From: an uncultured Collinsella sp.
GTDB taxonomy: Bacteria > Actinomycetota > Coriobacteriia > Coriobacteriales > Coriobacteriaceae
Direction of reading: 5' to 3'
Length of the DNA stretch: 64,000 bases
Assembly: GCA_934646815.1 (NCBI GenBank)
Contig: CAKUEW010000001.1
Location: 322,561-386,560, forward strand
In this document: positions 1 to 64,000 of the stretch, in pieces
Numbering within the stretch: position 1 is the stretch's first letter
How the letters are laid out: each line of letters opens with the position of its first letter
The notes under the pieces: model-generated
The model's input: the letters and a program-made list of their open reading frames with translations, nothing else
Told to the model about the DNA's origin: nothing
Databases searched by the model: none
Translations under genes and position numbers: made by a program

Positions 1-687
1 GTCATGTGCGGCAAGGATATTGACCTGTCTGACAAGGTTGAAAAGCATCTTATGCTGAACTTTGAGTCAATACGAGAGGCTTTTTTCGCGCGGTCGGTTT
101 TGGCTTTTGAGGGGCAAACTGAGTCTGGAGCCATTCCGGTCTTTGCGCGCAACCTTGGGATGGATCTGGATGATTTCGGAGTTGTACCCATCAGGGCTGG
201 CGGGAAAAAGAACGTCGAGCCGCTCTGCGAACTTCTGGACAAGTTTGAGATTCCAAATTATTCGATTGTCGATAGGGATAACGAGCCGCGAGAAGCTTCT
301 GGGAACCATATAACGACAACCGAACGGGATTTTGAAGCTGAGGTCATCGAAACTATTTTCGTTAATAGGAACCAAAGCTCGTTTATTACACTTCTTGAGG
401 CGACGGATCGTCAGAGGGCAACTTCCATCAAGGGCAATAGCAAAGCATTGAAATATGCCTGTGCTGTCTACGGTGCTAGCTTGACGGGCCCTGAGTATGA
501 TTTCCAGGGATTGGAGTTTGACGGGCTATTCGCCGACACACCCGAATCGCGTGCGCTTATGTATGCATGGCTTTCATCGAACAAGGGCGTTGGGTCTGGT
601 GTTGCCCTCGCGGAGGTTTTTGGTGCTGATGGCGTTCCCGCATGTTATAAAACTATTATTCGCAAGGCCGTGGGTTTTGAATGCTGA
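1..687 (+). CDS. gajA: Gabija nuclease GajA, C-terminal part (5' end lies outside the window)
   Basis: The reading frame is open from the first base, so this is the last 228 codons of a longer gene. The visible part is an OLD-family TOPRIM domain: the acidic strand motif LAFEGQTES near codon 37, then a glycine-rich turn (PIRAGGKKNV) and the D-x-D motif IVDRDNEP, which together hold the catalytic metals in OLD/GajA nucleases. The N-terminal ATPase half must lie upstream. The stop overlaps the start of a UvrD-like helicase by 7 bases, the standard gajA-gajB layout. In known Gabija systems GajA is a nucleotide-regulated DNA nickase that oligomerises with GajB to stop phage. A stand-alone OLD nuclease is possible, but the helicase partner makes Gabija much more likely. 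Confidence 0.82.
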   Translation, partial: VMCGKDIDLSDKVEKHLMLNFESIREAFFARSVLAFEGQTESGAIPVFARNLGMDLDDFGVVPIRAGGKKNVEPLCELLDKFEIPNYSIVDRDNEPREASGNHITTTERDFEAEVIETIFVNRNQSSFITLLEATDRQRATSIKGNSKALKYACAVYGASLTGPEYDFQGLEFDGLFADTPESRALMYAWLSSNKGVGSGVALAEVFGADGVPACYKTIIRKAVGFEC

Positions 688-2498
688 TGAGCCAGACCGA
701 CTTGCGGGAAAGTGTTAGAACTGCGATTGAGATGCGCTGTGACGGAGATGAATCGCAGTGCTCTGCGATTTTTGCGCCATCGAAGAGGGTATTCGTAGAG
801 GCGCCGGCAGGATACGGGAAAACCACAGTTATGACTGGGCGGGCTTGCTGGCTGCTGGCATCTGGCGAAGTCCGGCCGCCAAAAAGGATTTTGGCCCTAA
901 CCTTCAGCGTCGCCGCCGCGCGGAGAATGCGTACAGATTTGGGTGCCACTATGTCGGCGCTTCCCGGCGCCTTGGCCAAGCACTTTGAGAACAGGGTCAT
1001 GGCGACTAACTTCCACGGCTTTGCTTGGGCCCTGCTGCGCAGGTACTGGAGATCGCTCTTGCTCCCAGTGAACGTTGACGAACTTTCTATGGTCGATGAC
1101 AGCAGCGCCGTTAACGAGTTGAGTTCGCGAGGCGGCAGGCTAATTTGGGATGAAAAGAAGGTCATTGACAACTTCCTCCGCTCCATGAGGAACGGTCAAG
1201 ACGACGACTTGAGATGCCGTGTGCGTTCTTTTAATAGGATCATTAAGGATAGATTCGCACCGAACGGTCTCTTGCCATATTCAGGAATGATTTCCCTTGC
1301 AATTGAATTGCTTGCCGATTTCTCAAAGTTGAGGTCCTATCTGTCGACGGCGTTTCCTGTCGTACTTGTCGACGAAGCACAGGACACGAATGCCCTGTGC
1401 TACATCTTTCTAAAAGGCCTGCTTTCCGATGAATCAGGAATCTGCATGTTCGGCGACCCTATTCAGCGTGTCTATGGTTTTATTGGCGCAATGGAAGGCT
1501 TAAAGACAAAGGCCGCTACCGACCTGTGTCTATCGCAGCTGGAGCTCGAACATAATCATAGGTTTTCTGGGGGATCTATTGTCGGGGAGCTCGGTGCTGC
1601 GATTCGCTCCAACATGAAGGGTGTCATTGCTGGCGGTACGCCCCGACTTCCCATATTTGTTGGCGCTGCACAGCAAGACGAAGCGACAGCCATTGTTTCC
1701 AAGGTTGCGGCGCTCGCCCGAGGTGGTGGCGGGAGGATTGCGATTCTTGTCCGTAAGCGCGGTGCCCTGGCCAACCTCATCATGGACGAGTTGATTAAGG
1801 AGGAGATTCCATACTTCAACGGGCTTTTTTCGGATACAGCCCCAGAGTTCATTGAATTCAATGCGCTTGCTTTATCCAGGATTACCGATGCAGCGACTGG
1901 AGAAAAGGGCGTCAGCCGGTCTGCTGCGGACAAAATAATCAACTCTATCGCTGATGAACTGATGAGTGGCTCCTGGAGATTCGAGTATGGGCGGCCCTAT
2001 GCCATGCTTCTTGGGGCGCTGCGGAAACACCTTAAAAATGACTGCGTCGCGATGGATCCGTCTGAGCGCTTCGACTATATCGTTAGTATCTTTTCCGAGG
2101 GCTCCCTGCGGCGTTTCTCTGATTACCTCGATGCAAATATCTCGATCATGACCATTCACTCTGCTAAGGGACTCGAGTGGGACACCGTTTTCATACCGGG
2201 CGTTACGCGCTTCGATTGGCCTGGAAGGATTTGCTCTCGGTGCGAAAGTGCTGGCATGTGCTCGCGTTCTGCGCGTGGATGCCGGATTGTGGATGCGAAG
2301 AAATTGCCAGACGGGCTTATTGAGGAAATAGGCCTGTTGTACGTCGGTGTCACTCGCGCCCGCAAAGCGGTATATGTCTCCGCTTCTATGCAGCGCAGAA
2401 CAAATTACGGGAACTATCAGGTTGCCTGCCCCTCTTGTCTAACGTCTCTTCCGGGCATTGAGCCTGTGAGTTGGACGGCCATGGACGGGGAGGGGTGA
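681..2498 (+). CDS. gajB: Gabija helicase GajB (UvrD/PcrA-like superfamily 1)
   Basis: A 605-residue superfamily 1 helicase. Visible motifs are Walker A APAGYGKTT near residue 50, motif Ia LTFSVAAARRM, Walker B VLVDEAQD, motif III FGDPIQRVYGF, motif IV LEHNHRF, motif V TIHSAKGLEWDTVF and motif VI LLYVGVTRARKAVY. The ATG lies inside the end of the nuclease gene (7-base overlap), implying coupled translation. In Gabija, GajB hydrolyses nucleotides and works with GajA. It is longer than the roughly 500 residues usual for GajB. Between motifs V and VI sits a four-cysteine cluster (C518, C521, C527, C534) that could bind zinc or an iron-sulfur cluster; this is my inference. Codon use is AT-richer than in the core genes further along. 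Confidence 0.82.
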   Translation: MLMSQTDLRESVRTAIEMRCDGDESQCSAIFAPSKRVFVEAPAGYGKTTVMTGRACWLLASGEVRPPKRILALTFSVAAARRMRTDLGATMSALPGALAKHFENRVMATNFHGFAWALLRRYWRSLLLPVNVDELSMVDDSSAVNELSSRGGRLIWDEKKVIDNFLRSMRNGQDDDLRCRVRSFNRIIKDRFAPNGLLPYSGMISLAIELLADFSKLRSYLSTAFPVVLVDEAQDTNALCYIFLKGLLSDESGICMFGDPIQRVYGFIGAMEGLKTKAATDLCLSQLELEHNHRFSGGSIVGELGAAIRSNMKGVIAGGTPRLPIFVGAAQQDEATAIVSKVAALARGGGGRIAILVRKRGALANLIMDELIKEEIPYFNGLFSDTAPEFIEFNALALSRITDAATGEKGVSRSAADKIINSIADELMSGSWRFEYGRPYAMLLGALRKHLKNDCVAMDPSERFDYIVSIFSEGSLRRFSDYLDANISIMTIHSAKGLEWDTVFIPGVTRFDWPGRICSRCESAGMCSRSARGCRIVDAKKLPDGLIEEIGLLYVGVTRARKAVYVSASMQRRTNYGNYQVACPSCLTSLPGIEPVSWTAMDGEG

Positions 2499-2941
2499 TT
2501 GTTGGCGGAATGGAGTGTGTCCACTATTGGCGTTCCTATTCCAATCCGCATGTTGTTAGGGATACGCAGGCCCTTGTCCTGCAATTGAGTACTTGCTAAA
2601 ACTGGCCTTTTTGCTGTATAGCGTTGACTGAAAAGGGAATAAAGTTTCTCGCCCATCGCGAATTGGCGATGGGGTACGCTACTGCCGTCAATATAGCAAA
2701 CGACGAAATCGCAATTCCGACGTTCGCAACATTGACGCCAGCGTTGCCTGCGGCTAGCTGGATAAGGGCTTCGATGGTCATAAGTACCAATTCCTCGCTT
2801 TCGTCTAGTATGGCATAGGCAAGCATTGTTTTAGGTGGCCGCGAAAGCGTTGGTTGCACTTGCTGCGCCTTTAATTAGCCTGTCCGGGGAGGGTCAGCCG
2901 CCGCTTGTTGATCCGGACAGGTTGATTTATTTGGGGGTATT
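2499..2941 (+). ncRNA. Structured non-coding region upstream of the reverse transcriptase; candidate RT-associated RNA
   Basis: This 443-base gap holds no convincing gene but at least four inverted repeats. They are an imperfect 10-bp stem (2505-2514 with 2540-2549), an 8-bp perfect stem with a 6-base loop (2652-2659 with 2666-2673), a 10-bp stem with one mismatch (2683-2692 with 2731-2740), and a 15-bp stem with two G-U pairs (2873-2887 with 2913-2927). The last ends 6 bases before the RT ribosome site. A weak promoter, TTGCTA at 2593 and TATAGC at 2617 (18-base spacer), could drive it. Several defence RT families (DRT2, DRT9, retrons) use an RNA encoded just upstream as template or cofactor, so a functional RNA is a reasonable inference, but its ends are unknown. 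Small ORFs on both strands overlap these stems and look spurious. Confidence 0.42.
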
Positions 2942-4396
2942 TTGGCCGAGTTCGATATCACTCGTATTCCTCGATATAGTTCAAAAAGTTCATATGCCCA
3001 TTTTGATCATAGGATTTCTTTTGCCGAAGCTCAGGCCAAGATCTTAGATCCAGGGTACGTTTCCCAACACGCGTTCTACCCTCTAATTTCCAACGAGATC
3101 ATTGCTGTTCGGTATCGTGGAGGTAAGCGAAGCTGCAAGGTTCGCAATATCGCTTATGCCTCGCATTTCGATCACCGCGTCTTCCAGTACTACTCTTATC
3201 TTTGGTCGGACTTATATAACAAGAAGGCTATTGCCGTAGAGTTTAATGAGGTTGCCGTAGCGTACCGCTCTTCGCTTTCATCAGACAGTGCCGTAACTGC
3301 TGCCAGCAATATTTCCTCAGCTAAAAGGGCCTTTGATTATATACGCGAGCAAGATTCGGCTTTTGTGCTTACGGGTGATTTCGAGGGCTTCTTCGACAAC
3401 TTAAATCATGCCCATCTAATGAAGTCGTTGCGTTCGTTGTTTCCCGATGGACGTTTGCCGGACGATCACTATCAGGTCATTAAAAACATCCTCCGCTATT
3501 CGTGCTGGCCTATTGCTGATTTAGCGGCTCGGCATGATTTGCCGTGGCCGGCGGTCGAACCTGCTCGGGAGAAGATGATCAGCGACGCAGCTATCGAACT
3601 TCGGTTCAAGGCTATTCGCGAACTTAATAAGCTGGATGTTATCTTGCCTAAGGCAGAGTTTCTTGCAAACAAAAGTAAGGTCATCACCAGGCCGTGGAAG
3701 CGAACGGGTATTGGGCTGGGAATTCCTCAGGGTCTTGCTGCAAGTGGAGGGCTCGCTAACATCTATATGGCCGATATCGATATGAGAGTCAGACTTGCCG
3801 TTGAACGGTTTGGCGGCTTGTATCTTCGTTATTGCGATGACTTTATTGTTGCCGTTCCAAAGTCTGGCTTTGATGCACTTGTAGAGGCCATCAATCTAAT
3901 GGCCGATGTCGATTCCGTTAAACTGCAACCTGATAAAACCAAGGTGTTCCGGGTTGATGGTGACGGAGTCGCTCAGCTTGATTTTGAAAGCGTTCGTGCA
4001 GGTAAGGTCTATTCGTACTCCGGTGCACATCCGGCGCAGAAAGTCAGTTTCCTGGGGTTTGACTTTAACGGGCGCGTTGTAAGACTTCGGCAGTCTACGG
4101 TTGGAAGGTACCACAAACGTCTCCGTGAGGCGGCCACTGCGATTGCGCGTTCTAATCAGGGGGAGGGAAGACACGCATCAAAAAAGCGCGTCTCCGCTTT
4201 GTATCAACATTATTCGCCGCTCGGTATTAAGGGAAGAGGGTTGTGCCCATCGGCTGACGCCGACTCTTCTGCATTTTTCCGCTACGGAAACTTTCTTTCC
4301 TATGCGGCAAGAGCCCAAAAGGCGTTTCCAAATGATCCGATTGCCCCCGATGAGGCTAAGATTTACAGGAAGATTAAACGCTTGAGTGCTCGGTAA
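2942..4396 (+). CDS. Reverse transcriptase, probable anti-phage (DRT-like)
   Basis: A 484-residue RNA-directed DNA polymerase. The palm shows the first catalytic aspartate in VLTGDFEGFFDNLNH, the template-grip motif GIPQGLAASGGLANIYM, and the catalytic box YLRYCDD (Y297, C298, D299, D300), followed by the motif D region LQPDKTKVF and a basic C-terminal part. The maturase X domain and HNH endonuclease of group II intron RTs are absent, as are obvious retron NAxxH and VTG signatures. The chosen start is TTG at 2942, with GGGGG five bases upstream. Position inside a defence island and the structured upstream DNA suggest an antiviral RT of the unknown-group (UG/DRT) type. I cannot assign the DRT class from sequence alone. 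Confidence 0.75.
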   Translation: MAEFDITRIPRYSSKSSYAHFDHRISFAEAQAKILDPGYVSQHAFYPLISNEIIAVRYRGGKRSCKVRNIAYASHFDHRVFQYYSYLWSDLYNKKAIAVEFNEVAVAYRSSLSSDSAVTAASNISSAKRAFDYIREQDSAFVLTGDFEGFFDNLNHAHLMKSLRSLFPDGRLPDDHYQVIKNILRYSCWPIADLAARHDLPWPAVEPAREKMISDAAIELRFKAIRELNKLDVILPKAEFLANKSKVITRPWKRTGIGLGIPQGLAASGGLANIYMADIDMRVRLAVERFGGLYLRYCDDFIVAVPKSGFDALVEAINLMADVDSVKLQPDKTKVFRVDGDGVAQLDFESVRAGKVYSYSGAHPAQKVSFLGFDFNGRVVRLRQSTVGRYHKRLREAATAIARSNQGEGRHASKKRVSALYQHYSPLGIKGRGLCPSADADSSAFFRYGNFLSYAARAQKAFPNDPIAPDEAKIYRKIKRLSAR

Positions 4397-4555
4397 TTTG
4401 GCTGCTATAGCTCCGATCGATTTCGACTACAAAAAGCCGGTTTGTTAAACCTATTGATTGCTGCCAGTTCCCATTTCTTGGTAGCGTCCTGCGCTTGTCC
4501 AGTCGGGGCGTTATAATTCACGGAAAGATACGGCTTACAATTATTAGGGGTTGGC

Positions 4556-5596
4556 TTGGGGAGCACTCTTTCCGTGACGGTCATGGTTGGCAATGGATTT
4601 GATTTGTCGGCAGGATTGAAGACAAGCACCACTAGGTTCATGGATTTCTTTTCCAAAAACCATGCTTCGGATGAAGGCCCAGTTGGCCGCTTGGCAGGTT
4701 GTATTGAAAAAGAAGGAGCGCGGGAGTGGGCTGACTTTGAGAAGAAGCTGGGTGAATATACTTCAAATCTCGAGGTTTACGAGGAAAATGCGGTTGAAGC
4801 TGCACTCGATTGCAAAGAAGCGATAGATGTTGATCTCGCTGCTTTCATTGCGTCGGAAGATAAAAGAGTAACCGATGAATTCATCAAGGCTAACTCCGAA
4901 TATGTCATAGCCTCTTTGGCATATTGGTGTTCCGCGTTGCAGCCTCTGGAAAGACAGAGGATACTTGGTTGCTATTCGACTGATTTTGAGCTGAACGTTT
5001 CTATTGTCACTTTTAACTATACTACGTTACTCCCTCGTCTATTTCATGCTTTCGGAACAAGCGGGCATGCAACCCCAGAGGATAGTTGGGGGGTTTCTTC
5101 CATCCGGCTCATTCATCTTGTCCAGGCTCACGGCGCTCTCGGACGTGAGCCAATATGTGGCGTTAATGATGCGTCCCAGATTGGGTCGGACGCTCTTTCC
5201 AAAAATGAAGATATTGCATCCACCTTTGTAAAAGGCGAAATACAGAAGCTATTCGGTTCCGTTGATGACCGTAGGGCTGAAGATATTATTCTTGGGGCCA
5301 ATATATTGATTATATTTGGCCTGTCGCTCGGAGAGACGGATATTCGCTGGTGGGAAACTGTGGTGAAGCTTCTAAAAAAGGGGGATATTCATTTTGTTTT
5401 GATCGCTTCGACTAAAGCTGTATCCGCCAGAAGGAGCCCTGCGTCTTTTCGTCGTTTTTCAAAAGCGCTTAAGGAAAAATTGTTGACCCGTGGCGGCGCG
5501 AACGATGATGAGAAACGACTGCTTTCTGGACGAATTTTTATTATCCCCGCCGGTTCAATCTTCAGATTTAAAAGCCATATTCCTGATGCTGATTAG
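4556..5596 (+). CDS. abiH: AbiH-family abortive infection protein
   Basis: A 346-residue protein with the AbiH hallmarks. These are an N-terminal nucleotide-binding-like motif GNGFDL at residues 12-17, a central TFNYTTLL, then LVQAHGALG, and a C-terminal LIIFGLSLGETD followed by a tryptophan pair. AbiH proteins block phage in lactococci and are widespread in defence islands; their biochemical activity is not settled. The start is TTG 4556 with AGGGG at 4546-4550. A perfect -10 hexamer TATAAT lies at 4512-4517 in the 159-base gap after the RT gene, though without a clear -35, so the gene may have its own promoter. It could be a partner of the RT or an independent system; adjacency alone does not decide. 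Confidence 0.8.
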   Translation: MGSTLSVTVMVGNGFDLSAGLKTSTTRFMDFFSKNHASDEGPVGRLAGCIEKEGAREWADFEKKLGEYTSNLEVYEENAVEAALDCKEAIDVDLAAFIASEDKRVTDEFIKANSEYVIASLAYWCSALQPLERQRILGCYSTDFELNVSIVTFNYTTLLPRLFHAFGTSGHATPEDSWGVSSIRLIHLVQAHGALGREPICGVNDASQIGSDALSKNEDIASTFVKGEIQKLFGSVDDRRAEDIILGANILIIFGLSLGETDIRWWETVVKLLKKGDIHFVLIASTKAVSARRSPASFRRFSKALKEKLLTRGGANDDEKRLLSGRIFIIPAGSIFRFKSHIPDAD

Positions 5597-6548
5597 GCCT
5601 GATTTCTTCTAGCGTGTTGCTTTTGACAAGTTTCAGCTGTGCTATCTCCGGGCAAGTGCTCACTAATTTGAGTATTCGTTACGGGGAGTGGCTTAGTATG
5701 GGTCTTGACGGTGGCCACCGCTCCGACACGATTGCCTTGATGAATGGCTGATTCATGAAGGGGCTCAAAATTTGATTCGAGAGCTTGGCGGCATTGGATT
5801 GACGGCCTTGCTAGTTCTCCCTTAAAGAAATACGCGTGATGAGGCCTTGCGACGATACGTTCGGCTTGGTCCGTGGGAACCGCCGAAAGGCGGTTTCGCG
5901 TTTAAAGGGCTGTTTGCCGAAGGGCATTTGTTCGCATTCGCTTCTGGCAGTGGATTTATATCGCGTATTTCGGAAGTGCGGGGAAAAATCGAAACTTGCC
6001 GTGCACACTCCGATTTTTTGCCAACAAAATCGCAGATCGCAAGAGTCCAAAACCGGGGTCTGGTCGGCAGGTCTCATTTTCTACCGCACTTCCGAGTTCA
6101 CCTGTCGATAATGTGCGGCGGCCTCTGGAATCCCCGAGAGCGTCGGCCTTTTAGCATAAAGCGCATCGTCCCCCCCCCCGGGGGGCTTCTGGGGCGCGGC
6201 TCTTCTGGTTAAACTACTCAATTCTCAATGCTCACCGTGCTCAATTCTCGATGACCATTCGGACTACTTTTAAGTGGGCATCAGCAGGTTGAGTCGGGGA
6301 GGGGAGAGCTGAGGTGGATGAGGCGTATTTGTCCTGGCGTTATGTTCCGCGCTTATTGGGCTATGCGCGATACGGCGGCTTTAGTATGAGGCCGGCTTGC
6401 GCTTCTTCGGGATCCCATACTGACACCTTCCAGGTCCGATTTATGTCCGCGCCGGTAGTTATGCTTTAAGCAAAGCGGCACGAGTGAACTTGCTACAAGC
6501 CTCATGCTGTGAGCACGTTAATCAATCGGTCGTGAAGGCGAGGTGAGT
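5597..6548. other. Intergenic region with decayed sequence and one repeat element
   Basis: About 950 bases with no intact gene. A frame at 5709-5825 reads like a fragment of a real protein (EWLIHEGAQNLIRELGG) but lacks a start and is closed on both sides, so it may be the remnant of a lost defence gene. The region also holds a 124-bp inverted-repeat element (listed separately), a homopolymer junction of ten C followed by six G at 6170-6185, and a short direct repeat CTCAATTCTC near 6220 and 6250. ORFs read through the repeat are not credible genes. Confidence 0.6.
5971..6094 (+). repeat. MITE-like inverted-repeat element, copy 1
   Basis: A 124-bp element whose ends form an 11-bp perfect inverted repeat, CGGAAGTGCGG against CCGCACTTCCG. 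A copy of identical length in the same orientation lies at 8545-8668. The two share a 24-base identical start, the internal block TTTTGCCAACAAAA, the block GGGGTCTGGTCG and the end CGCACTTCCG, with substitutions between. Size, terminal inversion and lack of coding capacity fit a non-autonomous MITE or a structured extragenic repeat. No target-site duplication is obvious. Confidence 0.75.
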
Positions 6549-6776
6549 ATGAAAGGTAGAAACCAGCACGTTACGAAGCGGGCGGATGGCAAATGGCAGG
6601 TTAAGGGCGAGGGGGCGCGTCGCGCTTCCTTTGTTGCGACGACCCAGGGCGAAGCTATAAAGCGCGGTCGTCAAATTAGTTCTAATCAGCACTCTGAGCT
6701 AATCACCCATCGTCCCGATGGCAGAATCCGCGCAAAGGATTCCCATGGGCACGATCCCTTCCCGCCGAGAGGATAG
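6549..6776 (+). CDS. DUF2188 domain protein
   Basis: A 75-residue basic protein that closely fits the DUF2188 pattern. It begins GRNQHVTKRADGKWQVKGEG, continues with a helix that aligns with TQAEAI (here TTQGEAIKRGRQI), and ends with the motif SELITHRPDGRIRAKDSHG and DPFPPRG. The family's function is unknown, and it is common in mobile or accessory DNA. I take ATG 6549, since AGG at 6541-6543 gives a sensible ribosome-site spacing; GTG two codons earlier is the alternative. It stands alone, with about 190 bases to the next gene. Confidence 0.75.
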   Translation: MKGRNQHVTKRADGKWQVKGEGARRASFVATTQGEAIKRGRQISSNQHSELITHRPDGRIRAKDSHGHDPFPPRG

Positions 6777-6920
6777 GGGCTTGACGCCATTGCGGCCGCG
6801 GGCATGGATTAGCGTGTCCGCAGCCGCATACTTCTGGTTTGAACGGCTCTCAGTAGGTTTTCATGGTTCGGATGGGCTTTGGTTGCATGACGTTTCCCGT
6901 AGTGACGCAATTGATGCAAG

Positions 6921-6965
6921 TCTCCCATCTCTTGCCGTAATATAATTACGGCAAGAGATGGGAGA
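6921..6965. promoter_or_regulatory. 21-bp perfect palindrome over the ATPase promoter/ribosome-binding site
   Basis: Arms 6921-6941 and 6945-6965 are exact reverse complements separated by only three bases (ATA). The centre contains a perfect TATAAT (6941-6946), and the right arm contains GGGAGA, the likely Shine-Dalgarno of the ATPase whose ATG is at 6971. As DNA it could be an operator over the promoter; as RNA it would bury the ribosome site in a very stable hairpin. A transposon end is a further possibility. No clear -35 is visible at the right distance. Confidence 0.7.
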
Positions 6966-6970
6966 GTCTA

Positions 6971-8071
6971 ATGCTTAAGTGTTTTACTGTTGATGGCTAT
7001 AGGAATTTTCCGAATCCGGTTACATTTGATTTTGCAGCTTCTCGTGATTACCAGTTTGCAGAAAATAACGTTAAAAACGGAACCGTGAAAACCGCACTTT
7101 TGATCGGCAGAAATGCGTCTGGTAAATCGAATTTTGGTTCAGCTTTATTCGACATTACGCTCGGCTTTCCAAAGGCGTTCGATTATTCTGACCAGGACGA
7201 TCGTCTGTTTTTGAATGCTGATTGCGGGCGAGGCACGGCACAGTTCACTTATGTCTTTGAATTTGACGGTCGCGAAATCAATTACAGCTATGAAAAGACA
7301 TCCCCCACTACTTGGCTTCACGAGAGCCTATCGATTGATGAGAGTCTCATTTTCGATTTCAATAATGCACGCGGCGTTTTCATGGAGAACCACCTTGAAC
7401 GAATCGGTGCAGCTGGGGTCAATTTTGAATTCTCTGATACTTCGCTGAGCCTTCTTTCTTATATAACGAGTAGCCTTCCAACTGATGTTTTAGGCGTCTT
7501 GGCTGAATTACGCCGATTTGTCTCGCGCATGAGGCTGATTCGCATGGACGTTTTTCGATTAAAAGGGTTTGAAACAAGAAAGGTAATCGACAAAATCATA
7601 CGCGAGAACAAAGTTGCGGAATTCGAGTCATTTATTCGCAATTTTGGAGTCGATGAGTCTCTGATCGTTATTAAAGAGTCCGACGGCTCGCCTGTTCTGT
7701 ACTTCAATCATCCCGTGCGATGCATCCCGTTTGTCGAGGCGTGCTCTAGCGGTACAAGAACTCTGGTTAAGCTGTTCTCTGAGCTTGAGCTTAACGAGTC
7801 AGCCAGCTTTTTGTTCATAGATGAGTTTGACGCTTTTTGTCACTTTGAGATGGCAGAGAGCCTTTTGAAGCTTTTTGCTTCCAAGGCATCTTGTCAGATA
7901 CTGTGTTCCACTCACAACACTTCGCTTGTTAAGAACGGCGTCATGCGGCCTGACTGCGTATATCAAATCTCTTCAAATAATGGCATTCGTACTTTGGCTG
8001 ATTCCACCGATCGCGAGTTGAGACTTGGCAACAACATTGAAAAGCTCCTCCGTGCCGGAGAGTTTGATTAG
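6971..8071 (+). CDS. AAA-family ATPase (AAA15/OLD-like), probable defence protein
   Basis: A 366-residue ABC-type ATPase of the AAA15/AAA21 group. It starts with the typical LKCFTVDGYRNF strand and has Walker A GRNASGKS at 46-53, Walker B FLFIDEFDAF (D284, E285) and the switch histidine in CSTHNTSLV. No nuclease domain is fused to it. Such ATPases usually work with an effector encoded directly downstream, as in RloAB, PARIS or similar two-gene systems. Here only a 36-residue ORF follows (8074-8187), so the partner appears lost or truncated. The gene is AT-rich compared with the core genes and is bracketed by copies of the 124-bp repeat. A 21-bp palindrome covers its ribosome site. Confidence 0.72.
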   Translation: MLKCFTVDGYRNFPNPVTFDFAASRDYQFAENNVKNGTVKTALLIGRNASGKSNFGSALFDITLGFPKAFDYSDQDDRLFLNADCGRGTAQFTYVFEFDGREINYSYEKTSPTTWLHESLSIDESLIFDFNNARGVFMENHLERIGAAGVNFEFSDTSLSLLSYITSSLPTDVLGVLAELRRFVSRMRLIRMDVFRLKGFETRKVIDKIIRENKVAEFESFIRNFGVDESLIVIKESDGSPVLYFNHPVRCIPFVEACSSGTRTLVKLFSELELNESASFLFIDEFDAFCHFEMAESLLKLFASKASCQILCSTHNTSLVKNGVMRPDCVYQISSNNGIRTLADSTDRELRLGNNIEKLLRAGEFD

Positions 8072-8073
8072 TC

Positions 8074-8187
8074 ATGTACAGCTCATCCGAGAAGAACGTC
8101 CCGCTTATTGTTGAAGGTGCCAAGCAGAGGTTGAATGATGTTTGGCATAAAGCGGTGATGAGAGGTTTGGGCATACGTTTGTTTTAG
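8074..8187 (+). pseudogene. Short ORF after the ATPase, possible remnant of its effector gene
   Basis: ATG 8074 lies two bases after the ATPase stop, as expected for the second gene of a two-gene operon. The frame encodes only 37 codons (MYSSSEKNVPLIVEGAKQRL and so on) before TAG at 8185. The N-terminal PLIVEGAKQRLNDVWHKAV resembles the beginning of a folded protein, not noise. No continuation was found in other frames before the repeat region. It may be a small genuine gene or the stump of a deleted effector. Confidence 0.4.
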
Positions 8188-8544
8188 GATTGCGCTCTGC
8201 AAGCAGCCGCTGCGGTATGATTTTCTAAACAAAAAACGAAAGCCTGCTATAGGCCATAGTTTTGCAAGGGGGTTCCTTCCTAACGGAGGGCATCCCCTAG
8301 TTTTATTTAGATGGCAGCTGGGGGACGAAAAGCTGCATTGCCAATCGTCGCCCCGCTGGGTTGCTTGGCGTTACGGTAAGATGTTTCCAGTGATACAGTC
8401 GCCGTGGACTCTACGTGAGGCGGAGACAAAGAAGGGTCGTTGTCCGGTTTTCCGGCAACGGCCCTTTGATGTTTCCACTGCTGCTGGATGGTGCCGCAGA
8501 TGCCGCTAATGTTGCTAGAACACGCTTTGTAGGGCCTCGCATTC

Positions 8545-8668
8545 CGGAAGTGCGGGGAAAAATCGAAAACCTCCGAGCACAACCCGATTTTTGCCAACAA
8601 AACCGCAGGTCGCGGAAGTTTAAAACTGGGGTCTGGTCGAACGACCTCGGTTTTACCTCGCACTTCCG
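8545..8668 (+). repeat. MITE-like inverted-repeat element, copy 2
   Basis: Same length (124 bp) and orientation as the copy at 5971-6094, with terminal inverted repeat CGGAAGTGCG / CGCACTTCCG. The first 24 bases are identical to copy 1, and the internal blocks TTTTGCCAACAAAA and GGGGTCTGGTCG are conserved. Copies 1 and 2 form a direct repeat around the DUF2188 and ATPase genes, so recombination between them could delete that segment. Confidence 0.75.
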
Positions 8669-8679
8669 AAAGCGCCTGC

Positions 8680-8803
8680 CGGAAGTATGCGGCAAATTCT
8701 GAAACCCCCAAGCACACCGCCTTATTCTTGTAAAGAAGCAGCAGGTAGAAGCGTTGCCGCCATTCGACATGGTCGACATGCTTGGAATTTGCCGCATACT
8801 TCA
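8680..8803 (+). repeat. Related inverted-repeat element, copy 3 (diverged)
   Basis: Begins 12 bases after copy 2. Its ends form an 18-bp perfect inverted repeat (GAAGTATGCGGCAAATTC at 8682-8699 with its complement at 8785-8802). The start CGGAAGTATGCGG and the following GAAACCCCCAAGCACACC align with copies 1 and 2 (CGGAAGTGCGG, GAAAACCTCCGAGCACA). It therefore looks like a diverged family member with longer terminal repeats and a different interior. Confidence 0.65.
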
Positions 8804-8951
8804 GGATTGAGTGTTCATTTAGCACTCTCGATGCCTCACATCCTCTGAAGATGTTCTTAAAACAGTTTTAAAAGTTGCCCTGCGCCTACATTGGCAGCGT
8901 AAAATACGCATAATTAGCCATAGTGGATAACGGATTAGGAGGGGTTGCGCT

Positions 8952-11126
8952 ATGGAGGTGCTGGTTGTTGGCAATACTGCATATGTTGACGACGACTTTT
9001 GCGCCAAGGCGTTCCCTGGTGACCATGTGCAGGTCGTGGCGGCGCAGGACGCGCAACGCGATGACTCGCCGGCGCCCTCGTCGTGGAAAGAGCTGCTGCA
9101 GCACCTGGACCAGGCTTACGAGTTCGATCGCGTGGTCTACCTTTCCACTTACCTCACGCCGCATACCGAGACCTTTGGCGACATCGAGCTTCTGCGCTCT
9201 GTCTTTCGCGCCTGCATGGGCCGCCGTGTGCAGCTGCTGTTTGTTGCCGGGCCCGCGGGTGCGGAAAGCACCGACGGCGATACAGGCGCCACCGACGCCC
9301 CTGATTCCACAGGCACCGCCGCGCAAACGGGTAAGGGCATTATCGCCCGCGCGGCAAACGACCTGTGCCGCTACTATGCCACGCAAGATGACATCCAGGT
9401 CAAGATCCTCTGTACGCCCTATCTGTATACGGCCTCCGCAGCGCTCAGTGACCCCTTTTTAGTGCCGCTGTTTAATGCATGCTCGACAGGATCGGTTGCG
9501 CTTCAAGGTGCTGTCGACGCTCCGTTTCCCCTGCTGTGCGCGGAAGAACTCGCGGTGCTCATACATCGTGTTTTTGACAGCTGGAATGCCACCTTCGAGA
9601 CGCTTGAGGTCGCGGATGCCTTCCGCCACACCGCGGGCGATCTGGGCGAGGCGCTCCAAGGCCTGTCCCCGGGGCTTTCCGTTGCCTATGGTGATTCGGC
9701 CGGCTATACACTGCCTGCGGGCGATGCCGTTCGCATTCGTTATGGCTGGTTCCAGCGCTATGACCTGCTGCGCGACCTTTCGACTATTCACGCCCGCTGG
9801 GTTAATGGACGCGACAAAAAAGCTAACCCGCTGCGGGCAGCGATTGACCGTATTCAGCTACGGTCGCTGCCTATCAAATGCTTGGAAACGGCTGCCGCCT
9901 GGGTGCTCTTCGAGCTGCTGGAGCACCTGTTTTCTCAGTCGGCCCAGCTCAACGTGCTCGATTATCGTCTTCTCTACGTTGTGCTGATCGGCACGCTCTA
10001 CGGGCTCGACTTTGGCCTGGTGGCGGCGCTGCTGGCTTCGGTGGGCCTGGCGGCGAGCTACTTTACCCAGTACGGCTATACCTTCCAGGGTCTGTTCTAC
10101 GAGCCCTCCAACTGGCTGCCGTTTATCGCGTACTTTGTGGTGGGAGCCGTGTGCGGCTACGTGCAGCTGCGCAACCGCGAGGCGCTCAAAGTGGAGTGCG
10201 ACGAAAACGAACTCGTGCGCAACCGCAACGACTTCCTAACCCGCCTGTACCACGACGCGGTGGAGGACAAGCGCGCCTACAAGCGCCAGATCGTGGGGCG
10301 CCACGACAGCTTCGGCAAGATCTTTGCCGTGACGCAGGAGCTCGACGTGTTCAATCCGCGCGATATCTATCGCAAGTGCTGCGAGCTGCTGGGCGAGATT
10401 TTGGAGAACGACTCCGTGACGATCTATCACGTCACGGGCGGGTCGTTTGCGCGCCTGGTGGCGGCGAGCCCGGCGATTGCTGGCGATGCGGCCCGTTCGC
10501 TTTCGATGCAGCAGCTCACGCCCATCCTTGAGGGGGCGCGCTCGGGGCTGTGGATCAACCGCGCGATGACGCCGGGGCTCCCCATGTTTGGCTACATTAT
10601 CGAGCGCGACGGGGCGCCGCTGGTCATGATTTTTGTGCGCCGCGCGGCCGAGAGCCAAATGACGCTGTACTACCAAAACCTCTTTCGCATTTTGTGCGGC
10701 CTGGTCGAAAGCGCGCTGGGGCGTGCCTTCGATTACGAGGCCGTGGCGCAGGAAAAACGCTGCATTACGGGGACGTGCGTGCTTAAGCAAGACGCATTTG
10801 CTCAGGAGCTGGTGGCAGAGCAGGCGCTGTGCGACAGCAAGATGGGGAGCTTTTTGCTTTTGCGCGTGGTACCGGGGATGGAGCCTGTGGGCGAGCTCGT
10901 CGGGGCCATTGGTTCGGCGATTCGCGAGAGCGACGCCGCGGGCCTGGTGGATGGCGACACGCTGTACCTGCTGATGCGCCAGGCGAGCGACGCGGACCTG
11001 TCCGTTATAAGGTCACGCCTGGCAGCCAGGCAAATTACCGTTGAGCCGGTCGACGGAGAGGGCGTTGTGGCGCTGTTGCAGCGCATTGCCCCCGCTAACC
11101 GCAATGATGAGGGGGACGCCGCTTGA
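8952..11126 (+). CDS. pelD: PelD, c-di-GMP-binding regulator of Pel polysaccharide synthesis
   Basis: A 724-residue membrane protein. Residues 1 to about 290 look like a Rossmann/NAD-epimerase-type domain (MEVLVVGNTAYVDD start). About 305-405 hold four hydrophobic segments, then a short coiled coil, a GAF domain (about 465-590) and a C-terminal degenerate GGDEF domain. The GGDEF signature has decayed to DGDTL (667-671), but RESD at 658-661 keeps the exact RxxD-x5 spacing of the c-di-GMP inhibitory site. The protein is thus a receptor, not a cyclase, as PelD is in Pseudomonas. In known systems c-di-GMP-bound PelD switches on the PelF synthase complex at the membrane. It opens an eight-gene operon with AGGAGGGG as ribosome site. 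The long N-terminal domain is absent from Proteobacterial PelD. Confidence 0.85.
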   Translation: MEVLVVGNTAYVDDDFCAKAFPGDHVQVVAAQDAQRDDSPAPSSWKELLQHLDQAYEFDRVVYLSTYLTPHTETFGDIELLRSVFRACMGRRVQLLFVAGPAGAESTDGDTGATDAPDSTGTAAQTGKGIIARAANDLCRYYATQDDIQVKILCTPYLYTASAALSDPFLVPLFNACSTGSVALQGAVDAPFPLLCAEELAVLIHRVFDSWNATFETLEVADAFRHTAGDLGEALQGLSPGLSVAYGDSAGYTLPAGDAVRIRYGWFQRYDLLRDLSTIHARWVNGRDKKANPLRAAIDRIQLRSLPIKCLETAAAWVLFELLEHLFSQSAQLNVLDYRLLYVVLIGTLYGLDFGLVAALLASVGLAASYFTQYGYTFQGLFYEPSNWLPFIAYFVVGAVCGYVQLRNREALKVECDENELVRNRNDFLTRLYHDAVEDKRAYKRQIVGRHDSFGKIFAVTQELDVFNPRDIYRKCCELLGEILENDSVTIYHVTGGSFARLVAASPAIAGDAARSLSMQQLTPILEGARSGLWINRAMTPGLPMFGYIIERDGAPLVMIFVRRAAESQMTLYYQNLFRILCGLVESALGRAFDYEAVAQEKRCITGTCVLKQDAFAQELVAEQALCDSKMGSFLLLRVVPGMEPVGELVGAIGSAIRESDAAGLVDGDTLYLLMRQASDADLSVIRSRLAARQITVEPVDGEGVVALLQRIAPANRNDEGDAA

Positions 11127-12028
11127 TCTCGCTCGTTGTTGCCGCAGTGCTGCTGTTGATCCACGTGCTGGTGTGCCTGGTGCTGTGGACCCTTATGAAG
11201 CTGGGTCTGCTGCCGGTGCGTGGCCATATGCTGGCCGTTATGGTGCTCGTGCCGCTATGGGGGCCACTGCTGGTGGTGCTGCTTTGCGCGCGCAGCGCCG
11301 TGTTTGGCGACGCGCTTAAGGACAGCACGCTGGAATCGCTGCGTATTAACGACGGCATGCACCGCAGCATGCTGGTGCAGGGCCGCGAGGGCGACGCCGG
11401 CGTGGTGCCGCTGGAGGAAGCGCTCATCGTCAACGACGCGGGCGACCGCCGCCGGCTGATGCTCTCCATGCTCACCGAGGACCCGGATGCGTACCTGGCG
11501 CAGCTGCAGGCCGCCAAACTCAACGACGATGTGGAGGTGGCGCACTACGCTGCGACGGCGGTGGCGCAGATCTCCAAGGAGTCCGACCTTAAGCTGCAGC
11601 AGCTGGAGCGTGCGTATAAGACCGATCCGAGCGCCGCGAACCTGGGCGCGTACTGCGACTTTTTGGGCACGTACCTGGAATCGGGCTTGGCCGAGGGTCG
11701 CGTGGCGCAGATTCAGCATCAGCAGTATGCGCAGCTGCTCGCACGTCGTTGCGAGTGCGAGGATAGCGTACCGCTGCGTGTTGCCTACGCCGGTGCGCTG
11801 GCAGACGCGGGTGACATTGACGAGGCACAGAGCGTAGCCAACCAGCTGATCGCCGATGCGCCCGACGAACAAGACGCGTGGATGCTCTGCCTGCGCCTGG
11901 CCGTGATGCGCCGCGATGGCGCGGGCGTGCAGCAGGTGATTGATGCAATCGACAACCAGCATGTGTATTTGAGTGCCGAAAACCGCGAAAAGCTTACGTT
12001 TTGGCGCGATGGGGAGGAGGCCCGATGA
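11123..12028 (+). CDS. pelE: PelE, membrane-anchored TPR-like scaffold of the Pel complex
   Basis: A 301-residue protein with two N-terminal membrane helices (LVVAAVLLLIHVLVCLVLW and the segment near residues 35-55), followed by a soluble helical-repeat domain rich in Ala, Leu, Asp and Gln. This is the PelE layout, in which the TPR-like part is thought to hold PelD, PelF and PelG together. The TTG start at 11123 overlaps the pelD TGA, with GAGGGGG upstream. Sequence similarity alone is weak, and the assignment rests mostly on topology and on position between pelD and the deacetylase gene. Confidence 0.72.
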   Translation: MISLVVAAVLLLIHVLVCLVLWTLMKLGLLPVRGHMLAVMVLVPLWGPLLVVLLCARSAVFGDALKDSTLESLRINDGMHRSMLVQGREGDAGVVPLEEALIVNDAGDRRRLMLSMLTEDPDAYLAQLQAAKLNDDVEVAHYAATAVAQISKESDLKLQQLERAYKTDPSAANLGAYCDFLGTYLESGLAEGRVAQIQHQQYAQLLARRCECEDSVPLRVAYAGALADAGDIDEAQSVANQLIADAPDEQDAWMLCLRLAVMRRDGAGVQQVIDAIDNQHVYLSAENREKLTFWRDGEEAR

Positions 12029-13905
12029 ACGTAGTGCACCGCGTGCGCGACCATGCGGGTCGCTTTCGCTGGATGGGGCTGCTCGTGGTGTGGGCGGTCT
12101 TTATTGCCATGGCCGCCGTGCTGTTTATTGAGCGCGCCGGCGTGCAGTATAGCGCCGGGCAGCATAAGCTGGGCATGCTCGCTGCCAACGACGCCACGCC
12201 TGCAAGCTCGGCAATCTTTGGGCAAAAGCCTACCTGCCTGGTCATTGCTGACTCGGATCAGAGCGGTGTCGATGACGTAAAAGACCAGTTCGACCAGATT
12301 TTGCTGGACATGAAGATCGCCCACCGCGATGTGGATATTGCCACCGACGGCGCGGACGCGATTCCCTCGCTCACGTCGTTCGATCGCGTGATTTTACTGA
12401 TGCCTTCGCTCGACGGTCTGGGCACGCACCTCACCGACATCATGAGCTGGGTGCGCGCCGGTGGCTCGCTCATGCTGGGCATGACGCCGGATAGCACGAG
12501 CTATCTGCAGGCGATCGCGCCCAAGCTGGGTATCGATACCGTGAGCTACGACTACGTGACGGCTGAGAGTATCGTACCGAGCGAGGACTTTATGATCGGC
12601 GGGGGCCAGCGCTTTGAGCTCTCCGACCCCTTCGATTCGTCGCTTTCGGTTTCGCTGCGCGAGGATGCGCAAGTGTGGGCCAAGACCGGCGATGAGGAAG
12701 CTCCGCTCATTTGGTCGAGCGATTGCGGCAGTGGCCAGACCGTGGTGTGCAATATCGGCATCTACGACAAAGTCCTGCGCGGGTTCTATGCTTCGGCAAT
12801 CAGCCTGCTGGGCGATGCGACGGTATATCCCGTCATCAACAGCGCCGTTTTCTACCTGGACGATTTTCCCAGTCCCGTGCCCTCGGGCGACGGCACCTAC
12901 ATTAAACGCGACTACGGCCTTTCCATTGCCGATTTTTACGCCAAGGTGTGGTGGCCCGACCTGCAAAAGCTGGCGCAGCAATACGACATTCGCTATACCG
13001 GCGTGATGATCGAAAACTACGAGGACGCGGTCAACCAGACCGAACCCGCACGTCAGGCCGATACCACGCAGTTCCGCTACTTTGGCGGCATGCTGCTGCA
13101 GATGGGCGGAGAGCTGGGTTTTCACGGCTATAACCATCAGCCGCTCGCGCTTTCGGATACCGACTACGGCACGCTCTACGACTACAAGACGTGGAAGAAC
13201 AAGGAGACGCTCGTCGCGGCGCTCAATGAGCTTATCGCTTTCCAGGACGACGTGCTTCCAAACGCGCATGGTTCGGTCTACGTGCCGCCGTCGAATATCC
13301 TTTCGGCCCGCGCGCGCAAGATCATCGGCACCGATGTTCCGCGCATTAAAACCATTGCCAGTACGTACTTTGAGGACGGAACCGACCTGCCTTACGTGCA
13401 GGAGTTTGGCGTGGCGAGCGACGGCATCGTGGAGCAGCCGCGCATCGTGTCGGGCGGCATGGTCGACGATACCTATATGCGTCTGGCCGCCGTGTCCGAG
13501 CTCAACATGCACTACGTGAGCACGCACTTTATGCACCCGGACGACCTGCTGGACCCCGATCGCGGCGCCGAGGAGGGCTGGGAGGTCTACAAGGGTGGCC
13601 TGACCGACTACCTGGACTGGCTGACCGAGTCCGCGCCCGACTTGCGCATGCAGACTGGCTCCGAGTGCTCGGGCGCCATCCAGCGCTTCTCGTCGGCAAC
13701 GGTGGATGTGGACACGAACGAGGACACCTGGACCGTGACGCTCGGCAACTTCCACGACGAGGCATGGCTCATGTTCCGCGCCAATAGCGGCGAGCCGGGC
13801 GCGGTGACAGGTGGCGAGCTTACACACCTAACGGGCAATCTGTATCTGCTCAAGGCGAACGACAAGACCGTTACGATCGAGCGTAAGGAGGGCAGCGACC
13901 GATGA
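12025..13905 (+). CDS. pelA: DUF2194 polysaccharide deacetylase-like protein in the PelA position
   Basis: A 626-residue protein with one N-terminal membrane anchor (about 16-37), so most of it faces outward. The C-terminal half has features of a CE4-type deacetylase: L-D-D-F-P at 278-282, giving the metal/catalytic aspartates, and H-G-Y-N-H at 367-371, giving the two metal-binding histidines. In Gram-positive pel operons a protein of this type replaces the deacetylase half of PelA and removes acetyl groups from the GalNAc-rich polymer. I see no separate hydrolase domain in it. ATG 12025 overlaps the pelE stop (ATGA) and has GGAGGAGG upstream. The N-terminal 250 residues resemble an extracytoplasmic sensor or glutamine-amidotransferase-like fold. 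Confidence 0.75.
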   Translation: MNVVHRVRDHAGRFRWMGLLVVWAVFIAMAAVLFIERAGVQYSAGQHKLGMLAANDATPASSAIFGQKPTCLVIADSDQSGVDDVKDQFDQILLDMKIAHRDVDIATDGADAIPSLTSFDRVILLMPSLDGLGTHLTDIMSWVRAGGSLMLGMTPDSTSYLQAIAPKLGIDTVSYDYVTAESIVPSEDFMIGGGQRFELSDPFDSSLSVSLREDAQVWAKTGDEEAPLIWSSDCGSGQTVVCNIGIYDKVLRGFYASAISLLGDATVYPVINSAVFYLDDFPSPVPSGDGTYIKRDYGLSIADFYAKVWWPDLQKLAQQYDIRYTGVMIENYEDAVNQTEPARQADTTQFRYFGGMLLQMGGELGFHGYNHQPLALSDTDYGTLYDYKTWKNKETLVAALNELIAFQDDVLPNAHGSVYVPPSNILSARARKIIGTDVPRIKTIASTYFEDGTDLPYVQEFGVASDGIVEQPRIVSGGMVDDTYMRLAAVSELNMHYVSTHFMHPDDLLDPDRGAEEGWEVYKGGLTDYLDWLTESAPDLRMQTGSECSGAIQRFSSATVDVDTNEDTWTVTLGNFHDEAWLMFRANSGEPGAVTGGELTHLTGNLYLLKANDKTVTIERKEGSDR

Positions 13906-15329
13906 GAATCTGCTTGGTACTCGAGGGCTGCTACCCCTATGTGCACGGCGGTGTGTCCACCTGGATGCACGGCTACATCACGGCCATGCCCGAGCACGAG
14001 TTTGTGCTGTGGGTGATTGGCGCGCACGCCGAGGACCGCGGCAAGTTTGTCTACGAGCTGCCCAGCAATGTCGTTGGGGTGCACGAGGTGTTTTTGGACG
14101 ACGCCCTGCGCCTGTCCGGCGAGCAGCACGAGGCGAGCTTTAACGACCAGGAACGCGAGGCGCTGCGCCGTCTGGTGTCGCTTTCCAACCCCGACTGGGA
14201 CGTGCTGTTTGGCATATTCCAGCGCCGCCGCGTGCACCCGCTCTCGTTTTTACAGAGCCGTACGTTTATGGACATCTTCCGCGACGTATGCCTGGCCGAG
14301 TATCCCTATACGCCCTTTGCCGATGCCTTCCACACCATGCGTTCCATGCTGCTGCCGGTGCTGCATCTGCTGGGCAGCGAGGTGCCGGTGGCAGACGTAT
14401 ATCATGCCATCTCGACCGGCTACGGAGGTCTTTTGGCAAGCCTGGGCTCCAGCATGAACAACGCGCCGGCGCTGCTCACCGAGCACGGCATTTACACCCG
14501 CGAGCGCGAGGAGGAGATCATTCGCGCCGACTGGGTGGTGCCGTCGTTTAAGGATCGCTGGATTCGCTTTTTCTATATGCTGTCCGAGGAAATCTACCGC
14601 CGCGCCTTCCGTGTGACGAGTCTGTTCCACAACGCCCGCAAGACGCAGGTCGATATGGGCTGCGACGCGTCCAAGTGCCTGGTGATCCCCAACGGCATTC
14701 AGTTCGATCGCTTTAAGGGTATTCCGCTTAAGCCCGACGACGGCTGGGTGGACATTGGCGCTGTGGTGCGCCTGGCGCCCATCAAAGACGTTAAGACCAT
14801 GATTTATGCCTTCTTTGAGCTGCACGAGCGCCTGCCAAACGTGCGCCTGCACATTATGGGCGGCGTGGACGACGAGGAATACGGCGCCGAGTGCCACGCG
14901 CTGGTAGAGACGCTGGGTGTGCGCGACCTGATCTTTACCGGTCGCGTGGACGTAGTCGAGTACATGCAAAAGCTCGACTTTACCATTTTGACGAGTATCT
15001 CCGAGGGCCAGCCACTGAGCGTGCTGGAATCGCTGGGCGCGCGTCGCCCCTGCGTGACGACCGAGGTGGGCTGCTGCCGCGAGCTGCTGGAAGGCGCTCC
15101 CGGCGACGACTTTGGCGTGGCAGGCTTTGTGAGTCCGCCCATGTATCGCAAGGGCCTGGCCGATGCCATGGAGCGCATGTGCGCAAGCCGTGCCCGCCGT
15201 TTGGAGATGGGGGAGCGCGGTCAGCGCCGCGTTGCCACGTACTACCTGCACGAGCAGATGCTCGCCAACTACCGCGCGCTCTACGACGAGACGGCCCGCG
15301 CGTTCGACCTGCCCCGTAAGGAGGTGTAG
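13902..15329 (+). CDS. pelF: PelF, cytosolic glycosyltransferase (GT4) for Pel
   Basis: A 475-residue GT-B glycosyltransferase with the DUF3492 N-terminus typical of PelF (ICLVLEGCYPYVHGGVSTW). The C-terminal GT4 domain shows VIPNGIQFDRF and the E-x7-E motif (E368, E376) in ISEGQPLSVLE, which binds the sugar nucleotide. PelF polymerises UDP-linked N-acetylhexosamine on the cytosolic side and hands the chain to PelG. ATG 13902 overlaps the preceding stop. It is the most clearly recognisable member of the operon and identifies the cluster as Pel rather than another exopolysaccharide. Confidence 0.93.
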   Translation: MRICLVLEGCYPYVHGGVSTWMHGYITAMPEHEFVLWVIGAHAEDRGKFVYELPSNVVGVHEVFLDDALRLSGEQHEASFNDQEREALRRLVSLSNPDWDVLFGIFQRRRVHPLSFLQSRTFMDIFRDVCLAEYPYTPFADAFHTMRSMLLPVLHLLGSEVPVADVYHAISTGYGGLLASLGSSMNNAPALLTEHGIYTREREEEIIRADWVVPSFKDRWIRFFYMLSEEIYRRAFRVTSLFHNARKTQVDMGCDASKCLVIPNGIQFDRFKGIPLKPDDGWVDIGAVVRLAPIKDVKTMIYAFFELHERLPNVRLHIMGGVDDEEYGAECHALVETLGVRDLIFTGRVDVVEYMQKLDFTILTSISEGQPLSVLESLGARRPCVTTEVGCCRELLEGAPGDDFGVAGFVSPPMYRKGLADAMERMCASRARRLEMGERGQRRVATYYLHEQMLANYRALYDETARAFDLPRKEV

Positions 15330-15332
15330 CCC

Positions 15333-16877
15333 ATGGCCGGAATCGGATTTGAGCTTAAGCGCCTGTTTAAGCGCAAGGGCCTGTTTGCCACCATGCGCGC
15401 CTATGGCTACGCCGGCATTGTGTGCACGGGCCCCATGCTGCTGGGCGTGCTGCTGCAGGTGGGCATTTTGGTGCTGTGCAGCCTGTGGGGCGTGGGCCGA
15501 GCCAACCAGGACTTGCTCGTGTGCATGGTCACCTATACGCTGCTGGCCTCGCTTACGCTCACGAGCTTTTTCTCCATGCCCGTCACGCGTTTTTTGGCCG
15601 ATATGCTCTTTGCCGAGCGCGAGGAAGAGATCCTGCCCTCGTTTTGGGGCTCCAACGCCATTATGTTGGTTGCGGGCACAGTGCTGTACGGTATCTTCTT
15701 GCTGTTCTCGGGCGCCACGCTGCTGCAGGGACTGCTGTGCCTGTGGTTGTTCAACATTATGGTCGTCAACTGGAACGGCATGAGCTACCTCACGGCCATC
15801 AAGGACTACCGCGGCATTTTGTGCAGTTTTGCGGCCGCCATCGGCGTGGCGTGCTTGTGCGCCTTGGCTGCGCTGGCGCTGAGGCTGCCGCCGGTCGAGG
15901 GCCTGCTGGCATCGATCGCCTTGGGCTACGGCGTGATGCTCGCCTGGGACGTGGTGCTGCTGTACCGGTATTTTCCGCAGAGCGATCGCAGCCCCTGGCT
16001 CTTTTTGCGCTGGCTCGACGAGTTTATGCCGTTGGCGCTCACGGGCTTGTTTACCAATCTGGGCCTCTTCGCGCACCTGGTGATTATTTGGGCCGGGCCC
16101 ATCGGCGTGCAGGTCAAGGGTCTGTTTTACGGCGCGCCCTATCACGACGTGCCGGCGCTTATCGCGTTTTTGACCATTTTGGTCACGACCGTCAACTTTG
16201 TGGTGTCGGTCGAGGTCAACTTTTATCCGCGGTATCGCAACTACTACAGCCTGTTCAACGACGGCGGCGTGGTGGGCGATATCGTGGTGGCCGAGGAGGA
16301 AATGCTCGCCACCCTCAACAACGAGCTGCGCTTTTGTGCGCTTAAGCAGCTGTTTGTGACGGCAGCGGTCATCTCGCTGGAGACCACGGTGCTCTCGGCC
16401 CTGCCGCTGGGCTTTAACAACCTTATGCACGGGTATTTCCGTACCCTGTGCGTGGGCTACGGCCTGTACGCGGTGGGCAACACGGTCATGCTCATTTTGC
16501 TGTACTTTACCGACTATAAGGGCGCGGTGCTGGCGTCGGGGCTGTTCGCGGGTGTGGCGGGGCTTGCGACGACCATTTCGCTGTTGTTCCCCACGCAGTT
16601 TTACGGCTTTGGCTTTTTGCTGGGCGCGGCGGTGTTTTTTATCGTGGCGCTGCTGCGGCTCGACACGTATACTGCCAACTTGCCGTATCGTATTTTGAGC
16701 CAGCAGCCCATTGTGGCGACCGACAAGGTGGGCTGGTTTACCGAGCTGGGCCGCGTGCTCGACCATGCCGAGCAGCGCTTTGAGGAGCAGCGCGACGACG
16801 GCGAGCCGCACGGTGCGTTTGAGCGCACGGTGGTCCGCGTGTATCGCAACCATTGGGGAGGTCCTGATGACCGATAG
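15333..16877 (+). CDS. pelG: PelG, membrane transporter/flippase-like subunit
   Basis: A 514-residue integral membrane protein with about twelve hydrophobic helices, starting with MAGIGFELKRLFKRKGLFA, the characteristic PelG N-terminus. It belongs to the MOP/flippase-like fold and is thought to move the Pel chain across the membrane while PelF extends it. It starts three bases after pelF and overlaps the next gene by 11 bases. The C-terminal tail is charged and cytosolic. Confidence 0.9.
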   Translation: MAGIGFELKRLFKRKGLFATMRAYGYAGIVCTGPMLLGVLLQVGILVLCSLWGVGRANQDLLVCMVTYTLLASLTLTSFFSMPVTRFLADMLFAEREEEILPSFWGSNAIMLVAGTVLYGIFLLFSGATLLQGLLCLWLFNIMVVNWNGMSYLTAIKDYRGILCSFAAAIGVACLCALAALALRLPPVEGLLASIALGYGVMLAWDVVLLYRYFPQSDRSPWLFLRWLDEFMPLALTGLFTNLGLFAHLVIIWAGPIGVQVKGLFYGAPYHDVPALIAFLTILVTTVNFVVSVEVNFYPRYRNYYSLFNDGGVVGDIVVAEEEMLATLNNELRFCALKQLFVTAAVISLETTVLSALPLGFNNLMHGYFRTLCVGYGLYAVGNTVMLILLYFTDYKGAVLASGLFAGVAGLATTISLLFPTQFYGFGFLLGAAVFFIVALLRLDTYTANLPYRILSQQPIVATDKVGWFTELGRVLDHAEQRFEEQRDDGEPHGAFERTVVRVYRNHWGGPDDR

Positions 16878-18636
16878 GATGATATCTCGTCGCCGCCTGA
16901 TCGAGGCGGCTGCCGGCACGCTGCTGCTTTCGGGCTGTTCTGCGCAGGACGACTCCTCGACCACAAAGACCAAAAAGCAGGGCAAGATCAAAAAGGCTGA
17001 CGCCTCCGATCAGTCCAAGCACCTGCGCGACAAAGACGAGCTGTACGAGGTCTACGACGATTCGGGCATCGTGTGCATGTACCTGACGGTGTCGCGCGGC
17101 AACAGCTCCGAGAACACCGATCACTCTTGGGCCGAGATCAATACGTATTCGGTGTACGACTACGCCGATATGGGCGTGACGCGCTACCAGGTTATGGGCC
17201 TGCTGCAGCCGGGCGACGACAAGGGCCCCGTGGCCGGCGAGGTCGGTTACGGCGAGGAGACGCCCAATGCCACCGTGCAGGTGCGTGGCCAGACGTCGAG
17301 TACCTACTCGCAAAAGAATTACAAGGTAGAGCTCAAAAAGGGTAAGGGCACCTGGCGCCAGCAACGCTCTATCGCGCTCAATAAGCACATGGGCGAGGGT
17401 ATGCGCTTTCGCAATAAAATGGCCTACGACCTCATCCGTGGGATTCCCCAGATGATGGGCCTGCGTACGCAGTTTGTGCATCTGTGGGTGTGCGACCAGA
17501 CCGAGAAGTCCAACGATACCTTTGAGGATTACGGCCTGTTTACGCAGGTGGAGCAGCTCAATAAGACGGCACTTAAGGCCCATGGGCTCGATAAGAGCGG
17601 GCATCTGTATAAGGTCAACAGCTTTGATTTCAATCGCTACGAGGACACCATTAAGCTGGCAGACGACCCCGATTATAATCAGGCCAATTTTGAGGGCATG
17701 CTCGAGATTAAAGGCGATTCGGACCATACCAAGCTCATCGAGATGCTCGACGCGCTCAACGACACCTCGAATAAGATCGACGAGGTGCTCGACACGTATT
17801 TTGATACCGAGAACTTGGTCTATTGGATGGCGTTTCAGATCTTGACGGGCAACTGCGACACGCAGAACCGCAACTGCTATCTGTACAGCCCGCTCAACTC
17901 TAACGTTTGGTATTTCTTGGATTGGGATAACGACGGCATGCTGCGCAAGCTGGAGCTGAGCCTGGCGGGGTTCTCGGACTACGCCAGCTGGGAGCGCGGC
18001 GTGAGCAACTACTGGGGCAACGTGCTGTTTAACCGCGCGCTGTGTAGCAAGTCGTTCCGCAGCGAGCTCCAGAGTGCCGTTAAGGACCTGCGCTCGTATT
18101 TGACCGAGGAGCGCCTGGCCAAGATGGTCAAGCAGTATCGCGAGGTGACCGAGTCGCTGGTGTTTGCCTCGCCCGATATCGATAACCTGCCCGTGACCAA
18201 GGACGAATACGAGCAGATTGCCGCGGCGATTCCTTCCGAGATTGAGGAAAACTACAAGACTTATCGCGAGAGCTTTAAAAAGCCCATGCCGTTCTATATT
18301 GGCATTCCGCAGATCGATAACGGCAAGCTGCGCATTAATTGGGACGCATCTTACGATTTTGAGGCGCGCGATATTCGCTATACCGTGGAGCTGGCGCGCG
18401 ACTACGCCATTGCCGACGTGGTCTTTAAGGCCGAGGACGTGCTGCTGCCCGAGGTGACTTGCGATGCACCCGATGCCGGCCAGTACTTTGTGCGCGTGCG
18501 CGCCACCAATTCCGATGGCTATACGCAAGATGCTTTTGACTACTACGTGACCGACGACGGCAAGCAGTACGGCACGCTGTGCTTTTACGTGCAGGATGGC
18601 GGCAAGGTTGTGGGGGACATCTATGAGGAGGGCTAG
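16867..18636 (+). CDS. CotH-family protein, exported lipoprotein
   Basis: A 589-residue protein. The N-terminus carries a twin-arginine-like motif SRRRLIEA at 7-14 and a lipobox LLSGC with C24, so it is probably a (Tat) lipoprotein on the outer face of the membrane. The body is a CotH kinase-like domain: VQVRGQTSSTYSQKNYKVEL, later the metal/catalytic segment TGNCDTQNRNCYLY and FLDWDNDGM. A C-terminal fibronectin-like domain follows (IPQIDNGKLRINWD). CotH proteins are atypical kinases of coats and surfaces; the substrate here is unknown. I use ATG 16867, with GGGGAGG upstream, overlapping pelG by 11 bases. Co-transcription with pel suggests it modifies or anchors the polymer or a surface protein. 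Confidence 0.8.
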   Translation: MTDRMISRRRLIEAAAGTLLLSGCSAQDDSSTTKTKKQGKIKKADASDQSKHLRDKDELYEVYDDSGIVCMYLTVSRGNSSENTDHSWAEINTYSVYDYADMGVTRYQVMGLLQPGDDKGPVAGEVGYGEETPNATVQVRGQTSSTYSQKNYKVELKKGKGTWRQQRSIALNKHMGEGMRFRNKMAYDLIRGIPQMMGLRTQFVHLWVCDQTEKSNDTFEDYGLFTQVEQLNKTALKAHGLDKSGHLYKVNSFDFNRYEDTIKLADDPDYNQANFEGMLEIKGDSDHTKLIEMLDALNDTSNKIDEVLDTYFDTENLVYWMAFQILTGNCDTQNRNCYLYSPLNSNVWYFLDWDNDGMLRKLELSLAGFSDYASWERGVSNYWGNVLFNRALCSKSFRSELQSAVKDLRSYLTEERLAKMVKQYREVTESLVFASPDIDNLPVTKDEYEQIAAAIPSEIEENYKTYRESFKKPMPFYIGIPQIDNGKLRINWDASYDFEARDIRYTVELARDYAIADVVFKAEDVLLPEVTCDAPDAGQYFVRVRATNSDGYTQDAFDYYVTDDGKQYGTLCFYVQDGGKVVGDIYEEG

Positions 18637-19414
18637 CGCGCTGTTGGAGCGCCTGGCCGCCCCGCCTGCGCGCACCAAGCAGGAGCGGTATCGCCACGAG
18701 CTCAAGTACCTTATCAACGAGGGCGAACACGCCGCGCTTGCCTGCCGCATGGCGCCGGTCTTTAAGCTGGACAAGCATGCGCAGGCGGGCGGCTATACCA
18801 TCCGTAGCCTGTACTTTGATGACTACGCAAATACGGCGTACGAGGAAAAGGACGCCGGCATTTTGATGCGTAAGAAGTATCGCGTGCGCATTTACAACGG
18901 CAGCGACAAGGTGATTAAACTCGAGCGCAAAAAGAAGTACGGCAGCTGGATCTACAAGGAGGATGCGCCGCTCACGCGCGACGAGTTTGAGCGCATCCTG
19001 GCCGGCGACTACGACTTTTTGCTGCGCAGCCCGCACCAGCTCTGCCGCGAGTTCTACATCGAGTGCATCTGCAACATGATGCGCCCGCGTACCATTGTGG
19101 ACTACGAGCGCGAGCCGTGGGTGATGGATGAGGGCACGGTGCGCATTACGTTTGACATGGACGTGCGCGCCGCGGTTGGAAGCTTCGATATCTTTGACGC
19201 GACCCTGCCCGCCCTGCCGGTGCTGGAGCCGGGCAAGCTGGTGATGGAAGTCAAGTTTACGGAGTTTTGCCCGCAGCTTGTGCGCGATATGGTGCCGCCG
19301 GGTGCCGCAGAGCTTACGGCGGTCTCCAAGTACTGCCTGTGCTACGAAAAGACCGCCTACCTGCGCGGATTTAATTACTGGGAATCGGACTTTGAGAACC
19401 GAGGGGATATCTAG
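18623..19414 (+). CDS. VTC-domain protein (polyphosphate polymerase-like)
   Basis: A 263-residue protein that is essentially one VTC domain. Visible are RHELKYLIN near the start, IRSLYFDDYAN, RVRIYNG, the basic strand KLERKKKYGSWIYKE, and later MEVKFTEFCP. These line a tunnel of arginines and lysines that binds polyphosphate or nucleotide in the yeast VTC4 catalytic domain. It has no membrane segment of its own. ATG 18623 overlaps the cotH stop by 14 bases and has GGGGGA upstream. It is regularly found next to cotH and DUF4956 genes. Whether it makes polyphosphate or modifies another polymer here is not known. Confidence 0.8.
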   Translation: MRRASALLERLAAPPARTKQERYRHELKYLINEGEHAALACRMAPVFKLDKHAQAGGYTIRSLYFDDYANTAYEEKDAGILMRKKYRVRIYNGSDKVIKLERKKKYGSWIYKEDAPLTRDEFERILAGDYDFLLRSPHQLCREFYIECICNMMRPRTIVDYEREPWVMDEGTVRITFDMDVRAAVGSFDIFDATLPALPVLEPGKLVMEVKFTEFCPQLVRDMVPPGAAELTAVSKYCLCYEKTAYLRGFNYWESDFENRGDI

Positions 19415-19417
19415 ACC

Positions 19418-20083
19418 ATGAGCACCAGGGACTTTTTTAAGAACTCCGTCTTGGAGGCGTTTGGCCAGGTCGATCCTGCCAAGATCGGTCTGTCGCTGCT
19501 CGTGGCGCTGGCCATGGGCATCCTGATCTACCACGTGTACAAGCGCTTCTTTACCGGCGTGGTGTATTCGCGCAGTTTTGCCGTGACGCTTGTGGGCATG
19601 TGCGTGCTCACCTGCATGGTTACACTGGCGATCTCGACCAACGTGGTTATCTCGCTCGGTATGGTGGGCGCCTTGTCTATCGTGCGTTACCGTACAGCGG
19701 TAAAGGATCCGCTCGACCTGCTGTATCTTTTCTGGGCCATTACCACGGGCATTACGGCGGGCGCTGGCATGTATGCACTTGTGGCGCTCACCGCAGTGGT
19801 GATCGTGGTGATGATCGCCGGCTTTGCCGCGCATCAGGACAAGGCGCGTGTGTACATGATGGTGATCCATTACACGGGCCAGACCACGGGTGACGATATC
19901 GTACGTGCCTTTGGTCGCACCAAGTTCACGGTGAAGTCCAAGACCATGCGCGGCGACAAGGTAGAGATGGCCGTCGAGGTGTTCTCGGACGGCGTGGACA
20001 TGCCCTATGCAGATGCGATCCGCGCGATTGATGGCGTCGAGGACCTGACGCTCATTCAATATAACGGGGAGTATCACGGCTAG
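19418..20083 (+). CDS. DUF4956 membrane protein
   Basis: A 221-residue protein with about four membrane helices between residues 22 and 140 and a soluble C-terminal domain of about 80 residues. The conserved segment GMVGALSIVRYRTAVKDPLD marks the DUF4956 family. It starts three bases after the VTC gene and is the last gene of the pel operon. DUF4956 proteins almost always travel with a VTC-domain protein and are likely its membrane partner, perhaps a channel for the product; this is inference from gene context. Confidence 0.8.
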   Translation: MSTRDFFKNSVLEAFGQVDPAKIGLSLLVALAMGILIYHVYKRFFTGVVYSRSFAVTLVGMCVLTCMVTLAISTNVVISLGMVGALSIVRYRTAVKDPLDLLYLFWAITTGITAGAGMYALVALTAVVIVVMIAGFAAHQDKARVYMMVIHYTGQTTGDDIVRAFGRTKFTVKSKTMRGDKVEMAVEVFSDGVDMPYADAIRAIDGVEDLTLIQYNGEYHG

Positions 20084-20126
20084 TTGGGTATCATAGTGCT
20101 TGTGAATTCGATGTCAGGGGTGCTTT

Positions 20127-21107
20127 TTGATACGTATGAAAGATGTCGCTGAGCTGGCGGGCGTTTCGAGCGCCGCGGTCTCGCGCTATCTCAACGGTGG
20201 ATATATCTCGGCCGATAAGGCCGAGCGCATTAAGCAGGCGATTCAAGAGACTGGTTATGTGCGGTCGAATCAGGCCCGCGCGTTGCGCACTGGGTCCACC
20301 AAGCTTATCGGCGTCATCGTGCCTAAGATTAATTCCGAGTCGGTAAGTCGTATTACGGCCGGCATCGGCCAGGTTCTTGGCCGCCGCGGCTACCAGATGC
20401 TGCTGGCGAACACGGACAACGTGGCCGATCGTGAGCTCGAGTACCTGGACCTGTTTCAGAACCACCCCGTTGACGGCATTGTGCTCGTGGCAACTATGAT
20501 TACCGATGAGCATCGCGCGGCAATTGCATCGTGTCGGGTGCCCATTGTGCTGATCGGTCAGCATGTCGAGGGGACGGCCTGCGTGTATCACGACGATTAC
20601 GAGGCCGCCTATGAGCTTGGCCACGCGCTGGCTGGACGCGTGACGGGAAAGATCGGCTACGTCGGCGTTACCGAGGACGACCGTGCCGCCGGCTACGATC
20701 GTCGTCGCGGCGTGCAGGACGGCTTGGCTGCTGCGGGCAGTGAGCTCGATCCGGCACTGATTCGGCTGGGCTCGTTTACGCTTGATTCCGGTTACCGTGC
20801 GGCGCGTGAGTTGTTAGAGGCCGAGTCCGATCTGGCCTTTATCGCGTGTGCGACCGATACTATGGCGGCCGGTGCCCTGCGTGCCATCGACGAAGTTCGT
20901 GGCGCGGGCGAGGGTGCCCATCGCGTGAGCGGCTTTGGCGACAACGCGTTTTTGCGCGCGCTGACCGGCGGCATTCCCACCGTGCATTACGGCTACCTCA
21001 CCAGTGGCGTGGAGGCCACGAGTATGCTGCTCGACGCCGTCGATGGTGTGGAAGGGGAGCGCGGCATGCGCGCCCTTAAGCTGGGCCATCAGCTTATGTG
21101 CGTGTAA
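20127..21107 (+). CDS. scrR: LacI-family transcriptional regulator, probably of sucrose genes
   Basis: A 326-residue LacI/GalR protein. Its N-terminal helix-turn-helix is MKDVAELAGVSSAAVSRYLN, followed by the hinge helix region (NQARALRTGSTKLIGVIVP) and a periplasmic-binding-protein-like sugar domain. I choose TTG 20127 because AGGGG at 20116-20120 is well spaced and LacI proteins usually begin a few residues before the KDVA motif; ATG 20136 is the alternative. It lies directly upstream of a sucrose-type PTS transporter and a GH32 hydrolase, so it is probably their repressor. Candidate operators lie in the following gap. The symbol is given by context. Confidence 0.8.
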   Translation: MIRMKDVAELAGVSSAAVSRYLNGGYISADKAERIKQAIQETGYVRSNQARALRTGSTKLIGVIVPKINSESVSRITAGIGQVLGRRGYQMLLANTDNVADRELEYLDLFQNHPVDGIVLVATMITDEHRAAIASCRVPIVLIGQHVEGTACVYHDDYEAAYELGHALAGRVTGKIGYVGVTEDDRAAGYDRRRGVQDGLAAAGSELDPALIRLGSFTLDSGYRAARELLEAESDLAFIACATDTMAAGALRAIDEVRGAGEGAHRVSGFGDNAFLRALTGGIPTVHYGYLTSGVEATSMLLDAVDGVEGERGMRALKLGHQLMCV

Positions 21108-21203
21108 GCGACGGGGTGGCACCCTGCCTTTTGATCCCTCAGCAAACCCTTATTGACGAATATCTACCGTTCGCCGGCAGATTGCTACCGTTTGCGGCGA
21201 TAT

Positions 21204-21241
21204 GTAATCGTTTGCAGTTATGTAAAACTGAAAACGATTAC
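21204..21241. promoter_or_regulatory. Candidate LacI-type operator ahead of the sucrose PTS gene
   Basis: An inverted repeat, GTAATCGTTT (21204-21213) with AAACGATTAC (21232-21241), lies about 60 bases upstream of the PTS start. Two related sites, CTACCGTTCGCCGGC and CTACCGTTTGCGGC, occur just upstream (about 21164-21199). The CGTTT / AAACG core is like half-sites of sucrose and fructose LacI-family repressors. A binding role for the adjacent LacI protein is inferred from position. Confidence 0.55.
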
Positions 21242-21298
21242 AGTGTAACTGTCAAACATGACCGGGCGCGAAAATGCCCGCTGAGGGAAAGGGACATT

Positions 21299-22699
21299 AT
21301 GGACTACCGCAAATCGGCCCAAGAGGTGCTCGACAACATCGGTGGCGCCGACAACGTTGTTTCGGCCGCACATTGTGCCACGCGTCTGCGTCTGGTAATT
21401 GCCGATAACGCTAAGGTCAACAAGGAAGCCATCGAGAATATCGATGGCGCCAAGGGCGTCTTTGAGGCCCAGGGCCAGCTGCAGATCATCTTTGGCACCG
21501 GCACCGTCAATAAGGTGTACGACGAGTTCATCGCGCTCGGTGGCATCAACGCCGCTTCCAAGGCCGAGGTCAAGGAGGCCGCGGCGCAGCAGCAGAACAT
21601 CTTTATGCGCGCCATCAAGGTGCTCGGCGACATCTTCGTCCCCATCATTCCCGCCATCGTGGCTTCGGGCCTGCTGCTGGGCATTATGAGCGCCCTCAAC
21701 TTTATGGCCTCCAACGGCTTTATCGCGCTCGACACCAATAACTTTATCTACAAGATCGCCGACCTGGTCTCCGGCACGTCCTTTGGCATCCTGCAGATTC
21801 TGATCGGTTACTCCGCCGCCAAGGCCTTCGGCGCCAACCCGTACCTGGGCGCGGTCGTCGGCGGCGCGTTTATCAACTCCTCGCTGCAGAGCGCCTACAC
21901 GGTTGCTTCCGAGGGCGTGCAGACCATGGTCACCGTCATCCCCGGCGTGTACAGCTTTGAGTGGGTTGGCTACCAGGGTCACGTCATTCCCATCGTCATC
22001 GCCTGCGCTATCCTGGCCTTTTTGGAGAAGCGCCTGCACAAGATCGTCCCCGAGATGTTCGATCTCTTTGTGACCCCGCTCGTTTCCGTCTTTGTGACCG
22101 TGCTCGTGACGCTTATCGCCGTCGGTCCCGTCTTTGTGTGGGCCGAGAATGCCATCCTCGGTCTGATCCAGGCCCTGCTGACCCTGCCCTTCGGCATCGG
22201 TTCGTTCATCGTCGGCCTGTTCTACGCTCCCACGGTCGTTACCGGTATCCACCAGATGTACACCGCCATCGACCTGGGCCAGCTCGCCCAGTACGGCGTG
22301 ACCTATTGGCTGCCCATCGCCAGCGCCGCGAATATCGCCCAGGGTGGCGCCGCGCTTGCCGTTGCCTTTAAGACCCGCGACGCCAAGATCAAGGGTCTGG
22401 CGCTTCCTTCGGCCCTGTCCGCCTTTATGGGCATTACCGAGCCTGCCATCTTTGGCGTGAACCTGCGCTTCTTTAAGCCCTTCATCGCCGGCTGCATCGG
22501 CGGCGGCTGCGGTGCCCTGGTCTGCGCGCTCACCTCGCTCGCGGCTTCTGGCACCGGCGTTACCGGCATCTTTGGTATCCTGCTGTGCCTGGCCCAGCCC
22601 GTGCAGTACGCGATCATGTTCGCGGTCGCGGCGCTCGTGTCCTTTGCCATCTCGTTTGTCCTGTACAAGGACGAGCCCAAGGCAGCCGAGCAGGCCTAA
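21299..22699 (+). CDS. scrA: PTS sucrose-type transporter, EIIBC
   Basis: A 466-residue PTS permease. The N-terminal EIIB domain has the phosphorylated cysteine C26 in SAAHCATRLRLV; the rest is the glucose/sucrose-type EIIC domain with about ten membrane helices and the loop GIHQMYTAIDL. No EIIA domain is attached, so phosphate must come from a separate EIIA. The neighbouring GH32 gene points to sucrose taken up as sucrose-6-phosphate; trehalose or another beta-glucoside is less likely. The start is ATG 21299 after GGGAAAGGGA; the frame is open further upstream but crosses the operator region. Confidence 0.85.
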   Translation: MDYRKSAQEVLDNIGGADNVVSAAHCATRLRLVIADNAKVNKEAIENIDGAKGVFEAQGQLQIIFGTGTVNKVYDEFIALGGINAASKAEVKEAAAQQQNIFMRAIKVLGDIFVPIIPAIVASGLLLGIMSALNFMASNGFIALDTNNFIYKIADLVSGTSFGILQILIGYSAAKAFGANPYLGAVVGGAFINSSLQSAYTVASEGVQTMVTVIPGVYSFEWVGYQGHVIPIVIACAILAFLEKRLHKIVPEMFDLFVTPLVSVFVTVLVTLIAVGPVFVWAENAILGLIQALLTLPFGIGSFIVGLFYAPTVVTGIHQMYTAIDLGQLAQYGVTYWLPIASAANIAQGGAALAVAFKTRDAKIKGLALPSALSAFMGITEPAIFGVNLRFFKPFIAGCIGGGCGALVCALTSLAASGTGVTGIFGILLCLAQPVQYAIMFAVAALVSFAISFVLYKDEPKAAEQA

Positions 22700-22807
22700 G
22701 AGCTTTTGATTGGGGGAATGCCCGCGGGCTTGCGCGCCTGCGGGTGTTTCCGTTTGTGTGTGGCGTTTTTTGGGCGCCATGAGCCTTCGATTCGATTGGA
22801 CGTTTGT

Positions 22808-24340
22808 ATGTCTAATGCACTTGGTCGCGACCTTGCAAAGCTGGTCGCCGCTGTTGAGGCGGCTGCCATCGAGTGTGGTCATGGCGCCTACGGCCAGCGC
22901 TTTCACATTATGCCGCCGGCGGGCTGGCTCAACGACCCTAACGGTCTTTGCCAAGCGGGTGGCGTGTTTCATGCGTACTTTCAGTATGCGCCGTTTGATG
23001 TAGAGGGTGGCGTTAAGGCCTGGGGCCACGTGGTAAGCCGCGATCTTATGACGTGGGATTACGTTGGTGCGCCGCTGCTTCCCGACGAGCCGTTCGATTG
23101 CCATGGTGTGTATTCGGGATCGGCGCTTGCCGAGGACGGTCGCATTCGCGTGCTGTATACCGGCAACGTGAAGCTCTCGGATGCGGACGGGACGTTCGAC
23201 TACGTTAATACCGGCCGTCGTGCCGATACCATCTACGTGGAGAGCGCCGACGGGCAGACGTTTGGGGCCAAGCGCGTGGTGCTGGCGTCTGAGGATTACC
23301 CGGAGGATCTGACGTGCCACGTGCGCGATCCCAAGGTGTGGCGCGATGCGGACGGGCGCTACCACATGGTGCTGGGTGCGCGACGTCGCGTAGACGGGCC
23401 GCATGTGGAGAGCCGTTTTTGTGCGATGCACGGCGAGGGTGCCGGTCGCGATGTGGGCGAAATTCTGGTGTATGGCTCGGCCGATATGCTGAGCTGGGAG
23501 CTGGAGGCCCGTGTTTCCTCGTCTGAGCGCTTTGGCTTTATGTGGGAGTGCCCGGGGTATCTTGAGCTGCCTGCTGAGGGCGCTGCGCCGGCAAAGTTTC
23601 TTTCCTTCTCGCCGCAGGGCCTTGAAGGCGGTCGTTGGGATCGCGGTAACGTGTATGCTGCGGGTTATATGCCCGTTACGGGTGACATTACGGGCGGCGA
23701 TGGTGCCTACGAGCTGGGCGAGTTCCGCCTGTGGGACGCCGGCTTTGATTTCTATGCGCCGCAGGAGTTTGTGGCCGAGGATGGTCGCCATATTCTGATC
23801 GGCTGGATGGGTATGCCCGACGAGCCGACGTATAACAACAACCCTACGCTGGTGACCGGTTGGCAGCACTGCATGACGGTACCGCGTGAGCTGACGGTTG
23901 GCGTTGACGGCGTGGTGCTGCAGCAGCCGGCGCGTGAGATCACCCAGTACTATAGCTCTGTGGCTGTGGGGGAGGGCTCGCTGGAGGTTGCCGGCGACGC
24001 GTGCTTTGACGTAGCTGTCGATGGTGTGGACGGTGTATTTGCCGCTACGGTGAATGGCGAGCTTTCACTTGCATTTGCGCCTGCCGAGGGCGAGCTGCCC
24101 GCGCGTTTTGAGATGCGCTTTGCCGATGAGTCTCGTTCCTCTGCCGGCTGCGGTCGCACCGTGCGCTGGGAGTCCGTCGACGAGGTGCGCAACGTGCGCA
24201 TCGTTGGCGATGTTTCGTCGGTCGAGGTGTTTGTGAACGACGGTGCGCTCGTGTTCTCGACGCGTATCTATCCCGAGACCTATGGCGTGTCGGTTGATGC
24301 GCCGAGTGCGAACGTGAACTACCACACGCTCAACATCTAG
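22808..24340 (+). CDS. scrB: Sucrose-6-phosphate hydrolase (GH32)
   Basis: A 510-residue glycoside hydrolase family 32 enzyme that cleaves sucrose-6-phosphate to glucose-6-phosphate and fructose in the cytosol. The three catalytic signatures are present: WLNDPNG (nucleophile Asp), RDPKV (transition-state Asp) and MWECPG (acid/base Glu). A C-terminal beta-sandwich follows. I start at ATG 22808 (MSNALGRDL), which matches usual family lengths, though its ribosome site is weak. The frame is open back to 22706, and ATG 22718 has GGGGG almost touching it, but the extra residues do not look like this family. It completes a regulator-transporter-hydrolase sucrose unit and ends at a good terminator. 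Confidence 0.88.
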   Translation: MSNALGRDLAKLVAAVEAAAIECGHGAYGQRFHIMPPAGWLNDPNGLCQAGGVFHAYFQYAPFDVEGGVKAWGHVVSRDLMTWDYVGAPLLPDEPFDCHGVYSGSALAEDGRIRVLYTGNVKLSDADGTFDYVNTGRRADTIYVESADGQTFGAKRVVLASEDYPEDLTCHVRDPKVWRDADGRYHMVLGARRRVDGPHVESRFCAMHGEGAGRDVGEILVYGSADMLSWELEARVSSSERFGFMWECPGYLELPAEGAAPAKFLSFSPQGLEGGRWDRGNVYAAGYMPVTGDITGGDGAYELGEFRLWDAGFDFYAPQEFVAEDGRHILIGWMGMPDEPTYNNNPTLVTGWQHCMTVPRELTVGVDGVVLQQPAREITQYYSSVAVGEGSLEVAGDACFDVAVDGVDGVFAATVNGELSLAFAPAEGELPARFEMRFADESRSSAGCGRTVRWESVDEVRNVRIVGDVSSVEVFVNDGALVFSTRIYPETYGVSVDAPSANVNYHTLNI

Positions 24341-24378
24341 ACGTCTCGTCGCATATCGGCGCTATACTGCAGCCGTTG

Positions 24379-24419
24379 CCCACGATGCGGGGAACATCCG
24401 CATCGTGGGTTTATGTTTT
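24379..24419 (+). terminator. Rho-independent terminator after scrB
   Basis: Perfect 12-bp stem CCCACGATGCGG (24379-24390) with CCGCATCGTGGG (24398-24409), a 7-base loop, then TTTATGTTTTT. It separates the sucrose genes from the next gene. Confidence 0.85.
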
Positions 24420-24436
24420 TGAAGGGACGGTGCCGC

Positions 24437-25429
24437 GTGGACGTGCAACAGTTAGAAGAGGCCTGGGCTTTGAGGGCCGCCGCGTGTGAGGCACGACTGG
24501 TTGCGGCCTCGCATGTGCCGGCGGCGCTGTCGCAGCTGGCGATAGTGCGCCCCGGCGACCGCCTGGTTGCGTTTGCCGATGACTTTGCCGATGCGTATAC
24601 GCTCGGCTTTGATGGCTGCGACGTGGCGCTGGTGGGGGAGCCGTCGGTTGCGGCGTTTGCTGCTGCATCCGAGGGTTTTGCCGCGTCGTTTGATGCTGAA
24701 GGCCCGCATCTGTGGTGGTTCGTCAACTCCATCGGCGGGTTTGGCCTGCGCGTGCCCGATCTGCGCGCCCTGGGACGCGCGGCTCGTGAGGCTCACGCGC
24801 TGTTGGTGGCGGACAACACCGTGGCTAGCGTCTTTGGATGCAATCCACTGCGCCTGGGCGCCGTGCTGACACTTGAGGCGCTCGATCGCGTGTGCGCCGG
24901 CGCCGCGCCGCGCAAGCTCGTTGCGGTCTCGGTCGCGCGCTCGCAGCTCAAGCGCCATCGCATTGATGCCGCGGCTGAGTGCGCGCATGTGTTGTTCGAG
25001 GGGTGCGGATTGGCCGCGCTCGATCTGTCCGTCGATGAGGCCGAGGTGCTGGAGCACGGGCTGGACTCGCTCGATGCCCGTATGCAGGCTCACTTCGACC
25101 GCGCCCGTGCGCTGGCTGAGTATTTGGCCGCGAACGAGATGGTACGCAACGTGCGCTATCCCGGGCTGAGCTCGCACCCCGACCATGCCATCGCGACCGG
25201 CATTCTGGAGCACGGTTTTGGTCCGGCAGTAGAGTTTGACCTCATCGACTGTACGGCCGGCGATTTGTTCGATGCCTTGCCGGTGGAGTTCCGCACGTCA
25301 CCCGCCGGCGGCGCAACAACGCGCCTCTCGGCCCCGCGAGGTAAACAGGGGAATACCATCCGCCTCTTCGCCGGCACCGACGACCCTCTGCAAATAGCTG
25401 CCGCCCTAGACAACGCCCTCCGAAAATAG
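24437..25429 (+). CDS. Cys/Met-metabolism PLP-fold protein, probably lacking the catalytic lysine
   Basis: A 330-residue protein of the cystathionine gamma-synthase fold. Recognisable blocks are LLVADNTVASVFGCNPLRLGA (cofactor aspartate region), the dimer segment GLDSLDARMQAHFDRARALA, VRNVRYPGLSSHPDH and the C-terminal FAGTDDP. The segment that normally reads GAD...SATKY...GG aligns without gaps to GAVLTLEALDRVCAG, placing arginine R151 where the PLP-binding lysine should be. Either the enzyme is inactive on standard substrates or a nearby lysine (SQLKR) takes over. I choose GTG 24437, since AAGGGA lies at a good distance; ATG 24413 sits within the terminator tail. Function unknown. Confidence 0.65.
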   Translation: MDVQQLEEAWALRAAACEARLVAASHVPAALSQLAIVRPGDRLVAFADDFADAYTLGFDGCDVALVGEPSVAAFAAASEGFAASFDAEGPHLWWFVNSIGGFGLRVPDLRALGRAAREAHALLVADNTVASVFGCNPLRLGAVLTLEALDRVCAGAAPRKLVAVSVARSQLKRHRIDAAAECAHVLFEGCGLAALDLSVDEAEVLEHGLDSLDARMQAHFDRARALAEYLAANEMVRNVRYPGLSSHPDHAIATGILEHGFGPAVEFDLIDCTAGDLFDALPVEFRTSPAGGATTRLSAPRGKQGNTIRLFAGTDDPLQIAAALDNALRK

Positions 25430-25444
25430 CTCATCGGGGCCTGT

Positions 25445-25604
25445 GCCACGAAAACGGCCTATCTACTACGTTTAACCCCTAGGGGTCGACCATACCGGCT
25501 ATTTTTAAAAACAAGCAAGCCGTCTACCAGCGGTTTTATTATCACGATTTTCGGTATGGTCGAGGGTATTCAACCAAACGTAGTAGATGGGCCCATTTTG
25601 TGGC
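25445..25604. repeat. 160-bp palindromic intergenic element
   Basis: Nested inverted repeats: outer GCCACGAAAACGG with a near-complement ending TTTTGTGGC at 25604, a 13-bp perfect pair (25461-25473 with 25576-25588), and a 12-bp perfect pair TCGACCATACCG (25486-25497) with 25552-25563. The centre is AT-rich. No protein is encoded. It lies between two convergent genes and resembles a MITE or a large extragenic palindrome; it is unrelated in sequence to the 124-bp family. Confidence 0.7.
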
Positions 25605-25657
25605 GCGTGCCTTAATTCGTGAGTGCGGCGGACTAAAAATCAGTCCCTAAAAGACTA

Positions 25658-26002
25658 TTACGCGTTAATGCTGGCGATGAGGTCGTTGGCCCTTGCGGCT
25701 ATGACGTCGTTGATCTCTGCCTGCAGCTCTTCGTAGACTTCGATGGCTCGTTCGCCGGCGGGGGTGAGGGTGCTTCCGCGGGCGCCGTCGCGCTCGATGA
25801 GCTTGCAGCCCAGCTGGCCCTCGGCCTCGTTCACGATGCGCCAGGCCTTGGAATAGGCCATGCCCATGCTTTTGGCTGCGCGGTTGAGGGAGTGCTCGCG
25901 GGCGATGCCTTGCAGCAGCAAGACGCAGCCGTGACCGAATACGCCCGGCAGATCCTTGTCGCACGATTGAATGACTAACCGCGCCGTCGTCTTGTACTCC
26001 AT
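25658..26002 (-). CDS. ModE-like winged-helix regulator (DNA-binding domain only)
   Basis: A 114-residue protein with the ModE/LysR-type winged helix: GHGCVLLLQGIAREHSLNRAAKSMGMAYSKAWRIVNEAE, then the wing with LTPAGERAIEVYEEL. This is the N-terminal domain of molybdate regulators. The C-terminal molybdate-binding (TOBE/Mop) part is missing, as in many stand-alone ModE_N proteins, so the signal it senses is unknown. I take ATG 26002; GTG 26011 is only two bases from the GGGGAG ribosome site. It is transcribed away from guaB, and the gap between them carries the guaB promoter. Its target genes are not in view. Confidence 0.75.
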   Translation of the reverse strand: MEYKTTARLVIQSCDKDLPGVFGHGCVLLLQGIAREHSLNRAAKSMGMAYSKAWRIVNEAEGQLGCKLIERDGARGSTLTPAGERAIEVYEELQAEINDVIAARANDLIASINA

Positions 26003-26086
26003 GTGCGCCACGTCTCCCCGCTAAAGTGTTTGCTGGGCAAACGCAAAGCCTGCGTCAAACCCTCGTGTGCTTTCTTAAATCATGCA

Positions 26087-26144
26087 TTGTAGCAGTCAAA
26101 GTGCGTTAAGATACTTGCCCAGTATTGGGCGCCCAAGGTTGGGC
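26087..26144 (+). promoter_or_regulatory. Probable guaB promoter and leader hairpins
   Basis: TTGTAG (26087-26092) and GATACT (26110-26115) are spaced by 17 bases. Directly after come two small stem-loops with the same arms, GCCCA-GTAT-TGGGC (26117-26130) and GCCCA-AGGT-TGGGC (26131-26144). Because the arms are identical, the RNA could also pair the first arm with the last, giving alternative folds. Confidence 0.4.
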
Positions 26145-26194
26145 TGGGTCCTATGAGGCCTGCAGCCGACCGGTCGCATGGAAAAAGGAGAAAC

Positions 26195-27706
26195 ATGGCT
26201 ACGTTCTTTCCCGGTGAGTCCCACACGTTTTCGGAGTATCTGCTGGTCCCTGGTTACTCGTCCTCGCAGTGCATCCCCAACAACGTCTCTCTTAAGACGC
26301 CACTAACCCGCTTCAAGCGCGGTGAGAAGCCGGCAATCACCCTGAACATCCCCATGGTTTCCGCCATCATGCAGTCCGTCTCGGGCGTGGACATGGGTGT
26401 CGCGCTCGCTACCGAGGGTGGCCTGTCCTTCATCTACGGTTCCCAGACCCCCGAGTCCGAGGCCGCTATGGTCAAGGCCGTCAAGGATCACAAGGCCGGC
26501 TTTGTCCAGTCCGATTCCACGCTGACCCCCGACATGACCATGGAGCAGGTCATCGAGCTCAAGGACAAGACCGGTCACTCCACCATGCCGGTCACCGACG
26601 ACGGCACCCCCAAGGGCAAGCTCCTGGGTATCGTCACCAGCCGTGACTATCGCCCCAGCCGCGATGACCACCAAAAAAAGGTCTCCGAGTTCATGACCCC
26701 GCGTGAGCAGCTTATCGTGGGCGACAAGAACATCAGCCTCAAGGTCGCCAACGACGTCATCTGGGACAACAAGCTCAACGCCCTGCCTATCGTCGACGAC
26801 AACGATCACCTTATGGGCATCGTCTTCCGCAAGGACTACGACAGCCACAAGACCAACCCCAACGAGCTGCTCGACGGCGACAAGCGCTACATGGTCGGCG
26901 CCGGTATCAACACCCGCGACTATGCCGAGCGCGTGCCGCTGCTTATCGAGGCCGGTGCCGACGTTTTGTGCATCGACTCCTCCGAGGGCTTCAGCGAGTG
27001 GCAGAAGCGCACCATCGAGTGGATTCGCGCCAACTACGGCGAGGACGTCAAGGTCGGTGCCGGTAACGTCGTCGACGCCGAGGGCTTCCGCTTCCTGGCC
27101 GACTGCGGTGCCGACTTCATTAAGGTCGGTATCGGCGGCGGTTCCATCTGCATCACCCGCGAGACCAAGGGCATCGGCCGTGGCCAGGCCACCGCGCTGA
27201 TCGACGTCTGCCGCGCTCGCGACGAGTACTACGAGGAGACCGGCATCTACGTGCCCGTGTGCTCCGACGGCGGCATCGTCTACGACTACCACATGACGCT
27301 CGCCCTTGCCATGGGCGCCGACTTTATGATGTTGGGCCGCTACTTCGCCCGCTTTGACGAGAGCCCGACCGAGCGCGTGAACGTCAACGGCCAGTACATG
27401 AAGGAGTACTGGGGCGAGGGTTCTGCGCGTGCCCGTAACTGGCAGCGCTACGACCTGGGCGGCGCCGCGAAGCTCAGCTTCGTCGAGGGTGTCGACTCCT
27501 ACGTTCCCTACGCCGGCTCCCTCAAGGACGGCGTGGGCGGCACGCTCTACAAGGTCAAGTCCACGATGTGCAACTGCGGCGCCCTCTCGATCCCCGAGCT
27601 CCAGGAAAAGGCACGCCTCACGCTGGTAAGCTCCACCTCCATCGTCGAAGGCGGCGCCCACGACGTCGTCGTAAAGGATTCCCAGCAGAGCGTCACCTAC
27701 CGCTAG
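26195..27706 (+). CDS. guaB: Inosine-5'-monophosphate dehydrogenase
   Basis: A 503-residue IMP dehydrogenase, which converts IMP to XMP with NAD as the committed step of guanine nucleotide synthesis. The catalytic loop is [10 protein letters not shown] with C319, followed by the flap. Two CBS domains sit in the middle of the barrel (about 95-215), with [10 protein letters not shown] and [10 protein letters not shown] typical of CBS repeats. The start ATG 26195 has AAGGAG at the right distance. It is monocistronic, ending before a series of hairpins. Confidence 0.93.
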
Positions 27707-27865
27707 GCGGCTTTCCCAGGCACCGCACCTTGCCGTTCAAGCCGTCGCTCGCGTACCAAAGTACGCGTCGCTCCTCTTTCGGCCCAATCTGCGGCACTTG
27801 GAAAACCCGTCCATGCTAGGACGGGTAACAAATAGTGGTTGACCTTCAACCACGTTATTTAGATA

Positions 27866-27910
27866 AAGCGAGATGCATGCAAGTCGCAGGCATCTCGCTT
27901 GTTGTATTTG
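27866..27910 (+). terminator. Terminator downstream of guaB
   Basis: Perfect 11-bp stem AAGCGAGATGC (27866-27876) with GCATCTCGCTT (27890-27900), 13-base loop, followed by TGTTGTATTT. It probably ends guaB transcription and isolates leuS. Confidence 0.75.
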
Positions 27911-27935
27911 CTATTATCTACCGAGTTAACGATGT

Positions 27936-28053
27936 GGCGGGGCGTTCTCACCTTTGCTCGCTGCAAGTTCCGCACGAGCCGAAGGCCACTTAATGTGCTC
28001 TTCGTGCGAGCAGGGCTGTCCGCAGCAGCGAGTAAAGGTAAGAACGCCCCGCC
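27936..28053 (+). promoter_or_regulatory. Long 29-bp hairpin in the leuS leader
   Basis: Positions 27936-27964 pair with 28025-28053 over 29 consecutive positions, two of them G-U. The 60-base interior contains a second stem, CGCACGA (27971-27977) with TCGTGCG (28002-28008). The structure ends 18 bases before the leuS Shine-Dalgarno GGAG (28071-28074). It lacks a U-tract and the canonical T-box sequence, so it is neither a plain terminator nor a standard T-box. It could be a leader regulator or an inserted palindromic element. Confidence 0.55.
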
Positions 28054-28079
28054 CCAACCCAGCTAACAAAGGAGCTGAT

Positions 28080-30656
28080 ATGTGCGATTGCACAGATCAT
28101 AAGGACGAGATCCCTGCCTACGACGCGCAGGCCATTGAGTCCCGGTGGATGAAGGCCTGGGAGGATTCTAACCTCTTTGCCGTCGACACCGACGCCACCA
28201 AGCCCAAGAAGTATGTGCTCGAGATGTTCCCGTATCCGTCGGGCGACCTGCACATGGGCCACGCGCGCAACTACACCATCGGCGATGCCATGGCCCGTCA
28301 GGCCCGCATGCGCGGCTACGACGTGCTGCATCCCATCGGCTTCGACGCCTTTGGCCTGCCCGCCGAGAACGCCGCCATCAAGCACAACACGCAGGCTGCC
28401 GCCTGGACGTATAAGAACATGGACCAGGCGCTCGCCACGATGAAGCGCATGGGCTTCTCCTACGATCTGGATCGCATGGTCAAGACCTGCAGCCCCGACT
28501 ACTACCGCTGGGGCCAGTGGATTTTTGAGAAGCTGTGGGAGAAGGGCCTGGTCTACCGCAAGAAGAACCCGGTCAACTGGTGCCCCAACTGCAAGACCGT
28601 TTTGGCTAACGAGCAGGTCACCGAGGGCAAGTGCTGGCGCTGCGGCACCGAGCCCGAGAAGCGCGACCTGGAGCAGTGGTACTTTAAGATTACCGAGTAC
28701 TCCCAGGAGCTGCTCGACGACTTGGAGAAGCTCCCCGGCTGGCCCGAGCGCGTAAAGCAGATGCAGGCCAACTGGATCGGCCGCTCCGAGGGCGCCGAGG
28801 TCGACTTTACCCTGTGCGACGCCGATGGCGAGCCCATCGAGGGCGACGAGGGTAAGATCACCGTCTTCACCACGCGCGCCGATACGCTCTTCGGCGTGTC
28901 CTTCTTTGTCCTGGCCCCCGAGTACGCCCGTCTGCACGAGCTCGTCGACGGCACGGAGTACGAGGACGCGGTCAACAAGATTGTCGAGGATTCCAAGCAC
29001 ATCTCTGCCGTCGAGCGTGCCCAGGGCACCCTCGAGAAACACGGCGCCTTTACGGGCCGCTACGTGGTAAACCCCGTCAACGGCGAGAAGGTCCCCGTGT
29101 GGGTTGCCGACTACGTCGTGGCCGATTACGGCACCGGCGCCGTCATGGCCGTTCCCTGCGGCGACCAGCGCGACTTTGAGTTCGCCCGCAAGTACGACCT
29201 GCCCATCGTGCCGATCATCCTGGACGATGACGATCGCGCCGCCGTCGAGGCCAGCGGCGAGACTATCGATACCTTCCATGCCGAGACCGTCGACTGGGAT
29301 TGCGCCCACGCTGCCGAGGGCACGCTCGTCCAGTCCGGCAAGTACACCGGCATGCGCGGCGGCAAGCACTCCGAGGGCGAGGCCGCGATCGTGGCCGACC
29401 TGGAGGCCATGGGCTGCGGCCGTCGCAAGGTCGAGTTCCGTCTGCGCGACTGGCTCATTTCCCGCCAGCGTTATTGGGGCAACCCCATCCCGGCCATCCA
29501 CTGCGAGCACTGCGGCATCGTGCCCGTGCCCGAGGATCAGCTGCCGGTGACGCTGCCCGAGAACCTGGACCTGGGTGCCGGCGAGACCCTCGCCGAGTGC
29601 AAGGACTTCTACGAGACCACCTGCCCGGTCTGTGGCCGTCCGGCCAAGCGCGAGACCGATACCATGGACACCTTCACTTGCTCCAGCTGGTATTACCTGC
29701 GCTACACCGATCCGCACAACACCGAGCTGCCCTTCTCCCGTGAGGCCGCCGACCGTTGGATGCCCGTCGATAACTACATCGGCGGCATCGAGCACGCCAT
29801 TTTGCACCTGCTCTACAGCCGCTTCTTTACCAAGGCGCTGCGCGACCTGGGCCTGCTGAGCGTGGATGAGCCCTTTACCAACCTGCTGTGCCAGGGCATG
29901 GTCAAGGACGAGAACGGCGACACCATGTCCAAGTCCAAGGGCAACGTCGTGCCCCCGAGCTCGGTCATCGAGCCCTACGGTGCCGACACCATGCGTCTGG
30001 CGATCCTGTTTATCGCCCCGCCCGAGAAGGACTTTGACTGGGATCCCAAGGCCGTCGAGGGCGCCAACCGCTTCATTAAGCGCGCCTGGCGTATCGTGTG
30101 GCAGCTCGTCCAGTCCGGCGACGCCAACGTGGCCTTCGATAAGGCTGCGCTCGACGAGGCCGCGCTCAAGCTCTATCGCGAGCGTCACCGCACCATCGCC
30201 AAGTGCACCGAGGACTTCAACCGCGGCCAGTTCAACACCGCGATCTCGGCTGTCATGGAGCTCGTCAACGCGGCGAGCGCCTACCTCAACGCCACCGAGG
30301 GTGCATCGCGCGACAAGGCGCTGTGCTACGGCGTGGCCAAGGACATCGTGAGCGTCCTTGCCCCCATTTGCCCGTTCTGGGCCGACGAGCTGTGGCACGA
30401 GGCACTCGGCTGCGAGGGCAATGCCTACACCGCCGCCTGGCCCGAGTTCGACCTGGCCGAGTCCATCGAGGACACGGTGCAGATCGTCGTTCAGGTGCTC
30501 GGCAAGGTCCGCGGCCGCATCGACGTGGCCCGCGACGCCTCCAACGAGGAGATGCAGGCTGCCGCCGAGGCCGCTGTCGCCAAGTGGACCGAGGGCAAGA
30601 CGGTCGTCAAGGCCATCTGCGTCCCGGGCAAGCTGGTTAACCTGGTGGTTAAGTAA
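28080..30656 (+). CDS. leuS: Leucyl-tRNA synthetase
   Basis: An 858-residue class I synthetase that charges tRNA-Leu. The HIGH motif appears as HMGHARNY with the preceding PSGDL, the KMSKS motif as MSKSKGNVV, and a CP1 editing domain lies between (about 225-430, with the [12 protein letters not shown] threonine-rich region). Two CxxC pairs (CPNCKTVL with CWRCG, and CEHCG with CPVCG) suggest bound zinc. ATG 28080 follows AAAGGAG closely; the frame is open upstream to 27954, but that part lies inside the long leader hairpin and is not conserved-looking. It ends at a terminator. Confidence 0.96.
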
Positions 30657-30686
30657 GCGCTGGGCGCAAAGCTCATTTGCAGTAGG

Positions 30687-30722
30687 CGAGGGGCGATTCC
30701 AAGCGGGGTCGCCCCTCGTTTT
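30687..30722 (+). terminator. Terminator after leuS
   Basis: Perfect 10-bp stem CGAGGGGCGA (30687-30696) with TCGCCCCTCG (30709-30718), 12-base loop, followed by TTTTGCT. Confidence 0.85.
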
Positions 30723-30807
30723 GCTGAGCGGACCAGGTATTCGCATCAAATTGTTCAATTCTTGTGGAGAACCTGTGCTTGCGCTGACCTGCGCGTTTAG
30801 GTTGTAC

Positions 30808-30836
30808 TTGCGTGTTTTCGCAGCTATTGCTATAGT
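30808..30836 (+). promoter_or_regulatory. Promoter of the rimP-nusA-infB operon
   Basis: TTGCGT (30808-30813) and TATAGT (30831-30836) are separated by exactly 17 bases, and TGC just before the -10 makes it an extended -10. This is one of the best sigma-70-type promoters in the window. Transcription would begin near 30843. Confidence 0.75.
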
Positions 30837-30860
30837 TTGCTCGAAATGAAGTTGTAATTG

Positions 30861-30893
30861 AAAGAAGTGGGGTTTCGGCCCCGCTTCTTTTTT
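30861..30893 (+). terminator. Leader terminator/attenuator ahead of rimP
   Basis: Arms 30861-30872 and 30879-30890 form a 12-bp stem with one G-U pair, a 6-base loop and a run of T. It lies between the promoter and the rimP start, so most transcripts would stop at about 50 nucleotides unless the structure is bypassed. This suggests control by premature termination, perhaps by NusA itself. Confidence 0.7.
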
Positions 30894-30913
30894 GTATGGA
30901 TGGAGGTGCCGCA

Positions 30914-31408
30914 ATGGTCAAGACCAAGACCGAGCAGGCGATCATTGACGCGCTCGAGGCCGTCGCTCCCCAGCACGATGTCGACATCGTCGACGTCGAG
31001 CTCGTGGGTGCCACCAAGGCTCCCTGCGTGCGCGTGCGTATCGAGGGTGCCGAGGGTCAAGGCCTTTCGCTCAACGATGTCACGGCCAACACCAAGTGGG
31101 TCGGCGATGTGATTGAGGAGCTCGACCCCATCTCTTCGAGCTATACGCTCGAGGTTTCGAGCCCGGGCATGGCGCGCCCGCTGCGCCGCCCCAGCGACTT
31201 TGCCCGCTTTGTGGGCGAGAACTGCGAGCTCACCTCCACCGCAACCGAGGGCCGTCGCAAGTACACCGGCAAGATTGCCGCCGCGACCGAGATGGACGTG
31301 ACCCTCGAGCTCGAGGGCGGCGAGTCCGTCACCCTCGATTTCTCCGATATCAAAAAGTGCAAGTTGAAGCCCACCTACGACTTCAAGCCCGCGAAGGAAG
31401 GAAAGTAA
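30914..31408 (+). CDS. rimP: Ribosome maturation factor RimP
   Basis: A 164-residue protein needed for maturation of the 30S ribosomal subunit. It has the RimP N-terminal domain with LEVSSPGMARPLRRPSDF, the family signature, and a C-terminal SH3-like barrel. ATG 30914 has GGAGGT six bases upstream; six earlier codons in frame are untranslated in my view. It is the first gene of an eight-gene operon for translation and nucleic-acid functions and lies right after the leader terminator. Confidence 0.92.
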   Translation: MVKTKTEQAIIDALEAVAPQHDVDIVDVELVGATKAPCVRVRIEGAEGQGLSLNDVTANTKWVGDVIEELDPISSSYTLEVSSPGMARPLRRPSDFARFVGENCELTSTATEGRRKYTGKIAAATEMDVTLELEGGESVTLDFSDIKKCKLKPTYDFKPAKEGK

Positions 31409-31409
31409 G

Positions 31410-32657
31410 ATGGCAGCATCCGACATGATGTCCGCCCTGATGGAGCTTTGCCAGGAGAAGCACATCGACCAGCTCTACCTGATCGACCGCCTGGAGCAGT
31501 CGCTTGCCAAGAGCTATGCCGAGATCTTGCATCTTGAGTGGGGCGCCAAGGTGACCATCGACCGCACCACCGGCAAGATCTATGTCTACCGTCTGGAGCC
31601 GATCGACGATTCCATGGACGAGGAGGGCAACTTCACCGAGTTCGAGGAGATCGACGTCACTCCTAAGAACACGAGCCGCATCGCCGCCCAGCATGCCAAG
31701 GCCGAGATCAACGCCATCGTGCGCAACTCCGCCCGCGAGCAGATCTACGAGGAGTTCTCCGGCCGCATCGGTGACCTCATCAGCGGTACCGTGCTGCAGT
31801 CCACGCCCGACTTCACCATCGTCAAGATTCGTGAGGGCGTTGAGGCCGAGCTTCCGCACTTCGATCAGCGTCGCTACGAGAACGAGCGCAACGAGCGTCC
31901 GATGGGCGAGCGCTACCTGCACAACCAGCACATCAAGGCCGTGATCATCGACGTCCGCGACCCCAACTCCAACCTGCAGCCGGTTCGTGGCGAGCACAGC
32001 CGTCCGCCGATCGTTATCTCGCGTACCCACCCCGAGCTCATGCGTCGTCTGTTTGAGCAGGAGGTGCCCGAGATCTATGAGGGCACCGTCCAGATCAAGT
32101 CGATCGCTCGCGAGCCCGGCCAGCGCTCCAAGGTCGCCGTCCACTCGCTCGACGACCGTCTGGATCCCGTGGGTGCCTGCGTCGGCCCCAAAGGCAGCCG
32201 TGTTCGCGCCGTCGTGGGCGAGCTTCGCGGCGAGCGCGTCGACGTCATCCTGTGGGATGCCGATCCGGCCGTCTACGTCGCCAACGCCCTGTCGCCTGCC
32301 AAGGTCACCCGCGTCCTCATCGACGAGGAGAAGGCCTACGCCGGCGTCATCGTGCCCGACGACCAGCTGTCCCTGGCCATTGGCAAGGAGGGCCAGAACG
32401 CCCGCCTCGCCGCGCGCCTGACCGGCTGGCACATCGACATTAAGTCCGAGACGCTTGCCGCCGACATCCTCAAGAACGTTCCCGTTCACGAGGAGCCCGC
32501 CGCCGACCTGATCGGTGACGAGGACGACGACGAGGTCCGTCGCTGCGAGTTCGTGTCCGAGGACGGCATCCAGTGCCGCAACCAGGCTCGTCCCGGCTCC
32601 CGTTTTTGCGGTGTCCACGACACCGACGCCTTCGATGATGCGGAGGACCTGATCTAG
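31410..32657 (+). CDS. nusA: Transcription termination/antitermination factor NusA, with a Cys-rich tail
   Basis: A 415-residue NusA that binds RNA polymerase and RNA to control pausing and termination. It has the N-terminal polymerase-binding domain, the S1 domain (about 125-200) and two KH domains ([16 protein letters not shown] and the later [18 protein letters not shown]). The acidic C-terminal repeats of Proteobacteria are absent. Instead a short tail carries C379, C389, C400 and H403 (C-x9-C-x10-C-x2-H), which may bind zinc. The usual ylxR gene between nusA and infB is missing. It starts two bases after the rimP stop. Confidence 0.93.
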
Positions 32658-32748
32658 CGCGCGGTCGCGCCGGGCAGGTCCCGGCGCATCTCCCACGCTC
32701 GTTCAGTCTCTAGGCACCCAAGGTGCCAGAAAGGGTAGGTGAAGTCAT

Positions 32749-35463
32749 ATGGCAAAAGTCCGTGTGTCCACCCTGGCCAAAGAGTTCGGCATGACCTCCA
32801 AGGAACTGATGGGTCATCTCGCCGATATGAAGATTCCCGCTAAGTCCGCTTCCTCCGCCCTGGAGGACGCCTATGTCGCCATGGTCCGCAAGCAGCTCGC
32901 CTCGGTGATCGAGGCTCGCGCCCAGGAAGTCGAGGCCGCCAAGCAGGCCGAGGAGCAGGCCGCTGCCGCCGAGGAGGCCGCACGCGCCGCCGAGGCCGAG
33001 CGCGAGCGCATCGCTGCCGAGAAGGCTCGCGAGGAGGAGCGCCGCCAGTTCGCCGCCGCCCAGGCTGCCGAGGAGGCAGCACGTGCCGAGGCCGAGGCCA
33101 AGAAGAAGGCCGAGCAGGAGCGCCTTGCCCGCGAGAAGGAAGAGGCCGCCCGCGAGGCCCAGCGCCGTGCCGTTCCCGCCTCCGACTCCGGTTCGCGCTT
33201 CCGTTCGCTGCTCGACCAGATCGCCGCGCAGGAGACCGTGCTCAAGGAGAAGAAGGACGCCGAGGACAAGGCCAAGGCCGAGCGCGCTGCCGAGCGCGGT
33301 AATCGTCGTGGCGGCAACAACGACCGCCGCGGTGGCCGTCGAGGCGACCGCAACGCCTCCGACAACAACTCCGAGCGCAACGCTTCCGAGAGCCGTCCGC
33401 ACAGCCATCGCACCAACGCCAGCAACAACGTCGCTGCCGGCATGGATTTCCCCAACCCCGACAAGCAGGGCAAGGGCAAAAAGCGCAAGGGCGGTCACGC
33501 CAGCGAAGAGGACCACTACAGCCGCATGGCTCGCGAGGCCGAGGAGTACAGCCGCGAGAAGGTGCTCGAGGAGGCCCGCGCCGCCGTCGAGGAGGCCTCT
33601 CGCGAGTCCACCGGTCGCCGCAAGAAGCGTAAGGAGAAGCGCGAGCGCGAGGCTGCAAAGGCTCAGGAGGAGCGCAAGATTGAGGAGGCGCTGGCCCAGG
33701 GCGTGAACCCCGAGGACCTCGACGCCATCAGGGTCTCCCAGGGCGTTACCGTCCAGGAGCTCGCCGAGGCGCTCGATGTTCCTGCCAACGACATCATCAA
33801 GCGTCTGTTCCTGCTGGGCACGCCGCTCACCATGACGCAGTCCATGTCTGACGACCTGGTTGAGCTCGTCGCCGACGACCTGGGTCGTCAGATCAAGATC
33901 ATCACCCCCGAGGAGGAGAACACCTTCTCGTTCTACGACGATCCCGCCGACCTTAAGCCGCGCGCCCCGGTCGTCACCGTCATGGGCCACGTCGACCACG
34001 GCAAAACGTCGCTGCTCGACGCCATTCGCCACACCGGCGTCGCTGCCGGCGAGGCTGGCGGCATTACGCAGGCCATCGGCGCCTCGCAGGTCACGATTAA
34101 CGACCGCAAGATCACCTTCATCGATACCCCGGGCCACGCCACCTTTACGGCCATGCGTGCCCGTGGCGCCAAGGTGACCGACATCGTCATCCTGATCGTG
34201 GCTGCCGACGACGGCGTCATGCCCCAGACCATCGAGTCGATCAACCACGCCAAGGCCGCCGGCGTTCCCATCGTCGTCGCCGTCAACAAGATCGATAAGC
34301 CGGGCGCCAACCCCGACCGTGTGCGTCAGGAGCTCACCGAGTACGGCATCATCCCCGAGGAGTGGGGCGGACAGAACATGTTCGTCAACATCTCGGCCAA
34401 GCAGAAGATCGGTATCGATGACCTGCTGGAGACCGTGCTGCTCCAGGCCGACGTGCTCGAGCTCAAGGCCAACCCCGACACCTTTGCCTCCGGCAACGTT
34501 CTCGAGGCCAAGCTCGACAAGGGCCGTGGCTCGGTTGCTACCGTGCTCGTGACCCGCGGCACCCTGCGCGTGGGCGACACGCTGGTCGCCGGCCTTACCT
34601 ATGGCCGCGTCCGCGCCATGCTCGACCCCAAGGGCAATGCCGTCACCGAGGCCGGCCCCTCCGATGCCGTCGAGATCTTGGGCCTGCAGTCCGTGCCCAA
34701 CGCCGGCGACGAGTTCCGCGTGTTCGAGGACGAGCGCGAGGCCCGCGCACTTGCCGACGAGCGTTCGCTCAAGGCCCGTATCGAGGAGCAGAGCCGCGTG
34801 AAGCATGTGACGCTCGAGAACCTCTTCGAGACCATCGCTGACGCCGAGGTCAAGGAGCTCAACCTGATCATCAAGGCCGACGTCCAGGGTTCCATCGAGG
34901 CCCTTCAGGACTCGCTCGACAAGATGGACCAGTCCGAGGTGCGCATCAACACGATCCACTCCGCCGTCGGTGCCATCAACGAGACCGACGTCGTCCTGGC
35001 CGACGCCTCCAACGCCATTATCATCGGCTTTGGCGTGCGTCCCGACGGTAAGGCCCGCTCCGCCGCGGAGCGCGAGGGCGTCGAGATCCGTTGCTACGAC
35101 GTTATCTACAAGTGCCTCGAGGAGCTCGACGCTGCCCGTATCGGCATGCTCAAGCCCACCGAGGTCGAGGTCTCCACGGGTACCGCGACCGTCCTGGACA
35201 CCTTCAAGGTGCCCAAGGTTGGTATCGCCGCCGGTGTCCGCATCGAGGAGGGCGAGATCGCCGCGACCGATTCCGTGCGCCTGGTGCGCGACGGCATCGT
35301 GGTGTTTAACGGCAAGATCGCCTCGATGCGCCACTACAAGGACGAGGCCAAGAGCCTCAAGAGCGGCTCCGAGGGCGGCATTGGCCTGGAGAACTTCCAG
35401 GATATTAAGCCCGGCGACCAGATCGAGGGTTACCGCATCGACCAGGTTGCCCGTACCGAGTAG
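32749..35463 (+). CDS. infB: Translation initiation factor IF-2
   Basis: A 904-residue GTPase that brings fMet-tRNA to the ribosome. It has an IF2_N domain at the start ([21 protein letters not shown]), a long Ala/Glu/Arg-rich linker (about 60-300) and a second IF2_N ([19 protein letters not shown]). The G domain follows with GHVDHGKT at 413-420, DTPGHATF and NKIDKP, then domains II to IV. The low-complexity linker is typical of actinobacterial IF-2. AGGGTAGGTGA precedes ATG 32749. The long open frame on the opposite strand is a shadow. Confidence 0.96.
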
Positions 35464-35474
35464 GGGGTAGCGCT

Positions 35475-35885
35475 ATGAAGCAAACGCAGGCAACCCGCCG
35501 TCTGGGCGAGCAGCTTCGCGAGAAGCTCGGTTATATCCTGCTCTTTGAGGTTTCCGATCCGCGCCTTGACCTGGTCACCCTGACCGCGGTCGAGGTCGCG
35601 GTGGACCGTTCGTTCGCGCGCGTGTACGTGTCGTGCGACGCGAGCCGCTACGACGAGGTCATGGAGGCGCTCGCCAGCGCCAAGGGCCGCATCCGCAGCC
35701 TGCTGGCCCGCTCGCTCGATTGGCGCGTCACGCCCGAGCTCGATTTTCGTATCGACCGCTCGACCGATGAGGCCGAGCGCATCACCCGTGCGCTGGAAAA
35801 CGTTCCGGCCACGCTGGCGATCGAAAAGGACGAGGACGGCTACCCAATAGCGGGTGTCGCCCAGGAGGCAGCTTTAGATGACTAA
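35475..35885 (+). CDS. rbfA: Ribosome-binding factor RbfA
   Basis: A 136-residue KH-fold protein that acts on the 5' end of 16S rRNA during 30S maturation. The signature DPRLDLVTLTAVEVAVDRSFARVYVS and the LRxRxTPEL-like RVTPELDFRIDRSTDEAERI are clear. It begins 11 bases after infB and overlaps the next gene by 8 bases. Confidence 0.93.
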   Translation: MKQTQATRRLGEQLREKLGYILLFEVSDPRLDLVTLTAVEVAVDRSFARVYVSCDASRYDEVMEALASAKGRIRSLLARSLDWRVTPELDFRIDRSTDEAERITRALENVPATLAIEKDEDGYPIAGVAQEAALDD

Positions 35886-36921
35886 TTCCGCCGATCTCGC
35901 CTCGTGCGAGTCTGCAGATATTACGCGACGCATCCTCGAGCTCATCGAGGGTGCGTCCTCCATTGCAATCTCGGGACATACGTCTCCCGATGGCGATGCC
36001 CTGGGTTCTGTGTTGGGCCTGGGCCTTTCGCTCATGAAGGTCTATCGTGACAAGGACATTGCCCTGCTGTTGGCAGACGATGACCCGGTGCCGCGTATCT
36101 ACCGCTTTATGGAAGGTGCCGATCGCTTGGTGCCGGCCTCGAGCTATGCTGGCAATCCCGACCTGTTTATCTCGGTCGATGTTCCGGTGGTCGAGCGTCT
36201 GAACAACTCGGCCGACGTGCTCCGTCGCTCTAAACACGTGGTGTGCTTTGACCATCATCCGGCCCGTGAGGAATTTGCCGAGTTGAGCCTGAGGTGCGTC
36301 GATGCCGCGGCTTGCGCCATGATCATCGACCGCTTTTTGGACAAATGCGGCATTGTCGCGCGCGACAGCGTTGCGACCTGCCTGCTGTGTGGCCTGGTCA
36401 CCGACACCGGTCGTTTTCAGTACCAAAACGCCGATGCCGCCGCGTTCCATGCGGCCTCGCGCCTGGTAGCCCACGGTGCCGACCCGGCGCGCGTCGCGCT
36501 CGAGGTCTATCAGAGCATGCGCGTGGAGTTTTTGCACCTTAAGTCCATCGTGATGGGCCGCATTAAGACCGTGGCTCACGGGCGCGTGGCCTACAGTTAT
36601 GCGTACCAGAGCGACCTTGAGGCCTGCGGCGTCACCTCGGACGAGTGCGACGGCCTGGTCGACGTGGTGCGTTCGGTGATGGGCGTGGAGGTCTGCCTGT
36701 TCTTAAAGGGTATTGAGGGCGATACCAAGGTGCGCGGCAATTTGCGCTCCAAGGGTTCGCTCGATGTTTCCGAGATTGCTGCCAGCTTTGGCGGAGGCGG
36801 ACATCACGCCGCCGCCGGTTTTTCCAACAATGGAACGATTTACGAGACGCTCACCGCGGCACTTCCCATGCTGGCCGAGCTGGTGGGGGAGGATCCCGCT
36901 TCGGTGACCGTCGAGCTCTAA
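35878..36921 (+). CDS. nrnA: DHH-family oligoribonuclease/pAp phosphatase NrnA
   Basis: A 347-residue DHH-DHHA1 phosphoesterase. Metal-binding motifs are SGHTSPDGDALGS, the DHH motif CFDHHPA, and the C-terminal substrate motif GGGGHHAAAGF of the DHHA1 domain. NrnA proteins degrade very short RNAs and dephosphorylate 3'-phosphoadenosine 5'-phosphate; some also cleave pGpG or c-di-AMP products. The location between rbfA and truB is common in Gram-positive bacteria. It overlaps rbfA by 8 bases. Confidence 0.9.
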   Translation: MTNSADLASCESADITRRILELIEGASSIAISGHTSPDGDALGSVLGLGLSLMKVYRDKDIALLLADDDPVPRIYRFMEGADRLVPASSYAGNPDLFISVDVPVVERLNNSADVLRRSKHVVCFDHHPAREEFAELSLRCVDAAACAMIIDRFLDKCGIVARDSVATCLLCGLVTDTGRFQYQNADAAAFHAASRLVAHGADPARVALEVYQSMRVEFLHLKSIVMGRIKTVAHGRVAYSYAYQSDLEACGVTSDECDGLVDVVRSVMGVEVCLFLKGIEGDTKVRGNLRSKGSLDVSEIAASFGGGGHHAAAGFSNNGTIYETLTAALPMLAELVGEDPASVTVEL

Positions 36922-36936
36922 CTTTTTGGATGGTAC

Positions 36937-37869
36937 ATGGCTCGTCGTACGCCTTCTCAATTAAATATGCTGCTCGCCGTCGATAAGCCGGTGGGCTGTA
37001 CATCCCACGACGTGGTTTCGCAGTGCCGGCGCGCCCTCCATGAGCGGCGCGTCGGCCATGCCGGCACGCTCGACCCCATGGCTTCTGGCGTCATGGTGGT
37101 GGGCGTGGGCCAGGCTACCCGTCTGCTGGGCATGCTCACGCTCGATACCAAAAGCTACGTCGCCGACATCTCGTTTGGCGTCGAGACCAATACCGATGAC
37201 GCCGAGGGCGAGTCTGTGCGCACCGTGGGCGTTGCGCCCGAGCTGCGCGATCTCGCTTATGCCCGCGAGCGGCTGGCGGCCATGCTGGGGCCGCAGATGC
37301 AGGTGCCGCCGGCGTTTTCGGCCATCTCGGTCAACGGCGTGCGTGCCTACAAATCTGCTCGTGAGGGCAATGCCGTAGATCTGCCGCCACGCCCTGTCGA
37401 GGTGTATGCCGCCGACCTGATCGCCGTGAGCGGCGAGGGCGATTCGTGCATCTGGACCGTGGCGTTTTCGGTGAGCAAGGGCACCTATATCCGTGCGCTC
37501 GCCCGCGACCTGGGTCGTGCTTGCGATAGCGCCGCGCACATCTCCGCGCTGCGCCGTACGGCTTCTGGCGTTGTGTCGATTGGCGCCTGCCATGCGGTGG
37601 AGGAGCTTTCGCCCGAGTCCGCCGCCGGCTTTGCGCTGGATCCCATCGCGGCGCTGGGTGCCACGCGTGTCGATTTGCCGGGCAATTTTGCCGAGGACCT
37701 GCTGTGCGGCCGTCGCATTCCCATCGAGCGTGCCCTTGTGCCCTTCGATTCCGCGAAGGCGCCGTTTGCACTGGTGCTCGACGGAGGGCTTAAGGCGCTC
37801 GCCCGTATTGAGGGCGGTCGCTTTGTGATGGAGCACGTGTTTCCGCAGGCTATCGGCGGTGTGCGATGA
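36937..37869 (+). CDS. truB: tRNA pseudouridine(55) synthase
   Basis: A 310-residue TruB that makes pseudouridine 55 in the T-loop of tRNAs. The catalytic motif RVGHAGTLDPMASGVM contains the active aspartate, and the N-terminal LLAVDKPVGCTSHDVV and later SKGTYIRALARDLG are family signatures. It starts 15 bases after nrnA and its stop overlaps ribF. Confidence 0.94.
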   Translation: MARRTPSQLNMLLAVDKPVGCTSHDVVSQCRRALHERRVGHAGTLDPMASGVMVVGVGQATRLLGMLTLDTKSYVADISFGVETNTDDAEGESVRTVGVAPELRDLAYARERLAAMLGPQMQVPPAFSAISVNGVRAYKSAREGNAVDLPPRPVEVYAADLIAVSGEGDSCIWTVAFSVSKGTYIRALARDLGRACDSAAHISALRRTASGVVSIGACHAVEELSPESAAGFALDPIAALGATRVDLPGNFAEDLLCGRRIPIERALVPFDSAKAPFALVLDGGLKALARIEGGRFVMEHVFPQAIGGVR

Positions 37870-38873
37870 TGCCAGCCGCTCGCGAGCTCACGCGAGCTTT
37901 CTTCGCGGGTGGAGCGGCACGGGCCCGCATCGTTGCTGCCGATGCGTTTGATGCCTGCGAACACCTGGGTGCGGCGTCCATCGCCATCGGTGTGTTCGAT
38001 GGCGTGCATCGTGGGCACCAGGAGCTCATCGCGGCGCTTGTCCGCGATGCACGCGCCCATGACTGCCTGTCGGTCGTGGTCACGTTTGATCCCGACCCCG
38101 ATGTCGTGGTGAGTCCCGCTCCCTCTCAAAAACTGATGACGACGGCCGACCGCCTGCATGCCCTGGCTCGGCTGGGGGTCGATGCCGTGGTGGCCGTTCC
38201 CTTTACGCCCGCCGTGGCGGCGCTCGACCACGTCGGCTTTCTCGAGCTGCTCTCGCGTGTGGTCGATATTCGCTCGATTCGCGTGGGAAGCGACTTTAGG
38301 CTCGGCCGCGGCGGCGCTTCGGGCGTTGCCGAGATGTGCGCCTGGGGTGCCGAGCGCGGTGTGGATGTGTACGGTCACAACCTGCTGTGTGAGGGCAGCG
38401 AGGCCATTTGCGCCACCCGTATTCGCCGCGAGCTCAGCCGGGGTCATGTAGAGCTGGCGGCTGAGTTGCTCGGCCGTCCCTATATGGTGCGCGGCGGTGT
38501 GGTGCGCGGCCGGCACGAGGGCTCGGACATGGGCTTTCCCACGGCAAACCTACAGGTGGCCGACGGTATTCAGGTTCCTGCCGACGGTGTGTACGAGGGC
38601 CTGGCGCTGGTCGATGACACCGTGTGGGCAGCCGCCGTTAACGTCGGCCTGCCGCCGACTTATGCCGATGATGCCGCCTCGGCGCATCTGGAGGCCAACT
38701 TAATCGGCTATACGGGCGACCTGTACGGCGCCTCCGTTTCGCTGGCGTTTACGCGCTGGCTGCGTCCCTCGCGCGTGTTCGATTCGCTGGATGAGCTCAT
38801 CGCGACTGTTGAGGGCAATATCGACGACATCCGTCATAACTTGGGCGAGCAGGGGGTGAGCATCCGTGACTAG
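37866..38873 (+). CDS. ribF: Bifunctional riboflavin kinase/FAD synthetase
   Basis: A 335-residue RibF that turns riboflavin into FMN and FAD. The N-terminal nucleotidyltransferase domain has AIGVFDGVHRGHQELI and SDFRLGRGG; the C-terminal kinase domain has GSDMGFPTANL and NVGLPPT. Two adjacent ATGs (37866, 37869) overlap the truB stop. The 40-residue N-terminal part before the usual start is somewhat long, and a later start cannot be excluded. Confidence 0.92.
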   Translation: MMPAARELTRAFFAGGAARARIVAADAFDACEHLGAASIAIGVFDGVHRGHQELIAALVRDARAHDCLSVVVTFDPDPDVVVSPAPSQKLMTTADRLHALARLGVDAVVAVPFTPAVAALDHVGFLELLSRVVDIRSIRVGSDFRLGRGGASGVAEMCAWGAERGVDVYGHNLLCEGSEAICATRIRRELSRGHVELAAELLGRPYMVRGGVVRGRHEGSDMGFPTANLQVADGIQVPADGVYEGLALVDDTVWAAAVNVGLPPTYADDAASAHLEANLIGYTGDLYGASVSLAFTRWLRPSRVFDSLDELIATVEGNIDDIRHNLGEQGVSIRD

Positions 38874-40986
38874 CGATGAGGAGAAAGACCAGGTGCGTGC
38901 CGCGTCCGACTTGGTTGCCATCGTGCAGGAAACGGTCGAGCTCAAGCCCCGCGGCCACGAGTTTTGGGGCTGCTGCCCCTTCCATGGCGAAAAGACGCCG
39001 TCGTTTCACATCATTCCCGCCACGCAGGTGTGGCATTGCTTTGGCTGCGGCGAGGGCGGCGACGTCTTCACCTATATTATGAAGCGCGAGAACCTGAGCT
39101 TTCCCGAGTCGATTCGCTACTTGGCCGATCGCGCCGGCATTGAGCTGCACGACACCGGCGAGCGTCGCGAGCGCGGCACCAAGCGTGCCCGCATCTACGA
39201 CCTGTGCGCCGAGACCGCGCAGTTCTACCACACCATGCTTATGCGCGGTAAGGACAGCCGTCCGCGCGAGTACTTTGCTAGCCGCGGTATGGGCGGCGAC
39301 GTGTGCCGCCGCTATTGCCTTGGTTTCGCGCCGGGCCGCAATATGCTGGTGGCGCACCTTTCGCAGGCAGGTTTTACTCCGCAGGAGATGATCGATGCCA
39401 ACGTGGCCGTGAGCCGCGGACGTGGACAGCTCGCCGATCGTTTTTACGACCGCGTGATGTTTCCTATCTTTGACGAGCAGGGCCATAACATCGCGTTTGG
39501 CGGACGCATTATGGGCGACGGTCAGCCTAAGTATCTCAACACCGCCGAGACGAGTGTGTTCCACAAAAAGCGAAATCTCTATGGCTTTAACTGGGCCAAG
39601 GAGTTTATCGTTGCGCAGGATACCGCCATCGTGGTGGAGGGCTATACCGATTGCATCGCCTGCTGGGAGGCGGGGATCAAAAACGTCGTTGCCACGCTGG
39701 GCACGGCGCTCACCGAGCATCATGTAAAGACGCTCACCCGCTTCGCTAAGCGTATCGTCTATATGTTTGACGGCGATGCCGCAGGTCAAAAGGCTGCCCG
39801 CCGCGCGATTCAGTTCATTGAGCAGGACTCGATGGACCTGCGTTGCGTGGTGCTGCCCGACGGCAACGATCCCATGGAGTTCATCACCGCGCACGGCGGC
39901 GAGGAGTTGCAGACACGCATTGACGCCGCCGAGCCGCTCATGGACTTTGTGTACCGTTCGCTGCAGGAGTCGAGCGACATCACCACGCCGGGTGGCCGCG
40001 CCAAGGCGCTCGAGGACGCGCTCACGCTTATCTATCCGCTGCGCGACAGCTATATGATCGACACGTACTTTATTCAGATTGCCGACCTGCTGGGCCTGGA
40101 CCTGGAGACGGTGCGCGCGAGCTCGGGCCGCGTGTTTCGCGACGTTGCCAAGCGTGAGGATGCCGAGCGCCGTCGCGAGCAAAGCTACGAGCGTCAGCGT
40201 GCGCAGGCCGAGCGCTCGGGCGGGGCGCAGGGGCGTGCTGCGGGTAGCGGTGCAGCCGGTGCGCGCGGTGCAGGCCGTGGTGCCTGGGCCTCGGGCGCCA
40301 CGCCTCCGGTGTCTGCTCCGGTTGAGGAGGAGCCGTACGACTACGTCCCGCTCGATGCTTATGGAGCCGCGCCGGTGGAGGTTGACGACGACCTGCCTCC
40401 AATCGACGTGCCTGCCGGGATGGATGCGGTGCCCGCTGCTGCCGCCCCGACTGCTGCGCCGGCGGCGCCCGTCGTGCTCACCGACCTGGAGCGCAAATCC
40501 CTGGCGGGGGAGCGTGAGCTGCTGACGATGCTCACGAGCTACCCCGACCTGTTCCGTACGTATGCCGATCGCATCTGCTCCATCGAGTGGGTCGACCCGC
40601 GTCACGAGTCCATTGCGTGGGCTGTGCTGGCAACGCCTCCCGGAACCGACCCGGCGGCGTGCATGGACGCGGCGCGTGCCGTCTGTCCCGAGGCGGCAAC
40701 GCTGGTGAGTGCCGGGCAGATCGCATCGACGAGTAAGCATCCGACCGAGACGAACATCGTGTTTATGCTCGATACGCTCGAGCTCTACACCATCAAACGC
40801 CGGATGCGCGCCGCCCAGGCAAAGCTTCGCCAGGATCGCACGCTCGATACCGAGGCCCGTCGCGCGCTGGCCATGCAGGCCACGCAGGATGCAGCGCGGC
40901 AGCGCGAGCTTCAAAAGTCGATCGGTGGCGTGGCCGACCCGTTCCGTTTGATTGGCGTTGACACGTCGGGCGGCGGTCAGGTCTAG
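38866..40986 (+). CDS. dnaG: DNA primase
   Basis: A 706-residue primase that makes RNA primers at the replication fork. The N-terminal zinc finger is CCPFHGEKTPSFH with CFGCGEGG, followed by the TOPRIM core (VVEGYTDCIACWEAG, MFDGDAAGQKAA) and a helicase-binding C-terminus. Between them (about 435-530) lies a low-complexity stretch rich in Ala, Gly, Pro and Arg. GTG 38866 overlaps the ribF stop by 8 bases. It is the last gene of the operon; rpoD follows after 110 bases with its own start signals. Confidence 0.95.
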   Translation: MTSDEEKDQVRAASDLVAIVQETVELKPRGHEFWGCCPFHGEKTPSFHIIPATQVWHCFGCGEGGDVFTYIMKRENLSFPESIRYLADRAGIELHDTGERRERGTKRARIYDLCAETAQFYHTMLMRGKDSRPREYFASRGMGGDVCRRYCLGFAPGRNMLVAHLSQAGFTPQEMIDANVAVSRGRGQLADRFYDRVMFPIFDEQGHNIAFGGRIMGDGQPKYLNTAETSVFHKKRNLYGFNWAKEFIVAQDTAIVVEGYTDCIACWEAGIKNVVATLGTALTEHHVKTLTRFAKRIVYMFDGDAAGQKAARRAIQFIEQDSMDLRCVVLPDGNDPMEFITAHGGEELQTRIDAAEPLMDFVYRSLQESSDITTPGGRAKALEDALTLIYPLRDSYMIDTYFIQIADLLGLDLETVRASSGRVFRDVAKREDAERRREQSYERQRAQAERSGGAQGRAAGSGAAGARGAGRGAWASGATPPVSAPVEEEPYDYVPLDAYGAAPVEVDDDLPPIDVPAGMDAVPAAAAPTAAPAAPVVLTDLERKSLAGERELLTMLTSYPDLFRTYADRICSIEWVDPRHESIAWAVLATPPGTDPAACMDAARAVCPEAATLVSAGQIASTSKHPTETNIVFMLDTLELYTIKRRMRAAQAKLRQDRTLDTEARRALAMQATQDAARQRELQKSIGGVADPFRLIGVDTSGGGQV

Positions 40987-41096
40987 ATGTTGTGTTCAAG
41001 CGGCGTAATATCGCCTATATCCTGAATGCTTTTTGGGTATAGAGGTGTACGTGTGTGCTAAAGTAATGAGTCCTGTGGACTATGAAGGGAGATTCT

Positions 41097-42440
<1,344 letters not shown>

Positions 42441-42452
42441 TCTCGCAAGCAA

Positions 42453-42489
42453 GAAGCGCCCCCAAGCACATCCGCTCGGGGGCGCTTCT
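42453..42489 (+). terminator. Terminator-like hairpin after rpoD
   Basis: An 11-bp stem, AGAAGCGCCCC (42453-42463) with GGGGCGCTTCT (42479-42489), 15-base loop. The T-run is poor (CTCATACTCC), so termination may be inefficient or need Rho. Confidence 0.6.
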
Positions 42490-42502
42490 CATACTCCTCC
42501 TA

Positions 42503-42569
42503 AGTTGCGGTGAAATAGGGACTGAATTACGGCATTTGACGGCCAATCAGTCCCTATTTCACCGCAACT
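42503..42569. repeat. Palindromic element with 23-bp perfect arms
   Basis: Positions 42503-42525 and 42547-42569 are exact reverse complements around a 21-base loop. It stands between the rpoD terminator and the tRNA promoter, has no T-run and encodes no protein. The perfection of the arms points to recent insertion or active maintenance, as for a mobile palindromic repeat. Confidence 0.7.
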
Positions 42570-42613
42570 CAAGAGAAGCTGGGGTGGCCTGAGAAAATTT
42601 CTTAAAAAAGTTC

Positions 42614-42641
42614 TTGCCCTTCGTCCATTCGTCCGTATAAT
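42614..42641 (+). promoter_or_regulatory. Promoter of the tRNA-Asn genes
   Basis: TTGCCC (42614-42619) and a perfect TATAAT (42636-42641) with a 16-base spacer, 30 bases upstream of the first tRNA. Confidence 0.78.
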
Positions 42642-42671
42642 AAACTTCGTTGCTTGAGAGCACGCACCTAT

Positions 42672-42746
42672 TCCTCGGTAGCTCAATGGTAGAGCACGCG
42701 GCTGTTAACCGCGCTGTTGTAGGTTCGAGTCCTACCCGGGGAGCCA
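42672..42746 (+). tRNA. tRNA-Asn (anticodon GTT), copy 1
   Basis: A 75-base cloverleaf with encoded CCA. The acceptor stem is TCCTCGG with CCGGGGA, the D arm GCTC...GAGC, the anticodon stem CGCGG/CCGCG with loop CTGTTAA (anticodon GTT), and the T arm GTAGG TTCGAGT CCTAC. All stems pair. Confidence 0.96.
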
Positions 42747-42755
42747 GAATTTCTC

Positions 42756-42776
42756 AGCCCATTCCGCTGGGCTTTT
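42756..42776 (+). terminator. Small hairpin between the two tRNAs
   Basis: AGCCCA (42756-42761) pairs with TGGGCT (42768-42773) and is followed by TTT. It may be a weak terminator or a processing signal in the tandem tRNA transcript. Confidence 0.5.
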
Positions 42777-42780
42777 AAAT

Positions 42781-42855
42781 TCCTCGGTAGCTCAATGGTA
42801 GAGCACGCGGCTGTTAACCGCGCTGTTGTAGGTTCGAGTCCTACCCGGGGAGCCA
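42781..42855 (+). tRNA. tRNA-Asn (anticodon GTT), copy 2
   Basis: Identical over all 75 bases to the copy at 42672-42746, including CCA. It lies 34 bases downstream with no promoter of its own visible, so the two are probably co-transcribed. Confidence 0.96.
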
Positions 42856-42861
42856 GGTTGT

Positions 42862-42892
42862 AAAACCCGTCGCTTATGCGGCGGGTTTTTTC
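42862..42892 (+). terminator. Terminator after the tRNA genes
   Basis: AAAACCCGTCGC pairs with GCGGCGGGTTTT around a 4-base loop (TTAT), one G-U pair, followed by a T-run. A clear rho-independent terminator. Confidence 0.88.
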
Positions 42893-43049
42893 ATGTCTCG
42901 ATCGCTTGACGCGAACGTTACCGTATCAACATTTCGTGTCGAGGATGTAATCCCACGACCCACAACCTCAACATGGCGCTCTCGTTGTAGAATATTGGAA
43001 TGATTGCTCCCACGACATGGTGCCGTGAGCACCAGATAAGGAGATTCTT

Positions 43050-43406
43050 GTGTCTGAGACCATTAACGGCAGCCTGAGCGTCTCGAACGACGTTATTGCC
43101 GATATTGCCGGTTACGCCGCGATGACCTGCTACGGTGTCGTCGGTATGGCCGAACAGCTCCAGGGCGCCGAGAGCGTTCGCCTGCTTGCCGGCCAGCGCC
43201 TGCGCAAGGGCGTGCTTGTCTCCGCCGACGAGAACGGCCTTACGGTCGATCTTCACGTCGTGCTCGAGAACGGCGTCAACATGAAGTCCGTGTGCCACAA
43301 TCTTTCGAGCTCCGTTGCCTTCACCCTGCAGGAGATCGCCCAGATCGATCCCGCCAGCCTTAAGATCGGCATCCACATCGACGCGCTCAAGAGCCGTCTT
43401 AACTAG
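43050..43406 (+). CDS. Asp23/Gls24 family envelope stress protein
   Basis: A 118-residue Asp23-family protein. The start (GSLSVSNDVIADIAGYAAM) and the YGVVGMAEQL segment are typical, as is the pairing with a DAK-domain kinase gene directly downstream (the yloU-yloV order of Bacillus). Members of the family sit at the membrane and affect envelope homeostasis or lipid metabolism. GTG 43050 has AAGGAG upstream. It opens the operon asp23-fakA-recG-rsmD-coaD. Confidence 0.9.
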   Translation: MSETINGSLSVSNDVIADIAGYAAMTCYGVVGMAEQLQGAESVRLLAGQRLRKGVLVSADENGLTVDLHVVLENGVNMKSVCHNLSSSVAFTLQEIAQIDPASLKIGIHIDALKSRLN

Positions 43407-43433
43407 CGTCCTAAAACGGAGATTCAAATACCC

Positions 43434-45095
43434 ATGATTGCAAAGACCATTCGCACCTGTTTTCCGATCGCTGCGGCTGCCGTTTCCGACAAGGCCGAGG
43501 AGATCAACAAGCTTAACGTCTTCCCCGTGCCCGACGGCGACACCGGCACCAACATGTCGCTCACGCTGGCCTCGGTGACCAAGGAGCTTTCCGCCTTGCC
43601 CGCCGACGCCGATATGGAGGCCATTGCCGGCGCTATCACCCATGGCTCGCTCATGGGCGCCCGCGGCAACTCCGGCGTCATCACCTCGCAGATCCTGCGC
43701 GGCGTGGCCGAGGGCCTTGTCTCTGCCGACGAGCCCATTACGTCCGCCAACGTCGCTTTCGCCTTCCGTCGCGCCGTCAAGGTTGCGTTCCAGGCTGTCC
43801 GCAAGCCCATCGAGGGTACGATTCTCACCGTTCTGCGCGATGTTTCGACCAAGGCCGATGAGTGCGAGAAGAAGAAGTTCTCGGTCGAGGACGCGCTCGA
43901 CGCGATCGTCGTCGAGGCCTATCGGTCCGTCGCCCGTACCCCCGACTTGCTGCCCGTCCTCAAGGAGAACGGCGTCGTCGACTCCGGTGCCTTCGGTTTT
44001 GCCATCTTCCTGGAGAACTTTGTTGCCGCCGCGCTCGGTCGCAGCACCGTCGTCGAGGACTTTTCGGCTACATTTGACTCCGCCGGTTCTGCCCGCGACG
44101 CCGCCCTGGATCGCGTTGAGATCGAGGCCAACGACGACTGGGAGGGCTCGGAGTTCCGCTACTGCAACGAGTTCCTCTTTAAGGCCGATGCCCCGTTTGA
44201 CCAGGATGAGTGCCTAAAGTTCCTGGGCTCCATGGGCGACTGCGAGCTGCTCGTGGGCGCTTACCCCGACTACAAGATCCACGTGCACTCCAACACCCCC
44301 AACCTGGTGCTCGAGCACATGCTGCAGCTGGGCCAGATCTACGAGGTCTTTATCCACAACATGGAGATGGAGGCCCACGACCGTACCGCCAAGATCCACG
44401 AGGATCAGGAGAAGGCCGCCGAGCCCGCCAAGGCTCTGGGCTTTGTCGCCGTTGCCGCCGGTTCGGGCGAGGCCGACATCCTCAAGTCCCTTGGTGTCGA
44501 TGTGGTCGTGTCGGGCGGCCAGACCATGAACCCCTCGACGGCAGACCTGCTGGGCGCCGTTGACCAGGTCAACGCGACCTCGGTCATTATCCTGCCCAAC
44601 AACGGTAACATCCGCATGGCCGCCGAGGCCGCGGCTTCTGCCTGCACCGACAAGAAGGTCGCCGTCGTTCCCACCAAGACCGTGCCGCAGGCCTTCTCTG
44701 CGCTGTTCTCGGTCCTGCCCGATTCCGAGCTCGAGGATGCCGTCGCCGCCATGGTTGACGCCATCAGCGAGGTTCGTGACGGCGAGGTCACCCGTGCTGT
44801 GCGCGATTCCAGCGCCTCTGACGGTTCGCCGATTCACTCCGGCGACGTTATGGGCATCATTGCCGGCTCCATTGACGTGGTCGGTTCCGATGTGAAGCAG
44901 GTCACGCTCGACTGCATCAACCGCATGCAGGAGGAAGAGGAGGGCGACGCGCTGACGATTCTGGCCGGTGAGGAGCTGTCCGACGAGGCCTTCCAGGAGA
45001 TCGTGGACGCTATCGAGGAGGCTCAGCCCGACCTGGAGATCGACGCCCATCGTGGCGAGCAGCCGCTCTACCCCGTGATCTTCTCGATCGAGTAG
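43434..45095 (+). CDS. fakA: DAK-domain fatty acid kinase FakA-like protein
   Basis: A 553-residue protein with an N-terminal DhaL-like ATP-binding domain (the metal-binding NVFPVPDGDTGTNMSLTL near residue 25) and a C-terminal DegV-like region with VIILPNNGNIRMAAEAA. In Staphylococcus and relatives FakA phosphorylates fatty acids held by a FakB protein, feeding them into phospholipids. FakB is not in this window. Nearby plsX and acpP provide the other entry into the same acyl-phosphate pool. It follows asp23 by 27 bases. Confidence 0.87.
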   Translation: MIAKTIRTCFPIAAAAVSDKAEEINKLNVFPVPDGDTGTNMSLTLASVTKELSALPADADMEAIAGAITHGSLMGARGNSGVITSQILRGVAEGLVSADEPITSANVAFAFRRAVKVAFQAVRKPIEGTILTVLRDVSTKADECEKKKFSVEDALDAIVVEAYRSVARTPDLLPVLKENGVVDSGAFGFAIFLENFVAAALGRSTVVEDFSATFDSAGSARDAALDRVEIEANDDWEGSEFRYCNEFLFKADAPFDQDECLKFLGSMGDCELLVGAYPDYKIHVHSNTPNLVLEHMLQLGQIYEVFIHNMEMEAHDRTAKIHEDQEKAAEPAKALGFVAVAAGSGEADILKSLGVDVVVSGGQTMNPSTADLLGAVDQVNATSVIILPNNGNIRMAAEAAASACTDKKVAVVPTKTVPQAFSALFSVLPDSELEDAVAAMVDAISEVRDGEVTRAVRDSSASDGSPIHSGDVMGIIAGSIDVVGSDVKQVTLDCINRMQEEEEGDALTILAGEELSDEAFQEIVDAIEEAQPDLEIDAHRGEQPLYPVIFSIE

Positions 45096-45104
45096 GCTCA
45101 GCCC

Positions 45105-47282
45105 ATGTCCGAGCTGTGCTCCGTGCCGCGCGTCTCGGAGCGCTTTGCCCAGAGCAATGCGCTCGACGAGGATATCGCGCGACTCAAATATGTTTCGGGT
45201 AAACGTGAGGAGGCCCTTCGTCGTCTGGGAATTAGGACGGTGGGGGACCTCCTTCTCCATATTCCCCATCGCTATCTGGATTTCACCTGTTCATGGTCCA
45301 TCGAGATGGCGCCCATCGGCACCGTGTGTACCATCGTCGCCACGGTTGACCGCATCGTGCAAAAGCAGCCCCGTCCTCGCATGCAGGTGACCGAGGTTTC
45401 GCTCGTGGACGACACGGGTGTGCTGCAGGTGGCATTTTTCCGTCAGCCTTGGATCGCCCTGCAGCTCAAGCAGGGTGATCGCCTGGCTGTGATGGGTAAG
45501 GTCGAGTTCGCCTACGGTTTTAAGCAGATGGCCTCCCCGCATTTCGAAAAGCTCGAGGGCGGACGTGCCGCCGGTACCATTCTGCCGGTCCATTACGTGA
45601 GTGACGGCGTGAGCCAGGCATGGATGCGCCGCATTGTGAGCGGTGCGCTCGAGGCCGTCGGTAATCCCTTCGATCCCGTTCCCGCGCGTCTGCGCGTCAA
45701 GCGAAAGCTCATGAGCATGGCACGTGCGCTGCGCTCGATTCATTTTCCCTCGAGCATGGCCGAGCGCGATATCGCGCGCCGTCGCCTGGCCTACGAGGAG
45801 TGCCTGTACCTGCAGCTGGCGCTGCGCCTGCGCAACGACGGCGGCCTGGTGGATGTAGTGCCCTATGCGCATGCGGCGGGGGAGCACTTGGCGGCGCTTA
45901 GGCAGGCGCTGCCGTTTTCGCTGAGCGATGAGCAAGACGCTGCGCTCAACGACATCCTGCGCGATATGGCCGATGGCAACCGCGTGATGAATCGCTTGCT
46001 GCTGGGCGATGTCGGTACTGGCAAGACCGCCGTGGCCGCCTGCGCCCTGGCCGTGGCGACCGATAGCGGCACGCAGTCCTGCGTGATGGCGCCCACGGGC
46101 GTGCTCGCCCGCCAGTATGCCGACAAGACCGGCCCGCTGCTCACCCAGGCTGGCTTGACCTGGGCGCTTCTGACGGGTACCACGTCGGCCACCGAGCGCG
46201 AGCGCATCCATGCCCAGCTGCAGTCCGGCGAGCTCGACGTGCTCTTTGGCACCCATGCCGTGCTTTCCGATACCGTTACCTTTAAGCACCTCTCGCTTGT
46301 GGTGATCGACGAGCAGCACCGCTTTGGCGTGGGTCAACGTAACGCCTTGCGCGCCAAGGGGCCGGGCGCCGACCTGCTTGTGATGACCGCCACGCCCATC
46401 CCGCGCACGCTGGCGCTTTCGGTCTACGGCGATCTGGACACGAGTATCATCCGCCATCGCCCCGTGCCCGGTGCCGGAGTAACCACGCGCGTGCTCACCG
46501 AGTCGAGCCGCGACCTGGCCTACGGTGCCATCCGCGATGCACACGAAAAGGGCCAGCAGGCATACGTGATTTGCCCGCTCGTGGAGCCGAGCGACTCGGC
46601 CGACGAGTTGGAGGACGTGCCGGGTCTTGCCCGCGACGACGAGGGCCGCGTGACCGTGCCCGTGCCTCTACACGACACGGCGACGGAGCTCGATCGGCTG
46701 CGCCTGGCGCTGCCGGGGCTTACCGTTGAGCGCTTGCACGGTCGCATGCCGGCGGGGGAGAAGGATCGCGTGATCGACGCCTTTAAGCGCGGCGAGATCG
46801 ACGTGCTCGTATCGACGACGGTGGTCGAGGTGGGCGTCGATGTGCCCAATGCCACCGTCATGGTGATTGAGAACGGTGAGCGCTTTGGCCTGGCCGCTCT
46901 GCACCAGCTGCGCGGGCGCGTGGGCCGTGGCAACGTGGCAGGCACCTGTCTGGTTATGACGCACTCCAAGAGCAATGGTGGCGCGTCGGCGGCTCAGGAC
47001 CGCCTGCAGTCGCTCGAAAAGACTGCGGACGGCTTTACGCTCGCCCAGATGGACCTGCGCCTGCGCCACGAGGGCGAAATCCTGGGTTACCGCCAGCATG
47101 GCGGCGTGACCCTGCGCTTCGTTGACCTGGATGCCGACGAGGAACTCATTGAGTGGGCGCATTTGGACGCGGTTGAGCTGTTGCGGTATGCTAGCAACCT
47201 TGACTCTGTGGCGACGCACCCCTTGCGCGATGCGGTCGCCACGCGATACCGACATATCTTTAAGGAGGTCAGCGGAGGATGA
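45105..47282 (+). CDS. recG: ATP-dependent DNA helicase RecG
   Basis: A 725-residue branch-migration helicase that remodels stalled forks. It has the N-terminal wedge/OB domain (VSLVDDTGVLQVAFF), Walker A LLLGDVGTGKTAV, the box VVIDEQHRFGVGQR, MTATPIPRTLAL, and the C-terminal helicase signature STTVVEVGVDVPNATVMVIE with the QLRGRVGRG motif. It starts 9 bases after fakA and overlaps rsmD by 4 bases. Confidence 0.95.
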   Translation: MSELCSVPRVSERFAQSNALDEDIARLKYVSGKREEALRRLGIRTVGDLLLHIPHRYLDFTCSWSIEMAPIGTVCTIVATVDRIVQKQPRPRMQVTEVSLVDDTGVLQVAFFRQPWIALQLKQGDRLAVMGKVEFAYGFKQMASPHFEKLEGGRAAGTILPVHYVSDGVSQAWMRRIVSGALEAVGNPFDPVPARLRVKRKLMSMARALRSIHFPSSMAERDIARRRLAYEECLYLQLALRLRNDGGLVDVVPYAHAAGEHLAALRQALPFSLSDEQDAALNDILRDMADGNRVMNRLLLGDVGTGKTAVAACALAVATDSGTQSCVMAPTGVLARQYADKTGPLLTQAGLTWALLTGTTSATERERIHAQLQSGELDVLFGTHAVLSDTVTFKHLSLVVIDEQHRFGVGQRNALRAKGPGADLLVMTATPIPRTLALSVYGDLDTSIIRHRPVPGAGVTTRVLTESSRDLAYGAIRDAHEKGQQAYVICPLVEPSDSADELEDVPGLARDDEGRVTVPVPLHDTATELDRLRLALPGLTVERLHGRMPAGEKDRVIDAFKRGEIDVLVSTTVVEVGVDVPNATVMVIENGERFGLAALHQLRGRVGRGNVAGTCLVMTHSKSNGGASAAQDRLQSLEKTADGFTLAQMDLRLRHEGEILGYRQHGGVTLRFVDLDADEELIEWAHLDAVELLRYASNLDSVATHPLRDAVATRYRHIFKEVSGG

Positions 47283-47941
47283 GAATCATCGGCGGTGAAT
47301 GGCGCGGTCGCAAGATCGAGGAGCCGCGCGGTCGCGATGTCACGCGTCCGACGACCGACCGCGTGCGCGAGGCGTGCGCATCCATGGTCTTATCGGCCTT
47401 CGACTTCGATCTGGACGAGGTCCGCGTGCTGGACGCCTTTGGCGGCTCCGGTGCCTTAGGCATCGAGATGCTCTCGCGCGGTGCCCGCTCGCTCACGACG
47501 TTCGAGATCGATCGCAACGCCGCTCGTCTGATCACCAAGAATATCGAGTCGCTGTGCCGCGACCGCGGGCGCTGGCGCGTGGTGACGGGCGACGTACTGG
47601 CCAGTGCTTCGCGCGGCCGCGTGCCGGGTGGCCCCTTCGATCTGGTGCTGCTCGATCCGCCCTATGCCTTTGGAGCCGAGCCGGTCCAAGAGCTTCTGCA
47701 AAACCTGGCTCAACAGGGCTTGCTCGCGCCAGGCGCCTATGCCCTGTTTGAGCATGCTGCGGCCCAGCCCGGTGCACATCCCGCGGGTTTTGAGACCGTG
47801 CGCGAGAAGCGCTACGGTATTACGTCGGTCGACCTGCTGCGCTTGGACGACGCCAACGATGCCGATGGCGCCGATGACGTCGACGGCAATGCCGGCCTCC
47901 ACGCCGCTGGCAACGATCCTCAGGAGGAAGCCCATGAGTGA
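47279..47941 (+). CDS. rsmD: 16S rRNA (guanine(966)-N2)-methyltransferase RsmD
   Basis: A 220-residue methyltransferase. MRIIGGEWRGRKIEEPRG is the family start, VLDAFGGSGALGIEMLSRGA the SAM-binding motif I, and DLVLLDPPYAF the catalytic DPPY motif IV. The C-terminal 20 residues are an acidic Ala/Asp-rich tail (DANDADGADDVDGNAG) not needed for the fold. It overlaps both recG and coaD, the usual arrangement. Confidence 0.92.
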   Translation: MRIIGGEWRGRKIEEPRGRDVTRPTTDRVREACASMVLSAFDFDLDEVRVLDAFGGSGALGIEMLSRGARSLTTFEIDRNAARLITKNIESLCRDRGRWRVVTGDVLASASRGRVPGGPFDLVLLDPPYAFGAEPVQELLQNLAQQGLLAPGAYALFEHAAAQPGAHPAGFETVREKRYGITSVDLLRLDDANDADGADDVDGNAGLHAAGNDPQEEAHE

Positions 47942-48431
47942 CACCATCAATCGCGTGATCGTCCCGGGCACTTTCGACCCCATCACCTTTGGTCACATCG
48001 ACGTCATCCGTCGCGCCCGCCGCATCTTTCCCAGCGTCATCGTGGCCGTGGCCGAGTCCCAGGGCAAAAACGGCGTGGGCACCACGTTTATGCTCGACGA
48101 GCGCGTGGCGCTGGCCCGCGAGGCCCTCGGCGATATCGACGGTGTCGAGGTGCTGCCCTTTACCGGCCTGTTGGTCGATTTTGCCCGCGAGCAGGGTGCG
48201 GGCGCCGTGGTAAAGGGTCTGCGCGCCATGACCGACTTTGAGTACGAGCTGCAGCAGGCGGATCTCAACTACCGCTTGGACAACGAGCTCGAGTCCATTT
48301 TTGTTATGAGTGCGCCGCAGTACGGCTACATCTCGAGTTCGGTGGTGCGCCAGATCGCCTCGCTGGGTAGCGACGTGTCGACGTTCGTTCCGCCCAACGT
48401 GGTCGAAGCGCTTAAACATCGCTTTTCGTGA
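47934..48431 (+). CDS. coaD: Phosphopantetheine adenylyltransferase
   Basis: A 165-residue enzyme for the penultimate step of coenzyme A synthesis. RVIVPGTFDPITFGHIDVI holds the nucleotidyltransferase TxxH motif and YGYISSSVVRQIASLG the second signature. ATG 47934 has AGGAGG upstream and overlaps rsmD by 8 bases. The much longer frame reaching back to 47604 is antisense-free read-through inside rsmD and is not the start. Confidence 0.95.
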   Translation: MSDTINRVIVPGTFDPITFGHIDVIRRARRIFPSVIVAVAESQGKNGVGTTFMLDERVALAREALGDIDGVEVLPFTGLLVDFAREQGAGAVVKGLRAMTDFEYELQQADLNYRLDNELESIFVMSAPQYGYISSSVVRQIASLGSDVSTFVPPNVVEALKHRFS

Positions 48432-48499
48432 CGTTTTATTATGCCTGTTGGCATGTGGTAAACTAGCACGATGATATGTTACCTACGAAAGGAGTCCGG

Positions 48500-48997
48500 A
48501 TGCCGGGCGAGAATTTTCCTGGCGACAGGATTGTGAGTCTAGTCGACGAGCTCGAGGGGCTCATCGAAGAGGCTAAGACGCCGTTCGGCAAGAACGCCCA
48601 GATGAAGGTCGTCGACGCCGACGTCTTCCTGAACATCCTCGACGAGATCCGCATGAGCTATCCCGAGGAGTGGCAGAAGTCCCGCCGCATCCTTAAGGAG
48701 CGCGAGGAGCTTATGGCTTCCGCCGCGGCCCAAGCCGATTCCATCATCGCCGACGCTCAGCAGCAGGCCCTCACCATTGCCGGTGAGCAGGAGATTGTCC
48801 GCTTGGCCCAGCAGCAGGCCGACGACATCCGCGACCGTGCGCAGCAGTATGAGCGCGAGACGCGCTATGCCGCCGAGGATTACGCCGAGCAGGTCTTTAC
48901 GCACCTCGAGGAGAACCTCAAGAGCCTGACGGGCACCGTTACCCGTTGCCGCCAGCAGCTCAACGAGGGTGCCGCCCAGCAGAACGGTCAGTGGTAA
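48500..48997 (+). CDS. Coiled-coil protein, DivIVA/SepIVA-like
   Basis: A 165-residue cytosolic protein, mostly helical. After SLVDELEGLIEEAKTPFG comes a long Gln/Ala/Glu-rich coiled coil (about 75-150) with RILKEREELMASAAAQAD. This matches short DivIVA-like or SepIVA-like proteins of actinobacteria that mark growth sites, but the similarity is of composition rather than clear motifs. It starts a new transcription unit, with TGGTAAACT as a possible extended -10 at 48456-48464 and AAAGGAG before the ATG. It overlaps the next start by one base. Confidence 0.6.
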   Translation: MPGENFPGDRIVSLVDELEGLIEEAKTPFGKNAQMKVVDADVFLNILDEIRMSYPEEWQKSRRILKEREELMASAAAQADSIIADAQQQALTIAGEQEIVRLAQQQADDIRDRAQQYERETRYAAEDYAEQVFTHLEENLKSLTGTVTRCRQQLNEGAAQQNGQW

Positions 48998-49551
48998 TGG
49001 CTGAGTTCCCGAGCGTCACCGTCGATCTTTCCGAGCAGCTCGAGTTTCCCGGAGACTCGTATCCGCTGACCGGTAAGGTCGATGTCGCCACCTACACGGT
49101 AGGCGAGAAGGAGTACCAGCTGCAGGACGGCATTGGCTACGATGTGGTCTTTACCAATGCCGGTACCGGCGTTTTGCTCACCGGCATGGTGCGCGCACAC
49201 GCCACCGGCGAGTGCGACCGTTGCCTGGAGCCCGCCTCGTTTGATATCGCCGGCGAGATCGAGGAGTTCTACCTCTTTAACGAGCCCGAAGATCCCGAGG
49301 CCTACGAGGACGGCTACGAGCTCCTGGGCGAGGATCGTATCGTTGACCTGGGCGAACCCATCAACGACGCGGTCGTGATGGACACGCCGTTCGTGGTCCT
49401 TTGCAAGCCCGATTGCCGCGGCCTTTGCCCCGTCTGCGGCGGTAATCTCAACGTCGAGCAATGTGATTGCGCTGCCCAGGCCGAGGCCGAATGGGCCGAA
49501 GCCACGGAAAATCCATTTGCAGCATTAAAGAATCTCAAGCTTGACGAGTAA
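48997..49551 (+). CDS. DUF177 (YceD) family protein
   Basis: A 184-residue protein with the DUF177 pattern: a conserved CDRCLEPASFDI in the middle and the C-terminal CKPDCRGLCPVCGGNLN, whose cysteines may bind zinc. The family is nearly always encoded just before rpmF, as here, and in plants a relative is needed for 23S rRNA maturation. Its exact role in bacteria is unclear. The ATG shares its first base with the preceding stop codon. Confidence 0.88.
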   Translation: MAEFPSVTVDLSEQLEFPGDSYPLTGKVDVATYTVGEKEYQLQDGIGYDVVFTNAGTGVLLTGMVRAHATGECDRCLEPASFDIAGEIEEFYLFNEPEDPEAYEDGYELLGEDRIVDLGEPINDAVVMDTPFVVLCKPDCRGLCPVCGGNLNVEQCDCAAQAEAEWAEATENPFAALKNLKLDE

Positions 49552-49615
49552 AACTGTGGTAGTATCGCTACTTGCGCGTAATCGCCACACTGGATAGTTC
49601 ATAAGGAAGGTCACT

Positions 49616-49795
49616 ATGCCCGTACCTAAACAAAAGCAGGGTCGTATCCGTACTCACACCCGTCGTTCCGCCAACATGAAGATCTCGGCTGCGGCTCAGT
49701 CCACGTGCCCCCGTTGCGGCGCTGTTAAGCTCCCGCACCACGTGTGCCCCAGCTGCGGTTTCTACAAGGACCGCGAGGTTATCGTTACCGAGTAA
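49616..49795 (+). CDS. rpmF: 50S ribosomal protein L32
   Basis: A 59-residue L32 protein. It begins MPVPKQKQGRIRTHTRRS and has the zinc-binding pattern CPRCG...CPSCGFYKDREVI, the zinc-containing (C+) form. AAGGAAGG precedes ATG 49616. It sits between DUF177 and plsX as in most bacteria and is followed by a terminator. Confidence 0.95.
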   Translation: MPVPKQKQGRIRTHTRRSANMKISAAAQSTCPRCGAVKLPHHVCPSCGFYKDREVIVTE

Positions 49796-49835
49796 CTGTA
49801 TACTCGCATACGATGCCGTTCCAACTGGAACCACA

Positions 49836-49865
49836 ATGGCCGGCTCAATGAGTCGGCCATTTTTG
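49836..49865 (+). terminator. Terminator after rpmF
   Basis: Perfect 7-bp stem ATGGCCG (49836-49842) with CGGCCAT (49854-49860), followed by TTTTTG. It lies 18 bases before the plsX start, so it could also limit plsX expression from upstream. Confidence 0.8.
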
Positions 49866-49882
49866 TATAAGGAGTATGTGTT

Positions 49883-50902
49883 ATGAGTAACGTTCGCGTT
49901 TGTGTTGATGTCGTGGGCGGCGACGAAAAGCCCCAGGTTGTCCTGGATGGTATCGAGGCCGCGCTGGCAGCCGATCCTCATATTGAGGTCCTTGCGGCCG
50001 GCCCCGCCGAAATCGTCAACCCCTTTGCCGCTTCCCATGCGCGCGTCGAGGCCCTGGAGGCCCCCGATATCATCGCCATGGACGACGACCCCATCCGCGC
50101 CGTAATGACCAAGCGCAAGTCTTCGATCGTGCTTTCCTGCCGTGCCATTAAGAAGGGCAATGCCGACGCGTTTTTCTCTGCCGGCTCCACCGGCGCCATG
50201 ACCGCCGCGGCCACTGCCTACGTGACACCGTTTAAGTATCAGGCCGAGGGCAAGAAGCAACCGGTTCGTCCGTGCCTGACCAACGCCCTGCCCAATCGTG
50301 CCGGCGGTCTGACGGTGCTGTGCGACATGGGCGCCAACCCCGATGTCGAGGTGGGCGATATGGTTCGCTTTGCGCAGATGGGCGCCGCCTATGCCCGCGT
50401 GGTGCTGGGTATCGAGAACCCCCGTGTGGGCCTGCTCGCCAACGGCACCGAGGACGAGAAGGGCTCCAACTTTACCAAGGAGTGCTTCCCGGCCATGAAG
50501 GCCGCGGTCCCGGGCTTTGTGGGCAACTGCGAGGGCACCGACATTACCTCGGGTAACTTTGACGTGATTGTCGCCGACGGCATGTCGGGAAACATCGCTC
50601 TTAAGGCCACCGAGGGTGCCGCTAAGTTTTTGCTGCAAGAGCTCAAGGGCGCCTTTATGTCCTCGCTCGGCACCAAGATCGCCGCGCTGCTCATTAAAAA
50701 TCAGATGCGCGAGCTCAAGGCCAAGCTCTCGGGCGATGCCAAGGGCGGCGCCATTCTGCTGGGCCTGCGCGGTGTGGTCCTGATCGGCCACGGCGCCACG
50801 TCGGTCGAGGCCGTCAAGAACGGCACGCTCGCCGCGGCAGAGGCCGTACGCGCGGGCCTGGTGCAAAATGTCGCCGATTCCATGGACGGTATCGTTTTGT
50901 AA
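49883..50902 (+). CDS. plsX: Phosphate acyltransferase PlsX
   Basis: A 339-residue enzyme that makes acyl-phosphate from acyl-ACP for phospholipid synthesis. The start VRVCVDVVGGDEKPQVVLDGI matches the DxxGGD family motif; later are SAGSTGAMTAAA, CDMGANPDVEV and GVVLIGHGATS. AAGGAG lies 9 bases before the ATG. It is followed by acpP, which supplies its substrate carrier. Confidence 0.94.
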   Translation: MSNVRVCVDVVGGDEKPQVVLDGIEAALAADPHIEVLAAGPAEIVNPFAASHARVEALEAPDIIAMDDDPIRAVMTKRKSSIVLSCRAIKKGNADAFFSAGSTGAMTAAATAYVTPFKYQAEGKKQPVRPCLTNALPNRAGGLTVLCDMGANPDVEVGDMVRFAQMGAAYARVVLGIENPRVGLLANGTEDEKGSNFTKECFPAMKAAVPGFVGNCEGTDITSGNFDVIVADGMSGNIALKATEGAAKFLLQELKGAFMSSLGTKIAALLIKNQMRELKAKLSGDAKGGAILLGLRGVVLIGHGATSVEAVKNGTLAAAEAVRAGLVQNVADSMDGIVL

Positions 50903-50958
50903 CAGCGCCGTTATGTGCCCTAGGGCGCGCGTCGTGGGGTAGAATCAAAACCGTGTTT

Positions 50959-50978
50959 TGGCACCGTTCGCGGTGCCA
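50959..50978 (+). promoter_or_regulatory. TTCG-capped hairpin in the acpP leader
   Basis: TGGCACCG pairs perfectly with CGGTGCCA around a TTCG tetraloop, 35 bases before the acpP start and 14 bases after a TAGAAT -10-like hexamer (50940-50945). There is no T-run, so it is more likely an mRNA-stabilising 5' hairpin than a terminator. Confidence 0.5.
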
Positions 50979-51013
50979 TCTGTTGGTATTCATGCAATTC
51001 GAGAGGAAGCGCT

Positions 51014-51256
51014 ATGGACCGCTCCGAAATCTTCGACAAGATCGCCGAAGTCGCCGCCGACGTTTTGGGTGTCGACGTTGCCGAAATTAGCGATGAGACC
51101 ACGTTTGACGACCTTGATGCCGATTCGCTCGAGCGCCTGCAGCTGGTGACGGCCATCGAGGACGAGTTCAACCTCGAGATCGACGACGAGACCCTGCTCT
51201 CGCTCAACTCTGTTGCCGACGCCGTCGACGCTATCGAAAACGCCAAGGAGGCCTAA
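51014..51256 (+). CDS. acpP: Acyl carrier protein
   Basis: An 80-residue acidic four-helix protein. The phosphopantetheine serine lies in DDLDADSLERLQLV, with the usual D-S-L, and the C-terminus ends SVADAVDAIENAKEA. GAGAGGAAG precedes the ATG. It carries acyl chains for fatty acid synthesis and is the partner of plsX just upstream. Confidence 0.93.
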   Translation: MDRSEIFDKIAEVAADVLGVDVAEISDETTFDDLDADSLERLQLVTAIEDEFNLEIDDETLLSLNSVADAVDAIENAKEA

Positions 51257-51259
51257 GTC

Positions 51260-51985
51260 TTGGCTTTATCCGAACGACTTACGCGCGCCCAGGAGATATT
51301 GGGCCACGAGTTCAACGACAAGGTGCTGCTGCGCGCGGCGCTCACGCATCCGTCTGCCGTCGAGGGCCAGCCGGTCTCGGCAAGCTACGAGCGCCTGGAG
51401 TTTCTGGGCGATTCGATCTTGGGCGCCGTGGTCGCCCGATCGCTGTTTGAGGCCTATCCGGAGTTTGACGAGGGTAAGCTCACGCGCCTAAAGGTGTCGC
51501 TCGTCTCGGGCGCCACGCTGTCCGAGGTATCTCACGAACTGGGCATCGACGACATCATTATCTTCGGTGCCTCCGAGACCGGTACCGGGGCGCGCGGTTT
51601 GCACTCGGCGCTCGAGAACGTCTACGAGTCGCTCGTGGGCGCGTTGTATCTGGATGCCGGCTGGGACGCCGCGGCGGAGTTCATCCACCGCACGCTTAAG
51701 CCGCACCTGGCTTCCGAGCGCGCCGAGCATCCCGCGAACCCCAAGTCGTTTTTGCAGGAGTGCGTGCAGGCGGACGGCCACGAGCCTCCGGCGTATAAGC
51801 TGGTTGGCTCCGAGGGCCCGGCGCACGCGCCCACCTTTACCGCCGTGGTGCTCATCGACGGTATCCGTCAGGGCCGTGGCACCGGCTCCTCTAAGAAGGA
51901 GGCCGAGGGTGCTGCCGCGCTCGAGGCGCTCGATCGCATGGGCTACACCACCAACGGCGTGATTCTTAACAAAAAGCTCGTGTAA
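51260..51985 (+). CDS. rnc: Ribonuclease III
   Basis: A 241-residue double-strand RNA endonuclease. The catalytic signature is YERLEFLGDSILGAVV; ENVYESLVGALYLDAGW holds the second acidic cluster. A C-terminal double-stranded RNA-binding domain follows (GRGTGSSKKEAEGAAALEAL). TTG 51260 is 8 bases after AAGGAGG, which is within the end of acpP. Confidence 0.95.
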   Translation: MALSERLTRAQEILGHEFNDKVLLRAALTHPSAVEGQPVSASYERLEFLGDSILGAVVARSLFEAYPEFDEGKLTRLKVSLVSGATLSEVSHELGIDDIIIFGASETGTGARGLHSALENVYESLVGALYLDAGWDAAAEFIHRTLKPHLASERAEHPANPKSFLQECVQADGHEPPAYKLVGSEGPAHAPTFTAVVLIDGIRQGRGTGSSKKEAEGAAALEALDRMGYTTNGVILNKKLV

Positions 51986-51995
51986 GCGAGGAACC

Positions 51996-54900
51996 GTGTA
52001 TCTCAAGTCCCTCACGCTCAAAGGGTTTAAATCCTTTGCCGATCGCGCCCATATGTCGTTTGAGCCGGGCCTGACGGTTATCGTCGGCCCCAACGGCTCG
52101 GGCAAATCGAATATCTCGGATTCCATCCTCTGGGTCCTGGGCGAGCAGAGCGCTAAGCAGCTGCGCGGCCAGGCCATGGAGGATGTTATCTTTTCGGGCT
52201 CGTCGGCGCGCAAGCCGGTGGGCGTTGCCGAGGTAACGCTGGTGCTCGACAACTCCGATCACATGCTGCCCGTCGACTTTGACGAGGTCGCCATTACCCG
52301 CCGCATGTACCGCTCGGGCGAAAGCGAGTACCTCATCAACTCCAGCCCGTGCCGTCTCATGGACATTCAGGACATCCTGCACGATTCGGGCCTGGGCAAG
52401 GATACGCATTCCATCATCAGCCAAGGCAAGCTCGACGCCATTTTGCAGAGCCGCCCCGAGGAGCGCCGCGCCCTTATCGAGGAAGCCGCCGGCATTTCCA
52501 AGCATAAGCGCCGTAAAGAACGCGCGCTCAAAAAGATCAAGTCGATGGACGAGCATCTGACGCGCGCCCGCGACATCAATAAGGAAATTGCCCGTCAGCT
52601 GCGCCCGTTGGAGCGTCAGGTCGATCGCGCGCGCAAGTACAAAGAGCTGTCCTCGCGCGCGAACGAGCTTACGCAGATGCTGGCCGTCGACGAGCTGCGT
52701 TCGCTGCAGTCGCAGTGGAACGACCTGGAGAGCCGCTCCAAGGAGGGCGCGGCCGAGCTGGAGCTGGCGCAGTACCGCCTGAGCGAAAAGGAGCGCGAGC
52801 TTGAGAAGCTCCAGGTGATGCTGGAGGAAAAGGGCCTGTTTGTGGGCGACCTGGGCGAGCAGCGCCGCCATATGCAAGACGTGGTGGGCCGCATTAACTC
52901 CGATATGCGCCTGCTGGAGGAAAAGGGCCACAACATGGTCTCGCGCCTGTCGGATATGCGCGGGCAGATTTCGGGCTCCGAGCATCAACGCCGTCGCGTG
53001 GTCGAGGAGCTCGAGGACGCGCGTGCCCAGCTTGAGGAAGTGACCGGTGCGCATATGCAGGCCCAGGAGGACGTTGACGCCGCCGGTCCTGCCGCCGCCG
53101 AGCTCCATGAGCGCCGTGTGGCGCTTGACGCCCAGATCTCGCAGCTTACGCGTGAGCAGCGCGACGTGCAGCGCGTGGCCGATAACGCCGCGCTCGAGCT
53201 CGCCAAGGTAAAGGACTCGCTGAGCAACGCCGAGGTCGAGGACAACATGTATGCCTCGCGCCTGGAGCAGATTGACGAACAGCTCGAGGAGGTCACGGCT
53301 TCGCTCGAGAGCCGCCGCGACCGTGCCGATGAGCTTGACGGGGCGCTTGATGCGGCCCGTAAGACACAGGCCGATGCGCGCGAGGCCACCGAGGTCGCCC
53401 GCGCGGCGCTCAGGGATCTGCGTGCCCGCGAGAGCGAGGCGCGCAACAAACTCTCCGAGGTGCGCTCGGAGCTTGCCAGTCAAAAGAAGCTCGATGCCCG
53501 CATGGCCGACAGCTCGCCACTCGTGAGCCGTCTGGTGGGGGCATTGGGCGATGACGTACGGGGCCGTCTGGGCGATGTGCTCGAGGCCCCTCGTGAGCTT
53601 GAAGGCTTGGTGGAGCAGCTGCTTGCCGGCGATATCGACGCGCTGCTGTTTGATGATGCCGCTGCGCTTGAGCGTGCCGGACGCGCCGCCCTGGACCAGA
53701 AGAAAGCCTCGGGCGAGGCACTGCTGGTTGCCCGTGGCGTGAGTGGCGTCGCTGCCGCCGAGGGCGTTGCCGGCTACCGCCTGGTCGATCGCCTGTCTGT
53801 ACGTGCGGGCTACGGCCCGGTCGTCGAGGCGTTGCTGGGTGGCTATTACGTGGTCGATGACCTGGCGACGGCTTTGGCCGCACCGGTTGTGGACGGCGTG
53901 ACCTATGTGACGCCCGATGGCGCTCGCGTGACGTGCGGTGGCCTGGTGCGCGTGGGACTCGATGCCGGCGAGGCCTCGGGTGCCCTGGAGCGCAAGCGCC
54001 GTATTCGCGAGCTTGAGGGCTTGGAGCCCGACTTGGCCGCCGTCTTTGAGCATGTGTCGGATCAGGTCGTCGAGGCCAATTCGTCCGTTGAGGAGGCGCG
54101 TGCCGCCGAGGGCGATGCCGCCGGCGAGATTGCCCGCCTTGAGGGCGAGCGCCGTTCGCTGCTGTCCGAGATCGGCCGCCTGGAGCAGAGCGCCAACAAC
54201 GCCGAGGTCGAGCGCGTGCGCATCTCCAAGCGCCGCGATCAGGCTGCCGAGGCCGTGCGCGCCGCGCGTCCGCGTGTGGATGAGCTGACATGCTCTCGCG
54301 ATGAGGCGCGTGCCCAGGCAAGCGATTTGGGTCTTCAGATTGCCGAGGCCAACGACGAGCTCGATCGCGTGCGCCGCGACGATTCCGAGGCCGCCGGCAA
54401 GCTTGCCGATGCCAAGGTGCGCCTGGCGCAGACAAGCGAGCGTCTGCGTTCGCTCAAGGGCCGCGTGCCCGATCTGGAGCATCGTCTGGAGGGTATCGAT
54501 CGTCGTATTCGCGGCACCCGACAGGCCTCGCGTTCGCTTGAGCTGCTGCGCTTGCGCGTCGATCCCATGCATGAGCGCTATTCGGCGCTTCTGGAGCGCG
54601 CCTCGGACTGGGCCGCGCGCCTGCGCGACCAGGCCTCACTCGAGGAGGCTGACTCGGCATCGCTCAAAAAGACGATCGAGGACGCCAAGGCCGAAGTCGC
54701 CCGGGCCAAGGAGAAGGTCGATGCCGCCACCGCGACGCAAAACGAGTTCAAGGTCGCACGCGGCAAGCTCGAGGTGCAAGTGGAGGCTGCCATTAAGGCT
54801 ATTACCGCCGATGGCACCACGGTGCTCGAGGAAGCGCTTATGCTGCCGGCGCCCACCGACCGTGACGCCGCCGAGCGCGAGCTCAACCAGCTGGTGCGCC

Positions 54901-55532
54901 AGATCAACAACCTGGGTCCTGTGAACCAGGTTGCCATGGAGGAGTACGAGCAGCTCAAGCGCCGTGCCGACTATATCGAGGAGCAGCTGGCCGATCTGGA
55001 AAGCGCGCGCAAGGCGCTCACCAAGATCACCGTGGCCATCGACCGCAAGATGCGCAAGGCGTTCCTCGTGACGTTTGAGAAGGTCGACGCGAACTTCCGC
55101 GAGATCTTTGCCATGCTGTTCCCGGGCGGCCAGGCGCATCTGGAGATGACCGACCCCGAGCATCCGGCCGAGACGGGCATTGAGGTCGTGGCCCAGCCGC
55201 GCGGCAAGCGCATCACCAAGATGATGCTCATGTCGGGCGGCGAGAAGAGCCTGACGGCCCTTGCCCTGCTCTTTGCCGTGTACCGCACACGCACGGTGCC
55301 GTTCTACGTGCTGGACGAGGTCGAGGCGGCGCTCGACGACGCTAACCTGTCCAAGCTCATCGGTGCCCTCGATGTGCTGCGTTCCGATACGCAGCTCTTG
55401 GTAATCTCGCATCAACGCCGTACTATGGAAGACGCTGACGTTCTCTACGGCGTCTCGATGCAGGCCGACGGCGTCAGTCGCGTCGTCTCGCAAAAACTCG
55501 ATCGCGAAACCGGAAAGGTCGTGAATGCATAA
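51996..55532 (+). CDS. smc: Chromosome segregation ATPase SMC
   Basis: An 1178-residue SMC protein that compacts and helps segregate the chromosome with ScpAB. Walker A is GPNGSGKS at 31-38; long coiled coils flank a hinge domain (about 500-660, DDVRGRLGDVLEAPRELEGL). The C-terminal ABC signature LMSGGEKSLTALALLFA and Walker B VLDEVEAALDDAN complete the ATPase head. GTG 51996 has CGAGGAA upstream. Gene order rnc-smc-ftsY-ffh is the classical one. The stop overlaps ftsY by one base. Confidence 0.96.
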   Translation: MYLKSLTLKGFKSFADRAHMSFEPGLTVIVGPNGSGKSNISDSILWVLGEQSAKQLRGQAMEDVIFSGSSARKPVGVAEVTLVLDNSDHMLPVDFDEVAITRRMYRSGESEYLINSSPCRLMDIQDILHDSGLGKDTHSIISQGKLDAILQSRPEERRALIEEAAGISKHKRRKERALKKIKSMDEHLTRARDINKEIARQLRPLERQVDRARKYKELSSRANELTQMLAVDELRSLQSQWNDLESRSKEGAAELELAQYRLSEKERELEKLQVMLEEKGLFVGDLGEQRRHMQDVVGRINSDMRLLEEKGHNMVSRLSDMRGQISGSEHQRRRVVEELEDARAQLEEVTGAHMQAQEDVDAAGPAAAELHERRVALDAQISQLTREQRDVQRVADNAALELAKVKDSLSNAEVEDNMYASRLEQIDEQLEEVTASLESRRDRADELDGALDAARKTQADAREATEVARAALRDLRARESEARNKLSEVRSELASQKKLDARMADSSPLVSRLVGALGDDVRGRLGDVLEAPRELEGLVEQLLAGDIDALLFDDAAALERAGRAALDQKKASGEALLVARGVSGVAAAEGVAGYRLVDRLSVRAGYGPVVEALLGGYYVVDDLATALAAPVVDGVTYVTPDGARVTCGGLVRVGLDAGEASGALERKRRIRELEGLEPDLAAVFEHVSDQVVEANSSVEEARAAEGDAAGEIARLEGERRSLLSEIGRLEQSANNAEVERVRISKRRDQAAEAVRAARPRVDELTCSRDEARAQASDLGLQIAEANDELDRVRRDDSEAAGKLADAKVRLAQTSERLRSLKGRVPDLEHRLEGIDRRIRGTRQASRSLELLRLRVDPMHERYSALLERASDWAARLRDQASLEEADSASLKKTIEDAKAEVARAKEKVDAATATQNEFKVARGKLEVQVEAAIKAITADGTTVLEEALMLPAPTDRDAAERELNQLVRQINNLGPVNQVAMEEYEQLKRRADYIEEQLADLESARKALTKITVAIDRKMRKAFLVTFEKVDANFREIFAMLFPGGQAHLEMTDPEHPAETGIEVVAQPRGKRITKMMLMSGGEKSLTALALLFAVYRTRTVPFYVLDEVEAALDDANLSKLIGALDVLRSDTQLLVISHQRRTMEDADVLYGVSMQADGVSRVVSQKLDRETGKVVNA

Positions 55533-56449
55533 TGGGATTCTTTGACGCTCTCTCGCGCGGACTTGAGCGCAGCCGCGAGGCCCTCAACGAGGTCTTTTAC
55601 TTTGGCGGCGAGGTTGACGAGGATTTTTGGGAGGATCTTGAGGACACCCTCGTTATGGGTGACATGGGTGCCGAGATCGCCATCCAGGTCTCTGACGACC
55701 TGCGCGATGCGGCGGCCAAGAAGAACCTCAAGACCGCCCCGCAGCTTCGCCGTGCCCTGGCCGAGCAGCTCGAGCAGCACTTTGTGCCCGTCGAGCGCGA
55801 CCCGTTCGCCGACACCCCCAGCTGCGTGCTGTTTGTGGGCATTAACGGCGCCGGCAAGACCACCACGGTCGGCAAGATCGCAAGCGCCATGGCTGCCCGC
55901 GGCAAGAATGTCGTGATCGGCTCGGCCGACACGTTCCGTGCCGCCGCCATTGAGCAGCTCGATGTGTGGGGGCAGCGCGCGGGCGTTCCGGTCATCAAGC
56001 GCGATCGTGGCTCCGACCCGGCGAGCGTGTGCTACGACGTGCTCGACGAGGCCGATAAACGCGGCAGCGACCTCGTGCTCATCGATACTGCCGGTCGTCT
56101 GCACACGAGCCCCGAGCTCATGCGCGAGCTCGCCAAGGTGGTCAATGTGACCCGTAAGCGCGCCGCAAACATGGCCGCCGGCCCCATGCCCGTCTACGTC
56201 GTGCTCGTGATCGACGCGGCCACCGGTCAAAACGGCCTGAACCAGGCACTCGAGTTTAACGAGGCGCTGGGCCTGGACGGTATTATCATGACAAAGCTCG
56301 ACGGTACGGCAAAGGGCGGTATCGCCATGGCCGTCGCCGAGAAGCTCAAGCTCCCCATCTTGCGCATCGGCGTGGGTGAGCAGGTCGATGACCTGCAGGA
56401 GTTTAATGCCAAAGATTTCTGCCGCGCCCTGGTGGGCGAGTCCAACTAA
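55532..56449 (+). CDS. ftsY: Signal recognition particle receptor FtsY
   Basis: A 305-residue SRP GTPase with a short N-terminal part in place of the long acidic A domain of Proteobacteria. P-loop GINGAGKTTTVGKIA, GSADTFRAAAIEQL, DTAGRLHTSPELM and TKLDGTAKGG are all present. It docks SRP-bound ribosomes at the membrane. Its ATG overlaps the smc TAA by one base. Confidence 0.96.
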   Translation: MGFFDALSRGLERSREALNEVFYFGGEVDEDFWEDLEDTLVMGDMGAEIAIQVSDDLRDAAAKKNLKTAPQLRRALAEQLEQHFVPVERDPFADTPSCVLFVGINGAGKTTTVGKIASAMAARGKNVVIGSADTFRAAAIEQLDVWGQRAGVPVIKRDRGSDPASVCYDVLDEADKRGSDLVLIDTAGRLHTSPELMRELAKVVNVTRKRAANMAAGPMPVYVVLVIDAATGQNGLNQALEFNEALGLDGIIMTKLDGTAKGGIAMAVAEKLKLPILRIGVGEQVDDLQEFNAKDFCRALVGESN

Positions 56450-56459
56450 GGAGTAGCTA

Positions 56460-57935
56460 GTGTTTGATTCCCTGAGCGATCGCCTCAACGACACATTTGA
56501 CCGCCTGCGCGGCAAGGGTAAGCTGACCGAGGCCGATATCACCTCGGCCATGCGCGACATTCGCATGGCGCTGCTTGAGGCCGACGTCAACTTTAAGGTC
56601 GTCAAGGAGTTTGTCGCCAAGACCAAGGAGCGCTGCATGACCGCCGAGGTCATGGAGTCGCTGTCGCCGGCGCAAAACGTCGTCAAGATCGTGCTCGACG
56701 AGCTCACCGAGATGCTCGGTTCCACCGAGAGCAAACTCGTCTTTAGCAACCGTATCCCCAACGTCATTATGCTCGTGGGCCTGCAGGGTTCCGGTAAGAC
56801 CACGGCGGCCGTAAAGCTGGCCTACCTGCTTAAGAAGCAGGGCCGCTCGCCGCTGCTCGCCGCGTGCGACGTCTACCGCCCCGCCGCAGCCGACCAGCTG
56901 GCTACGCTCGGCGGCGAGATCGGCGTGCCGGTCTTCCGCGGTGACGGTGCGCACCCGGTCGACATCGCCAAGGGCGCCATCCAAGAGGCCGTTGACCACC
57001 TGCGCGACGTGGTCATCGTCGATACTGCCGGTCGTCTGCAGATCGACGAGCAGATGATGCAGGAGGCCGTGGACATTAAGAAGGCCGTCAAGCCCGATCA
57101 GGTGCTGATGGTCGTCGACGCCATGACCGGCCAGGATATCGTCAACGTGGTCTCGACCTTTGCCGAGCGCACTGACTTTGACGGCGTGATCATCTCCAAG
57201 CTCGACGGTGACGCCCGTGGCGGCGGCGCGCTCTCGGTGCGCCAGGTGACCGGCAAGCCCATCAAGTTTGTGAGCATGGGCGAGAAGCCCGATTCGCTGG
57301 AGCCGTTCTATCCCGACCGTATGGCCAAGCGCATCCTGGGCATGGGTGATGTTGTCGGCATTATCGAGAAGGCTCAGGAGGCAGCGGACGCCGAGCAGCT
57401 CGAGGCTGCCGAACGTATGCTGCGCGAGGGCTTTACCATGAACGACATGCTCGACCAGATGAAGGCCGTCAAAAAGATGGGCGGCATGAAGGGTATCCTG
57501 GGCATGCTTCCCGGCGGTCAGCGCGCGCTCAACCAGATGGGTGGCAACCTGGACGAGGGTATCTTCGATAAGAACGAGGCCATCATCATGTCGATGACCA
57601 AGGAGGAACGCCTGCGTCCCTCCATCATCAACGGACAGCGTCGCGCCCGCATTGCCAAGGGCGCCGGCGTGACCCCCACCGAGGTCAACAGCCTTATGAA
57701 GCAGTGGGGCGAGATGAACAAGATGATGGGCCGCATGCGCACGATGGCCAATCAGGCGCAGGCCGGCGGCAAGAAGGGCAAGAAGGGCAAGAAGGGCAAA
57801 AAGATGCGCATGCCCAATATTCCCGGCCTGGATGCAATGGGTCTGGGCGGCATGGGCGGCCTTGGTACGGGCGGCCCCAAGTCCGATATGGACTTGCTGC
57901 GCCAGATGGAAGCGCAGATGCGCAATAAAAAGTAA
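56460..57935 (+). CDS. ffh: Signal recognition particle protein Ffh
   Basis: A 491-residue SRP54. The NG domain has GLQGSGKTTAAVKLAYLL, ACDVYRPAAADQL, DTAGRLQIDEQMM and SKLDGDARGG. The M domain is rich in methionine (MLDQMKAVKKMGGMKGILGMLPG), and a Lys/Gly-rich run precedes a Met/Gly-rich C-terminus. It binds signal sequences and 4.5S RNA; the RNA gene is not in this window. GTG 56460 follows AAGGAGTAGCTA. A strong terminator follows. Confidence 0.96.
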   Translation: MFDSLSDRLNDTFDRLRGKGKLTEADITSAMRDIRMALLEADVNFKVVKEFVAKTKERCMTAEVMESLSPAQNVVKIVLDELTEMLGSTESKLVFSNRIPNVIMLVGLQGSGKTTAAVKLAYLLKKQGRSPLLAACDVYRPAAADQLATLGGEIGVPVFRGDGAHPVDIAKGAIQEAVDHLRDVVIVDTAGRLQIDEQMMQEAVDIKKAVKPDQVLMVVDAMTGQDIVNVVSTFAERTDFDGVIISKLDGDARGGGALSVRQVTGKPIKFVSMGEKPDSLEPFYPDRMAKRILGMGDVVGIIEKAQEAADAEQLEAAERMLREGFTMNDMLDQMKAVKKMGGMKGILGMLPGGQRALNQMGGNLDEGIFDKNEAIIMSMTKEERLRPSIINGQRRARIAKGAGVTPTEVNSLMKQWGEMNKMMGRMRTMANQAQAGGKKGKKGKKGKKMRMPNIPGLDAMGLGGMGGLGTGGPKSDMDLLRQMEAQMRNKK

Positions 57936-57961
57936 CGACTTTGAGCTTTGAGTCGTGTATG

Positions 57962-58010
57962 GCGAAGGCCGCCTGGATGGTATTCCAGGCGGCCTTCGCT
58001 GCTTTTGTTT
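57962..58010. terminator. Strong terminator between ffh and the convergent gene
   Basis: A 16-bp perfect stem, 57962-57977 with 57984-57999, 6-base loop, followed by TGCTTTTGTTT. The symmetric stem lies between convergent genes and may serve both. Confidence 0.88.
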
Positions 58011-58043
58011 GATTGAGCGGTCTGAGCTTGCGGTGTTGTGTCG

Positions 58044-58808
58044 TTAGTGGCAGCCGCAGCCCTCGTGGCCCTCGTGCTCGTGATGGGCGTGGCAGCCGCA
58101 GGACTCGCCATGCTCGTGGGTATGCTCGCGATCGTGCCCATGGCAGTCGCAGGTGGCCTCGCCGTTCTGGACGAGCGTGCCGGCGATGAGGGCCTCGACG
58201 CATGCGTCGCAGCTGCCTTGGGCACCCGCGTACACGGTGATACCGGCCTGAGCGAGCGCGTTGATGGCGCCGCCGCCGATGCCGCCGCAGATGAGCGTGT
58301 CGACGCCGCCGTTGGCGAGCAGGCCAGCAAGGGCGCCATGACCGGTGCCGCCGGTGCCCACGACCTGCCCGTTGAGCACCTTGCCGTCCTGGATGTCGTA
58401 GATTTTAAACTGCTCGCTGCGGCCAAAGTGCATAAAGATGTTGCCGTTGTCGTACGTCGTTGCCACCCTCATGGTGTCGACCTCCTTTGTTGGCCATACG
58501 GCCGTCGCCTTGGGTGTGGGGGAGTAAGAGATATTGCCGCCTTCTATGACAAGCGCTCGACCGTTGACCAGCGCGTTTGCTACCTTGCGGTGCGCTCGGC
58601 TGCAGATGGCCGCCACCGTGGCGCGGGCGATGCCCATTTGCTGGGCCACGGTCTCTTGGTTCAGACCCTCGAGGTCGCACAGGCGCAGCACCTCGAGTTC
58701 GTCGACCGTCATGTCGATAGCGTCGCCGCTGGCCAGGCCATCGGGGGTAAAACCGCGATACTCGGGAATAATCCCAACGCGGCGCAGCTTTTCTCGTCTT
58801 CCCGCCAT
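58044..58808 (-). CDS. DUF134 regulator fused to a NifX/NifB-type iron-molybdenum cofactor-binding domain
   Basis: A 254-residue fusion. Residues 1-95 are a DUF134 helix-turn-helix protein (MAGRREKLRRVGIIPEYRGF; later LNQETVAQQMGIARATVAAI). About 115-215 is a Nitro_FeMo-Co domain (VATTYDNGNIFMHFGRSEQF; GGIGGGAINAL). The last 40 residues are packed with Cys and His (CDCHGHD, HTHEHGESCGCHAHHEHEGH), a likely metal-binding tail. I start at 58808, where GGAGGG sits 3 bases upstream. No nitrogenase genes are nearby, so it probably senses or stores iron, molybdenum or nickel. Two copies of a 12-bp palindrome flank its promoter, suggesting autoregulation. Confidence 0.85.
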   Translation of the reverse strand: MAGRREKLRRVGIIPEYRGFTPDGLASGDAIDMTVDELEVLRLCDLEGLNQETVAQQMGIARATVAAICSRAHRKVANALVNGRALVIEGGNISYSPTPKATAVWPTKEVDTMRVATTYDNGNIFMHFGRSEQFKIYDIQDGKVLNGQVVGTGGTGHGALAGLLANGGVDTLICGGIGGGAINALAQAGITVYAGAQGSCDACVEALIAGTLVQNGEATCDCHGHDREHTHEHGESCGCHAHHEHEGHEGCGCH

Positions 58809-58822
58809 ACACCCTCCAAATC

Positions 58823-58834
58823 TGACATATGTCA
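58823..58834. promoter_or_regulatory. Operator 1, TGACATATGTCA
   Basis: A perfect 12-bp palindrome just downstream of the -10 of the minus-strand gene (-10 TATCCT at 58845-58840, -35 TTGCAC at 58867-58862, 16-base spacer). Bound protein here would block initiation. Confidence 0.65.
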
Positions 58835-58875
58835 ACAATAGGATAACGCGCGGAGTATGCTGTGCAAGTCATTTT

Positions 58876-58887
58876 TGGCATATGTCA
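58876..58887. promoter_or_regulatory. Operator 2, TGGCATATGTCA
   Basis: Matches operator 1 at 11 of 12 positions and lies 53 bases from it, about five helical turns, on the other side of the same promoter. The spacing puts both on one face of the DNA, as for a looping or cooperative repressor. Confidence 0.6.
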
Positions 58888-58982
58888 GTAAATGGGGGCA
58901 CGGCGGCTTATGTTCGCTCTGTAGGGCCGTGTGAGCCTGGGCTACAATAAATCTCGCTTATAGGCGACTGACAGGAGGGTCA

Positions 58983-59831
58983 ATGAGCAAAGCTGATCAG
59001 CAATTTGTAACCATGTGCCGCGATATTTTGGACCATGGCACCACCACCGAGGGCCAAAAGGTCCGTCCGGTGTGGGAGGACGGTACCCCTGCCTATACCA
59101 TTAAAAACTTTGGCGTTACGGCTCGTTATGACCTGCGCGAGGAGTTCCCGGCGCTTACCCTGCGTCGTACAGCGCTTAAATCTGCCATGGACGAGATTCT
59201 GTGGATCTATCAAAAGAAGTCCAATAACGTGCATGACCTCAACAGCCATATTTGGGATGAGTGGGCCGATGAGACTGGTTCGATCGGCAAGGCCTACGGC
59301 TATCAGATTGGCCAGAAGAGCCATTATGCCGAGGGCGACTTTGACCAGATGGATCGCGTGCTGTACGACCTTAAGCACACGCCGTACAGCCGTCGCATTA
59401 TGACGAACACCTACGTGTTCAGCGATCTGTCCGAGATGCACCTCTATCCGTGCGCGTACAGCGTGACATATAACGTGACGCAGCGTCCGCAGGACGACAG
59501 GCCCACGCTCAACATGATTCTCAACCAGCGTAGCCAGGATATTTTGGCCGCCAACAACTGGAACGTGTGCCAGTACGCTATTTTGCTGATGATGGTGGCG
59601 CAATCGGTGGATATGATTCCCGGCGAGCTGCTGCACGTGATTGCGGATGCGCATATCTACGACCGTCACGTCGATATTGTTCGCGAGCTGATCGAGCGCC
59701 CGCAGTTTGCCGCGCCCAAGGTGACGCTTAACCCCGAGGTTCACGATTTCTATGCGTTTACGACTGACGACCTGATCGTTGAGGGCTATGAGCACGGCCC
59801 GCAGGTCAAGAACATCCCCATCGCGGTATAG
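58983..59831 (+). CDS. thyA: Thymidylate synthase
   Basis: A 282-residue ThyA that methylates dUMP to dTMP with methylene-tetrahydrofolate. Family segments seen are FGVTARYDLREEFPALTLRR, the region MTNTYVFSDLSEMHLYPCAYS with the catalytic cysteine (LYPC), NMILNQRSQDILAANNWNVCQY and HVIADAHIYDRH. CAGGAGGG precedes the ATG, and TACAAT at 58943-58948 is a possible -10. It is followed within 9 bases by the dihydrofolate reductase that regenerates its cofactor. Confidence 0.93.
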   Translation: MSKADQQFVTMCRDILDHGTTTEGQKVRPVWEDGTPAYTIKNFGVTARYDLREEFPALTLRRTALKSAMDEILWIYQKKSNNVHDLNSHIWDEWADETGSIGKAYGYQIGQKSHYAEGDFDQMDRVLYDLKHTPYSRRIMTNTYVFSDLSEMHLYPCAYSVTYNVTQRPQDDRPTLNMILNQRSQDILAANNWNVCQYAILLMMVAQSVDMIPGELLHVIADAHIYDRHVDIVRELIERPQFAAPKVTLNPEVHDFYAFTTDDLIVEGYEHGPQVKNIPIAV

Positions 59832-59840
59832 GTGGTGCGC

Positions 59841-60359
59841 ATGAGCTGCAAGCTTTCTGCGATTGTTGCTGTGTGCGACGACTGGGGTATTGGCCGCGAC
59901 GGTGACATGGTGGTGTCCAATCGCGCCGACATGCGCCATTTCGTCGCGTGCACCAAAGGCTGTCCGGTCATTATGGGACGCAAGACGCTGCTGAGTTTTC
60001 CCGGCGGGCGGCCGCTCAAGAACCGCCGCAATATTGTCCTTACGCGCGATGAGGGTTTTGCGCCCGAGGGCGTGGACGTGGTGCACAGTGTGGACGAGGC
60101 ACTGGCCGCGGTGGCCGATGAGCCGGTCGCGTGGGTGATCGGCGGCGGGGATGTGTATCGGCAGTTTTTGCCGTATTGCGCGGAGGCCGAGGTCACGCGC
60201 AATCACTGCGTGCATACCGTGGACACGTACTTTCCCGACCTAGATGCCGATCCTGCGTGGGAGATTGCGCAGCGCGGCGGGGTCGCCACGATTGCCGCGG
60301 GCGAGGGCGATGGGGGCGTCGATTATGAGTTCGTCACGTATCGTCGCCTCGAGGCCTAG
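59841..60359 (+). CDS. folA: Dihydrofolate reductase
   Basis: A 172-residue DHFR. It shows LSAIVAVCDDWGIGRDGDM with the usual start of the fold, VIMGRKTLLSF, RNIVLTRD and VIGGGDVYRQFLPYC with the NADPH glycine motif. It recycles dihydrofolate made by thyA, and the two are probably co-transcribed. ATG 59841 is preferred; two GTG codons just upstream are alternatives. Confidence 0.93.
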   Translation: MSCKLSAIVAVCDDWGIGRDGDMVVSNRADMRHFVACTKGCPVIMGRKTLLSFPGGRPLKNRRNIVLTRDEGFAPEGVDVVHSVDEALAAVADEPVAWVIGGGDVYRQFLPYCAEAEVTRNHCVHTVDTYFPDLDADPAWEIAQRGGVATIAAGEGDGGVDYEFVTYRRLEA

Positions 60360-60481
60360 CTTGGTTTGGCCGGACGGTATCATCGGCTTGGATTGAGGTA
60401 TGGGGGCGGAGCTTGGCGTCGCCTCGTTTAATATGAGTGCTGCGAAATACGCGCTGTAAAGAAGGGTACGGGCTGGCTGCT

Positions 60482-61399
60482 ATGACTGATGCCGTTGAGG
60501 TGTTGCGGATCGATTCGCTCGAGGATGAGCGGCTCGACGCCTATGTGCGATTGACCGAGCGCGAGTTGCGTTGCGTGCTGGAGCCGCAAAAGGGCATCTT
60601 TATCGCCGAGAGTGCCAAGGTTATCGAACGCGCGGTGCGTGCCGGATACGAGCCGGTGAGCTTTCTGTTGGGTGAGCGTTGGCTTGAGCAGATGATGCCG
60701 CTGTTTGATCAGCTGGTTGTTATGCGCGAGGGCTCGGGCCCGATTCCTGTATTCGTGGCGTCGATGGAGCTTATGGAACGGCTCACGGGCTTTAACGTAA
60801 CGCGCGGCGCGCTTGCGGCCTTCCGTCGTCCGCGCCAGATCCCGGTCGATGAGTTCCTGGGCGGCGTCGTGGAGGCGGCGGGGGAGCGCCCGGTGCGCGT
60901 CTGCGTGCTCGAGGGCATTGTCGACCACACCAATGTCGGCGCGATTTTCCGCTCGGCGGCTGCGCTGAACGTCGACGGCATTTTGGTGAGTCCCACGTGC
61001 TGCGATCCGCTGTACCGCCGCTCGGCCCGTGTGAGCATGGGCACGGTGTTTCAGGTGCCATGGACGCGCATTGGCAGCGAGGCGCGCGTGTGGCCGCATG
61101 ATGGCCTGGCCGCGCTGCACGACGCCGGCTTTTCGTGCGCTGCTATGGCGCTGACGGACGATTCCGTATCGTTGGATGATCCGGGGCTTCAGAGTGTTGA
61201 CCGCCTGGCGATCTTTATGGGTACCGAGGGTGCTGGCTTAGGTGCCAAGACCATTGCCGGCTGCGACCGTGCCGTGCGCATTCCGATGGCGCACGGGGTC
61301 GATTCGCTCAACGTGGCCGCGGCAAGTGCCGTCGCCTTTTGGCAGCTGTGCCCGCATGTGAGCAACGAGTACCACTACCAGCCGGGACTGTATCACTAG
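60482..61399 (+). CDS. TrmH/SpoU-family RNA 2'-O-methyltransferase
   Basis: A 305-residue SPOUT methyltransferase. The knotted SAM-binding fold is marked by VLEGIVDHTNVGAIFRSAAA, LAIFMGTEGAGL and IPMAHGVDSLNVAAASAVA. The N-terminal substrate-binding part resembles TrmH-type rRNA/tRNA enzymes (RELRCVLEPQKGIFIAE). The exact nucleotide modified cannot be read from sequence. The ATG at 60482 has only a distant GAAGGG; the frame is open from 60437. Confidence 0.88.
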   Translation: MTDAVEVLRIDSLEDERLDAYVRLTERELRCVLEPQKGIFIAESAKVIERAVRAGYEPVSFLLGERWLEQMMPLFDQLVVMREGSGPIPVFVASMELMERLTGFNVTRGALAAFRRPRQIPVDEFLGGVVEAAGERPVRVCVLEGIVDHTNVGAIFRSAAALNVDGILVSPTCCDPLYRRSARVSMGTVFQVPWTRIGSEARVWPHDGLAALHDAGFSCAAMALTDDSVSLDDPGLQSVDRLAIFMGTEGAGLGAKTIAGCDRAVRIPMAHGVDSLNVAAASAVAFWQLCPHVSNEYHYQPGLYH

Positions 61400-61524
61400 G
61401 CAGATATTCCGCACTGAGCTTTGATTCGGGGTGTTTCGGTCACCGCCTGTCGGTGCTAAGCTGGTCATGGCTTTGGTTTTAAATTGCTATTTTGTTGTTT
61501 GACGTGCGCTTATGGGGAGGGCGT

Positions 61525-62874
61525 GTGGCTAAGAAATCTACGGCTATCGATGTAACGCAGGGTGTCATTTGGCAGCAGCTGCTATCGCTTTGCGTACCCA
61601 TCTTCTTTAGCTCGTTTTTTCAGCAGGCATACACGCTTATCGGTACCTATATCGTCGGGCAGTTTGGCGGCAAGCTTGCCTTGGGCGGTATCCAGGCGAC
61701 GATGGTGCTCACCGAGCTCTGTGTGGGTTTTTGCGTGGGCGTCGGCGCCGGTTGTGCAGTTATTACGGGCCAGTTTTTTGGCCAGCACGATGACGAGCGC
61801 CTGAGTCGATCGGTCCATACGGCCATGACACTTGCGCTGTTGGGCGGTATTGTCGTTTCGATTTTGGGCGTGGTGTTTGTGGAACCCATGCTCGTGCTCA
61901 TGAACACGCCGCACGAGCTGCTGGCAGAGGGTGTGGCGTATGCGCGATGCTACTTTGCCGCCATGTTCGCAGCGCTGCTGCTCAACATGGGTACGGCGCT
62001 GCTGCGAGCCGTGGGCGATACGCGCGGACCGGCGATGATTATTGCCTCGGGTTGTCTGGTCAACGTGGCGCTCGACATTCTATTTGTTGCCGTGCTGCAT
62101 ATGGAGGCGCTGGGTTGCGGTATCGCGGTGGCGCTCACCATCTGCTCTAACGCTACGATGATCGTGCTGCGCATGATGCGTGCCCCGGGCGCGTGGCGCC
62201 TTTCGATCTCTAAGCTCGGCATCGATCCCAGTATTTGCAAGAGCATGATCTCGTGCGGTTTGCCGCTGGGCTTTCAGTCGGCAGCGTATTCGATCTCCAA
62301 CGTGTTGATTCAGGTATCCGTGAATTCGTTTGGTGCCGATGTTACGACGGCGTGGGGTCTTTCGGGTCGTCTGGACGGCATCGTTTGGATGGTGACCGAG
62401 GCGTTGGGCGTGTCGATTACCACGTTCTCGGCGCAGAACTTTGGCGCCCGTAATTACGAGCGCATGCGTAAGGGCTATCACACGTCTCTTGTGCTTTCGT
62501 TTGTGCTCATCGGTGGCTTGTCTGCCGTGCTGATGGTGTTCTCGGGCCCGCTGTCGCGCCTATTTATCGACGATGCTTCGATCTCTGCGTACACCACGAC
62601 CATCATTCATTTCATCGCGCCGTTCTACGCGATTTTCTCGATTATCGAGAACGCGTCGGGCTCCATCCGCGGTGCCGGCGTGAGCCTGCAGCCCATGGTG
62701 CTCACCATTTTCGGTACGGTTGTGCTCAGGGTTATCTGGCTGTTTGCGATTATGCCGCTCGACCCGACGCTCGAGCATCTGCTGCTGGTCTACCCCGTAA
62801 CCTGGCTCATCACGGCCACCATGTTCACCATCTACCACCACAGCGGCAATTGGCTGGGCCGTGCCACCGCCTAG
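61525..62874 (+). CDS. MATE-family efflux transporter
   Basis: A 449-residue membrane protein with twelve helices. The N-terminal half begins QGVIWQQLLSLCVPIFFSSF, with TLIGTYIVGQFGGKLALGGI and AVGDTRGPAMI; the second half repeats the fold (GLPLGFQSAAYSISNVLIQ, QNFGARNYERMRKGY). It likely exports drugs or metabolites in exchange for sodium or protons. GTG 61525 has GGGGAGGG upstream. A single-gene unit; the repeat cluster of the transposase begins right after its stop. Confidence 0.88.
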   Translation: MAKKSTAIDVTQGVIWQQLLSLCVPIFFSSFFQQAYTLIGTYIVGQFGGKLALGGIQATMVLTELCVGFCVGVGAGCAVITGQFFGQHDDERLSRSVHTAMTLALLGGIVVSILGVVFVEPMLVLMNTPHELLAEGVAYARCYFAAMFAALLLNMGTALLRAVGDTRGPAMIIASGCLVNVALDILFVAVLHMEALGCGIAVALTICSNATMIVLRMMRAPGAWRLSISKLGIDPSICKSMISCGLPLGFQSAAYSISNVLIQVSVNSFGADVTTAWGLSGRLDGIVWMVTEALGVSITTFSAQNFGARNYERMRKGYHTSLVLSFVLIGGLSAVLMVFSGPLSRLFIDDASISAYTTTIIHFIAPFYAIFSIIENASGSIRGAGVSLQPMVLTIFGTVVLRVIWLFAIMPLDPTLEHLLLVYPVTWLITATMFTIYHHSGNWLGRATA

Positions 62875-62875
62875 C

Positions 62876-62951
62876 CCGGCACTTAGGGACGTTCCTTTTC
62901 TGCCGGCATCTGGGGACGTTCCTTTTCTGCCGGCACATTGGGACACTCCTT
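62876..62951 (+). repeat. Three tandem REP-like repeats upstream of the transposase
   Basis: Units at 62876-62900, 62901-62927 and 62928-62951. Each begins with (T)GCCGGCA or a variant and continues with GGGACGTTCCTTTT or GGGACACTCCTT. GCCGGC is itself palindromic. Inverted copies lie at 63870-63922, on the other side of the transposase gene. Confidence 0.78.
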
Positions 62952-63080
62952 GTGGTACTATTTCGCGATTTCCTATGAATTCCATTCGCTTTGCCCTGTA
63001 GACTATCAGAACGGGCTTAGCTAATTGGATCGTCCGCGCCTATCAGATGTTGCCCGGTGGGTTTGTGGTGGGAGGATGAT

Positions 63081-63851
63081 ATGCCAAGAACGGGTCGAGT
63101 TGTTTCGTTAACGGGCTACAACCACATTATCGCGAGGGGCAATGGCGGTATCTGTATCTTCGAAGATGATGAAGATCGATATCGCATGCTCACATTATTC
63201 GAGGATAAGCTCGTTGGCAATGGAATTGAAATTTCGGCCTGGTGCCTTATGTCGAATCACTTTCATCTCATGGTGGACGATCTTAATGGCAGGATTTCTT
63301 CTTGCATGAGCGGTGTTCTTACCTCGTACGCCATGTATTTCAATCGCAAGACCGGCCGAGTTGGCCATTTATTTCAAGATAGATTTACGAATATCCCGGT
63401 TGAAAATGACGTTCAGGCAATCTCGCTTGCGGATTATATCCACATGAATCCGGTCAAGGCTGGTGTTTCCGCCGTCGATGCTTACCGGTGGTCTAGCTAT
63501 CGTGCATATGCTTACGGTTACGATGGATTTGGTTTTTGCAATCCCGGGATTGTTCTGGATCTCGTGGGCGGATCCCTTGAGTACCGGCATTATTTAGCTG
63601 AACGAATTGAGCAAGCTCCCTACGACGCCGAGCCCCGTCCTCATATTCTTGATGACGATGCGCTTGAGGTTGCTAAGCGAATTGCTTCCCCTGTCGCCCT
63701 TCCCGAACTTGCGTCTATGAAGCCTTCCGAGCGCCGTCCGATTCTATGCAAGATGAGGAAGGCGGGCCTTACGATCAATCAAATAGTAAGGACTGTCGGT
63801 CTTGGTCGTACGTCGATTGTGACTGGCACAATAGGCTGGAATGAAATTTAG
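63081..63851 (+). CDS. REP-associated tyrosine transposase (RAYT, IS200-like Y1 family)
   Basis: A 256-residue Y1 transposase. The HUH motif is SNHFHLMV with H60 and H62, preceded by TGYNHIIARGNGGICIFED and followed by the helix YIHMNPVKAGVSAVDAYRWSSY, which is the family signature region. A C-terminal helix-turn-helix-like segment (MRKAGLTINQIVRTVGL) is present. Unlike IS200 elements it is flanked by short palindromic repeats in inverted orientation, as expected for RAYTs that spread REP sequences but rarely move themselves. ATG 63081 has GGAGG 5 bases upstream. AT-rich compared with neighbours. Confidence 0.87.
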   Translation: MPRTGRVVSLTGYNHIIARGNGGICIFEDDEDRYRMLTLFEDKLVGNGIEISAWCLMSNHFHLMVDDLNGRISSCMSGVLTSYAMYFNRKTGRVGHLFQDRFTNIPVENDVQAISLADYIHMNPVKAGVSAVDAYRWSSYRAYAYGYDGFGFCNPGIVLDLVGGSLEYRHYLAERIEQAPYDAEPRPHILDDDALEVAKRIASPVALPELASMKPSERRPILCKMRKAGLTINQIVRTVGLGRTSIVTGTIGWNEI

Positions 63852-63869
63852 GCTCCCGACTTTTAGCCG

Positions 63870-63922
63870 AAAAGGAGTGTCCCAAAGTGCCGGCACATAA
63901 GGAACGTCCCCAGGTGCCGGCA
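63870..63922 (-). repeat. Two REP-like repeats downstream of the transposase, inverted
   Basis: Units 63870-63895 (AAAAGGAGTGTCCC...GTGCCGGCA) and 63896-63922 (GGAACGTCCCC...GTGCCGGCA) are reverse complements of the third and second upstream units, with minor changes. Together with those they bracket the transposase gene symmetrically. Confidence 0.78.
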
Positions 63923-64000
63923 GAGACGATATGAGCAGGACATAAAAACATTGAGAGCCCCTGCTGCATGAAAGACCGCGGATCAGGCCGACAATGGTGA

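Follow-up and report, generated by a model that had tools for sequence, protein, structure and literature searches.

The reverse transcriptase (RT) locus near the start of the window, i.e. of the whole stretch of 64,000 nucleotides of Collinsella DNA analysed here, belongs with a probability of about 85% to a divergent branch of the DRT2 anti-phage systems and would make the gene neo by repeat copying. Both the RT open reading frame, which has a TTG start, and the gap between the helicase stop and the RT (2499-2941) were found as the original prediction had described them. Its view of the locus as an antiviral system of an RT and an upstream RNA is supported by the RT family and by conservation and covariation of the RNA, while the antiviral action itself we infer.

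2942-4396, plus strand: DRT2-family RT of 484 aa, with YCDD at 3830-3841 and the motif-A Asp146 kept

The class of the RT had been considered not assignable, but a profile search places it in the Drt2 family. The PADLOC profile Drt2 (PDLC03757) matches with E 7.7e-109, the best other family with E 5.1e-21, and PDB chain 9c0i, whose names include Drt2, with E 1.6e-31. Four distinct solved sequences match the RT, three of the DRT2 type (E 1.5e-31 to 2.3e-29; one of them named only RNA-dependent DNA polymerase) and DRT1 (E 2.3e-6), and all 24 members of the RT alignment A1 match Drt2 models. The catalytic aspartates are present, though with 274 bits the RT stays below the equivalog cut-off of 390 of the NCBIfam Drt2 model. 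DRT9 is identical to UG28. As in DRT9, a class 2 RT is combined with an RNA, but the Drt9 profile matches with E 1.1e-14 compared to 7.7e-109 for Drt2, and the RT thus falls outside the Drt9 family, whose product is described as a homopolymer of deoxyadenylate made on a poly-U tract as template (PMC12632851). Retrons likewise have a structured RNA preceding the RT, but retron profiles match the window RT far worse and do not claim it for their family, and the architecture of the RNA is that of DRT2.

Relatives of the RT comprise 214 proteins at E <= 1e-3 among 7997 scored candidates. Among the best 120 of these 214 matches, cluster P0009 is 89% identical to the RT and represents 3915 sequences; the nearest relative with DNA is locus L001 of Collinsella aerofaciens (RT 92% identical). 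Of 43 whole genomes from the genus of L001, 3 have an RT relative at E 1e-20, as do 10 of the 396 from its class. In viral contigs a single-protein scan confirmed no RT relative and an alignment scan found 8 distant ones, and a template-pattern scan had no match. Residues ∼190-220 of the RT are an insertion found in the window and the near relatives P0009, P0012, P0015, P0038, P0039, and P0041; the other A1 members are without it.

Positions 1-2498 hold a GajA-like nuclease gene truncated by the window edge, of which the C-terminal part remains, and a gene for a GajB-like helicase, which means that Gabija lies directly upstream. No relative of Gabija was found in the related loci compared, including the L001 stretch (E 1e-4). 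The similarity of window and L001 (2635-6094, 88%) begins at 2635. Therefore the RNA is limited to ∼2635-2930 and, given also the missing Gabija relative, the system begins at the RNA and not at the helicase stop. Downstream of the RT, an AbiH-like gene (4556-5596; Pfam AbiH, E 7.2e-24) and a gene for a PDC-M12A/AbiLi-like ATPase (6971-8071) have close relatives near the RT in L001, and these neighbours constitute a defence island. Since an AbiH relative is found beside the RT only in L001 (86%) and Gabija in none, both were left out of the system. The region also holds two copies of an intergenic element (5973-6092 and 8547-8666) with inverted ends ∼100 bp apart (GAAGTGCGG...), to which a related sequence exists in L001. 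Two tandem tRNA-Asn genes with equal scores (42672-42855) are a possible integration site.

The gap had been described as highly structured and free of a credible gene. A structured RNA is indeed present, but only in the part given above, with the following elements:

∼2635-2930 (ends approximate), plus strand: DRT2-type ncRNA, aligned at full length in five Collinsella loci
2652-2673, plus strand: 5' handle hairpin with an 8-bp stem (2652-2659 with 2666-2673), its end lying 7 nt ahead of the template
2834-2839, plus strand: pseudoknot strand 1, GGTGGC, pairing with 2897-2902 including one G-U; seen in relatives and in Collinsella
2897-2902, plus strand: pseudoknot strand 2, GCCGCC, within the loop of the 3' hairpin
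2873-2927, plus strand: 3' hairpin (2873-2887 with 2913-2927), carrying a pseudoknot strand in its loop

Of the four inverted repeats claimed for the gap, the last stem (2873-2887/2913-2927) is present with 15-nt arms that are 87% complementary and 25 nt apart, and 2652-2662/2663-2673 as well as 2682-2709/2714-2741 were seen in a list of 14 pairs, which was built from 6-base seeds and includes chance pairs. The last stem is a component of the DRT2-type RNA scaffold. Its finish immediately before the ribosome site would also suit a leader or attenuator regulating the RT gene, a very improbable explanation, as 2400-3000 contains a single terminator-like site, located on the minus strand, and as pseudoknot and template anatomy agree with the DRT2 RNA (PMC12596737). 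In the Klebsiella RNA, the pseudoknot of G155-C159 with G250-C254 is arranged as here (PMC12596737). An automatic pseudoknot pick in the window returned an overlapping pairing, slightly shifted from 2834-2839/2897-2902. A promoter of the ncRNA itself was not found in the window, and Rfam at gathering scores had no match at the RT locus.

The RNA 2645-2932 folds with -106.3 kcal/mol compared to -94.2 +/- 5.2 for 200 shuffles (z -2.32; 2/200 as good), and 2825-2934 alone reaches z -1.81 (10/200 shuffles as good). Folding energy by itself is modest, and the deciding evidence comes from conservation and covariation. Relatives share the order of a hairpin, a conserved ATTGTTGTCAA-like stretch (ACTGCCGTCAA in the window), then a variable region, a stretch resembling ATTG, and finally a 3' domain with a terminal long hairpin. 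Covariation of the pseudoknot and the last stem is strong in 18 Bacillota and weaker in 5 Collinsella loci. For the 18 Bacillota 3' domains, taken from loci with a confident unit and with the structure drawn on the first row (L009), the pseudoknot (7 bp) and the hairpin (12 bp) are paired in 341/341 cells, both-sided changes occur at 14 of 19 pairs, and the covariation score is 0.621 versus 0.335 +/- 0.020 after shuffling (0/500 as high), slid versions reaching at most 0.279. In the 5 Collinsella loci, 88.0% of 142 cells are paired, with both-sided changes at 7 of 29 pairs and a score of 0.310 versus 0.190 (0/500 as high). The Collinsella pseudoknot has a both-sided change in only one of six pairs, and their 5' handle is paired in 70% of cells, partly owing to misalignment. 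The number of further pair types was not in excess over shuffles (486/500 in Bacillota and 275/500 in Collinsella as high). Model R1, built on the Bacillota 3' domain, matched 8 of 27 sources at E < 1e-3 and L047 at 0.028; the window and 8 other Coriobacteriia loci (L001-L004, L006-L008, L045) all stayed unmatched.

Between the 5' handle and the 3' domain lies the template, and here the claim that no credible gene exists needs amendment, as a minus-strand frame overlaps the template and corresponds to the predicted frame of the Neo repeat:

2681-2824, plus strand: template region of 144 nt, i.e. 48 codons; its minus strand after head-to-tail copying gives LAYAILDESEELVLMTIEALIQLAAGNAGVNVANVGIAISSFAILTAV per repeat
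2681-2684, plus strand: 5' bracket ACTG, within the template
2825-2828, plus strand: 3' bracket ATTG, immediately outside the template
2686-2691, minus strand: -35 element TTGACG of the predicted promoter across the repeat junction
2807-2815, minus strand: extended -10 (TGC + CATACT), brought to 17 bp from the -35 by head-to-tail copying only
2779-2796, minus strand: putative neo ribosome site GAGG (2796-2793) and ATG (2781-2779), 11 nt apart
2596-2859, minus strand: open frame of 87 aa, overlapping the template

A sigma-70-like site on the minus strand occurs only in the head-to-tail copy and not in the genomic arrangement of 2600-2900. The junction promoter of the window is weak, with 9 of 12 letters and the TG, the -10 matching at 4 of 6 positions. 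The unit is divisible by three and its frame endless upon repetition, but 8402 of 20000 random 144-nt segments of the window are open too, and the open unit of the window taken alone is weak evidence. A near-repeat (AGCGTTGACTG at 2620 and AGCGTTGCCTG at 2740) exactly 120 nt apart was also considered as unit; it is open in 3 of 6 frames when joined and resembled the 120-nt unit of Klebsiella. It was ruled out, since the copy at 2620 is outside the region shared with L001 (from 2635) and absent from L001.

Evidence for the unit was sought in the upstream regions of 67 loci, by a search for -35 and -10 elements at 17 bp and for brackets with at least 2 of 3 letters equal, in which reading frames were ignored. 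A score of at least 11 was reached by 42 of the 67 loci, and all 42 units are multiples of 3 and stop-free, with the open frame being frame 1 in 34 and frame 0 in 8. The latter are non-AY loci, whose ACA register is offset by a single base, and frame 0 was chosen for them after seeing the result. Among 2010 shuffles, 114 score at least 11; in 35 of these the unit is divisible by 3, and in 5 frame 1 is open. No score-11 candidate exists in 25 of the 67 loci, nine of these being the window and L001-L008. These nine fit with a looser -10: all yield a suitable candidate of 129, 138 or 144 nt, which is without competitor in seven of them; L001 has one competitor and L002 three, and for both the candidate matching other loci was taken. 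By the looser rules 228 of 2700 shuffles yield a candidate, the top one being open in 16. In total, 51 units were obtained, all stop-free. They form 30 clusters at 75% identity, and 30/30 clusters are open versus 6.8 expected from random segments of the same loci. L056 and L058, which are partial matches, were outside the unit scan, and L067-L080, where checked, repeat L003-L008 and L045 (L067, L068, L069, L070, L072, and L073 are from the genomes of L001, L002, L003, and L007).

Forty-three of the 51 loci with a unit are of the AY-type, i.e. their 5' bracket starts with A and a pyrimidine. Their units have 120-171 nt (n=43), and the brackets are ATTG/ATTG in 19/43 and ACTG/ATTG in 3/43 including the window. 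Due to the 2/3 requirement the likeness of the brackets is partly imposed, while the full ATTG/ATTG in 19/43 is not. A TGn precedes the -10 in 36/43 AY-type units versus 1/8 others. Exactly 7 nt separate the best 5' hairpin from the unit in 34/43 AY-type loci, and 8 nt do so in 6/8 non-AY loci. Start codon and ribosome site are located at codons 12-16 in 36/51 units. Outside the unit the frame soon closes, with medians of 34 nt beyond the unit end and 41 nt ahead of the unit start.

That the minus-strand frame 2596-2859 is open for 87 aa could also indicate an ordinary small gene. We give this hardly any weight, since in relatives the frame is open over the whole unit, even upstream of the start codon, and closes soon after its end, since it has no Pfam match, and since it sits inside a covarying RNA of the opposite strand. 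It is likewise unlikely that a DRT2-family RT and its RNA make a cDNA that is no gene, with the DNA itself or another product as effector. Without translation, multiple-of-3 units, a frame that is open only within the unit, and the promoter geometry would be purposeless, but three observations do fit such a cDNA: the codon-position test of the neo frame gave no clear third-position bias, the -10 is weak in Coriobacteriia, and five Lachnospiraceae loci (L036, L038, L039, L050, L057) have the scaffold but a short stretch and no open unit. By eye, the latter have a 5' handle and a 3' hairpin with only a short intervening stretch, and scans of them gave no open unit. L036, the sole one of the five given to R1, was matched (E 1.3e-6). 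In the ∼300 nt upstream of the RT match of these loci, the DNA before the match seems to encode a Cys-rich N-terminal extension. No open unit was found in L053, which has the RNA domain, and no unit candidate in L045 or L081 (annotated drt2); in L030 the unit is 180 nt by the end of R1 (also open) and 120 nt by the search. Indels were seen in 6 of 32 unit pairs (at least 72% identity), each a multiple of 3, but depend on the unit lengths and were therefore not counted as separate evidence.

The DRT2 system of Klebsiella pneumoniae with neo is the closest known counterpart in RT family and YCDD motif (PMC12039810, PMC11100668, PMC12596737). As described in PMC12039810, its -10 sits at one end of the template and its -35 at the other, the joining of repeats brings the two to a distance of 17 bp, and its unit is a multiple of three with an open frame on the cDNA strand. 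The window shares this junction geometry and the stop-free multiple-of-3 unit, the ribosome site and start codon downstream of the -10, and an upstream ncRNA of ∼280 nt with 5' handle, central template, and pseudoknotted 3' domain. In contrast, the brackets are A-pyrimidine and not ACA, the unit has 144 and not 120 nt, the RT 484 and not 425 aa, TGn is usually ahead of the -10 in the AY-type, and the hexamers of Coriobacteriia are off-consensus. Repeated ACA brackets have been published for Klebsiella DRT2 together with 42 of its close relatives, and were not stated as a general DRT2 rule. Since ACA does not bracket the template of the window (ACTG/ATTG), our claim is limited to a divergent DRT2 branch.

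A tree of 55 RTs has ACA labelled at the bracket site only in L060-L063, L065, and L082. These 6 rows are on one side of a branch with 100/100 support if unlabelled rows are set aside, and a fork of just the six has support of 100/93. The window and L001-L008 form one group of 9 rows (100/98), which lies among Bacillota loci, and L045, also of Coriobacteriia, is placed elsewhere. A new or poorly described branch in Coriobacteria, as had been suggested, is borne out in part, as a divergent DRT2 branch in Coriobacteriia that sits among Bacillota loci. Finer bracket spellings do not sort cleanly on the tree: AYTG-like rows require 5 changes and ATTT-like rows 4. Tentatively, a second DRT2 "jump code" can be imagined, by which the branch of Bacillota and Coriobacteriia would use A-pyrimidine brackets, ATTG in most cases, in place of ACA for realignment and express neo from an extended -10. 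The hexamers of Coriobacteriia (TTGACG or TTTACG with CATACT, CACAAT and the like) would be so off-consensus that neo might depend on a special polymerase or one altered by the phage, as was speculated for some DRT2 systems (PMC12039810), and the nested Lachnospiraceae may have lost neo and make another product from a very short template. We regard this extended scheme as possible but doubtful.

For the divergent DRT2 system as such we propose a mechanism by analogy with Klebsiella, from which RNA binding, the jumping with its exact register, second-strand synthesis, transcription, growth arrest, and defence are adopted. The RT family, the RNA architecture with its covariation, the length and open frame of the unit, and the promoter geometry come from the sequences analysed here. 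The RT would bind the ncRNA via the 5' handle and the 3' domain with its pseudoknot and, upon infection, copy the 144-nt template. The nascent cDNA end, complementary to ACTG (2681-2684), would re-pair with ATTG at 2825-2828 with one G-U wobble, and copying would restart to yield head-to-tail repeats. Each junction would set TTGACG 17 bp ahead of the extended -10 (TGC-CATACT), so that the repeats could be transcribed on the strand opposite to the ncRNA and translated into Neo, an endless protein of 48-residue repeats, which would halt growth.

The DRT2 preprint reports Neo for the great majority of systems that are related to that of Klebsiella, and states that it is harder to annotate in more divergent clades, where alternative mechanisms are possible (PMC11100668). 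The words Collinsella, Coriobacter, Firmicutes, and Actinobacter are absent from its main text, the accessible text of PMC12632851 names no such clade, and a literature search for Collinsella and DRT2 returned nothing relevant. The branch described here may be one of the divergent clades in which PMC11100668 found Neo hard to annotate. Its RT probably copies a folded RNA repeatedly and thereby creates a gene that is present nowhere in the genome, and judged from sequence, the copying signals of this gut-bacterial branch appear to differ from those of the studied Klebsiella system. A single changed rule, that of the brackets, makes Neo readable in a divergent gut-bacterial branch, provides exact junctions for a PCR test, and separates these loci from relatives in which neo seems truly missing. 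It also bears on how telomerase-like realignment is coded within a template RNA.
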